Shown: positions 1-36,633 of the stretch, in pieces | How the letters are laid out: each line of letters begins with the position of its first letter | How positions within the stretch are numbered: position 1 is the stretch's first letter | DNA from: an uncultured Eubacteriales bacterium | GTDB taxonomy: Bacteria > Bacillota > Clostridia > Oscillospirales > Oscillospiraceae | Direction: 5' to 3' | Length of the DNA: 36,633 bases | NCBI GenBank assembly: GCA_900319635.1 | Contig: ONPF01000009.1 | Span: 1 to 36,633 of the forward strand | Made by a program: the position numbers and the translations under genes | Notes under the pieces: model-generated | The model's database searches: none | What the model was told of the DNA's origin: nothing | What the model saw: the letters and a program-made list of their open reading frames with translations, nothing else

Positions 1-255
1 TTGAATTTGAGAGGACGAGCAGCGGAGTGAATGAGCTTTCGGCACCCTTGACGGAAGCGAATGAATCGGAGCTTGCGAGGACGACATTATGCTCTGCGGA
101 AGCCGCCTCGTCTGGCACAATTCTGCCTCGGAAATCCTTCTAAAGCTTTCTATCAGGTATTAGTATTATGCCCTCTTCCCGGGCTGTTCCATGAAAACAA
201 ATTGCGCACAGGCGCCCGCAAGCGCGGGCAGAGCCTGTGACGCCGGAGGAAACAG
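1..255. other. Left-edge region without a recognisable gene
   Basis: No convincing gene is seen before the lipoprotein start at 256. A frame on the plus strand is open from position 3 to a stop near 143 (47 codons), but its product resembles no family I know and it has no visible start. The octamer gaggacga occurs twice, about 75 bp apart, which suggests repeat-derived sequence. No strong promoter was found; an AT-richer stretch around 150-170 (TATTAG, TATTAT) could hold a -10 box for the lipoprotein gene. Confidence 0.4.
207..239 (+). promoter_or_regulatory. Hairpin in the 5' leader of the lipoprotein gene
   Basis: Outer arms CACAGGC (207-213) and GCCTGTG (233-239) and inner arms GCCCGC (214-219) and GCGGGC (224-229) form a 13-bp stem with an AAGC loop and a 3-nt bulge. 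It ends six bases before the ribosome site GGAGGA at 245-250. It may affect mRNA stability or translation of the downstream gene; the role is inferred. Confidence 0.45.
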
Positions 256-2682
256 ATGAAAAGAAGCTCTATTCTTTGCCTTCTGCTGGTTCTTGCGATG
301 ATCTTCTCCCTTGCCGCCTGCGGCGAGGTTGCTCCCAAGGCTGCAGAAGAGGGGGAGCCCGCCCCCGCGGATCCCGAAACCGAAACCATTGCGTCCGAGA
401 CGCCGAACCCCGATCCTCTCCCCACCGAGCAGCCCGTGGAGGAGGCGACCGACCCCAGGATCCAGGCGCTGTACAACTCCCTGTCCACCCTGCAGCAGGA
501 CAGCTCCCGGGAATGGCGCTACGCCGTGACCGACCTGGATCACAACGGCATGCTGGAGCTGGTGGCAGCCTCCCAGCATCAGGCCGACCGCTCCACCACT
601 CTGAAGGTCTGGGAGCTGGGCGAGAACCAGGAGGCGCTGTATGAGTGCGCCATCGCCCTGGAGGAGGGCGAGTCCTTCCCCGACATCCTGTCTGATAACG
701 CCGACACCTATCACAACACGGCCAGCGACACCTGGTCTTACCTGTTCTATGACGACATCCTGCTCAGCGAGACCGAGGGCTACACCGCCAAGTGCGCCGT
801 CACGCTGAAGGATCGCACCGTGCGCTACGAGGCCTTTGCCTTCCAGCACATCACTGTCCAGAACGGCGGCCGCGTCGTGGAATACATGGATCTCAACGGC
901 GCGCAGATCTCTCCCGAGGACTTCAACGCCGCCGGTCAGACCGCCTTTGCCGGCGCGGAGATGAGCAGCAGCAACTTCGGCTGGTTCAGCATGGAGGAGG
1001 CCAAGGATCCCACCGTGCTGCAGCACAGCTACGCGGTCTTCACCGGGGAAGCGGCCCCCGACAAGACCAATCCCCTGCCCCAGCCCCGGCCTCTTGACGA
1101 GGTTGACCCCAACCCCGCCCCCGTGCCCGGCGCAGCGCCGCTGTTCCTGTACATCACCAAGAACCCCACCAACGAGAAGCACCAGGAGGGTGAGACGGCC
1201 TACTTCGTGGCCTACGCCAATGTCTACACCTCTCTGAGCTGGACCTTTGTCTCCCCGGAGGGCGGGGAATACAGCCCCCAGAGCTTTGCCAACAAGTTCC
1301 CCGGCGTGGAGCTGAACGGCATTTACAGCACCACGCTGAGCGTCTCCAAGCTGGCGAAGCAGGCGGATCGCTGGGGCGTCTACTGCACCTTCAACTACGA
1401 GGGCCAGACCGCCCGCACCAACACCGCCTACTTCAGCGTGACCGAGAAGCCGACTCCCTCTCCTTCCCCCGCGCCTACCGCGACGCCCGCGCCCACCGCG
1501 ACGCCCGCGCCCACCGCGACGCCTGCGCCCACCGCGACGCCTGCGCCCACTGCGACCCCGGCGCCTACCGCGACGCCTGCGCCTACCGAGGAACCCGCGC
1601 CCACCGAGGAGCCCGCGCCTACCGCGGAGCCCGCGCCCGTCCCGCCTGAGGGCGACACGCTGGGCAAGGGCGGCTTCAGCTCCGAGACCGGTACCGGTCT
1701 GGATCTGTGCTGTGACTGGGTCGCCACCCGCACCGGAGACAATCAGGCTGTGATCACCCTGAACATCAGCATCCGCTCCGCCACCATCAAGCTCAACCCC
1801 CTTGCCAAGGGCCTCCACATCGAGCTGGGCAAGGAGATCGTGGAGCTGCCCCAGCCCGCGCTGGACTACAAGGGCGGCAAGACCACGACCTTCCTGGGCG
1901 GCAAGAGCTTCACCGTCGAGCTGAAAGAGGGCACCAACGAGCTGCCCCTCACGGTGGTGTGGTACTTTAAGGGCAGCTACGGCGGCCAGTCCCTGCCGGA
2001 GATCTCCTGCGGCGGAACCATCAGCCTCGTCAACGAGCCCGCGCCTCAGCCCGAGCCGGAGCCCGAACCGGTCTACGCCTCCATGGCCGGCATCGTCCGC
2101 GCCATCGACGGGGCCCAGTATCAGATCGAGCTGGCCAACGGACTCACCGTGGCGGTGGATCCCTCCATCTGCCGGCTGGCCTACGGCACTCTGGCCGAGG
2201 GCTGCAGCTGCACCGTGTATTATGCCAACGAGCCCAGCACGGAGAGCATCTATCTGGTAGACATCTACGGTGAGACCGTGGATCCCGAGCCCGCTCCCGA
2301 GCCGGAACCGGAACCGGAGCCTGACCCGGAGCCCGCTCCCGAGCCGGAGACCCCGGATGTGGTCGGAACCTACCAGGAGAAGAACAACAAGGACTTTGAG
2401 ATCAAGATCGAGAAGTCTGACGACGCCGCCAAGGGCGAGTACAAGGTGACCGTCACCCGGAAAAACGCCGCCGGCGAGAAGACCAAGTGGGTCTTCTACG
2501 GCAGCTTTGACGGAGAAGGCAAGCTCAGCTACACCAAGTGCGAAAAGACCAGCGAGACCGAGGGCGAGGCCGTGTACAAAGACGGCCGCGGCACCCTGCT
2601 CTTCGACAAGGAAACCAAGCGACTGACCTGGAAGGACGAGAAAGAGAACGTTGCCAAGGATCTCGTGTTCGAGAAGAAATAA
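256..2682 (+). CDS. Large multidomain proline-rich surface lipoprotein
   Basis: A predicted surface lipoprotein of 808 residues. The N-terminus has a lysine-arginine start, a hydrophobic stretch and the lipobox SLAAC, so Cys22 would be lipidated. Residues about 60-270 contain DLDHNGMLEL, a D-x-D-x-N-G calcium-loop-like motif common in clostridial lipoproteins. Residues about 290-390 look Ig-like. A PTATPA-type repeat follows at about 405-460. Another beta-rich region at about 470-595 precedes two Pro-Glu linkers (near 600 and 680) and a charged final domain from about 705. GGAGGA lies five bases before the ATG. The next gene (LysM protein) starts 15 bp after the stop, so the two are probably co-transcribed. 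Lipid anchoring is well supported. The function is unknown; a cell-wall-spanning stalk carrying binding domains is an inference. Confidence 0.85.
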   Translation: MKRSSILCLLLVLAMIFSLAACGEVAPKAAEEGEPAPADPETETIASETPNPDPLPTEQPVEEATDPRIQALYNSLSTLQQDSSREWRYAVTDLDHNGMLELVAASQHQADRSTTLKVWELGENQEALYECAIALEEGESFPDILSDNADTYHNTASDTWSYLFYDDILLSETEGYTAKCAVTLKDRTVRYEAFAFQHITVQNGGRVVEYMDLNGAQISPEDFNAAGQTAFAGAEMSSSNFGWFSMEEAKDPTVLQHSYAVFTGEAAPDKTNPLPQPRPLDEVDPNPAPVPGAAPLFLYITKNPTNEKHQEGETAYFVAYANVYTSLSWTFVSPEGGEYSPQSFANKFPGVELNGIYSTTLSVSKLAKQADRWGVYCTFNYEGQTARTNTAYFSVTEKPTPSPSPAPTATPAPTATPAPTATPAPTATPAPTATPAPTATPAPTEEPAPTEEPAPTAEPAPVPPEGDTLGKGGFSSETGTGLDLCCDWVATRTGDNQAVITLNISIRSATIKLNPLAKGLHIELGKEIVELPQPALDYKGGKTTTFLGGKSFTVELKEGTNELPLTVVWYFKGSYGGQSLPEISCGGTISLVNEPAPQPEPEPEPVYASMAGIVRAIDGAQYQIELANGLTVAVDPSICRLAYGTLAEGCSCTVYYANEPSTESIYLVDIYGETVDPEPAPEPEPEPEPDPEPAPEPETPDVVGTYQEKNNKDFEIKIEKSDDAAKGEYKVTVTRKNAAGEKTKWVFYGSFDGEGKLSYTKCEKTSETEGEAVYKDGRGTLLFDKETKRLTWKDEKENVAKDLVFEKK
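1471..1638 (+). repeat. In-frame tandem repeat coding PTATPA / PTEEPA
   Basis: About nine 18-bp units encode PTATPA in the first part and change to PTEEPA and PTAEPA at the end. Units differ mainly by third-position changes. The result is a flexible, proline-rich linker inside the lipoprotein. Such repeats can change copy number by slippage without breaking the frame. Confidence 0.9.
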
Positions 2683-2697
2683 TCAGGAGGTAAAGAA

Positions 2698-2898
2698 ATG
2701 AACGCTTCCCCGCTGAATGATGAAGTGCTGCAGGACGTGAGCGGCGGCACCCAGATCCCCTACATCGTCGCCCCCGGCGACACCCTTGAGGAGATCGCCA
2801 GGAAATTCCACTGCACGGTAGAGCAGATCTGCCGCTGGAACAACATCCGCAATACGCAGACCATCCGCGCCGGCCAGAAGCTGATCATCCGCTTCTGA
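2698..2898 (+). CDS. Small LysM protein with a double-glycine-type leader
   Basis: A 66-residue protein. Residues 22-65 form one complete LysM domain (YIVAPGDTLEEIARKF, then NNI and an AGQKLII end), a fold that binds the glycan strands of peptidoglycan. The N-terminus is not a Sec signal. LNDEVLQDVSGG at residues 6-17 has Leu at -12, Leu at -7, Val at -4 and Gly-Gly at -2/-1, the pattern of double-glycine leaders removed by C39-peptidase ABC exporters. Cleavage would release a 49-residue LysM peptide. A strong AGGAGG site lies seven bases before the ATG. It is probably co-transcribed with the lipoprotein before it and is followed by a good terminator. No PCAT exporter is in the window, so the export route is inferred. 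The LysM assignment is firm. Confidence 0.85.
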   Translation: MNASPLNDEVLQDVSGGTQIPYIVAPGDTLEEIARKFHCTVEQICRWNNIRNTQTIRAGQKLIIRF

Positions 2899-2912
2899 TC
2901 CCGCAGGACAGG

Positions 2913-2950
2913 AAAACGCCGCAGGCCAGTACGGTCTGCGGCGTTTTTCC
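2913..2950 (+). terminator. Intrinsic terminator after the LysM gene
   Basis: Arms AACGCCGCAGGCC and GGTCTGCGGCGTT form a 13-bp stem containing one mismatched or wobble pair, with a short loop, followed by a T tract. It ends the lipoprotein-LysM transcript. Confidence 0.85.
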
Positions 2951-3021
2951 TTGCGGCGAGCTCTCATACTAATATCTGCCTTATTTCCTGCAAAATTCCT
3001 GCAAAAACATGAAAAAAAGGC

Positions 3022-3050
3022 TTGACAGGCGCCTTGAAATCGCGTATATT
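3022..3050 (+). promoter_or_regulatory. Sigma-A promoter of rplJ-rplL
   Basis: TTGACA at 3022-3027 and TATATT at 3045-3050 are separated by exactly 17 bp. The expected transcript start, near 3057, places the whole L10 leader in the 5' untranslated region. Confidence 0.85.
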
Positions 3051-3054
3051 ATTG

Positions 3055-3120
3055 GGGCGCTCCGAAGACAGCAGGTGGGTTCGCCCGTAAATCCTGCCGA
3101 GGACATCAACAAGATTTGAT
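3055..3120 (+). promoter_or_regulatory. Ribosomal protein L10 leader
   Basis: The stretch contains the two halves of the conserved L10-binding leader: AGACAGCAGGTG (3066-3077) and ATCCTGCCGAGG (3091-3102), with GCAGG pairing to CCTGC across a GGGTTCGCCC hairpin. In Firmicutes this leader binds L10 (or L10 with L7/L12) and represses its own operon. It lies between a consensus promoter and rplJ, as expected. The match is by motif and position; a covariance-model search was not run. Confidence 0.85.
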
Positions 3121-3130
3121 TGTTTTTGTG

Positions 3131-3163
3131 CCTCTGCGTCTTTTGATGCAGGGGATTTCTTTA
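3131..3163 (+). terminator. Attenuator hairpin in the rplJ leader
   Basis: CCTCTGC (3131-3137) pairs with GCAGGGG (3148-3154), with one G-U pair, followed by ATTTCTTT. It lies between the L10-binding leader and rplJ. L10 binding upstream could therefore control read-through, as proposed for other Firmicutes L10 leaders. Confidence 0.65.
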
Positions 3164-3200
3164 TGAGCGTGATCATTCGCAACCGGAGGTGAAAACACAC

Positions 3201-3728
3201 ATGCCCAACGCAAAAGTTCTGAGCGAAAAGCAGGCAATCGTGGAAGCTCTGGCCGAGCGTATCAAGAACGCCGAGGCCGGCGTCCTGGTCGACTATAAGG
3301 GAATCACCGTCGCCGAGGATACCGCCCTGCGTACCGAGCTGCGCAAGGACGAAGTGAACTACACGGTCGTCAAGAACACCCTGACCAGAAAGGCTCTGGA
3401 TAAGCTGGGGATGAACGAGCTTGACCACGTTCTCAACGGCACCACCTCTCTGGCCACCGCCGAGAAGGATCCCATCGCTCCTTTCCGCATTCTGGCTGAT
3501 TACAGCAAGAAGCTGGGCGATCGCTTCAACATCAAGGCTGCCTTCATGGAGGGCAAGATCCTGAACGAGGCTGAAATCGCCGAGATGGCAGAGCTGCCCA
3601 GCAAGAGCGCTCTGTATTCCAAGGTTCTGGGAACCATGATCGCTCCGATCACCGGTCTCGCCGTTTGCCTCGGCCAGATCCTGGAGCAGAAGGGCGGCTC
3701 TCTGGAGACCGCCGAAGCCGCCGAGTAA
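3201..3728 (+). CDS. rplJ: 50S ribosomal protein L10
   Basis: Ribosomal protein L10 forms the base of the ribosomal stalk, binding 23S rRNA and carrying L7/L12 dimers on its C-terminal helix. The 175-residue product begins MPNAKVLSEKQ and contains LVDYKGITVAEDTALR, both typical of clostridial L10. I chose the ATG at 3201 because GGAGGT (3185-3190) sits ten bases upstream. An in-frame GTG at 3189 overlaps that ribosome site and would add only four residues. rplL follows 39 bp later with its own ribosome site. Expression is expected to be autoregulated through the L10 leader. rplK-rplA are not upstream and rpoB is not downstream, so the pair stands alone here. Confidence 0.97.
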   Translation: MPNAKVLSEKQAIVEALAERIKNAEAGVLVDYKGITVAEDTALRTELRKDEVNYTVVKNTLTRKALDKLGMNELDHVLNGTTSLATAEKDPIAPFRILADYSKKLGDRFNIKAAFMEGKILNEAEIAEMAELPSKSALYSKVLGTMIAPITGLAVCLGQILEQKGGSLETAEAAE

Positions 3729-3767
3729 GTCGGCACACACAAAAATCTTAACTGGAGGATAATTAAA

Positions 3768-4136
3768 ATGTCTGAGAAAATCACTGCCATGATCGAAGAG
3801 ATCAAGAACCTCAGCGTTCTGGAGCTGTCCGAGCTCGTTCACGCCCTGGAGGATACCTTTGGTGTCTCCGCCGCCGCCGTCGCCGCTGGCCCCGCTGTCG
3901 CTGCCGGCCCCGTCGTCGAAGAGAAGACTGAGTTTGACGTTGTCATGACCAGCTTCGGCGCTGAGAAGATCAAGGTCATCAAGGAAGTCCGCGGCATCAC
4001 CGGTCTGGGCCTGGCTGAGGCCAAGAAGCTGGTTGAGGAAGTCCCTGCCAAGATCAAGGAAGGCGCTTCCAAGGAAGAGGCCGAGGAGCTCAAGGCCAAG
4101 CTGGAGGCCGTCGGCGCCACCGTCGAGCTCAAGTAA
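3768..4136 (+). CDS. rplL: 50S ribosomal protein L7/L12
   Basis: L7/L12 is the mobile stalk protein that recruits and stimulates translation GTPases. The 122-residue product has the N-terminal dimerisation helix ([17 protein letters not shown]), an Ala/Val/Pro-rich hinge at about residues 38-50, and a C-terminal domain with [20 protein letters not shown] and the usual end [14 protein letters not shown] site precedes the ATG. A strong terminator follows directly, so this is the last gene of the rplJ-rplL transcript. Confidence 0.98.
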
Positions 4137-4153
4137 TCGAGCTTCAAGTGCAC

Positions 4154-4192
4154 AAAAAAATCGCTCTCCCGTCTCGGGAGGGCGATTTTTTT
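4154..4192 (+). terminator. Intrinsic terminator of rplJ-rplL
   Basis: AAAAAAATCGCTCTCCC and its complement GGGAGGGCGATTTTTTT form a long stem around GTCTC, with a T7 tract. The A-run on the left also allows it to work for transcripts from the other strand. Confidence 0.92.
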
Positions 4193-4199
4193 GTTGGGG

Positions 4200-4535
4200 A
4201 ATGAAGAAACGAAGAAACGAAGGGCCTTCGGCCAATTGCGGTGTCGCGCGAAGCTCAGCTGTTCCTCTCCCAGCGGGAGAGGATGTCAGCGCAGCTGACA
4301 GGTGAGGGAGAACGGTTTTTCTCCCTCATCACCCCCAGTGAGCGCACTGGGGGAGCTTCCCCCGCCGGGGGAAGCACGATCCGTCGCCGAAGGCGAGCCT
4401 CTCAATTTCTTCATGCGGCGCAGCCGCTCTTCCTTTCTTCAGGAGCGCAGCGACGAAGAATCTCGCCGGATCCGACCTTGCGCTGGGGGTGAGATCCTTC
4501 GACTCCGCTGCGCTTCGCTCAGGATGACAGGGGGG
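4200..4535. repeat. Mosaic intergenic repeat, first half of the 4137-4688 gap
   Basis: This gene-free block is built of small palindromes. It holds GAATGAAGAAACGAAG (4199 on), an AGGATGTCAGCGCAGCTGAC unit (4279-4298), facing GTGAGGGAGAA and TTCTCCCTCA, CCCCCAGTG/CGCACTGGGGG, and CTTCCCCCG/CGGGGGAAG. From about 4490 to 4528 there is a separate unit, GATCCTTCGACTCCGCTGCG followed by CTTCGCTCAGGATGAC. The module order resembles the repeats at 19.4 and 20.3 kb with different stem sequences. No coding region is credible here, because frames are open only through high GC. Confidence 0.75.
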
Positions 4536-4554
4536 CGCGTTTCGTCGGGTGACC

Positions 4555-4680
4555 GGAAGTCGCCCCTACGGGGAAACGTCCATCTTCGCCGTAGGGGCGG
4601 GGCTTGTCCCCGCCCGGTTGTTCGTCCCGCATCCGGGTCGGCGGGCGACCGCAAGGGTCGCCCCTACGAGGGCGGGGGCG
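4555..4680. repeat. REP-like pair (GTAGGGGC...GCCCG), inverted
   Basis: Two 25-27-bp imperfect palindromes of one family face each other: GTAGGGGC...CGCCCG at 4591-4616 (plus) and CGGGCGAC...GCCCCTAC at 4642-4667 (minus). A partial third copy (CGCCCCTACGG) begins at about 4560. All share GTAGGGGC, a variable self-complementary middle and GCCCG. The same family occurs before and inside the RAYT gene at 14.3-14.8 kb. Confidence 0.75.
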
Positions 4681-4688
4681 TTTTCCAC

Positions 4689-7481
4689 TTACTTGTGCTC
4701 TCCAGCCGTCAGATCCTGGTACATCTTCATAAGCGCCGCCACACAGTCCGATTCGGTGAAGCCCTTGACAGGGAAGCCGTAGGCGGCCATGACGGCGCGG
4801 TCGTTTGCCTGGTGAGCCTTGCGCAGCTCCGGCGGCATGGTCAGTTCATCGTAGAGATCGGACAGACTTGCATTGGGATAAAGCGTGCGGGCATCAAGGA
4901 TGGCTTGTGCGGTTTGTTCAATTCTTGCTTTTTGTGCGTCAGTAGGTTTCGGCCATGGAAAGTTGTTGTAGACAACATTAACCGAATAACGGTAGTCACT
5001 CTTTATCCGCCCACACACAGTCCTCATCCACGCATTGTGAATGTTTGACATTAATACCCCGAACTGATACAAGTTGGCATTTGGCAACACTAGATTCGAG
5101 TCGCCACAAATTATCTCAGGAGAAACAAAGCCCATTGGTATATATTTTCTGTTTTCTGATGAGTGGCGAGGAATAATAATATAGTCCATCTCCGGTTGCC
5201 TAATTTCACCAAACAGCATTGGTGTTTCTGCCAGTTTTCTTGTACCCTCGCGATTGCTGCTTTCACGAATTGCTTTGACTGCAACAATTGCATCCATGAC
5301 TGGTTTTGCTTTTTTTATTTCTTCTGGGGCAATTCCTTTTAGCCACAGACACCAGCGGCTTTTACCATGCAAAAATTCAGTTGCGCCCAAAAAAGGACGG
5401 AACATATTTGCTGTAACCGGATATTCTTTAACTATTTCTTGCTTTTTCTCTTCGGAATAATCAGAAAGATAACCGCCGTCATTTGGCATGCTGCCAAACA
5501 CAACATTTGAAACATTGCATAGGGGCCTTTTCCTGCTGTCTATCAAAATGTTTGGGCCACTAACCAGATAAGCATTAATGTTGGAAACCAATTGATAGTT
5601 TTCAGCGATATAGAGTCTGGCTTCCGGTGCCTTCTGATAAGAAAACCCAATAATCACACAATGGACATGGGCTTTAATCTTAGCTTCACTATCCCACCGG
5701 AATGTCCGATAGGCGAAGTTAATAGTAATTCCATTCTCATACAGGCTTTTCCATAGCAACGGAACCTGTTCGCCTTGAGTGATCGAATTAGTCGAAACAA
5801 GTGCTGTGCGAATATATGTTCCTCTCATATATTCTGCCGCTTTTACATACCAGCCTGAAACATAATCAAGATTTCCGTAACTTTTCGAGCCGGAGAAGAC
5901 AGTTTTCAGATCTTCCTTTTGCTCCGGGCTCATAAGGCGCGCCCCAATAAACGGGGGATTCCCCATGATATAATTCAGCCTGGTCTTATCCACCACGCTC
6001 TCCCAATCGAGGCGCAGGGCGTTGCCCTCGACGATGTTGGCGTTGGTTTTCAGCGGCAGGAAATCCAAATCCTGGTGCACTATTTTTTCCGTTTCCCGCA
6101 GCATTTGACTCTCTGCGATCCAGAGGGCCGTCTTGGCGACGGTCACGGCAAAGTCGTTGATCTCAATGCCGTGAAACTGTGCAATCGTAACCTTGATCAA
6201 ATCCTCCGGCTTAACTGCGCCCAGCATGATCTGGCCATGATACAGCTCGTCGATCACCTCATTCTCCAAACGACGCAGGCTCAGATAGCTTTCGGTCAGG
6301 AAGTTGCCGCTGCCCGCCGCGGGATCGAGGAACTCCAGGGAGCCGAGCTTCTTCTGGAAGGCCAGAAGGCTCTTCTCCTTGGTCTTCCAGACGGGAACCG
6401 CCTTGATCGCTTCCAGCTCCGCTTTCAGATCGTTCAGAAACAGCGGGTCGATGACCTTATGGATATTCTCAATGCTGGTGTAGTGCATGCCGCCGCTGCG
6501 GCGCGTCTCAGGGTTCAGGGTGGATTCAAACACGGCGCCGAAGATCGTCGGGCTGATCTCCGACCAGTCAAAGTCCGCCGAGGCGCGGCGGAGCAGCAGG
6601 TCGCGCAGTTCGTCCGTAAAAGGCGGGACGATGACCGTCTCGTCGGCAAACAGGCCGCCGTTAACATAGGGGAAAGCCGCTAACAGGGGATCATCGTTGG
6701 CCAGATAGGCGTCGCGCTCTTCGGCCTTTTGGTTGAGCACGCGGAAGAGATGCCTCAGTCCATTGCGCATATCCTTCACGGCAAACTGCGCCATATAGTC
6801 ATGGAACATCAAGTTTTTGCCAAAGATGCCCGCATCCTCCCCATACAGGCAGAACACCAGGCGCACACAGAGCTTGTTCAGGTGCTTGAGCGTTTCCGGG
6901 TCTTCCGGGTTCTTGTACTGCTTCAGCAGCCCGTCGTACAGCAGACCGACGACCTCTCCGGCTTTGATGGAGATTTCCATCTCCCGCTGCAGATGCACAT
7001 TGCCCTTCTCCACGAGGAAGGACAGGCGGTAGTATTCCTTCTCCAGGTCGACCAGCTTGATCTTTTCGGGATCGCCGTGGGGCTTCTCCATGTCATAGAC
7101 ATAGAACTCCTGGAAATTACAGGTGACGACCCAGCGCGGATGCTGGGAGAGCGGAAGCTCCGTAATGTACTTCTTGGCCTGCTGGAAGGGGTTGAGCATG
7201 GAGCCGTCCGACTGCCGGATTGGCTTGTTCAGATCCTTCCCGGCGCCTTTCTGCTCGATCATAACCTTTGTCTCGGCAATGTAGCCGTCGATAAAACCGG
7301 TAGAACTGTCCAGCTTCACCTGATCTTCAAACGTAATGAACTTCTCCGGCTCGGCAACACCGAAAACATCGCGTAGCAGACTAAGCCAGAACGACTGGCT
7401 TTGTCCCTTTTCATACCCTTTTCCGGCCCAGAATTCCGCAAAAGCCTTGGCCGCGGATCGCTGCTGCGTGTTATTCATCAT
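4689..7481 (-). CDS. MmeI-like (type IIL/IIG) restriction-modification enzyme
   Basis: A single-chain enzyme predicted to cut DNA and methylate adenine at its own recognition site. The 930 residues follow the MmeI layout. An N-terminal PD-(D/E)XK nuclease has Asp65 and EQK at 76-78 (D-x10-E-x-K). A helical spacer follows. Next comes a gamma-class N6-adenine methyltransferase with motif I FLDPAAGSGNF (384-394) and catalytic NPPF (508-511), then a target-recognition region at about 530-860 and a short C-terminal part. Length matches the family (about 920). The start uses AAGGA eight bases upstream, behind a promoter (TTGCGA-17-TATAAT). No other restriction or specificity gene adjoins it. The recognition-region DNA (about 4.9-5.95 kb) is clearly more AT-rich than the rest of the gene, suggesting module exchange. 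The recognition sequence cannot be predicted from inspection. Confidence 0.9.
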   Translation of the reverse strand: MMNNTQQRSAAKAFAEFWAGKGYEKGQSQSFWLSLLRDVFGVAEPEKFITFEDQVKLDSSTGFIDGYIAETKVMIEQKGAGKDLNKPIRQSDGSMLNPFQQAKKYITELPLSQHPRWVVTCNFQEFYVYDMEKPHGDPEKIKLVDLEKEYYRLSFLVEKGNVHLQREMEISIKAGEVVGLLYDGLLKQYKNPEDPETLKHLNKLCVRLVFCLYGEDAGIFGKNLMFHDYMAQFAVKDMRNGLRHLFRVLNQKAEERDAYLANDDPLLAAFPYVNGGLFADETVIVPPFTDELRDLLLRRASADFDWSEISPTIFGAVFESTLNPETRRSGGMHYTSIENIHKVIDPLFLNDLKAELEAIKAVPVWKTKEKSLLAFQKKLGSLEFLDPAAGSGNFLTESYLSLRRLENEVIDELYHGQIMLGAVKPEDLIKVTIAQFHGIEINDFAVTVAKTALWIAESQMLRETEKIVHQDLDFLPLKTNANIVEGNALRLDWESVVDKTRLNYIMGNPPFIGARLMSPEQKEDLKTVFSGSKSYGNLDYVSGWYVKAAEYMRGTYIRTALVSTNSITQGEQVPLLWKSLYENGITINFAYRTFRWDSEAKIKAHVHCVIIGFSYQKAPEARLYIAENYQLVSNINAYLVSGPNILIDSRKRPLCNVSNVVFGSMPNDGGYLSDYSEEKKQEIVKEYPVTANMFRPFLGATEFLHGKSRWCLWLKGIAPEEIKKAKPVMDAIVAVKAIRESSNREGTRKLAETPMLFGEIRQPEMDYIIIPRHSSENRKYIPMGFVSPEIICGDSNLVLPNANLYQFGVLMSNIHNAWMRTVCGRIKSDYRYSVNVVYNNFPWPKPTDAQKARIEQTAQAILDARTLYPNASLSDLYDELTMPPELRKAHQANDRAVMAAYGFPVKGFTESDCVAALMKMYQDLTAGEHK

Positions 7482-7513
7482 AGCACCATCCTTGAAACCG
7501 TGAGTTGTAATTT

Positions 7514-7542
7514 ATTATATCGTACCGGCAGGGTTTTCGCAA
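7514..7542 (-). promoter_or_regulatory. Promoter of the MmeI-like gene
   Basis: On the minus strand, TTGCGA (7542-7537) and TATAAT (7519-7514) are 17 bp apart, about 33 bp before the start codon at 7481. Confidence 0.7.
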
Positions 7543-7563
7543 TGGAACGAATCAAACAAACGC

Positions 7564-7601
7564 GGAGGGAAGGCGGCTTTCCGTGCGAAGCGCTTCCCTC
7601 C
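7564..7601 (-). terminator. Terminator-like hairpin after the MATE gene
   Basis: On the minus strand, GGAGGGAAG and CTTCCCTCC form a stem with inner pairing, followed by GCGTTTGTTTG. It lies just past the stop codon of the MATE transporter gene. Confidence 0.6.
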
Positions 7602-7609
7602 GGGTATAT

Positions 7610-9001
7610 TCATGTTGATTTCAGCGGGTTCCAGCTCCCCCGCAGGTAGTAGACCAGAAACAGGGCGAAGAGCAGCAGGTTGTGGCCGATCATGCAGGCC
7701 CAGGCGGAGACCAGCCCCATCCCCAGCTGCGTGGTGCAGATCCAGGTGCCGAGAATGCGCACGCCCCACATGCCGGCGATGTTGATGACAAAGGGCACCC
7801 GGGTCTTGCCCGCGCCCTGCAGCATCCCCTCCACCGCGATGGACACGCCGTAGAAGGGCTCCGAGCAGGCCACCATCCGCAGCACCGTGCTGCCCAGGGC
7901 GATGACCTCCGGATCCTTGGAGAAGATCCCCGCCATGGCCGGGGCAAAGGCGAAGAGCAGGGCGCCGGAGAGGAGCATCAGCCCCACCTCGAGCAGCACG
8001 ATCAGCCGCGCCAGATCCCGGCGGCGCTTCTCGTCCCCCGCGCCCAGACTGTTGCCGGTGAGGGTGGCGGCGGCCGCCTGCATGCCGTAGCCGGGGATAT
8101 AGAAGGCGGACTCCACGGTGTTGGCCACGGTGTGGGCGGCGGTGGAGATCTCCCCCAGGGCGTTGATCATGGCGGCGAAGGCCACATAGCCCAGGCTGGT
8201 TCCGAAGCGCTGCAGCATGTTGGGGAAGGCTACCCGCAGGCAGGGGCGCAGCACCGCCCCGTCCGGCCGGAGGGACTGTCCCCGGGGAGAGATGAGCGGG
8301 TGCCGGTAGAGGGCAACGGTGATGGCGATGCCGCCGATGGCAAAGGCCACGGCGCTGGCCGCGGCGGCGCCCACCACGCCCCAGCCCGCGCCCCACATGG
8401 GAAAGCGCAGGCCCAGCACGCTCAGCTCCCGGCTGGGATAGATCAGCAGGAAATTCAGCACCACGTTGATGAGATTCACCGCCAGCCCCACCCGCATGGG
8501 GGTGCGGCTGTCCCCCGCGGCGCGGAGGACGGTGCCGAAGATCACCGAGGCCGTCCGCGGCAGCATGGGCAGGTAGAGGATGAAGAAATAGCGGGAAGCC
8601 AGGGCCTGCAGGCCTTCGTCCACCTGCATCCAGACCGGCACCTGTCGGCTGAGCGACAGGGTCAGGGCGGTGAAGAAGAGCCCCGTCACCAAAACCGCCA
8701 GCACGGACTGGGCGGCGGCCTTCCGGGCGCGCTCCCCCTCCCCGGCGCCCAGCGCCTGGGAGATGTAGGCCAGAAAGCCCACGCCGAAGGCGGAGACGCT
8801 GCTGCCCACCAGCCATCCCACGGTGGTGGTGGAGCCCACGGCGGCGGTAGCCTGAGTGCCCAGAGAGCCCACCATGGCCGTGTCGATATACTGCACCGCC
8901 GTCTGCAGCAGCTGCTCCAGCATGGTGGGCCAGGCCAGCGCCAGCACCGTGGGCAGCAGCGACCAGGCGAAGATTCGGTTGTCAGAGAGCCGCTTGGTCA
9001 T
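7610..9001 (-). CDS. MATE family multidrug/metabolite exporter
   Basis: A cation-coupled exporter of the MATE (MatE/NorM-DinF) family in the cytoplasmic membrane. The 463-residue product has about 12 hydrophobic segments in two similar halves. The N-terminal half carries WPTMLEQLLQTAVQYIDTAMVG, with the usual acidic residue in the first helix, and GWLVGSSVSAFGVGFLAYIS. The second half has FPNMLQRFGTSLGYVAFAAM. The ATG at 9001 is chosen because AAAGGA lies seven bases upstream; the in-frame upstream extension has no ribosome site and is not membrane-like. It is a single gene, divergent from the DivIVA-like gene. The substrate cannot be inferred. Confidence 0.92.
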   Translation of the reverse strand: MTKRLSDNRIFAWSLLPTVLALAWPTMLEQLLQTAVQYIDTAMVGSLGTQATAAVGSTTTVGWLVGSSVSAFGVGFLAYISQALGAGEGERARKAAAQSVLAVLVTGLFFTALTLSLSRQVPVWMQVDEGLQALASRYFFILYLPMLPRTASVIFGTVLRAAGDSRTPMRVGLAVNLINVVLNFLLIYPSRELSVLGLRFPMWGAGWGVVGAAAASAVAFAIGGIAITVALYRHPLISPRGQSLRPDGAVLRPCLRVAFPNMLQRFGTSLGYVAFAAMINALGEISTAAHTVANTVESAFYIPGYGMQAAAATLTGNSLGAGDEKRRRDLARLIVLLEVGLMLLSGALLFAFAPAMAGIFSKDPEVIALGSTVLRMVACSEPFYGVSIAVEGMLQGAGKTRVPFVINIAGMWGVRILGTWICTTQLGMGLVSAWACMIGHNLLLFALFLVYYLRGSWNPLKST

Positions 9002-9083
9002 GGCGCGCGTCCTTTCGCCGTTTTTCCTGTATAAACTACCACAGGACCGCCGGTTTCGCAAGGGAAAAAGTTCCGCCGGGCGA

Positions 9084-9112
9084 TTGATTCAGCCGGGGAA
9101 CTCTGGTATAAT
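9084..9112 (+). promoter_or_regulatory. Promoter of the DivIVA-like gene
   Basis: TTGATT (9084-9089) and TATAAT (9107-9112) are 17 bp apart. The expected transcript start at about 9118-9120 lies downstream of the in-frame ATG at 9116. This supports the ATG at 9143 as the true start. Confidence 0.8.
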
Positions 9113-9142
9113 GGCATGAAAACATTGGGGAGGAGCAGAGCC

Positions 9143-9754
9143 ATGGCCCTGGATGCGGAGTACTTTGATTCGATCTATATCGACGTGGTGAAGAAAAAAT
9201 ACTATAACGCGGGCAAGGTGCAGGCGGTGTTTGAGGATATCCGCCGGCAGGCCGAGGCGCTGAACGCGGAGAACGAGAGCCTGCGCCGGCAGCTCGCTTC
9301 CGTGAACGACCGCCGGGTGGAGCTGGGGGACGCCCTGCTCTCCGCCCAGGCTGTGTACCAGGACGTGGTGGAGCGCGCCAAGGCCAGAGCCGCCGAGATC
9401 ACCGACGCCGCCCAGCGGCAGGCCGCCGCCACCCTGGAGGACGCCCAGCGGAAAAGCGAGGCCATGCTCGCCGAGAGCCGCCGCCGGGAGGACGGAGCGG
9501 TGCGCCGGGTGGAGACCGCCTTCAACCGGATGAAGGAGCTGCACATGGCCAGCATCGACGCCCTGAACGCCCAGTGGCAGGACTTTCTCTGCGGTCTGGA
9601 CCCGGAGGCGGAAGAGCCGGCCCCCCAGGCGCAGGAGCCGGAGGCGACGGCGGCGGCCTGGACTGAGCCTGACCCGGAGGAGGCGCTCCAGGCGGAGCTG
9701 GAGGAGAAGGTGGGCGCCATCGCCGACCAGGTCTTCTCCCTGGAAGAAGAATAG
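9143..9754 (+). CDS. DivIVA-like coiled-coil protein
   Basis: A 203-residue, almost wholly alpha-helical protein. Residues about 1-60 resemble the start of DivIVA-family proteins (VQAVFEDIRRQAEALNAENESLRRQL). The middle ALLSAQAVYQDVVERAKARA parallels ALLSAQKLAVQIEKEAKDRA in the divIVA gene at 27.2 kb. A charged coiled coil follows to about residue 150, then an acidic Pro/Glu/Ala-rich tail. The ATG at 9143 has GGGGAGGAG upstream, and the promoter excludes the earlier ATG. It is a single gene with its own promoter and terminator. It may be a second DivIVA paralogue acting at the pole, the septum or in wall growth. The family link comes from pattern similarity only. Confidence 0.7.
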   Translation: MALDAEYFDSIYIDVVKKKYYNAGKVQAVFEDIRRQAEALNAENESLRRQLASVNDRRVELGDALLSAQAVYQDVVERAKARAAEITDAAQRQAAATLEDAQRKSEAMLAESRRREDGAVRRVETAFNRMKELHMASIDALNAQWQDFLCGLDPEAEEPAPQAQEPEATAAAWTEPDPEEALQAELEEKVGAIADQVFSLEEE

Positions 9755-9760
9755 AGACGC

Positions 9761-9791
9761 AAAAAAGCAGCCCTTCGGGGCTGCTTTCTTT
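9761..9791. terminator. Bidirectional terminator between the DivIVA-like and kinase genes
   Basis: AAAAAAGCAGCCC-TTCG-GGGCTGCTTTCTTT. The stem serves the plus-strand gene with a T-rich tail and the minus-strand kinase with a T6 tail. Confidence 0.9.
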
Positions 9792-9801
9792 GTGCCGGGA
9801 C

Positions 9802-10635
9802 TCACTTTCCCAGCAGCTTCAGATAGGCGGGGAGCTCCGCCTCGAACTTCACGCCGTACCAGTGGTCGGGATCGCCCTGGGTGGCCTCGATGCACTTCAC
9901 CGTGTAGTCCGCGGCGATAACGGCGGCCTCATAGGCGTCCCGCTCATTGAGCAGCGCCCCCACGAAGGCGGCGGCGTACACGTCGCCGGTGCCGTGGCTG
10001 CCCTTGGCGATCTTCCGGTGCTCGTAGTAGCGGCGACGGCCGTTTTCCTGCACCATCACGCCGGTGCAGCCCTCCCGGAAGCCCACGCCGGTGAGCACGA
10101 CGGTCCTGGCGCCCGCGGCGCTGAGCCGATCCAGCAGCTCCACGATATAGGCCTCGTCGTACTGCTCCCGATACTCCATGCCGGTGAGAAAGCAGGCCTC
10201 GGTGATGTTGGGCAGGATAATGTCCGCCGAGAAGGCCAGGGTCTTCATAGCCGCCACATAGGCCATATCGAAAGCCGGGTAGAGCCTGCCGTTATCCGCC
10301 ATGGCCGGGTCCACGATGGCAAGGGAGCCGGGGGCGGAGAGGCGGCGGATGATGTCCCGCACATAGGTGATCTGCTGGGTGCTGCCCAGGTATCCGGTGT
10401 AGATGGCGTCGAACTTGATCCGCTCCTTCTCCCAGTGATCCGTGATGGCGGGGATGTCCTCCGTCAGATCCCGGACGGTGTAGCCGGTGAAGCCCGCGGT
10501 GTGGGTGGAGAGCACAGCCGAGGGGAGGATGCAGGTCTCCTGCCCGGCGGCGGAGAGGATGGGCAGCGCCACCGTCAGCGAGCACTGGCCGACACAGGAA
10601 ATGTCCTGAATCGTGAGAATTTTATGATAAGACAT
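9802..10635 (-). CDS. pdxK: Pyridoxal/pyridoxamine kinase
   Basis: Phosphorylates vitamin B6 vitamers with ATP in the PLP salvage pathway (cytoplasm). The 277-residue product is a ribokinase-fold enzyme of the PdxK/PdxY group. It has the N-terminal ILTIQDISCVGQCSLTVALPI, the vitamer-pocket region STHTAGFTGYT, IVDPAMADNGRLY in the middle, and the anion-hole and catalytic motif KGSHGTGDVYAAAF near residue 217. AGGAGG is nine bases before the ATG at 10635; the longer in-frame start at 10689 lacks a ribosome site. It diverges from a MocR-type regulator, the usual arrangement when such regulators control B6 salvage. The exact PdxK versus PdxY label is uncertain. Confidence 0.93.
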   Translation of the reverse strand: MSYHKILTIQDISCVGQCSLTVALPILSAAGQETCILPSAVLSTHTAGFTGYTVRDLTEDIPAITDHWEKERIKFDAIYTGYLGSTQQITYVRDIIRRLSAPGSLAIVDPAMADNGRLYPAFDMAYVAAMKTLAFSADIILPNITEACFLTGMEYREQYDEAYIVELLDRLSAAGARTVVLTGVGFREGCTGVMVQENGRRRYYEHRKIAKGSHGTGDVYAAAFVGALLNERDAYEAAVIAADYTVKCIEATQGDPDHWYGVKFEAELPAYLKLLGK

Positions 10636-10730
10636 CAAAAACGCCTCCTTGACTTTTTCTGTAAGGCTATTATAATCGAATCTGACCATATTTGTATTGC
10701 CAGATCGTGCTTTTTTTATAATACCAGATC
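10636..10730. promoter_or_regulatory. Divergent pdxK / MocR control region
   Basis: A plus-strand promoter TTGACT (10649-10654), 16 bp, TATAAT (10671-10676) points at the regulator. The palindrome ATTATAAT (10669-10676) also provides a minus-strand -10 box for pdxK, with no good -35 partner, which would fit activator dependence. CCAGATCGTG (10700-10709) and CCAGATCATG (10724-10733) are direct repeats 24 bp apart. GAATCTGA (10678-10685) and TCAGATTC (10739-10746) are inverted. These CAGAT motifs are candidate operators for the MocR protein. A second TATAAT at 10717-10722 lies only nine bases before the regulator's ATG, and no Shine-Dalgarno site precedes that ATG. Confidence 0.65.
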
Positions 10731-11807
10731 ATGAAATATCAGATTCAAAAACACAGCGGTCTCAGCGCCTATCTCCAGCTCTACCGGCAGCTCCGGGAGG
10801 ACATCGTCTCCGGGCTTCTGCCCCTGGGGGCCAAGCTCCCCTCCAAACGCAGCTTTGCCGAGGGGCTGGGCGTCAGCGTGATCACCGTGGAGCACGCGCT
10901 GGAGCTCCTCTGCGACGAGGGCTATGTGGAAGCGCGCCCCCGCAGCGGCTTTTTCGTCTGCTTCGGCGGGGCCCGGGGCGCCGCCTCCCTCCCCCGGGCG
11001 CGCCTGGAGGAGATGAGCGTGCAGGAGGGGGCGCCGGAGGACTTTCCCTTCTCCCTCTGGGCGAGAACCATGCGCGCGGTCCTCTCGGACTATGACCGGC
11101 GCATCCTGAACCGCTGCCCCAGCGGGGGCTGTCTGGAGCTGCGGCAGGCGCTGAGCGCCTATCTGGGGCGCAGCCGGGGTCTCTCGGTCATGCCGGAGCA
11201 GATCGTCATCGGCGCCGGGGCGGAGTATCTCTACAGCCTCATCGTGCAGCTCATCGGCCGGGCGCGCCCCTTCGCCCTGGAGGATCCCTGCTATGAGCAG
11301 ATCCGCCGGGTCTATGAGGCCAACGGCGCGAGGTGCCTGGCGCTGCCCATGGGGGAGGACGGCATTGAGAGCGGGGCGCTGGCCGGGTGCGACGCCGGGC
11401 TCCTGCACGTGACGCCCTACCACAGCTATCCCAGCGGCGTCACCGCCTCCGCCAGAAAGCGCCACGAGTACCTGGCCTGGGCCCGCGCCCACGGCAGCGT
11501 CATCGTGGAGGACGACTACGACGCGGAGTTTGCCTCCCCCACCCGGCAGATCCAGACCGTCTTTTCCCTGGATCCCGACCGGGTCATCTATCTGAACACC
11601 TTCTCCAAGCTCCTGGCGCCCTCGGTGCGCACCGGCTTTCTGGTACTGCCGGAGGGGCTGCTGGAGGCCTACCGGGCGAAGCTGGACTTCTACTCCTGCA
11701 CCGTACCGGTTTTCGACCAGCTGGTGCTGGCGGAGTTCATCAACGCCGGGCACATGGAGCGCTATCTCAACCGCAGGCGGAGAGCCCAGCGGAGAACGGA
11801 GGAATAA
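10731..11807 (+). CDS. MocR/PdxR-type GntR regulator, C-terminally short
   Basis: A transcription factor with a GntR winged-helix domain (residues about 8-75, LPSKRSFAEGLGVSVITVEHAL) fused to an aminotransferase-like domain. NTFSKLLAPSVRTGF places the PLP-binding lysine at Lys293, and VEDDYDAEF is typical of the family. Family members are usually about 460-480 residues. This one stops at 358, just after HMERYLNRRRRAQ, and so lacks the C-terminal small domain. The next gene begins two bases after the stop, so the missing part is absent rather than shifted to another frame. It diverges from pdxK, suggesting PdxR-like control of B6 salvage. No ribosome site precedes the ATG. Confidence 0.85.
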   Translation: MKYQIQKHSGLSAYLQLYRQLREDIVSGLLPLGAKLPSKRSFAEGLGVSVITVEHALELLCDEGYVEARPRSGFFVCFGGARGAASLPRARLEEMSVQEGAPEDFPFSLWARTMRAVLSDYDRRILNRCPSGGCLELRQALSAYLGRSRGLSVMPEQIVIGAGAEYLYSLIVQLIGRARPFALEDPCYEQIRRVYEANGARCLALPMGEDGIESGALAGCDAGLLHVTPYHSYPSGVTASARKRHEYLAWARAHGSVIVEDDYDAEFASPTRQIQTVFSLDPDRVIYLNTFSKLLAPSVRTGFLVLPEGLLEAYRAKLDFYSCTVPVFDQLVLAEFINAGHMERYLNRRRRAQRRTEE

Positions 11808-11809
11808 AA

Positions 11810-12835
11810 ATGCTGTATTTTCTGAGCGACTACACCGAGGGGGCGCACCCGAAGATCCTGGAGCGTCTTGCCGAGACCAACCTCATCTCCCAGCCCGGCT
11901 ATGGGGAGGACTGCTTCTGCGCCGCCGCCCGGGAGAAGATCCGCACCGCCTGCGAAAAGCCTGAGGCAGACGTGTATTTCCTGGTGGGGGGCACCCAGGC
12001 AAACGCCGTCACCATCGCCTCGCTCCTGAACCGCTGGGAGGGCGTGATCGCCGCCCAGACCGGGCACATCGGCGTCCACGAGGCCGGCGCCATCGAGTTC
12101 ACCGGCCACAAGGTGCTGGCCCTGTCGGGGGAAAACGGCAAGCTCTCCGCCGAGACGGTGCGGGACTATTGCCGCGCTTTCTACGCCGACGAGACCCACG
12201 ACCACATGCCCTTCCCCGGCATGGTGTACATTTCCCAGCCCACGGAATTGGGCACCTTGTACAGCAAGGCGGAGCTGGATGCGCTGCACGCGGTCTGCGG
12301 AGAGTTCGGGATGCGGCTCTTTGTGGACGGGGCTCGGCTGGGCTACGGCCTCATGAGCCCGGACTGCGACATGACGCTGCCGGAGCTTGCGGAGCGCTGC
12401 GACGTGTTCTACATCGGCGGCACCAAGGTGGGCGCCCTCTGCGGCGAGGCGCTGGTCTTTCCCAAGGGGGACATGCCGGCGCACTTTGCCACCATGGTCA
12501 AGCAGCAGGGCGCCATGCTGGCCAAGGGGCGGCTGCTGGGCGTGCAGTTTGACGCGCTCTTCACCGACGGGCTGTACTTCGAGATCGGCCGCCACACCAT
12601 AAGCCTCGCCATGAAGCTGAAGGCGGCCTTCCGGGAGAAGGGCTATCCCCTCTTTGCCGACTCCCCCACCAACCAGCAGTTCCCCATTCTGACGGCCGAG
12701 CAGCTCACCCGCCTGCGGCAGCACGCCGCCTTTGAGACCTGGGCGCCCCTTTCCGACGGGCGCACCGCCGTGCGCTTCGTCACCAGCTGGGCCACCCGGG
12801 AAGAGGACGTGGACGCGCTGATCGCGCTGCTGTAA
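11810..12835 (+). CDS. ltaE: Low-specificity threonine aldolase family enzyme
   Basis: A PLP enzyme expected to cleave L-threonine or L-allo-threonine to glycine and acetaldehyde. The 341-residue product has the beta-eliminating-lyase/threonine-aldolase layout: GGTQAN (60-65) for the cofactor phosphate, FVDGARLGYG with Asp173, and FYIGGTKVGAL with the Schiff-base Lys206. Length matches the family. The ATG at 11810 has CGGAGGA before it, located inside the end of the MocR gene, with a 2-bp gap. This suggests translational coupling and shared transcription with the regulator and pepD. Specificity for threonine versus related beta-hydroxy amino acids is not decided by sequence. Confidence 0.92.
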   Translation: MLYFLSDYTEGAHPKILERLAETNLISQPGYGEDCFCAAAREKIRTACEKPEADVYFLVGGTQANAVTIASLLNRWEGVIAAQTGHIGVHEAGAIEFTGHKVLALSGENGKLSAETVRDYCRAFYADETHDHMPFPGMVYISQPTELGTLYSKAELDALHAVCGEFGMRLFVDGARLGYGLMSPDCDMTLPELAERCDVFYIGGTKVGALCGEALVFPKGDMPAHFATMVKQQGAMLAKGRLLGVQFDALFTDGLYFEIGRHTISLAMKLKAAFREKGYPLFADSPTNQQFPILTAEQLTRLRQHAAFETWAPLSDGRTAVRFVTSWATREEDVDALIALL

Positions 12836-12847
12836 AGGAGAAGGGAC

Positions 12848-14287
12848 ATGCGTGTATTATCCGGACTGGAGCCCAAGGGCGTCCTGCGCTTTTTTGAGGA
12901 AATCGCCGCCATCCCCCACGGCTCCCACAACACCCGGGCCATCAGCGACTATCTGGCAGACTTCGCCCGGGCGCGGGGGCTCCGCTTTCGGCAGGACGCG
13001 GCGGACAACGTGATCATCTGGAAGGACGCCTCCCCCGGCTACGAGGACGCGCCCGCGGTGATGCTCCAGGGGCATATGGACATGGTCTGCGAGAAGGCCC
13101 CGGGCTGCGAAAAGGACATGGCCCGGGAGGGGCTGGAGCTCTTTGTGGAGGGGGACGAGATCGGCGCCCGGGGCACCACCCTGGGCGCGGACGACGGCAT
13201 CGCTGTAGCCATGGCCCTGGCGGTGCTGGACGATGACGCCATCGCCCACGGGCCCCTGGAGTGTCTCTTCACCGCCGACGAGGAGGTGGGCATGCTGGGC
13301 GCCCAGGCCCTGGACTGCGGGGACCTGAAGGCCCGGTACCTGCTGAACATCGACTCGGCGGAAGAGGGCGTGCTGACCGTGAGCTGCGCCGGCTCCGCCC
13401 GGATGCTCTGCACCCTGCCCGTCACCCGCGCCCCCTATGCGGGCACGACCCTGCGCCTGGCCGTGCGCGGCCTCTTCGGCGGCCACTCCGGGGAGGAGAT
13501 CCACCGGGGCCGCGGCAACGCCAACCTCCTGCTGGGGCGGGCGCTGCAGGCCGTGGCCGACAGGACGGAGCTGCGGCTCATCCGGGCGGAGGGCGGCAGC
13601 AAGGATAACGCCATCCCCCGGGAGGCGGAGGCGCTGCTGCGCGTAAAGGATCCGGAGGCCGCCCAGTCCGCCGTTTCCGCGCTGGACGCGGCGCTGCGCC
13701 GGGAACTGCAGCTCACGGATCCGGGGGTCTCCCTTTCCCTGTCCCCCGCGGAGAGCGGGGAGCTTCCCATGACGGAGGAGAGCAGCCGGCGGAGCCTCTG
13801 CTTCCTGTTCTGCGTGCCCAACGGGGTACAGAGCATGAGCCCTTCGGTGCCCGGTCTGGTGCAGAGCTCTCTGAATCTGGGGCAGCTGCGCACCGAGGCG
13901 GACTGCCTCCGGGCGCGGATCATGGTTCGCTCCGGGGTCAACTCCCTGCGGGACGAGACCGCCCGGCGGGTAGCCCTGCTGGCCGAGACCCTGGGTGGCC
14001 GGGCGGAGATCTCCACCGCCTACTCCGCCTGGGAGTACCGGCCGGATTCCCCCCTGCGGGAGACGATGGTTCAGGTCTTCCGGGAGCTGTACGGAAAAGA
14101 GCCCCGGGTCACAGGGCTCCACGCGGGGCTGGAATGCGGCGTCCTCACCGGCAAGATGCCCTGGCTGGACTGCATCTCCTTCGCCCCGGATCTCCTCAAC
14201 ATCCACACCCCCTGCGAGCGGCTGCGCATCGCCTCCACCCAGCGGGTCTGGGCGCTGCTGCTGGAGACCCTCCGCCGCCTGGGGTGA
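12848..14287 (+). CDS. pepD: Aminoacyl-histidine dipeptidase (M20C)
   Basis: A zinc dipeptidase of peptidase family M20 (beta-Ala-His dipeptidase, PepD), cytoplasmic, cleaving unspecific Xaa-His and other dipeptides. The 479-residue length fits. Zinc ligands and the catalytic acids are visible: GHMDMV (His76, Asp78), GADDG (Asp115), DEEVG (Glu145, Glu146), NIDSAE (Asp169) and the C-terminal LLNIHTPCER histidine. The inserted lid domain contains FGGHSGEEIHRGRGNAN. AGGAG precedes the ATG and the gap to threonine aldolase is 12 bp, so it is the third gene of the mocR-ltaE-pepD run. No terminator is seen; REP-like hairpins follow the stop. Confidence 0.95.
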   Translation: MRVLSGLEPKGVLRFFEEIAAIPHGSHNTRAISDYLADFARARGLRFRQDAADNVIIWKDASPGYEDAPAVMLQGHMDMVCEKAPGCEKDMAREGLELFVEGDEIGARGTTLGADDGIAVAMALAVLDDDAIAHGPLECLFTADEEVGMLGAQALDCGDLKARYLLNIDSAEEGVLTVSCAGSARMLCTLPVTRAPYAGTTLRLAVRGLFGGHSGEEIHRGRGNANLLLGRALQAVADRTELRLIRAEGGSKDNAIPREAEALLRVKDPEAAQSAVSALDAALRRELQLTDPGVSLSLSPAESGELPMTEESSRRSLCFLFCVPNGVQSMSPSVPGLVQSSLNLGQLRTEADCLRARIMVRSGVNSLRDETARRVALLAETLGGRAEISTAYSAWEYRPDSPLRETMVQVFRELYGKEPRVTGLHAGLECGVLTGKMPWLDCISFAPDLLNIHTPCERLRIASTQRVWALLLETLRRLG

Positions 14288-14318
14288 GGATCGCGCTCGC
14301 AGCGTGCGGCGGGAAACA

Positions 14319-14389
14319 CGGGCCGTTCGTGAACGGCCCCTACGAAAGAAGGGGTTTTCTGCCGTAGGGGCGATTCAGGAATCGCCCGC
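14319..14389. repeat. REP-like inverted pair upstream of the RAYT gene
   Basis: Two short palindromes of the GTAGGGGC...GCCCG family: CGGGCCGTTCGTGAACGGCC followed by CCTAC (14319-14343, minus) and GTAGGGGCGATTCAGGAATC followed by GCCCGC (14364-14389, plus). They face each other across 20 bp, a BIME-like arrangement. Stem sequences differ but keep pairing. Confidence 0.8.
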
Positions 14390-14437
14390 TGATTCCCTCC
14401 TCGCGCTCATCGTTTTTTCCGATCGGAGGTCTCTGCC

Positions 14438-14947
14438 ATGGATTTCCCGAAACGAAAGCAACTCCGCCTGACAGAATACGATTACAGTTCCCCCGGCGCC
14501 TATTTCGTCACGATCTGCACCCAGGACAGGCGCTGCATCCTGTCCCATATCACTGTAGGGGCCGACGCCCTCGGCGGCCCGCTCCTGACCCTTTCGGAAA
14601 CGGGAAAAATCGTGGAGAAATATATCTTATCATCGGATCGCATCGACGGGCTGCGCGTTGAAAAATACGTTATCATGCCAAACCACATTCATCTGCTTCT
14701 CCGGATCGACGGAATGTTTGCCGGGGCGGACGGCGGGCCGCCGAGGGCGTCGGCCCCTACATATGCGACGATCCCCAGCGCGATCGGCGCATTGAAACGC
14801 CTTGTGCACCGGGAGGCGGGGCAGACCGTTTTCCAGCGTTCTTATCACGAGCACGTGATCCGGGGCGAGGCGGACTATCGGGAGATCTGGGAATATATCG
14901 ACACGAACCCCGCCAAATGGGCGGAGGATCGGTATTATACGGCGTAA
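14438..14947 (+). CDS. REP-associated tyrosine transposase (RAYT, IS200-like)
   Basis: A Y1-type HUH single-strand nuclease that, in known systems, acts on REP hairpins. The 169-residue product has the RAYT core: SSPGAYFVTICTQDRRC, the metal-binding HUH motif MPNHIHLLL (His83, His85) and the catalytic tyrosine region FQRSYHEHVIRGEADY (Tyr136), ending WEYIDTNPAKW. GGAGG precedes the ATG. Two surface-loop segments, residues about 40-48 and 99-108, are encoded by a perfect 29-bp inverted repeat of the same REP-like family found upstream. A terminator follows. The gene is intact and not flanked by classical insertion-sequence ends, as is usual for domesticated RAYTs. Confidence 0.9.
   Translation: MDFPKRKQLRLTEYDYSSPGAYFVTICTQDRRCILSHITVGADALGGPLLTLSETGKIVEKYILSSDRIDGLRVEKYVIMPNHIHLLLRIDGMFAGADGGPPRASAPTYATIPSAIGALKRLVHREAGQTVFQRSYHEHVIRGEADYREIWEYIDTNPAKWAEDRYYTA
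14554..14582 (+). repeat. REP-like unit inside the RAYT gene, left arm
   Basis: TGTAGGGGCCGACGCC, CTC, GGCGGCCCGC. This 29-bp stretch is the exact reverse complement of 14733-14761, within the coding sequence. It also has internal pairing (GGCC/GGCC and GCC/GGC around CTC) and the family ends GTAGGGGC and GCCCGC. It is read in frame as VGADALGGP. Confidence 0.85.
14733..14761 (-). repeat. REP-like unit inside the RAYT gene, right arm
   Basis: Perfect reverse complement of 14554-14582, placed 150 bp downstream of it and read in frame as GGPPRASAPTY. The two arms enclose the codons of the HUH motif. Confidence 0.85.
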
Positions 14948-14976
14948 AAACACCCGGGTAAATCCCGGGTGTTTTT
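14946..14976. terminator. Bidirectional terminator between RAYT and trmO
   Basis: AAAAACACCCGGG-TAAAT-CCCGGGTGTTTTT. A perfect 13-bp stem with A5 and T5 ends can stop both the RAYT transcript and the minus-strand trmO operon. Confidence 0.9.
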
Positions 14977-15048
14977 CGTCCTTTTTTCGGTTTTCCTGGC
15001 TCTTGAGCGCGCAAGGCAATGACAAGTTGACAGATTTCTCCTGCAGAG

Positions 15049-15729
15049 TTACGGTTCCACGGCTACGACCGTGAGACGCTGGCCGGCCACGGTGAATTTC
15101 ACGTTTTGCTCGCCAAAGCGCAGGCCGTAGATGCGCTCCGGGTCGCTGTGATAGCGGGGGCGGGGGTCGTTTGCCAGCACGCCCCGCAGGGCCGCCCGCT
15201 TCTCTTCCGGCACCCGCGCCTCCAGCTCGGGCGGGAAGTCCAGGTCCAGCGTGGCCCCGGGATCCGGCGCAAAGCCGGAGAGCGCCTCCGGGTGGGCGTC
15301 GGCATAGGGCACATAGGGCTTCACGTCGAAGATGGGCGTGCCGTCCATCAGATCCGCGCCGCCGATGCGCAGCACCGCGCCCAGCTCCCCATCCTGCTCG
15401 ATCCCCAGCAGGCGCACGCAGCTCAGCCCCAGGGCGTTGGGGCGGAAGGGCGAGCGGGTGGCGAAGACCCCCAGGCGCCTGTTCCCGCCAAGTCTCGGCG
15501 GGCGCACGGTGGGCGACCAGTCCTGCCGCAGATTCTCCGAAAACTGCCAGATCAGCCACAGGTGGCTGAAGCCCTCGATGCCCCGCAGGGCCTCGGGATC
15601 CCGGTATTCCGGCTCAAAAATCACGCGCCCTTCCAGCTCCGGGACGATCCCCGCCTGGCGGGGCGCGCCGAATTTTTCCTTCAGATCGCAGGAAAAGCGG
15701 GCGATGGGGCGGATCTCGGTACTCTCCAT
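15049..15729 (-). CDS. trmO: tRNA (t6A37)-N6-methyltransferase TrmO
   Basis: Methylates the N6-threonylcarbamoyl-adenosine at position 37 of certain tRNAs, using SAM (UPF0066/TsaA family, beta-barrel fold). The 226-residue product has the signature FATRSPFRPNALGLS and DGTPIFDVKPYVPYAD, plus FSHLWLIWQFSE, all diagnostic of TrmO. It has the C-terminal extension found in the longer family members. GGAGG precedes the ATG. It lies 12 bp after the CPBP protease gene and is the last gene of the DUF559-mutS-CPBP-trmO run. Confidence 0.94.
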   Translation of the reverse strand: MESTEIRPIARFSCDLKEKFGAPRQAGIVPELEGRVIFEPEYRDPEALRGIEGFSHLWLIWQFSENLRQDWSPTVRPPRLGGNRRLGVFATRSPFRPNALGLSCVRLLGIEQDGELGAVLRIGGADLMDGTPIFDVKPYVPYADAHPEALSGFAPDPGATLDLDFPPELEARVPEEKRAALRGVLANDPRPRYHSDPERIYGLRFGEQNVKFTVAGQRLTVVAVEP

Positions 15730-15741
15730 TCCTCAACCTCC

Positions 15742-16437
15742 CTACAGATTCATGGCCCAGAGGGACACGGCGTTATTGAGCATATGAAACAGCAGCGGCG
15801 TCCAGATGGTCTCCGTCTTCTCATAGACCCGGCAGAGCACCCAGGAGGCCGGCAGATACTGCAGCAGATAGAGCCACTTCACGGGATCCAGCAGGGCATA
15901 CTGCCAGGTGTGGTAGACCGAGAAGAGCAGGATGCAGACCAGAGTCGCCGCGATGCGGCTCCGGCGGCGCAGCAGCCCGTAGATGCCGCCGCGGAACATC
16001 AGCTCCTCCACCAGCGGGGACAGGAAGATCGCCACCGCCTGCATTTTCCCCAGATCCCGGTTGGCCAGGGCCTCCAGGGCCGCGTTGTTGGGGTTCTCCT
16101 CCGGCTTGAGCAGCCCGCTCAGCTGCCGCATCAGCAGCGCCACCAGGTCGCTGCCCAGCAGCATCAGCACATAGCCGATCGCAATCTGCGCCAGAACCAG
16201 CAGGGGCCGCTCCCAGAGCCGGTCAAAGTCCCGGCGGAGAAAGGGCAGGCAGCAAAGCCCCAGCACCAGCGCGCCGGCGGCGTAGATCCAGAAGTTCAGA
16301 TCCACCCCGTCCATCTGCGGGAACAGACGCACCAGCAGCAGGGGCAGCAGAAAAACATGCAACGGCAGCCAGCCCAGCGCCAGAGCCGCCTCGAAGCGGC
16401 TCATGCGGCTGGAAAAAACAGGACTTTCCTCTCTCAT
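15742..16437 (-). CDS. CPBP family intramembrane metalloprotease
   Basis: A membrane protein of the CPBP (CAAX protease/Abi) family, 231 residues with several hydrophobic helices. The four conserved motifs are visible: EELMFR (Glu144, Glu145, Arg149), FSVYH (Phe172, His176) and HMLNN (His218, Asn222). It overlaps the end of mutS by four bases (ATGA), so it is translationally coupled. Its substrate is unknown, and nothing here links it to bacteriocin immunity. Family assignment is firm, function open. Confidence 0.9.
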   Translation of the reverse strand: MREESPVFSSRMSRFEAALALGWLPLHVFLLPLLLVRLFPQMDGVDLNFWIYAAGALVLGLCCLPFLRRDFDRLWERPLLVLAQIAIGYVLMLLGSDLVALLMRQLSGLLKPEENPNNAALEALANRDLGKMQAVAIFLSPLVEELMFRGGIYGLLRRRSRIAATLVCILLFSVYHTWQYALLDPVKWLYLLQYLPASWVLCRVYEKTETIWTPLLFHMLNNAVSLWAMNL

Positions 16438-19034
16438 GCCCGCGCCTTTCGCTGCAGCTCATAGAGCAGGTTCATGGCCTCGATGGGCGTCAGGGTGTTC
16501 AGATCCAGGTTTTTCAGAGTCTGGCGCAGCTCGTCCGCGGCCAGGTCTCCCAGGCTGATCTGGTCGTCCTCCTCGAAGTTCAGGGCAGGCCGGGGCACCC
16601 CGTCCGCCTCCAGCTCCTTCAGGTAGCCCTTGGCCTTGGAGATCACCGCCTCCGGCAGGCCCGCCAGCTTTGCCACCTCGATGCCGTAGCTGTCGTCGGC
16701 TGCGCCGGGGACGATCTTGCGCAGGAAGACCAGCTCGCCCTTCTGCTTCTTGGCAGTGATGTTGTAGTTGCGCACGCCGCTGACCTCCCCCTCCAGGGCG
16801 GAGAGCTCGTGGTAGTGGGTGGCAAACATGGTCTTGGCGCCCAGCCTCCGCTTGTCGGCGCAGTATTCCAGCACCGCCCGGGCGATGGCCATCCCGTCAA
16901 AGGTGGAGGTGCCCCGGCCGATCTCGTCCAGGATCAGCAGGGAGTCCGCCGTGGCGTGGCGCAGGATGTTGGCCATCTCGTTCATCTCCACCATGAAGGT
17001 GGACTGGCCGGAGGCCAGGTCGTCAGAGGCGCCGATACGGGTGAAGACCCGATCCACCACCCCCAGCACCGCGCTCTGGGCGGGCACGAAGGAGCCCATC
17101 TGGGCCATGAGGACGATGAGCGCCGTCTGGCGCATGTAGGTGGACTTGCCGGCCATGTTGGGGCCGGTGACAATGGCCACCCGGTCGTCGCCGTCGTTTA
17201 AGTAGGTATCGTTTGGGACGAAGAGCACGTCCTTCAGGGTCTGCTCCACCACCGGGTGCCGCCCCTGCACGATCCGCAGCTCCCGGCTGGCCTCCATCTC
17301 CGGGCAGACGTAGTTGTTGCGGGCCGCGGTCTCGGCCAGGGAGCAGTACACGTCCAGGGTCGCCACCGCGTCGGCGGTGGCCTGGATGCGGTTCACCTGA
17401 GAGGCCACCTGCTGGCGCAGCTCGGTGAAATACTCGTACTCCAGCTCGTTGATGCGCTCCCGGGCGGAGACTAGGGCGTTTTCCAGCTCCTTCAGCTCCG
17501 GGGTGAAATAGCGCTCATTGGAGACCAGGGTCTGCTTGCGGATATAGTCCTCGGGCACGGCCACGTCCCCGGCGGACTTGGGAATGTCGATGTAATAGCC
17601 GAAGACCCGGTTGTAGCCCACCTTCAGCTTCTTGACGCCGGTGCGCTCCCTCTCCCGGGTCTCCAGGGCGGCGATGGCGTCGGCCCCGTGATCCCGCAGC
17701 TGCCGCAGGCGATCCAGCTCCTCGGAGAAGCCCTCCCGCAGGATGCCGCCCTCCCGCACGGAGAAGGGGGGATCGTCGCAGACGGCCCGGTCGATCAGGT
17801 AGTGCAGATCCTCCAGGGCGTCCATTTCTGCGATCTGGCGCAGCTCCCGGCACTGAAAGCCCTCCAGCAGCGCCTTGAGGCGGGGCAGGGTGGCCATGCA
17901 GTTGCAGAGCTCCCGCAGGTCCCGCCCGCCGGCGGTACCGTAGACGCAGCGCCCCACCAGGCGCTGGACGTCGTGGATCTCCCGCAGGGTCAGCATCAGC
18001 TCGCTGCGCCGCACGGTCTCCTTCACCAGCTCGCCCACGGCGGCGTGGCGCCGCTTGATGGCCAGCACCGAGAGGAGCGGCCGCTCCACCCAGGCCCGCA
18101 GGAGCCGGGCGCCCATGGGCGTCCTGGTCTTGTCCAGCACCCAGAGAAGGCTGCCCCGCTTCTCCCCGCTGCGCAGGCTCTCGGTGAGCTCAAGGCTCCG
18201 GCGGGTGACCCAGTCCAGCTCCATGTAGCGGCCGCCGCGGAACACGTCCAGGCGGCTGATGTGGCTGAGATCGAACTTCTGGGTCTCCCGGATGTAGCGC
18301 AGCAGGGCACCCACGGCGGCGATCGCCTCTGGCTGGCCGTCCAGGCCGGCCTCGTCCACGCTGCGATAGCCGAAGCGCTCGCAGAGGGCCGCGGCGGCGG
18401 GCATGTACTCGAAATAATCCCGTGGCGGCTCCAGCATGGCGTTCAGCTTCTGCCGCAGGAAGCTGCCGATGGCCCGCTCCTCCAGGGCGCCGCGGCTCAG
18501 CAGCGCCTCCCGGGGGGCGAAGCGCCCCAGCTCGTTGAGGATGTGGTTCACCGCGTCCTTCTCGAAGGCCGCGCAGCAAAATTCTCCGGTGGACACGTCG
18601 CAGAAGGCAGCGCCGCCCCTGTCGCCGCTTACCTCCACGGCGCAGATGTAGTTGCTGCGCCGCTCCTCCAGCATGGAGCTCTCGGTGACGGTGCCGGGGG
18701 TGATGATGCGGATCACGTCCCGCTGCACCAGCCCCTTGGCCAGCGCCGGATCCTCCATCTGCTCGCAGATGGCCACCTTGTAGCCCTTGGCGATGAGCCG
18801 GGCGATGTAGGTCTCCGCGCTGTGGTAGGGCACGCCGCACATGGGGGTGCGCTGCTCCGGATCCTCCACGTTCCGGTCCCGGGTGGTCAGCGCCAGATCC
18901 AGCTCCCGGGAGGCCAGCTTCGCGTCGTCGTCGAACATCTCGTAAAAGTCGCCCAGGCGGAAGAACAGCAGGCAGTCCGGGTGCTGCTGCTTGATCTCGT
19001 TATACTGCTTTTTCATGGGCGTCAGCTCAGCCAT
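16434..19034 (-). CDS. mutS: DNA mismatch repair protein MutS
   Basis: Recognises mismatches and small loops and recruits MutL. The 866-residue product has all MutS domains. The mismatch-reading motif F-Y-E is at Phe30-Glu32 (GDFYEMF). Connector, lever and clamp regions follow. The ATPase has Walker A GPNMAGKST (622-630), RIGASDDLASGQSTFMVEM, Walker B DEIGRGTSTFDG (near 700) and the FATHYHEL dimer motif. The ATG at 19034 has GGAG seven bases upstream; an ATG two codons earlier is too close to that site. Its start lies eight bases inside the upstream DUF559 gene and its stop overlaps the CPBP gene. mutL is 3.5 kb away and transcribed divergently. Confidence 0.98.
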   Translation of the reverse strand: MAELTPMKKQYNEIKQQHPDCLLFFRLGDFYEMFDDDAKLASRELDLALTTRDRNVEDPEQRTPMCGVPYHSAETYIARLIAKGYKVAICEQMEDPALAKGLVQRDVIRIITPGTVTESSMLEERRSNYICAVEVSGDRGGAAFCDVSTGEFCCAAFEKDAVNHILNELGRFAPREALLSRGALEERAIGSFLRQKLNAMLEPPRDYFEYMPAAAALCERFGYRSVDEAGLDGQPEAIAAVGALLRYIRETQKFDLSHISRLDVFRGGRYMELDWVTRRSLELTESLRSGEKRGSLLWVLDKTRTPMGARLLRAWVERPLLSVLAIKRRHAAVGELVKETVRRSELMLTLREIHDVQRLVGRCVYGTAGGRDLRELCNCMATLPRLKALLEGFQCRELRQIAEMDALEDLHYLIDRAVCDDPPFSVREGGILREGFSEELDRLRQLRDHGADAIAALETRERERTGVKKLKVGYNRVFGYYIDIPKSAGDVAVPEDYIRKQTLVSNERYFTPELKELENALVSARERINELEYEYFTELRQQVASQVNRIQATADAVATLDVYCSLAETAARNNYVCPEMEASRELRIVQGRHPVVEQTLKDVLFVPNDTYLNDGDDRVAIVTGPNMAGKSTYMRQTALIVLMAQMGSFVPAQSAVLGVVDRVFTRIGASDDLASGQSTFMVEMNEMANILRHATADSLLILDEIGRGTSTFDGMAIARAVLEYCADKRRLGAKTMFATHYHELSALEGEVSGVRNYNITAKKQKGELVFLRKIVPGAADDSYGIEVAKLAGLPEAVISKAKGYLKELEADGVPRPALNFEEDDQISLGDLAADELRQTLKNLDLNTLTPIEAMNLLYELQRKARA

Positions 19035-19413
19035 GATCATTCTCCGTTTCTGTTGTTTCTGTTGTGCTTTGTTCCAAATGCAGGAGGATGCTCTCGCAGA
19101 CTCCCGCAAAATTCTGGGTCACGGCGTTGTTGGGGTATCGGAGTACTCGTATACCGCGCTCTGCAAAGAAGCGATCCCTTTCCCTGTCGTAGGCCAGCCC
19201 CTTGTCCTCAAAATGCTGAGATCCGTCCAGCTCAACGGCGATCTTCGCCGAGGGAATATAGAAGTCCGCTATGTATCTCCCGATCAGCTCCTGACGCTTC
19301 ACCGTGACCGGCAGCGTTTTGAGAAACTCATACCAGAGCTTTCGCTCCTGCTTTGTCATATTCTTCCGCAGGGTTCTGGCATTTTCTCGTAAATGCGGCG
19401 GATGGTATTCCAT
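19027..19413 (-). CDS. DUF559 protein (Vsr-like nuclease fold), upstream of mutS
   Basis: A 128-residue member of the DUF559 family, which belongs to the PD-(D/E)XK nuclease superfamily and is related to the Vsr mismatch endonuclease. Visible residues are ENARTLRKNMTKQERKLW at the start, then RYIADFYIPSAKIAVELDGS with Asp50, Glu61 and Asp63, and His67. GGAGGAGAAC precedes the ATG. The last eight bases overlap mutS, and the mutS ribosome site lies within this gene, so the two are probably translated together. Catalytic activity is not proven for the family. DUF559 genes also occur in many unrelated contexts. Confidence 0.85.
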   Translation of the reverse strand: MEYHPPHLRENARTLRKNMTKQERKLWYEFLKTLPVTVKRQELIGRYIADFYIPSAKIAVELDGSQHFEDKGLAYDRERDRFFAERGIRVLRYPNNAVTQNFAGVCESILLHLEQSTTETTETENDHG

Positions 19414-19439
19414 GTTCTCCTCCGGCTTTCGGCTTCTCC

Positions 19440-19650
19440 GGCTTCCCCGCGCACGGGGAAGCTGTCAGCGCAGCTGATTGATGAGGTCGCCTTTGCCTTC
19501 CCCCCGCAGGGGGAAGGGGGACCGCTTGCGGTGGATGAGGTCTCCGAGCGCAGCGAGGCCTTCTTCATACCTTCGGGCAAAAAGGACCTCATCCGCCCCA
19601 GTGTGCGCACTGGGGCACCTTCCCCATGCGTGGGGAAGGCTTTTTGTCGT
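19440..19650. repeat. Mosaic intergenic repeat, copy B
   Basis: This fills the 302-bp gap between the DUF559 gene and the small membrane protein gene. Modules in order: GCTTCCCCGCGCACGGGGAAGC; TGTCAGCGCAGCTGA then TTGATGAGGTC; GCCTTCCCCCCGCAGGGGGAAGG; GCGGTGGATGAGGTC; ACCTCATCCGCCCCAGTG; GCACTGGGGCACCTTCCCC; TGGGGAAGGC. Most modules are palindromic. The same modules recur at 20.2-20.46 kb in partly different order. No gene is seen. Confidence 0.8.
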
Positions 19651-19715
19651 TTCTCTCACAGCTCAAATCATCTCTACGTACGCCTTATGGCGCGCAAGAA
19701 AGGCTTTTCACTCGG

Positions 19716-20207
19716 TCAGTCTATTCCATGAATCTCCAAAACACAATGGCTGTTTGGGAGATACAGGATCTGAACCGTCTGCCCCACTTCAAAGCCAGCA
19801 GCCGACATGGCGTGAAAGCGTTCCCCTCCGACCGTCATCATCACGCCAAAGCTCGTGCCTTCCGCGGTATGGTACTTATGCAGATCCGGTTCCTTGCTCG
19901 GATCGATTTCTTCAATCACGCCGCGATGCTCGATGGCCTGCTCATTTCGATCCCGGTATAGATCGACGCCCAGTCCGAACAGTGTCCGAAGATTGATGTA
20001 GAGCAAAAAGCCAATGGTTATTACAGCAAGCAGTCCGCCGAGGAGCTTTTGCGACAGCGTCTTTTCCGGCTCATTCTCTTTTTCATACGCGGTTTTGACA
20101 GGCTTCATAAACAGGAGGGCGAAGCAGCCTCCAAGGAAGAAAAAGGACAGCACGCTGATGGGAAGCCAGAAGTTTTGAAAAAGATATTCTCCGTAATCAA
20201 AGCTCAT
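19716..20207 (-). CDS. Small membrane protein of unknown function
   Basis: A 163-residue protein with two predicted membrane helices (about residues 13-34 and 55-78) joined by a charged loop, and a soluble C-terminal part of about 80 residues (EHRGVIEEIDPSKEP, then a beta-rich region ending VLEIHGID) that may form a small barrel. AGGAG lies before the ATG at 20207. It is enclosed on both sides by the GC-rich mosaic repeats and its own base composition is lower in GC than its neighbours, which fits acquired DNA. I recognise no family. Confidence 0.65.
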   Translation of the reverse strand: MSFDYGEYLFQNFWLPISVLSFFFLGGCFALLFMKPVKTAYEKENEPEKTLSQKLLGGLLAVITIGFLLYINLRTLFGLGVDLYRDRNEQAIEHRGVIEEIDPSKEPDLHKYHTAEGTSFGVMMTVGGERFHAMSAAGFEVGQTVQILYLPNSHCVLEIHGID

Positions 20208-20214
20208 GCTTTTC

Positions 20215-20462
20215 TCCTCTCTCGCTTTGCCTTCCCCCCGCAGGGGGAAGGGAGACCGCTCTGCGTGCCCTGCGGGTATGCGGTGGATGAGGTCCCCGAG
20301 CGAAGCTCCGGCTTCCCCGCGCACGGGGAAGCTGTCAGCGCAGCTGACTGATGAGGTCCCCGAGCGAAGCGAGGACTCCTCCGTAACTTCGGGCAAAAAG
20401 AACCTCATCCGCCCCAGTGTGCGCACTGGGGCACCTTCCCCGTGCGCGGGGAAGGCCTTGGG
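20215..20462. repeat. Mosaic intergenic repeat, copy C
   Basis: The 256-bp gap between the membrane protein and the methyltransferase consists almost wholly of repeat modules shared with 19440-19650: CCTTCCCCCCGCAGGGGGAAGG, GCGGTGGATGAGGTC, GCTTCCCCGCGCACGGGGAA, GTCAGCGCAGCTGACTGATG, CCTCATCCGCCCCAGTGTGC, GCACTGGGGCACCTTCCCC and GCGCGGGGAAGGC. It ends two bases before the methyltransferase stop codon. No gene is seen. Confidence 0.8.
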
Positions 20463-20463
20463 G

Positions 20464-20892
20464 TCACACGCTGCAGATGGAATATCCGTCCCTCTGCTCG
20501 ACTCCAGAAAACATCTCCGCCATCAGCGCCTTGTCCAGCTTCCACGAGGAAATCAAAAAGAATGACCCGGCCGGCTTGAGCAGTCTTTTCCCTTCCGCCA
20601 GAATTTCCGGCCATTGATCCTTTATGTGATAAAGCGCGTTATAGAGTACGATCCAGTCAAAGCTTGCCGATTCAAGGCCTGTGTGCGCCGCGTCGGCTGT
20701 AACAAAAACAATATTGTCCCTTTCCGATACGCGCTTGTCTAACCGGCTGCTGTCCAAATCAAGGCAAACAACGCTTTTGGCATATTTTGCCGCAGACAGA
20801 GAAAATACCGCCGTTCCACAGGCAAGTTCCAACACCATTTTTCCTTCAATTTTTTCTCGGAATTGTTCCACCAGCTTTTCAACCTGTGTCAT
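20464..20892 (-). CDS. Small class I SAM-dependent methyltransferase
   Basis: A 142-residue methyltransferase-like protein. Motif I VLELACGTAVF (residues 20-30), the acidic strand CLDLD (43-47), ADAAHTG, and FDWIVLYNALYHIKD are typical of Methyltransf_11/25 domains. It is shorter than most (usually 190-250 residues) and lacks the N-terminal helices and part of the last strands, so it may be a minimal or trimmed enzyme. GGGGAAAG is the only ribosome-site candidate before the ATG at 20892. It is transcribed with or near miaB, whose stop lies 91 bp upstream. The substrate is unknown. Confidence 0.75.
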   Translation of the reverse strand: MTQVEKLVEQFREKIEGKMVLELACGTAVFSLSAAKYAKSVVCLDLDSSRLDKRVSERDNIVFVTADAAHTGLESASFDWIVLYNALYHIKDQWPEILAEGKRLLKPAGSFFLISSWKLDKALMAEMFSGVEQRDGYSICSV

Positions 20893-20904
20893 GGCACGTT
20901 CTTT

Positions 20905-20945
20905 CCCCCTATCGGCCTTCGGCCACTTCCCCCTAAGGGGGAAGC
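20905..20945. repeat. Short repeat remnant between miaB and the methyltransferase
   Basis: Contains ATCGGCCTTCGGCCACTTCC and CTTCCCCCTAAGGGGGAAG, small palindromes of the mosaic-repeat type. Confidence 0.6.
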
Positions 20946-20983
20946 AAGGCTCCGGTTCTCTCTCAAAACTCAAAACTCAAATC

Positions 20984-22399
20984 TCAAAACTCTATCCGGC
21001 CGTACAGCGCCCAGGTGTTGGAGGCGGTGATGGTCACATTTACGAACTGCCCCACCAGGGCGGGGTCGCCCTTGAGGTGCACCAGCCTGCCGCCGTCGGT
21101 GCGGCTGGAGAGATTATACTCGTCCCGGCCGGTCTCCCCGTCCACCAGGACGCGGAGGGTCTTGCCCTCGTATTCCTTATGCTTCTCGGCGGAGATGCGG
21201 TTCGACAGCTCCACCAGGGCGTCGAAGTGCCGCTGCTTGTCGGCGCGGGTGTAGGGGTCGGGCATGGAGGCCGCCGGGGTGCCCACCCGTTTGGAGTAGA
21301 TGAAGGTGAACATGGCGTCGTAGCGCACTTCCTCGCAGAGGGAGAGGGTGTCCTGAAACTCCTCCTCCGTCTCCCCGGGGAAGCCCACGATGATGTCCGT
21401 GGTCAGCACCAGATCCGGCATATACTGCCGGGCCAGGGCCACCTGATCCAGATATTTCTGCCGGTTGTAGCTGCGGTTCATGGCCTTCAGCACCCGGTCG
21501 TTGCCGGACTGGACGGGCAGATGCAGCTGGTGGGCGCAGTGCCTTGACGAAGCCATGGTGCGGAAGAGCTTTTCCGTGGCGTCCTTGGGGTGGCTGGTCA
21601 TGAAGCGCAGCACATAGTCCCCCTCGATCTCGTCCACCATGCGGATGAGATCGGCAAAATCCACGCCGCAGTCCAGATCCCTGCCGTAAGAGTTCACGTT
21701 CTGGCCCAGGAGGGTGATGTCCTTATAGCCGGCGGCGATGAGCTCCCGGGCCTCCGCCACCACGTCCTCGGGCTTTCGGGAGCGCTCCCGGCCCCGGACG
21801 TAGGGCACGATGCAGTAGGTGCAGAAGTTGTTGCAGCCGTACATGATGGAGAGCCAGGCTTTCACGCTGCCGTCCCGCCGCTGGGGGATGCCCTCGGCCA
21901 CGGTGCCGTCGCTCTTCTCGGTGGCGAAGATGCGCTTTTTGCCCGTCATGGCCTTTTCCAGCAGCTCCGGGAAGCGCCAGAGCTCGTGGGGGCCGAAGAC
22001 CAGATCCACGATGGGATAGGACTTCTTGATCTTCTCAGCGATGTGGGGCTGCTGCACCATGCAGCCGCAGACGGCGATGATCTGGCTGGGACGGGCCTTT
22101 TTCGTGTGGTTCAGGGCGCCCACGTTGCCGAAGACCCGCATTTCCGCGTGCTCCCGCACGGCGCAGGTGTTCACCACGATCACGTCCGCCTGAAACTCGT
22201 CCTTGGTAAAGCCGTAGCCCATTTCGGCCAGATACCCTCTCAGCTTTTCGCTGTCGGCCTCGTTCTGCTGGCAGCCGTAGGTGTCCACCATGGCCAGGGG
22301 CCGCTGCCCGTCGGCAGTGACCCGGTCAAAAATCCGGCGGCAGATCTCCTCCTGCCGGGCGATCTCCTCGGGGGCGATTTCTTTTCTCGTATAGCTCAT
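20984..22399 (-). CDS. miaB: tRNA-2-methylthio-N6-dimethylallyladenosine synthase MiaB
   Basis: A radical-SAM methylthiotransferase that adds the 2-methylthio group to i6A37 of tRNAs, working on the product of MiaA, which is encoded just across the divergent mutL. The 471-residue product has the N-terminal UPF0004 domain (VDTYGCQQNEADSE, NTCAVREHAE, VCGCM), the radical-SAM cluster CNNFCTYC (about 187-194) and a C-terminal TRAM domain. Its YGCQQNEAD matches MiaB rather than MtaB. The ATG at 22399 with AGGA upstream is preferred to a GTG seven codons earlier. Confidence 0.96.
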   Translation of the reverse strand: MSYTRKEIAPEEIARQEEICRRIFDRVTADGQRPLAMVDTYGCQQNEADSEKLRGYLAEMGYGFTKDEFQADVIVVNTCAVREHAEMRVFGNVGALNHTKKARPSQIIAVCGCMVQQPHIAEKIKKSYPIVDLVFGPHELWRFPELLEKAMTGKKRIFATEKSDGTVAEGIPQRRDGSVKAWLSIMYGCNNFCTYCIVPYVRGRERSRKPEDVVAEARELIAAGYKDITLLGQNVNSYGRDLDCGVDFADLIRMVDEIEGDYVLRFMTSHPKDATEKLFRTMASSRHCAHQLHLPVQSGNDRVLKAMNRSYNRQKYLDQVALARQYMPDLVLTTDIIVGFPGETEEEFQDTLSLCEEVRYDAMFTFIYSKRVGTPAASMPDPYTRADKQRHFDALVELSNRISAEKHKEYEGKTLRVLVDGETGRDEYNLSSRTDGGRLVHLKGDPALVGQFVNVTITASNTWALYGRIEF

Positions 22400-22433
22400 A
22401 TCGTCAATTCCTTTGCACACAGATATTCATAGT

Positions 22434-22463
22434 ATTTTAGCATAAAGGGTATGGAACTTTCAA
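22434..22463 (-). promoter_or_regulatory. Promoter of miaB, overlapping the mutL promoter
   Basis: On the minus strand, TTGAAA (22463-22458) and TAAAAT (22439-22434) are 18 bp apart. The -35 box lies within the mutL promoter span (22452-22480). Confidence 0.6.
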
Positions 22464-22480
22464 CAAAAATCAGGTATAAT
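22452..22480 (+). promoter_or_regulatory. Promoter of mutL-miaA
   Basis: TATAAT at 22475-22480 has a weak -35 match, TGGAAC (22452-22457), 17 bp upstream. The transcript would start near 22487, 36 bp before the mutL ATG. Confidence 0.6.
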
Positions 22481-22522
22481 CAAGTTCGCAAAAACGAACA
22501 ATGTCTTCCTTGTGAGGTTTCT

Positions 22523-24403
22523 ATGTCTGTGATCAATATTCTCGATCCCCATGTGGCGGATCTGATCGCCGCGGGCGAGGTGGTGGAACGCCCCGCCTCG
22601 GTGATCAAGGAGCTGCTGGAAAACGCCTTTGACGCCGGGGCGCAGAACGTCACCGTGGAGCTGCGCGGCGGCGGGGCGACCTATATCCGCGTCACCGACG
22701 ACGGCTGCGGCATGGCGCCGGAGGACGCGGGCGTGGCCTTCCTGCGCCACGCCACCTCCAAGCTCCATGATGAGCGGGGGCTGGAAGCCATCGGCACCAT
22801 GGGCTTTCGGGGTGAGGCGCTGGCCGCTATCTCCGCCGTAAGCCACATCGAGCTGCGCACCCGCCGCCGGGGAGATACCGAGGGCACCCGGGTGACCCTC
22901 ACCGCCGGGGAGATCGACGAGATGGGCGCCGTGGGCTGCCCGGAGGGCACCACCATGATCGTGCGGGATCTGTTCTACAACACCCCCGCCCGCCTGAAAT
23001 TCCTGAAATCCGACCGGAGCGAGGCGTCCGCCTGCGTCCAGACCGCGCTGCGCTGCGCCCTGGGGCGGCCGGAGGTCTCCGTGCGCCTGATCCGGGACGG
23101 CAGCGAGGAGTTCTTCTCTCCCGGGGACGGGCGGCAGGACTCCTGCGTCTATGCCCTGCTGGGGCGGGATCTGGCAAGCTCCCTGCTCCCCTGCCGGGGA
23201 GAGGACGAGGGACTGCGGGTCTCGGGCTTCGTGTCCAGCCCCTCCGCGGGGCGGGGCAACCGGGGCGCCCAGTATTTCTTCTGCAACGGTCGTTTCATCA
23301 AGTCCCAGCTGCTGCAGGCCGCTCTGGAGCAGGCCTATAAGAACAGCCTGCTCACCGGGCGCTACCCCGCCTGCGCGCTGTATCTGGAGCTGAGCTTTGG
23401 CAGTGTGGACGTGAACGTCCACCCGGCCAAGACGGAAGTGAAGTTTTCCCAGGAGCGAAAGGTCTTCGACCTGGTGTACCACGCGGCGCTCTCCGCCCTG
23501 CAGGGGGAGGATCGGCTCGCCGAGCAGCCCGCCGCCTCCGCGCCCGCACCCGCGCCGCAGAGGCCCGCGCCGGCCAAGCCGGATTTCTTCCGCAGCATGA
23601 GCGCCGCCCAGTATCGCGCCGCCCAGCCCGCGGAGAGCCCCCCGGCGGAGAGCTTTTTCTCCGGCAATCTGAGCCTCCGGGCGCCGGAAATGCCGGAGCA
23701 GACCCGGCTGGATCTGTCGCCTGCCCCGATTTCGACCCGTTTCGACGAAAAAAACCAGGCGGCGACCGGCTTTGCGCCCGCTCCTGGGCCCCAAATTGTG
23801 GAAAACTCTGTTCAAAATGTGGAGAAGTCCCCTGTCCCCGACCACAAGATACTGGGGGAGGCCCTGAAGACCTATATCCTGGTGGAGGTGGGGGAGCAGC
23901 TGCTCCTCATCGACAAGCACGCCGCCCACGAGCGCATGAACTTTGACCGGCTGAAGGCCATGGACCGTGAGATCCTCTCCCAGACCCTGCTGGCGCCGGT
24001 GACGCTGCGCCCGGACGCGGGAGACTGCGAGCTGCTGGAGCAGAACGGGGAGCTTCTGAATGAGCTGGGCTTCGAGATCGAGCCCTTCGGCCGCGGCGCC
24101 TACATCCTCCGCGCCGTGCCGGCGGACATCCTGCCGGGGGACGCCGTGCCCGCCATCGAGGAGATGCTGGAGAAGCTTCGGCGGGGCAAGGCGCCGGACG
24201 TGCAGAGCGTGAAGGACGAGCTGCTGCACACCGTGGCCTGCAAGGCCGCCATCAAGGCCGGCTGGGACACCAGCCGGGCGGAGCTGGAGCGGATCGTGCA
24301 GGAGGTGCTGTCCGGCCGGGTGAAATACTGCCCCCACGGGCGGCCGGTGTCGGCGGTGCTCTCCAAGAAGGATCTGGAAAAAATGTTCAAACGGATCGTA
24401 TGA
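22523..24403 (+). CDS. mutL: DNA mismatch repair protein MutL (endonuclease type)
   Basis: Partner of MutS. The 626-residue product has the GHKL ATPase N-terminal part: ELLENAFDAGA with Asn34, DDGCGM, GFRGEALAAI, and the transducer motif NVHPAKTEVKF. A Pro/Ala-rich linker (about 330-440) follows, then the dimerisation/endonuclease domain. The nuclease motif reads DKHAAHERMNFD (about 463-474) instead of the usual DQHAxxExxxxE, with a final Asp for Glu. CPHGRP near residue 603 is intact, so nicking activity is likely. The ATG at 22523 has GAGGT upstream. The stop overlaps miaA by four bases. Confidence 0.97.
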   Translation: MSVINILDPHVADLIAAGEVVERPASVIKELLENAFDAGAQNVTVELRGGGATYIRVTDDGCGMAPEDAGVAFLRHATSKLHDERGLEAIGTMGFRGEALAAISAVSHIELRTRRRGDTEGTRVTLTAGEIDEMGAVGCPEGTTMIVRDLFYNTPARLKFLKSDRSEASACVQTALRCALGRPEVSVRLIRDGSEEFFSPGDGRQDSCVYALLGRDLASSLLPCRGEDEGLRVSGFVSSPSAGRGNRGAQYFFCNGRFIKSQLLQAALEQAYKNSLLTGRYPACALYLELSFGSVDVNVHPAKTEVKFSQERKVFDLVYHAALSALQGEDRLAEQPAASAPAPAPQRPAPAKPDFFRSMSAAQYRAAQPAESPPAESFFSGNLSLRAPEMPEQTRLDLSPAPISTRFDEKNQAATGFAPAPGPQIVENSVQNVEKSPVPDHKILGEALKTYILVEVGEQLLLIDKHAAHERMNFDRLKAMDREILSQTLLAPVTLRPDAGDCELLEQNGELLNELGFEIEPFGRGAYILRAVPADILPGDAVPAIEEMLEKLRRGKAPDVQSVKDELLHTVACKAAIKAGWDTSRAELERIVQEVLSGRVKYCPHGRPVSAVLSKKDLEKMFKRIV

Positions 24404-25332
24404 AAAAGCAAGTGATCGCCGTCTGCGGCCCAACCGCCACGGGGAAGACCGCCCTGGGCATCGAGCTTGCCCTGCGCTACGGGGGCGAGATCGTCTCCGC
24501 CGACTCCATGCAGGTCTACCGCCGCATGGACATCGGCACCGCGAAAGCCACCGCCGAAGAGCGCGCCCGGGTGCCCCACCACATGCTTGACGTCTGCGAG
24601 CCCTGGGAGGACTATTCCGTCTCCCGCTATGTGCAGGAGGCCGCCGCAGTCTGCGACCGGCTGCTGGCGGAGGGAAAGCTGCCCGTGATCGTGGGCGGCA
24701 CCGGGCTCTATATCGACTCGCTCCTCTCCGGACGGGACTTTGCCGCCCGGGACGCGGGGGACGAGGGGCTGCGCGCCGCGCTCTCGGCGGACTATGACCG
24801 CCTGGGCGGGGAGGCCATGCTGGAGACGCTGCGCGCCTTCGATCCGGAGCGGGCGGCCAGGCTCCACCCCGGGGACAAGCGCCGCATCGTCCGCGCCATC
24901 GAGATCTACCGGCTCACCGGCAAGACCATCACCCGGCACGACGCCGAGACCCGCGCCCTGCCGCCCCGCTATGAGGCCCTGACCCTGGCTCTCAGCTTTG
25001 CCGACCGGGCCGATCTCTATGCCCGCATCGACCGGCGGGTGGAGCAGATGGTGCGAAACGGCCTCTTCGAGGAGGTGGAGGGGCTGCTGGCGGAGGGGCT
25101 CTCCCCCGCCTGCACCGCCATGCAGGCCATCGGCTACAAGGAGGCCGCCCAGGCGCTGCGGGGCGAGATGACCCGGGAGGAGGCCGTCGCGCTGATCCAG
25201 ATGAACAGCCGCCGCTACGCCAAGCGCCAGCTCACCTGGTTCGGCCGGAATCCCAATGCCCGCTGGATCCGCTGGGAGAAGGAGCCGGATCTGGCGCAGG
25301 CGCTGGAATCGCTGACAGAAATGAAGAAATGA
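24400..25332 (+). CDS. miaA: tRNA dimethylallyltransferase MiaA
   Basis: Transfers dimethylallyl to N6 of A37 in tRNAs reading U-starting codons, the substrate for MiaB. The 310-residue product has P-loop GPTATGKT (residues 10-17), SADSMQVYRRMDIGTAK, GGTGLYIDSLL and the C-terminal RRYAKRQLTWF. The ATG overlaps the mutL stop (ATGA), so the two are coupled. The last codons (EMKK and stop) lie within an ATGAAGAAATGAAGG repeat that continues into the intergenic region, so the repeat appears to supply the stop codon. Confidence 0.97.
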   Translation: MKKQVIAVCGPTATGKTALGIELALRYGGEIVSADSMQVYRRMDIGTAKATAEERARVPHHMLDVCEPWEDYSVSRYVQEAAAVCDRLLAEGKLPVIVGGTGLYIDSLLSGRDFAARDAGDEGLRAALSADYDRLGGEAMLETLRAFDPERAARLHPGDKRRIVRAIEIYRLTGKTITRHDAETRALPPRYEALTLALSFADRADLYARIDRRVEQMVRNGLFEEVEGLLAEGLSPACTAMQAIGYKEAAQALRGEMTREEAVALIQMNSRRYAKRQLTWFGRNPNARWIRWEKEPDLAQALESLTEMKK

Positions 25333-25425
25333 AGGAATGAAGACGGCTGACGCCTAATGAAGAAATGGTGGTGTCGGCTGCGCCGACGGATTTGAAATCA
25401 TGCCGCTTCGCGGCACACCATATCT
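25316..25425. repeat. ATGAAGAAATGAAGG-type repeat between miaA and hfq
   Basis: GAAATGAAGAAATGAAGGAA (25319 on), small hairpins GTCGGCTGCGCCGAC and TGCCGCTTCGCGGCA, then T-rich tracts of the CTTCACTCTTCACTTTTCAC kind. It starts inside the last codons of miaA. It is related to the element at 25.75-25.91 kb, so hfq lies between two copies. Confidence 0.7.
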
Positions 25426-25534
25426 CTTCACTCTTCACTTTTCACGCTTCACTTCGACAAAAACCGACCCCTGCTTCGGTTTATGATAAGTTGTCCGCAG
25501 TTTGCGGCAACTACATAAAAAGGAGCGAAAAAAC

Positions 25535-25756
25535 ATGCAAAAGACACAAACTCTTCAGGACGCATTTCTCAACCAGGCGCGGAAGGAGCGCATGACCGTC
25601 ACCATGTTTCTCATGAACGGCTTTCAGCTCCACGGGGTGGTCAAGGGCTTTGACGGCTTCACCGTGGTGCTGGACTCCGAGGGCAAGCAGCAGCTTATTT
25701 ACAAGCACGCCATTTCCACCATCGTGCCGCCGAGACCGATCAATCTGGAGGAATGA
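25535..25756 (+). CDS. hfq: RNA chaperone Hfq
   Basis: A hexameric Sm-like chaperone for small RNAs and mRNAs. The 73-residue product has the Sm1 motif ([22 protein letters not shown], ending in [11 protein letters not shown]) and the Sm2 motif [18 protein letters not shown] lies before the ATG at 25535; the longer in-frame start at 25502 has no ribosome site. The miaA-hfq order is conserved in many bacteria. Here they are separated by about 200 bp of repeat sequence, so hfq may have its own promoter in that gap, which I could not locate. Confidence 0.97.
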
Positions 25757-25913
25757 AGACGCTGCGCTGATGAAGAAATGAAGGAATGAAGAAGCCCTTC
25801 GGGCTAAAAACGGCGTGCCGCTCTGCGGCACAGTTTCAAATTCTTCGCGCGGAGCGCGCCACCTCAGTTTCTTCATTTGCGTAGCAAACTTCATTTCTTC
25901 ATTCCTTCATTTT
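25754..25913. repeat. Inverted ATGAAGAAATGAAGG element between hfq and yggS
   Basis: The left arm at 25770-25794 and the right arm at 25888-25913 (CTTCATTTCTTCATTCCTTC, inverted) share about 16 bases of complementarity. Between them lie small hairpins GCCCTTCGGGC, GTGCCGCTCTGCGGCAC and GCGCGGAGCGCGC. The whole gap could fold as one long hairpin. Confidence 0.75.
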
Positions 25914-25932
25914 ACAGAAAGAAGGTTTACCC

Positions 25933-26634
25933 ATGACCATTGCCGAAAATGTGGCGCTGGTGCGCCGGAATATGGACGAGGCCGCCCAAAAAGCGGGCAG
26001 AGACCCCAAAGAGATCCTGCTGCTGGCCGCAACCAAGATGAACGACGCCGACCGGGTACGGGAGGCGATCCGCGCCGGGGTGGATCTCTGCGGAGAGAAC
26101 CGGGTGCAGGAGATGCTGGAAAAGCAGGCCCAGGGCGCCTACGAGGGCGCGCCGCTGCACTTCATCGGCCACCTGCAGAAGAACAAGGTCAAGCAGGTGG
26201 TGGGGCTGGCAGAGCTGATCCACGGGGTGGACAGCCCGGCGCTGCTGGAGGCCATCTCCCGCGTGGCCGAGAGCCGCGGGCTCGTCCAGGACGTTCTGCT
26301 GGAGGTGAACATCGGCGCGGAGGAGTCCAAGTCCGGTTTTGCGCCGGAGGAGCTCCCCGCCGCGCTGGAAGCGGCCTCTCGTCTGCCCAACCTTCGGGTG
26401 CGCGGACTGATGGCAATTCCTCCCATTTGCGCCGCGCCCGAAGAAAATCGACCTTTTTTTCTCCGAATGAAGCAGCTTTTTATTGACAATGGAGAAAAAA
26501 AATACGATAATGTATCTATGGATTTTCTGTCTATGGGGATGAGCGGCGATTATACCGAGGCCATCGCCTGCGGCGCCAACCTGATTCGGGTGGGCAGCGG
26601 GATCTTCGGCCCCCGGCATTACCCCTCCCCTTGA
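25933..26634 (+). CDS. yggS: PLP homeostasis protein YggS/YlmE
   Basis: A PLP-binding TIM-barrel protein without known catalysis that buffers free PLP and affects amino-acid and B6 balance. The 233-residue product has LLAATKMND with the PLP lysine Lys35, GENRVQEM, HFIGHLQKNKVKQ, and the C-terminal DFLSMGMSGDYTEAI and VGSGIFGPR phosphate-binding loop. It is first in the yggS-sepF-divIVA cluster, 24 bp before sepF. An AT-rich promoter-like stretch lies inside the gene at 26483-26511. Confidence 0.95.
   Translation: MTIAENVALVRRNMDEAAQKAGRDPKEILLLAATKMNDADRVREAIRAGVDLCGENRVQEMLEKQAQGAYEGAPLHFIGHLQKNKVKQVVGLAELIHGVDSPALLEAISRVAESRGLVQDVLLEVNIGAEESKSGFAPEELPAALEAASRLPNLRVRGLMAIPPICAAPEENRPFFLRMKQLFIDNGEKKYDNVSMDFLSMGMSGDYTEAIACGANLIRVGSGIFGPRHYPSP
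26483..26511 (+). promoter_or_regulatory. Promoter for sepF-divIVA inside yggS
   Basis: TTGACA (26483-26488), 17 bp, GATAAT (26506-26511), in a clearly AT-rich island (A8 run) within the otherwise GC-rich yggS gene. A transcript would start near 26518, about 140 bases before the sepF ATG. Confidence 0.65.
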
Positions 26635-26658
26635 GCATAGCACACTGGAGGCAATACC

Positions 26659-27207
26659 ATGGGTTTCATGGACGAACTGCGCAAACTCACCCAGCCCTAC
26701 GACGACGACAACGATTTTTACGAAGGCGCGGACAGCAGTCTGCGGGAGGCTCCCCCTCCCAGCGCCGCCCAGCGGGAATTTGAAAACGTGTTCGGCAACG
26801 AGCCCGCCGGCAAGCCCGAGCCGGAGGAGCGCCAGCCCGCCCCGCGGGAGGGGTCGGAGGGCGGCCTTTTCGGCGGCCTGACCCGCAAGCAGAAAAAGCC
26901 CCAGCGGGAGCGCGTGGTGGACGTTGGCGGAAACGAGACCAAGGTCATCCTCTTCAATCCCAAGACCTTTGAGGAGGCCGGCGAGCTTGTCAACCACCTG
27001 ATGGCCTACCACTCCCTGGTGATGACGCTCAACGGCATCCCCACGGAAAGCGCCCGCCGCCTGCTGGACTTCATGTCCGGCATCACCTTCGCCCTGCAGG
27101 GGAAAATCACCCCCATCTCGGCGAAAACCTACTTCATTTCTCCGGAAAATGTTGATTTGCTTGGCGCCCAGCCCGACGGGGCGGAGACCGACGGTCAATA
27201 TTTATAA
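26659..27207 (+). CDS. sepF: Cell division protein SepF
   Basis: A membrane-binding FtsZ partner that shapes the division ring. The 182-residue product starts with the amphipathic membrane anchor MGFMDELRKLT, has a long acidic Pro/Gly linker (about 15-85), and ends with the SepF core (VILFNPKTFEEAGELVNHLM, DFMSGITFALQGKITPIS, TYFISPENVDL). GGAGG precedes the ATG. It lies between yggS and divIVA. The usual neighbours ylmG and ylmH are not present between sepF and divIVA here. Confidence 0.96.
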   Translation: MGFMDELRKLTQPYDDDNDFYEGADSSLREAPPPSAAQREFENVFGNEPAGKPEPEERQPAPREGSEGGLFGGLTRKQKKPQRERVVDVGGNETKVILFNPKTFEEAGELVNHLMAYHSLVMTLNGIPTESARRLLDFMSGITFALQGKITPISAKTYFISPENVDLLGAQPDGAETDGQYL

Positions 27208-27246
27208 ACAGAAAAAGATTTATTCATTGGAAAGGTGGATATTGAT

Positions 27247-27846
27247 ATGATTACTGCGCAAGACATTCGCGAGAGAACCTTTGAGCGTGCCCGCATCAAC
27301 GGCTACGACCCCGCTTCTGTGGACGATTTTCTGGATCAGCTGGCTGATGAGGTCGCCGCTTCCCAGAAGGAGAACGCCGTCCTCAAACAGAAGATGAAGG
27401 TTCTGGTCGACAAGATCGAGGAGTACCGCGGCAATGAGGAAGCGCTGAATCTGGCTCTGCTGTCTGCGCAGAAGCTGGCCGTTCAGATCGAGAAGGAAGC
27501 CAAGGATCGCGCCGCCGCCATGCTGGCGGACGCCGACCGTCAGGTCAAGGCCCGCGTCGGCGCCATCGAGGACGAGGTCGAGATCCAGAACAAGCGCCTG
27601 GCGGACGCCAAGGCTGCCACTGCCAAGTATTTTGACGCGGTGCGCGCCCTCTGCGCCGAGCAGACCAAGAAGCTGGACGAGATCAGCGGCGACTATGTCC
27701 CCGCCGAGGAAGCCCCCGTTGAGGAGGAAGCCGAGATCGTGGAAGAGGCCCCCAAGGCCGAGCCCGCTTTCGATTTTGACCTGGGCGGTGTGGAGAACGT
27801 CGCAGCTCACCTGGGCCTGGACAACACCCAGACCTTTAACCTGTAA
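27247..27846 (+). CDS. divIVA: DivIVA cell-division/polarity protein
   Basis: A coiled-coil protein that marks curved membrane at septum and poles. The 199-residue product begins MITAQDIRERTFERA, close to the DivIVA lipid-binding start, and has the YDPASVDDFLDQLADEV signature, a coiled coil to about residue 145, and an acidic tail ending in LGLDNTQTFNL. The ATG at 27247 has AAAGGTGG before it; a GTG four codons earlier lies within that ribosome site. It follows sepF by 39 bp. Confidence 0.94.
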   Translation: MITAQDIRERTFERARINGYDPASVDDFLDQLADEVAASQKENAVLKQKMKVLVDKIEEYRGNEEALNLALLSAQKLAVQIEKEAKDRAAAMLADADRQVKARVGAIEDEVEIQNKRLADAKAATAKYFDAVRALCAEQTKKLDEISGDYVPAEEAPVEEEAEIVEEAPKAEPAFDFDLGGVENVAAHLGLDNTQTFNL

Positions 27847-27903
27847 GCAGATCGCTGCGGGGTCGATCCCCTCGCTTTGCTGACAGGATTCCGGTTTCCG
27901 CAG

Positions 27904-27947
27904 GGAACAGCAAGGGGCGGGCGCTGCTGCGCGCGCCCCTTAGTTCC
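27904..27947 (+). terminator. Long hairpin between divIVA and ileS
   Basis: Outer arms GGAAC/GTTCC and inner arms AAGGGGCG/CGCCCCTT around a GC-rich loop. There is no clean T tract (GTTTATTTA follows), so it may be a weak terminator or a processing site. It is too short and lacks the conserved GGTGG/T-box core, so it is not an ileS T-box. Confidence 0.5.
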
Positions 27948-27980
27948 GTTTATTTACTCAAACACAGGAGAACACGTTCT

Positions 27981-30779
27981 ATGTCACAGGACTTTAATGC
28001 TACGCTGAATTTGCCGAAAACCGATTTCCCCATGCGTGCCGGCCTGCCCAAGCGGGAGCCGGACATGCTGAAAAAGTGGCAGGAATTGGATCTTTATAAC
28101 GAGCTGCTGAAGAAGAACGAAGGCCATCCCCGCTTCTCCCTCCACGACGGCCCTCCCTTCTCCAACGGCAACATCCACATGGGCCATGCCCTGAACAAGA
28201 CCATCAAGGACTTCATTGTCCGCTCCTACGCCATGCGGGGCTACTACACCCCCTACATCCCCGGCTGGGACAACCACGGCATGCCCATTGAGAGCGCCAT
28301 CATCAAGGAGCAGAAGCTGAACCACAAGGCCATGAGCGTGGCGGACTTCCGCTCCGCCTGCGAGGCCTATGCCGAGAAGTACATCCAGAAGCAGAAGGAA
28401 GGCTTCCAGCGTCTGGGCGTGCTGGGTGACTGGGATCACATCTACCGCACCATGTCAAAGGGCTTCGAGGCCGACGAGGTGCGCATCTTCGGCAAGATGT
28501 ACCGCAACGGGCACATCTACAAGGGCCTCAAGCCGGTCTACTGGTGCCCCAAGGACGAGACCGCCCTGGCCGAGGCGGAGATCGAGTATCAGGACGACCC
28601 CTGCACCACCGTCTACGTCAAGTTCCCCATGGCCGACGACAAGGGCAAGCTCTCTCACCTGGATCACACGAAGCTCTTCTTCCTGATCTGGACCACCACC
28701 ATTTGGACCCTGCCCGGCAACATCGGCATCTCCCTCCACCCGGACGAGAGCTATGCCATCGTCAAGGCGCCCAACGGCGAGAGCTATATCCTGGCCGAGC
28801 CTCTGGCCGAAAAGGTCATGAAGGCCGGCGGCTTTGAGAGCTTTGAGATCGTCGAGACCCATCCCGGCCGCTTCTTCGAGTACATGCTGGCCCAGCACCC
28901 CTTCCTGGAGAAGACCAGCCTGGTCATGAACGCCGACTACGTCACCATGGACTCCGGTACCGGCTGCGTCCACACCGCCCCCGGCTTCGGCGCCGACGAC
29001 TACCAGACCTGCATGCGCTACGGCACGGAGATGGTGGTGCCCGTGGACGATCAGGGCCGCCATACCGATTACGCCGGCAAGTACGCGGGGCTGCGCACCG
29101 AGGAATCCAACCCCGTCATCTTCGCGGACATGAAGGAGAGCGGCATGCTCTTCGCCTCCGAGGAGATCGTGCACAGCTATCCCCACTGCTGGCGCTGCAA
29201 GCACCCCATCATCTTCCGCGCCACGCCCCAGTGGTTCTGCTCCGTGGACTCCTTCAAGGAGGCCGCCATCCAGGCCTGCGAGGACGTGAAGTGGCTCCCC
29301 GCCTGGGGCAAGGATCGCCTGGCCGCCATGATCCGTGAGCGCAGCGACTGGTGCATTTCCCGCCAGCGCCGTTGGGGTCTGCCCATCCCCGTGTTCTATT
29401 GCGACGAGTGCGGCAAGCCCGTCTGCACCGAGGAGAGCATCGAGGCCGTTGCCTCCACCTTCGAGAAGGAAGGCAGCAATGCCTGGTTCAGCAAGGAAGC
29501 GGAAGAGCTGCTGCCTGCGGGCTTTGTGTGCCCCCACTGCGGCGGCAAGCACTTCACCAAGGAGACCGACACCCTGGACGGCTGGTTTGACTCCGGCTCC
29601 ACCCACTACGCCGCCATGCAGCGGGATCAGGGCTTCTGGCCCTGCGACATGTACATGGAGGGCGGCGACCAGTATCGCGGCTGGTTCCAGTCCTCTCTGC
29701 TGGTGGCTGTCGGCGCCCTGGGCAAGGGCGCGCCCTATCGGGAATGCCTGACCCACGGCTGGACCGTGGACGGCGAGGGCAAGGCCATGCACAAGTCCCT
29801 TGGCAACGGCGTGGATCCCGCCGACCTCATCAAGGAATTCGGCGCGGATATGATCCGCCTCTGGGCCGGCTCCGCCGACTACCATGTGGACGTGCGCTGC
29901 TCCAAGGAGATCTTCAAGCAGCTCAGCCAGAGCTATCTGAAGTTCCGCAACACCGCCCGCTACTGCCTGGGCAATCTGGACGGTTTTGATGCAAATGATC
30001 TGGTGCCCCCCGAGGAGATGCTGGAGCTGGACCGCTGGGCGGTCAGCAAGCTCAACCAGCTCATCGAGCGGGTGGCCAAGGCCTACGAAGACTATGAGTT
30101 CCACGTGGTCTCCCACGAGATCAACGACTTCTGCGTGGTAGAGCTCTCCAGCTTCTATCTGGACATCATCAAGGATCGGCTCTACTGCGAGGAGCGCAAC
30201 GGCCTGAAGCGCCGCAGCGCCCAGACCGCCCTGTACCTGATCCTGGACAGCATGACCAAGATGTTCGCCCCCATTCTGGCCTTCACCTGCGACGAGATCT
30301 GGCAGGCCATGCCCCACAAGGCAGGGGACGATGAGCGCAACGTGGTGCTGAACACCATGAACAAGCCCTTCTCCGCCTATGCCCTCACGGAGGAAGAGCT
30401 GGCCAAGTGGGACAAGCTCATTTCCCTGCGCAGCGATGTGAACGGCGTGCTGGAGAGCGCCCGCAACGAAAAGCGCATCGGCAAGCCTCTGGAGGCCGCC
30501 GTGACCCTCCGCGCCGAGGATCCCGAGAGCCGGGAGCTGCTGGACACCGTGTCCGACATGGATCTGGACGATCTGCTGATCGTCTCCCAGTGCCTGCTGG
30601 AGGGCGAGGAAGCGCCCGACGCCGTCACCGGCAAGGGCGTCCGCAACCCCGGGCTGCGCATTTCCGTGGCGGAAGCCCCCGGAACCAAGTGCCCCCGCTG
30701 CTGGAAGCACTCCCTGCAGGCCGATCCGGAGACCGGACTCTGCCCCCGCTGCGCGGAAGTTGTGGCAAAACTGGGCTAA
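27981..30779 (+). CDS. ileS: Isoleucyl-tRNA synthetase
   Basis: Charges tRNA-Ile. The 932-residue class I synthetase has the HIGH-type motif HMGH (66-69), the CP1 editing domain (WTTTIWTLPGN, GTGCVHTAPGFGADDY), WCISRQRRWGLPIP and a KMSKS-type loop reading AMHKS (602-606). The anticodon-binding domain and a C-terminal zinc ribbon (CPRCWKHS and CPRC) follow. AGGAG precedes the ATG. It has the bacterial ileS1 layout and the expected place after divIVA. Confidence 0.98.
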   Translation: MSQDFNATLNLPKTDFPMRAGLPKREPDMLKKWQELDLYNELLKKNEGHPRFSLHDGPPFSNGNIHMGHALNKTIKDFIVRSYAMRGYYTPYIPGWDNHGMPIESAIIKEQKLNHKAMSVADFRSACEAYAEKYIQKQKEGFQRLGVLGDWDHIYRTMSKGFEADEVRIFGKMYRNGHIYKGLKPVYWCPKDETALAEAEIEYQDDPCTTVYVKFPMADDKGKLSHLDHTKLFFLIWTTTIWTLPGNIGISLHPDESYAIVKAPNGESYILAEPLAEKVMKAGGFESFEIVETHPGRFFEYMLAQHPFLEKTSLVMNADYVTMDSGTGCVHTAPGFGADDYQTCMRYGTEMVVPVDDQGRHTDYAGKYAGLRTEESNPVIFADMKESGMLFASEEIVHSYPHCWRCKHPIIFRATPQWFCSVDSFKEAAIQACEDVKWLPAWGKDRLAAMIRERSDWCISRQRRWGLPIPVFYCDECGKPVCTEESIEAVASTFEKEGSNAWFSKEAEELLPAGFVCPHCGGKHFTKETDTLDGWFDSGSTHYAAMQRDQGFWPCDMYMEGGDQYRGWFQSSLLVAVGALGKGAPYRECLTHGWTVDGEGKAMHKSLGNGVDPADLIKEFGADMIRLWAGSADYHVDVRCSKEIFKQLSQSYLKFRNTARYCLGNLDGFDANDLVPPEEMLELDRWAVSKLNQLIERVAKAYEDYEFHVVSHEINDFCVVELSSFYLDIIKDRLYCEERNGLKRRSAQTALYLILDSMTKMFAPILAFTCDEIWQAMPHKAGDDERNVVLNTMNKPFSAYALTEEELAKWDKLISLRSDVNGVLESARNEKRIGKPLEAAVTLRAEDPESRELLDTVSDMDLDDLLIVSQCLLEGEEAPDAVTGKGVRNPGLRISVAEAPGTKCPRCWKHSLQADPETGLCPRCAEVVAKLG

Positions 30780-30804
30780 TTCTCAAAAAAGCCACAAGCG
30801 GTAG

Positions 30805-30833
30805 TTGCAAAACTCGGAAAAATGGGGTACAAT
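30805..30833 (+). promoter_or_regulatory. Promoter of lspA-rluD
   Basis: TTGCAA (30805-30810), 17 bp, TACAAT (30828-30833). The transcript would start near 30840, about 60 bases before lspA. Confidence 0.8.
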
Positions 30834-30902
30834 AGATCAGAATCCCCGAATCCGCGCAAAAACAGCGCGCTGCGGGTCTCCCGCGGCAGATAGGAGAAAG
30901 AT

Positions 30903-32030
30903 ATGCTGTATGCGATCATTGCCGTGCTGGTCATTCTGGCTGACCAGCTGATCAAGATCTACGTCACAACAGACGGCTTCCAGCCGATCCAGCTGATCCC
31001 CGGCGTTCTGGATCTGGGCATCAACGGGGGCGATCCCAACGCCCTGCACTATGTTCAGAATAACGGCGGCGCCTTCGGCCTCCTCGGCGGCCAGATTCCC
31101 ACCTTCTGGTTCATCGTCATCGCCGGTGTCTTCACCGTGCTGGTGATCCTGGCCCTTTCCACCAAGTTCATCCGCGGCTTCCTGGCTCGCTGGAGCATCG
31201 TGCTGGTCACCGCCGGCGGCATCTCCAACTGCATCGACCGGGTCATCAACGTCAAGCCCGACGGTCATGTGGTGGATATGTTCCTGTTCCCCTTCACCCA
31301 GAAAGCTGACGGAACCTACTGGTTCCCGGTGTTCAACCTGGCGGATGTGTTCATCACCGTCTTCTGCATTCTCTTTATTCTTGCCATTCTCTTCGGCCGC
31401 AGCCCCAAGAGCAGCGCGGACGAGGATGAGTTCGACGAGGACGAAGAAGAAGAGGATCTGGTTGAGGAGGAAGAGAAGGTCCGTCCCAGCCGCCGCAGCC
31501 GCAAGAGCCGCAAGGACGAGTACGAGGAGGAAGAGGACGAGGAAGAAGAAGTCCGCCGTCCCGCCGCCAAGGTCGAGCGCAAGAGCCGCAAGGCCCGCCA
31601 GTCCAAGTATGACGAGGAGTACGAGCAGTACAAGGCCGCCCAGCGCGCCCAGGAAGCCCAGCAGCCTCAGCCCGCCCAGCAGCCTCAGCCCGCCGCCGTG
31701 GTGGAGAATCCTGCCTACGATCCCGCGGATCCCTTCGCCGAGTGGGAGCGCGCCAACAACGCCCAGCCCGCCCAGCGTCCCGCGCCCGCCCCGGTGGAGG
31801 AGCCCACGCAGGCCGCCTTTACCGCGCCGCGTCAGCAGCGCCCCGCTGCCGTCCGCAGCGAGCTGGCCGCCGACCCGCAGTACGCCAGCCGTCCCGCCGC
31901 GCAGCCCAAGCAGGAGCAGCCCGCCCCTGCGCCCGCGCCCGCGCCGAGACCGGCCCGCAAGCCCGCCCCCGCCCCGGTGGAGGAGCCCGAATCCTTCTCC
32001 CTGGACGATATTCTGGCGGAATTCAAGTAA
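30903..32030 (+). CDS. lspA: Lipoprotein signal peptidase with long charged tail
   Basis: Signal peptidase II removes signal peptides from prolipoproteins. Residues 1-165 are a four-helix LspA core with DQLIKIYV, NNGGAFGLL, GHVVDM (catalytic Asp125) and FNLADVF (catalytic Asp148). The normal enzyme ends near residue 165. Here another 210 residues follow on the cytoplasmic side: an Asp/Glu run (172-192), alternating basic and acidic blocks to about 245, a Gln/Pro/Ala-rich disordered stretch, and the distinct end ESFSLDDILAEFK. There is no stop, frameshift or internal start between the parts. AGGAG precedes the ATG. The core is certain; the tail's role is unknown. Confidence 0.93.
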   Translation: MLYAIIAVLVILADQLIKIYVTTDGFQPIQLIPGVLDLGINGGDPNALHYVQNNGGAFGLLGGQIPTFWFIVIAGVFTVLVILALSTKFIRGFLARWSIVLVTAGGISNCIDRVINVKPDGHVVDMFLFPFTQKADGTYWFPVFNLADVFITVFCILFILAILFGRSPKSSADEDEFDEDEEEEDLVEEEEKVRPSRRSRKSRKDEYEEEEDEEEEVRRPAAKVERKSRKARQSKYDEEYEQYKAAQRAQEAQQPQPAQQPQPAAVVENPAYDPADPFAEWERANNAQPAQRPAPAPVEEPTQAAFTAPRQQRPAAVRSELAADPQYASRPAAQPKQEQPAPAPAPAPRPARKPAPAPVEEPESFSLDDILAEFK

Positions 32031-32033
32031 AGA

Positions 32034-32954
32034 ATGGAAGAAGATCTTCTTCAAATCACAGCAGAGGAGAGCGGCGAGCGAATCGACGCTCTCCTTGCGC
32101 GTATGGTGCCCGAACTGAGCCGCAGCGCCGCCCAGCGCCTGCTGGAGGAGGGGCTGGTGACCCTTCTGGGGAAGCCCGTGAGGAAAAACTACCGCTGCGC
32201 CGCCGGAGACTGCTTCGAGCTCGTCCTGCTGGAGCCGGAGGAGCTGCCCCTGGTGCCCCAGGACATCCCCCTGGACGTGGTATTTGAGGACTCGGACGTG
32301 ATCGTGGTCAACAAGCCCCGGGGGCTGGTGGTGCACCCCGCGCCTGGGCATCCGGACGGCACCCTGGTGAACGCCCTCGTCTTCCATTGCGGGGACAGTC
32401 TCTCCGGCATCGGCGGGGAAAAGCGCCCCGGCATCGTCCACCGCATCGACAAGGACACCTCGGGCCTGCTGATCGCGGCAAAGAACGACTTTGCCCACCG
32501 GGCGCTCTCAGAGCAGCTCAAGGATCGGAGCCTCTCCCGCACTTACGAGGCCGTGGTGCGCGGAAATCTGCGGGAGGACGCGGGCACGGTGGATCGGCCC
32601 ATCGGCCGCCACCCCACGGATCGCAAGCGCATGGCCATCGTGCCGGGGGGCCGCCCGGCGGTGACCCATTGGCAGGTGCTGGCCCGCTACAAGGGCTATA
32701 CCCATGTGCGCTGCAAGCTGGAGACCGGCCGCACCCACCAGATCCGGGTGCATATGGCGAGCCTGGGGCACCCCCTGCTGGGGGACTTCACCTACGGCGC
32801 CCCCTCGCCGGAGAAGGGGCTGGAGGGACAGTGTCTCCATGCCCGCGCCCTGCAGTTCATCCACCCCCGCAGCGGCGAGCCGGTAAGGCTGGAGACCCCG
32901 CTGCCGGACTATTTTTTGGACGTCCTCTCAAAACTCGGACCACAAATCGGATAA
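32034..32954 (+). CDS. rluD: Ribosomal large subunit pseudouridine synthase, RluD family
   Basis: A pseudouridine synthase of the RluA/RluD family. The 306-residue product has an N-terminal S4 domain (GERIDALLARMVPELSRSAA), the catalytic HRIDKDTSGLL with Asp139, and GRTHQIRVHMASLGHPLLGD. In Firmicutes such proteins are called RluD; the exact 23S sites are not decided here. The ATG is three bases after the lspA stop without a clear ribosome site, so coupling with lspA is likely. Confidence 0.92.
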   Translation: MEEDLLQITAEESGERIDALLARMVPELSRSAAQRLLEEGLVTLLGKPVRKNYRCAAGDCFELVLLEPEELPLVPQDIPLDVVFEDSDVIVVNKPRGLVVHPAPGHPDGTLVNALVFHCGDSLSGIGGEKRPGIVHRIDKDTSGLLIAAKNDFAHRALSEQLKDRSLSRTYEAVVRGNLREDAGTVDRPIGRHPTDRKRMAIVPGGRPAVTHWQVLARYKGYTHVRCKLETGRTHQIRVHMASLGHPLLGDFTYGAPSPEKGLEGQCLHARALQFIHPRSGEPVRLETPLPDYFLDVLSKLGPQIG

Positions 32955-32966
32955 AGGAGAATGCAT

Positions 32967-33161
32967 ATGGATCTCAAAAAAATCGGCGGCCTGGTGCTGG
33001 CCGCGCTGTTGATCATCGGCGGCGTCATCCTGGCCGTCAAGCTCATCTCCGGCGCCCTGGCGCTGGTGCACGGGCTGCTGAACACCATTCTGGGCGTGGT
33101 GGTGATCCTCGCCCTGGTGGCCATCGTCATCTGGATGTTCCGCTACGCGAAGAAGAAATAA
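32967..33161 (+). CDS. Small two-helix membrane protein
   Basis: A 64-residue protein that is almost all hydrophobic: two predicted membrane helices (about residues 6-24 and 33-57) and a basic end RYAKKK. The ATG at 32967 has GGAG seven bases upstream; an ATG two codons earlier is too close. It is 12 bp after rluD and followed by a hairpin. I recognise no family. Confidence 0.7.
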   Translation: MDLKKIGGLVLAALLIIGGVILAVKLISGALALVHGLLNTILGVVVILALVAIVIWMFRYAKKK

Positions 33162-33174
33162 GCGAGCAACGCAA

Positions 33175-33208
33175 AAACCGCCTGCGGGGAAAACTCCGCA
33201 GGCGGTTT
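33175..33208. repeat. Terminator-like hairpin, left copy of a 34-bp direct repeat
   Basis: AAACCGCCTGCGG, GGAAAACT, CCGCAGGCGGTTT. A perfect 13-bp stem with A/T ends that could end the rluD operon (plus) or stop minus-strand transcripts (T5 on that side). It is identical to 33378-33411. Confidence 0.85.
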
Positions 33209-33377
33209 CAAGCTGTCGACAAAGTGTCGACAGCTTGAAAGCAAGAATGGGAACTTCCGAAAAAAGTTCCCATTCTTGCATAGATTGAACGTGAAAGGGG
33301 GACTCCCATCCCCCCTTCACAATCCCCCCATGCGTGTCGGTACCTTGCCGCATGGGCGAAGGGTTGTCTACAGTCTG
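33209..33377. mobile_element. Multi-hairpin, MITE-like element, copy 1
   Basis: A 169-bp block between two identical 34-bp hairpins. It contains a 16-bp stem TTTCAAGCTGTCGACA with an AAG loop (33206-33240), a 16-bp stem GCAAGAATGGGAACTT (33241-33256 with 33264-33279), a GTGAA-GGGGG/CCCCCTTCAC stem (about 33291-33320), and CCCATGCG/CGCATGGG (about 33327-33356). Its ends CAAGCTGTCGACAA and TTGTCTACAGTCTG are inverted copies matching at 11 of 14 positions. No open frame is credible. It is called MITE-like because of the ends and the flanking duplication; a structured RNA is the alternative. Confidence 0.6.
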
Positions 33378-33411
33378 AAACCGCCTGCGGGGAAAACTCC
33401 GCAGGCGGTTT
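33378..33411. repeat. Terminator-like hairpin, right copy of a 34-bp direct repeat
   Basis: Identical to 33175-33208. It lies just past the aqpZ stop on the minus strand, so it may serve as that gene's terminator, although only three T residues follow on that strand. Confidence 0.85.
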
Positions 33412-33412
33412 T

Positions 33413-33448
33413 ATATGGATTGCTTCTCTTATATGTATTGCTTCTCTT
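33413..33448. repeat. Tandem 18-bp repeat at the aqpZ stop
   Basis: ATATGGATTGCTTCTCTT and ATATGTATTGCTTCTCTT, two units with one difference. The second overlaps the aqpZ stop codon. Confidence 0.85.
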
Positions 33449-34136
33449 ACTTCTTCTCCAGGAACTTGTAGGTACAGGCTGCCAGGGCCGCGCCGATGAA
33501 GGGCGCCACGATGAAGACCCAGAGGACGGCAAGGGGCGCGGTATTGCCCGCGATGGCCGCTACCACGGCGGGGCCGAAGGAACGGGCCGGGTTCACGGAG
33601 GTGCCCGTGAGGCCGATGCCGAAGATGTGCACCAGGGTCAGGGTCAGGCCGATGATCAGACCGCCGAAGGAGCCGTGGCCGGCATTCTTGGAGGTCACGC
33701 CCAGGATGGTCAGCACGAAGATAAAGGTCAGCAGGATCTCCACGATCAGCCCGGCGGGGACGCTGCCGTTCACGCCTGCCAGCCCATTGGTACCGAGACC
33801 GCCGGTCTTGTCCGCCACGCCGCCCAGCTTGAAAATCAGCGCCAGCAGACCGGCGCCGGCCAGCGCGCCCAGGCACTGGGCGATCACATAGCCCACAAAG
33901 TCCTTGACCTTCATGCCGCCGGTCATCAGCACACCGAGAGACACCGCGGGGTTGATGTGGCAGCCGGAGATGTTGCCCACGCAGTAGGCCATGCCCACGA
34001 TCACCAGGCCGAAGGCCAGCGCCGTCAGGATATAGCCGCCGCCCGCTGCCGCGTCGCAGCCCACCAGCATCGCCGTGCCGCAGCCCAGCAGCACCAGGGT
34101 GCAGGTTCCGATAAATTCCGCAATCAACTTTTTCAT
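33447..34136 (-). CDS. aqpZ: Aquaporin Z-type water channel
   Basis: A membrane channel of the MIP family. The 229-residue product has two NPA motifs (HINPAVSLG at 62-64, SVNPARSFGP at 182-184) and about six membrane helices. Selectivity-filter residues read as in AqpZ: Phe42, His170, Thr179 and Arg185 by alignment to the known motif spacing, which favours water over glycerol. AGGAGG lies before the ATG at 34136. It is a single gene with its own promoter. Confidence 0.94.
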   Translation of the reverse strand: MKKLIAEFIGTCTLVLLGCGTAMLVGCDAAAGGGYILTALAFGLVIVGMAYCVGNISGCHINPAVSLGVLMTGGMKVKDFVGYVIAQCLGALAGAGLLALIFKLGGVADKTGGLGTNGLAGVNGSVPAGLIVEILLTFIFVLTILGVTSKNAGHGSFGGLIIGLTLTLVHIFGIGLTGTSVNPARSFGPAVVAAIAGNTAPLAVLWVFIVAPFIGAALAACTYKFLEKK

Positions 34137-34177
34137 GTTTTCTCCCTCCTTATTCAAGTTTCGTTTCCGGTGTTTCC

Positions 34178-34206
34178 ATTATACGGGCTATCTCTGTCCG
34201 CGGCAA
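34178..34206 (-). promoter_or_regulatory. Promoter of aqpZ
   Basis: On the minus strand, TTGCCG (34206-34201), 17 bp, TATAAT (34183-34178), about 40 bp before the start codon. Confidence 0.75.
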
Positions 34207-34240
34207 GAGAAATCTGTCTCTCCGGCCCGCAGTTATGGGT

Positions 34241-34271
34241 GCAGGGCCGGAAAAATTTTTCCCGGCCCTGC
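34241..34271 (-). terminator. Palindrome after the DUF6273 gene
   Basis: GCAGGGCCGG and CCGGCCCTGC around AAAAATTTTTC. It is a strong hairpin with the A/T part in the loop and no T tail, so its terminator strength is uncertain. Confidence 0.6.
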
Positions 34272-34279
34272 AGGATAGA

Positions 34280-35737
34280 TTAAAACAGTTTTTTCAGCTC
34301 CCCCAGCTCCAGCGCGGGGAGCCGGTGGAACATGCGCATGTATACCAGCACCGCCAGCAGCAGCACTAGGATCAGCAGGACCACCGGCAGGATCGAGCGC
34401 CGATAGATCGCAGCGATGATCAGCACGATCGTGAGCAGAGCCGCCGCCCCCAGCACGATCAGCGTGAAGAGCCTGCTCTCCCGCTGCTCGTCAGCCGTCT
34501 TTTGGGGCTCCGTCGGGATTCCCGGCGTCTCCGGCTCCTCGGCGGCGGGTTCAGTCGGCTCGGCCCGGGGATCGTCCTGCACCAGAGAGATGCTTCCCGT
34601 GGACTCCGGCTCTTCCGGCGTCTCGTCCGTCTCCGGCTCCGCCGGCGTTTCCGGCTGCTCCAGGCGCAGCTCCTGCAAAGGGCTTGCGTAGTTGGTCTGG
34701 TGCTCTTCTCCCAGCTGCTCGCAGAAGAGGTACAGCGCGGCGCCCTCCGGCAGCTCCAACTCGTCCAGCTTCAGCTGCAGGGTGCCCTCGGCGGCGGCAG
34801 GCTGCTCCAGGCGCAGGAGCTTGAGGGGCTGGCCCTCCGCGTCCCGCACCAGCAGGGAGAGCATGGCGTTTTCGCCCACATCCGCGCCGCTGTAGCGCAC
34901 GGTGAGCTCGTTTCCGCCGAGCGCGGCGGTCTCCGCCTCAAAGGCGTGCTCCGAAAGCTCCACCAGCAGCTTATATTCGTGCTTCGCTTCATCCGTGGGC
35001 AGCGTCACCGCGCCAGGGGCGCCCCCATCCTCCGCAGGCAGGAGGAAGATCGCGTCCTGCACGTTCAGATTGATGCAGGGCCGCGCAGACCACTTGGCGT
35101 CGGGTAGATAGTCGTGGATGGTGCGATCCTGCAGCACGATGCCGTGGTAGTCATCGTGGTAATAGTGGGGCGAGCGCAGCCAATAGTAGCTCTCCAGGCT
35201 GCAGACCTTGACGGTGCGCTTGTTCGTCTGGCTGTAGCTGCCGAAATACTGATCCAGCTCGATGACCGAGAGGAAGAAGACCTTCTCCCCCTTCAGCTCC
35301 ACCTCGCGCCAGGTCAGGCCGTAGAGCTTGTTGGGGAAGGTGGCGGGCTCGTACTTGTCCGTGGCGGGAATCAGCTCGCTCTCCGCTTCGGTGAAGGCGG
35401 TTTCTGCGAAGTTCGTGCACCATTCCTGGCCCAGGCTCCCCTCCCAGAGGGTGGATTTTTCGTCAAAGGCGACCTGGTTTTTGTCGATCAGATCCCGTGA
35501 GAGCAGGAACACACCCTCTGTCCCCATATTGGTCTGGCCAGGGTCCAGCACCAGCCAGGGCACAGGATTATCCTTGTACACGCCATACCAGATGACGTCG
35601 TCTTCCCGGAGGCCCCAGCTGTTGCTCTTCTCCTCCGCCTCCTCTTCCGCTTCCGGTTCCTCGGCGAAGGCCGCGGCGGGCAGCAGAGCGAGCAGCAGGA
35701 TCAGGATCATCAGCAGAGCAAGGAGTTTTCTTTTCAT
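34280..35737 (-). CDS. Secreted DUF6273-type protein with C-terminal membrane anchor
   Basis: A 485-residue surface protein. It has a signal peptide (cleavage likely after AAAFA, residue 25). A DUF6273-like domain at about 40-250 follows, with IWYGVYKDNPVPWLVL, W-CTNFAETAFTEAE, YYWLRSP (near 184) and WSARPCINLN; this is the formylglycine-enzyme-like fold region common in gut Firmicutes. Next come beta-rich repeats to about 370, an acidic Pro/Glu/Thr linker, then two adjacent membrane helices (about 412-434 and 440-462) and a short end rich in leucine. AGGAG lies ten bases before the ATG at 35737. The ligand and role are unknown. Confidence 0.8.
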   Translation of the reverse strand: MKRKLLALLMILILLLALLPAAAFAEEPEAEEEAEEKSNSWGLREDDVIWYGVYKDNPVPWLVLDPGQTNMGTEGVFLLSRDLIDKNQVAFDEKSTLWEGSLGQEWCTNFAETAFTEAESELIPATDKYEPATFPNKLYGLTWREVELKGEKVFFLSVIELDQYFGSYSQTNKRTVKVCSLESYYWLRSPHYYHDDYHGIVLQDRTIHDYLPDAKWSARPCINLNVQDAIFLLPAEDGGAPGAVTLPTDEAKHEYKLLVELSEHAFEAETAALGGNELTVRYSGADVGENAMLSLLVRDAEGQPLKLLRLEQPAAAEGTLQLKLDELELPEGAALYLFCEQLGEEHQTNYASPLQELRLEQPETPAEPETDETPEEPESTGSISLVQDDPRAEPTEPAAEEPETPGIPTEPQKTADEQRESRLFTLIVLGAAALLTIVLIIAAIYRRSILPVVLLILVLLLAVLVYMRMFHRLPALELGELKKLF

Positions 35738-35827
35738 CTGTCTCGTTCTCCTCTCCGATTGATCTCTTTGCATCGGAACACAGGCACGTGGAGAAGCAGC
35801 GCCATCCTCCGCGCCGATCACAGGGGC

Positions 35828-36367
35828 TTAATAGTTTTCTTTCCGCACCTCAAAGTAGGCCTGGGGATGGTTGCACACCGGGCAGGTCTCGGGAGGCGTG
35901 GTGCCCACCACCAGGTGGCCGCAGTTGCGGCACTCCCAGACCACAACGCCGCTCTTCTCGAACTGGGTCTTGGTCTGCACGTTCTCCAGGAGCTTCCGAT
36001 AGCGCTCCTCGTGGTGCTTCTCGATGGCGCCCACGCCGCGGAACTTGGCGGCCAGCTCCGGGAAGCCCTCCTCCTCGGCCTCCTTGGCCATGCGCTCATA
36101 CATGTCCGTCCACTCGAAGTTCTCGCCCTCGGCGGCGTGGAGCAGGTTTTCCTCCACGGTGCCCAGCTCGCCCAGCTCCTTGAACCAGAGCTTGGCGTGC
36201 TCCTTCTCGTTATCGGCGGTCTTCAGAAAGATCTCCGCGATCTGCTCGTAACCGGCCTTCTTGGCCACGGAAGCAAAATAGGTGTACTTGTTCCGCGCCT
36301 GGCTCTCGCCCGCAAAGGCCTCCCACAGATTCTTCTCGGTTTTGGTGCCGGCATATTTGTTCGCCAT
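35828..36367 (-). CDS. rbr: Rubrerythrin
   Basis: A non-haem di-iron peroxidase that protects anaerobes from hydrogen peroxide. The 179-residue product has a four-helix ferritin-like domain with iron ligands in GESQAR (Glu21), DNEKEH and EKHHEERY, and a C-terminal rubredoxin domain with CRNCG and CPVC. GGAGG precedes the ATG at 36367, and a sigma-A type promoter lies upstream. The DUF6273 gene follows 90 bp later. Confidence 0.97.
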
Positions 36368-36404
36368 AACAGGATCCTCCAAATCAAAAAATTTTTACAA
36401 ATAT

Positions 36405-36434
36405 ACTATACCCCAAAAGGCGGTTTCAAGTCAA
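36405..36434 (-). promoter_or_regulatory. Promoter of rbr
   Basis: On the minus strand, TTGACT (36434-36429), 18 bp, TATAGT (36410-36405), about 38 bp before the start codon, followed by an AT-rich leader. Confidence 0.75.
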
Positions 36435-36456
36435 CCGCTGCCGGATCAAAGTGCAT

Positions 36457-36487
36457 AAAAAATCAGAGCCGCTCATTTGAGCGGCTC
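36457..36487 (-). terminator. Minus-strand terminator beside element copy 2
   Basis: On the minus strand, GAGCCGCTC, AAAT, GAGCGGCTC, then TGATTTTTT. It directly adjoins the second multi-hairpin element and would end transcripts coming from beyond the right edge. Confidence 0.85.
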
Positions 36488-36633
36488 AAGCTGTCGACAA
36501 AGTGTCGACAGCTTGAGAGCAAAACTGGGAACTACCGAAAAAAGTTCCCAGTTTTGCGTAGATTGAACGTGAAGGGGGGCATCCCTTCGCCCTCCCCCCT
36601 TCACAATCCCCCCATGCGTGTCCAAACTATGCC
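36485..36633. mobile_element. Multi-hairpin, MITE-like element, copy 2 (cut by the window edge)
   Basis: It has the same order as copy 1: CTCAAGCTGTCGACA stem (36485-36517), GCAAAACTGGGAACT stem (36519-36533 with 36543-36557), the shared TAGATTGAACGTGAA, a GTGAAGGGGGG/CCCCCCTTCAC stem, and the shared CACAATCCCCCCATGCGTGT. Stem bases that differ from copy 1 change in pairs. The right end lies beyond the window. Confidence 0.65.

Follow-up and report, generated by a model that had tools for sequence, protein, structure and literature searches.

In the window, by which we mean the whole stretch of 36,633 nucleotides analysed here (contig ONPF01000009.1, from an uncultured Eubacteriales bacterium), an identical 34-bp palindrome is found at 33175-33208 and again at 33378-33411, on either side of a block of hairpins. 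An earlier note on the sequence had pointed out this repetition and offered two readings of it: an insertion that duplicated its target hairpin, or one structured RNA comprising the block and both hairpins. How did the same hairpin come to stand on both sides of the block? Comparison of its copies makes us highly confident that the block is a non-coding miniature transposon, which a DDE transposase of the IS1182 family most likely mobilises in trans and which duplicates the whole target stem-loop at the ends of genes. The features of the locus are the following:

33208..33378, + strand: putative non-autonomous IS1182-type element (MITE), 171 bp, TCAAGCTGTCGACAAA...GTTGTCTACAGTCTGA; boundaries from flank comparison between copies
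33176..33207, no strand: left copy of the duplicated target stem-loop, 32 bp, identical to 33379-33410; the hairpins differ at other copies of the element
33379..33410, no strand: right copy of the duplicated target stem-loop, 32 bp, identical to 33176-33207
33208..33223, + strand: left terminal repeat, mostly conserved across 40 aligned copies
33363..33378, + strand: right terminal repeat, 15/16 bases identical to the ends of the IS1182 elements L101 and L107
33208..33238, + strand: hairpin 1, made up of the left end and, after it, an inverted copy of that end; both-sided changes in 5/11 modelled pairs
33241..33279, + strand: hairpin 2, perfect 16-bp stem; both-sided changes in 13/13 modelled pairs
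33291..33320, + strand: hairpin 3, G-run/C-run stem; both-sided changes in 7/9 modelled pairs
33327..33356, + strand: hairpin 4, CCCATGCG/CGCATGGG, from a single-sequence fold
36486..36633, + strand: second copy of the element, truncated by the contig end; aligned part 36486-36622
36468..36485, no strand: hairpin left of the second copy, GCCGCTCATTTGAGCGGC, read from the sequence
32967..33161, + strand: small ORF of 64 aa, its 3' end toward the element; no Pfam match
33447..34157, - strand: aquaporin/MIP-family gene, its 3' end toward the element from the opposite side (Pfam PF00230, 174 bits)

Based on the comparison of copies, the element begins at T33208 and ends at A33378 (TCAAGC...GTCTGA). 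One base on the inner side of each palindrome therefore belongs to the element, so that the identity of the two hairpins stands but their extent changes: the duplication is 32 bp and the element 171 bp, instead of a 34-bp repeat around 169 bp. The ends of the block had been described as inverted copies of each other, and this holds for the redrawn 16-bp ends as well (33363-33378 agrees with the reverse complement of 33208-33223 at 12/16 positions, read from the sequence). The element lies between the 64-aa ORF and the aquaporin gene, which are mutually convergent. An 18-bp tandem duplication (TTATATGGATTGCTTCTC / TTATATGTATTGCTTCTC) adjoins the right hairpin at 33411-33446, and a DUF559 protein is encoded elsewhere in the window, at 19030-19413 on the - strand (PF04480, 93.6 bits).

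Concerning the distribution of the element, the window's own genome (2.16 Mb in 52 contigs, an assembly about 92% complete) gives 56 BLAST matches to 33175-33411, many of which are fragments or self-complementary. The long matches, the query aside, span the element, their limits coinciding with its ends or lying close to them, and one further match is the hairpin alone. Further copies of the 171-bp element are thus present in this genome; in the related copy L103 no reading frame is longer than 54 aa. The element is found in 15 of the 60 genomes searched, namely the own genome and those of 14 other members of its genus. Across the family, where two candidates per genome were scored, a match is seen in 14 of 300 genomes (the own genome included) and in 9 of 106 genera. 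For comparison, 25 stretches were taken from the own genome and 80 from the 14 relatives; their 138 raw end pairs were reduced to 79 non-overlapping ones, 78 of which have both flanks.

The flanks of these copies are duplicated far beyond chance. A direct repeat abutting both ends with a score of at least 10 is found in 50 of the 78 copies (the own genome contributing 6 of its 14), compared with 13 of 6006 mismatched flank pairs; five of these 13 come from related or tandem copies and eight reflect the way in which G+C-rich hairpins resemble one another by chance. As a rule the repeat comprises an entire stem-loop, and it varies from site to site. Since the flanking hairpins differ between sites, they are the target and not a part of the element, and this latter possibility is excluded. 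The two outcomes that the earlier note had named as speaking against an insertion, the same hairpin everywhere or duplication nowhere, are not what the copies show.

The duplication also follows the geometry of the hairpin. Where a duplicated copy has a hairpin that could be measured (n = 47), the length of the hairpin is correlated with that of the duplication (r = 0.92). The 5' foot of the hairpin lies directly against the end of the element in 43 of these copies, and in 35 the opposite foot is precisely where the repeat stops. The duplications of these copies are 14-37 bp long, and 14-41 bp when the loci of the genome-collection scan described below are added to the element copies. In a more lenient hairpin test (n = 75), which is positive at 87 of 588 shifted positions as well, a hairpin is seen on both sides of 55 copies, on one side of 16 and on neither side of four. 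The sets used for hairpin length (47), gene context (70), the lenient test (75) and T-tracts (71 gene ends) drop copies with more than eight end mismatches or with short flanks; those for hairpin length and T-tracts also drop copies below the duplication score, and each convergent copy contributes two gene ends.

There are 28 of the 78 copies below that score. Some have a hairpin on a single side, and the two hairpins of L033 are unlike each other; no hairpin is seen at L256 and L269, where a possible duplication of only 4-5 bp was judged by eye, and the ends of L041, L260 and L263 are doubtful (10 mismatches). The one-hairpin copies were examined for decay of the far hairpin, and the cases were too few. 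The two copies of the hairpin are not identical in L218, where one loop is inverted relative to the other, or in L227, where both arms carry paired changes; it looks as though palindromes had been rewritten as a whole. Chains of the form hairpin-element-hairpin-element-hairpin occur in L374 (contig C41 of the own genome) and L261 (contig C18 of G012); there, it seems, a hairpin that had been duplicated served a second time as a target. L254 and L258, found in two species, apparently go back to a single inherited insertion; in one of them the element contains a 20-base internal duplication (184 vs 164 bp).

Empty sites with one hairpin, which the earlier note had proposed to look for, were found at two loci. 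L259 in G007 has the element with two hairpins, and the same locus in G034 has one hairpin and no element; L251, which is filled in G034, has a single hairpin at its counterpart in G007. The genomes with the empty sites are other species, so the direction and age of these insertions are inferred. Together with the site-specific flanks, the two sites support an insertion that duplicated its target hairpin. Other candidates are less clear: the flanks of L252 sit on different contigs in the relative, and G065 has a possible empty site for L232, whose filled form has one clear hairpin only. At the window locus itself no exact empty site was found among 12 other genomes with the aquaporin gene. G063 (L325) has the element at apparently the same terminator, the aquaporin-side hairpin being gone; in 10 of the other 11 a hairpin without the element lies beyond the gene, judged by eye and with the aquaporin side alone matched.

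The hairpins could also have been doubled by unequal recombination or by errors in the assembly of repeats. The genomes are drafts, several copies lie at contig ends, and L032 and L033 have nearly identical halves, as recombination or mis-joining would give. Doubling is seen, however, in complete chromosomes (L116 of Lysinibacillus and L132 of Clostridiaceae) and in isolate assemblies (L107 of Anaerostipes and L126 of Peribacillus) too; it affects elements of 58 to 1746 bp and begins at the element end. We consider such an origin extremely improbable.

Looking at the neighbouring genes of 70 copies, 33 copies lie between convergent genes, 30 between tandem genes and one between divergent genes, and six have only one neighbour called, which ends toward the element; a gene thus ends toward the element at 69 of the 70. 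The tandem copies are found both at the end of the left gene (20) and at the end of the right gene (10). Gene direction was taken from a codon-usage score trained on nine genes of the window. A previous test by longest ORFs had given 28 of 70 copies as 'divergent' and was replaced after this result: many frames ran to the element edge, and these were taken as spurious reverse-strand ORFs in G+C-rich DNA. Gene ends are the safest places for an insertion, and a bias of 69 in 70 is what would be expected if insertion were random and copies persisted just there. Such selection would leave the equality of duplication and hairpin length, and the boundary at the stem foot, unexplained; the length match rejects harmless sites as the sole cause, and we see hardly any chance that selection alone accounts for the pattern. 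Selection may add to the gene-end bias of a transposon that duplicates its target hairpin.

The position at gene ends is one of the two grounds for calling the hairpins terminators, as the earlier note did; the other is the T-tracts seen across copies. The site in the window does not carry the label by itself: a strict terminator-pattern scan of 33100-33500 gives no sites, and the short T-run there pairs partly inside the stem. At the 71 gene ends that point inward, the far copy of the hairpin is followed by more T than the near copy in 63 cases, by equally many in eight and by fewer in none. In the 10 bases after the hairpin the median is five T for the far copy and three for the near copy, with a mean of 2.1 further out; the near copy adjoins the element's own end by construction, so nothing more follows from these numbers than that the duplication does not extend to the T-tract. 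The U-tract is excluded from the duplication: the far copy keeps it and the gene-proximal hairpin is without it. For this reason the hairpin next to the gene probably terminates poorly, and transcription is predicted to continue into the element and to end at the far hairpin. Transcripts would traverse the element and stop at the far copy, so that the insertion would be nearly neutral and the gene would gain a hairpin-rich 3' UTR. A systematic shift of transcript 3' ends is predicted, the U-tract coming to lie about 200 bases further from the gene.

The block between the hairpins folds as the earlier note described, into successive hairpins, and does so very stably on both strands (z = -10.1 on + and -10.3 on -, with 0 of 200 shuffles as stable on each strand). 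In 40 aligned copies, chosen by hand from the complete ones, three stems hold 96.6% pairing; hairpin 4 is missing in their consensus fold. Both-sided changes occur at 25 of 33 pairs, a value reached in 0 of 500 shuffles and above all slid controls. This covariation of the internal stems, together with the stable fold, is what an RNA reading has in its favour, in which the two hairpins and the block form one functional structured RNA, or a composite 3' UTR module, copied together. The flanking hairpins, on the other hand, vary by site and are single in the two empty sites, and the tandem copies occur in both orientations (20 and 10). Furthermore, the conserved stems contain 20 G-T against 33 A-C cells (33 to 20 on the other strand), related copies being counted separately. 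As G-T pairs do not exceed A-C, there is no sign of selection on an RNA of the + strand, and this candidate was rejected. Compensatory changes are not specific to RNA: selection on DNA hairpins would fit as well, and so would self-templated repair of palindromes. Rfam at gathering thresholds reports only a ribosomal protein L10 leader in the window, at 3044-3170 and outside the element (RF00557, 65.7 bits), and thus no known family for the element. We regard the RNA reading as unlikely; it is rejected for the flanking hairpins, although the element's own hairpins do show compensatory changes.

The link of the transposon to IS1182 comes from its ends. The right end TTGTCTACAGTCTGA (33364-33378) is also the exact IS end in L101 of Tetragenococcus and L107 of Anaerostipes, insertion sequences of 1534 bp and 1602 bp that are flanked by exact duplications of a stem-loop, 25 bp in the former and 26 bp in the latter. 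Their transposases match NF033551 (IS1182) with 458 and 457 bits (cut-off 270) and contain the Pfam domains DDE_Tnp_1_6 and DUF772. The left end (TCAAGCTGTCGACAAA) is unlike the TCAGACTGTAGACAAA of L101 and L107, several positions being different. A genus mate, G016, has a 1579-bp IS1182-type element with an exact 30-bp stem-loop duplication; in the search its transposase gene is split over two frames (309.8 bits to IS1182) and its ends are somewhat different from those of the element.

A blind scan of a genome collection for the 15-base right end gave at least 127 matches in at least 117 stretches, in a collection where hundreds of chance matches are expected. Among the 127 matches listed, 94 have a hairpin of at least seven pairs starting within one base, compared with 370 of 23400 positions drawn at random from these loci (1.6%) and 30 of 747 shifted ones; some of the 33 matches without a hairpin are probably chance. 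A second copy of the stem-loop is seen, among the listed matches with a hairpin, at 26 of 34 ends with enough inner sequence and at 7 of 60 with less; these ends represent 26 distinct loci with inserts of 58-1746 bp, L101 and L107 among them. The scan overlaps slightly with the element copies: L103 is L201, judged by the hairpin pair, and L117 looks like L209.

In the own genome no autonomous partner was found: a search with the L107 transposase gave no match, and there is one weak IS1182 remnant (C50:313-519). At most one mismatch separates 35 places in this genome from TTTGTCTACAGTCTGA, and a hairpin of at least seven pairs starts within one base at 25 of the 28 examined. Some of these places form one end of other inserts, 176-353 bp long and non-coding, in which the second end is similar to TCAAYGTGTAGACAAA; such inserts stand between duplicated hairpins in L365, L366, L377, L383 and L389 (contigs C5, C9, C49, C11 and C25). 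Contigs C6, C9, C10, C12, C15, C18, C21, C32, C38, C48 and C49 end about 250 bases or less from an element end of the TTTGTCTACAGTCTGA type. With so many contig ends close to ends of this kind, the assembly may lack a longer relative present in several copies, perhaps an autonomous IS.

A transposase from outside IS1182, with ends that are alike by convergence, would account for the missing partner in the own genome and for the divergent left end. It would have to account as well for 15/16 identical bases of the right end and for the same rare insertion behaviour in elements which encode an IS1182 transposase, and we think it very unlikely. Three marks of a MITE of IS1182 type are present: terminal repeats shared with IS1182 insertion sequences, a short multi-copy body without a transposase gene, and target duplication with empty sites.

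In the proposed mechanism, an IS1182-family transposase supplied in trans would mobilise the 171-bp element; its target would be the foot of a gene-end hairpin, and the whole hairpin would be copied to both sides of the element. Normally, the staggered cut of a DDE transposase has a fixed length of a few bases. The data suggest that this transposase picks DNA shape, and not sequence, as its target. As the duplication length is tied to the hairpin length, we infer that an extruded cruciform may be what it recognises. A wider reading, to which we give even chances, is that this group of IS1182 transposases uses an extruded stem-loop across many Firmicutes, with each strand being cut at the 5' foot; the duplication would then equal a hairpin of any length, and the miniatures of the group would split terminators and thereby give dozens of genes per genome transcribed hairpin-rich 3' UTRs, from both sides where the genes are convergent. 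How a DDE enzyme reads a hairpin becomes directly testable with these elements, and a doubled terminator makes them easy to recognise in annotation.

Insertion at terminator stem-loops is also known for group IIC introns. These differ from the present elements: they are retroelements that insert by reverse splicing beside the stem and are not known to duplicate the hairpin. In the literature searched, which mostly lay outside subscription papers, ISfinder and TnPedia, the results listed contain no report of stem-loop-duplicating IS1182 elements or of their MITEs. According to PMC5678879 and PMC4923244, a review by Siguier et al. states that some IS1182 members target palindromes. The accessible parts of PMC2267715 and PMC3196728 contain nothing further on targets. 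IS elements in REP palindromes (PMC1525189) are alike in having an extragenic palindrome as their target, but the target there is a repeated sequence family and not any hairpin.

The earlier note had called a preference for terminator hairpins unusual for a MITE. This is fair, but there are precedents in YPAL and in IS1272, which also have hairpin targets. The YPAL (RU-2) elements of Yersinia, compared here by description only, are a close precedent in size (about 168 bp), in their intergenic position and in their targets, which span or border a dyad symmetry and show duplications of 3-26 bp; they are said to be co-expressed with upstream genes (PMC2229807). They differ in that the accessible description mentions neither a link to IS1182 nor duplications of a whole hairpin (PMC2229807).

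Stem-loop-replacing transposition has been described for IS1272/TnSha1 of the IS1182 family (PMC5678879, PMC4923244). The likeness lies in the transposase family, in a stem-loop target without a sequence consensus, in the fact that some of the targets are terminators, and in the 16-bp terminal repeats; TnSha1/IS1272 deletes part of its target hairpin, and several of its targets were confirmed as terminators (Furi et al., PMC4923244). The difference lies in the outcome: all or part of the stem-loop is deleted there, with no target duplication in the accessible account, whereas here the whole stem-loop is doubled. Thus, concerning the marks of IS1272-type replacement, a hairpin target without consensus is found in our elements and the loss of the stem-loop without duplication is not. 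In the accessible text of Wan et al. 2017 (PMC5678879), duplication of a whole stem-loop is no more than a branch that was proposed (pathway b). This outcome predominates among the present elements, which provide dozens of natural insertions and two empty sites for a route that the IS1272 paper only proposed.
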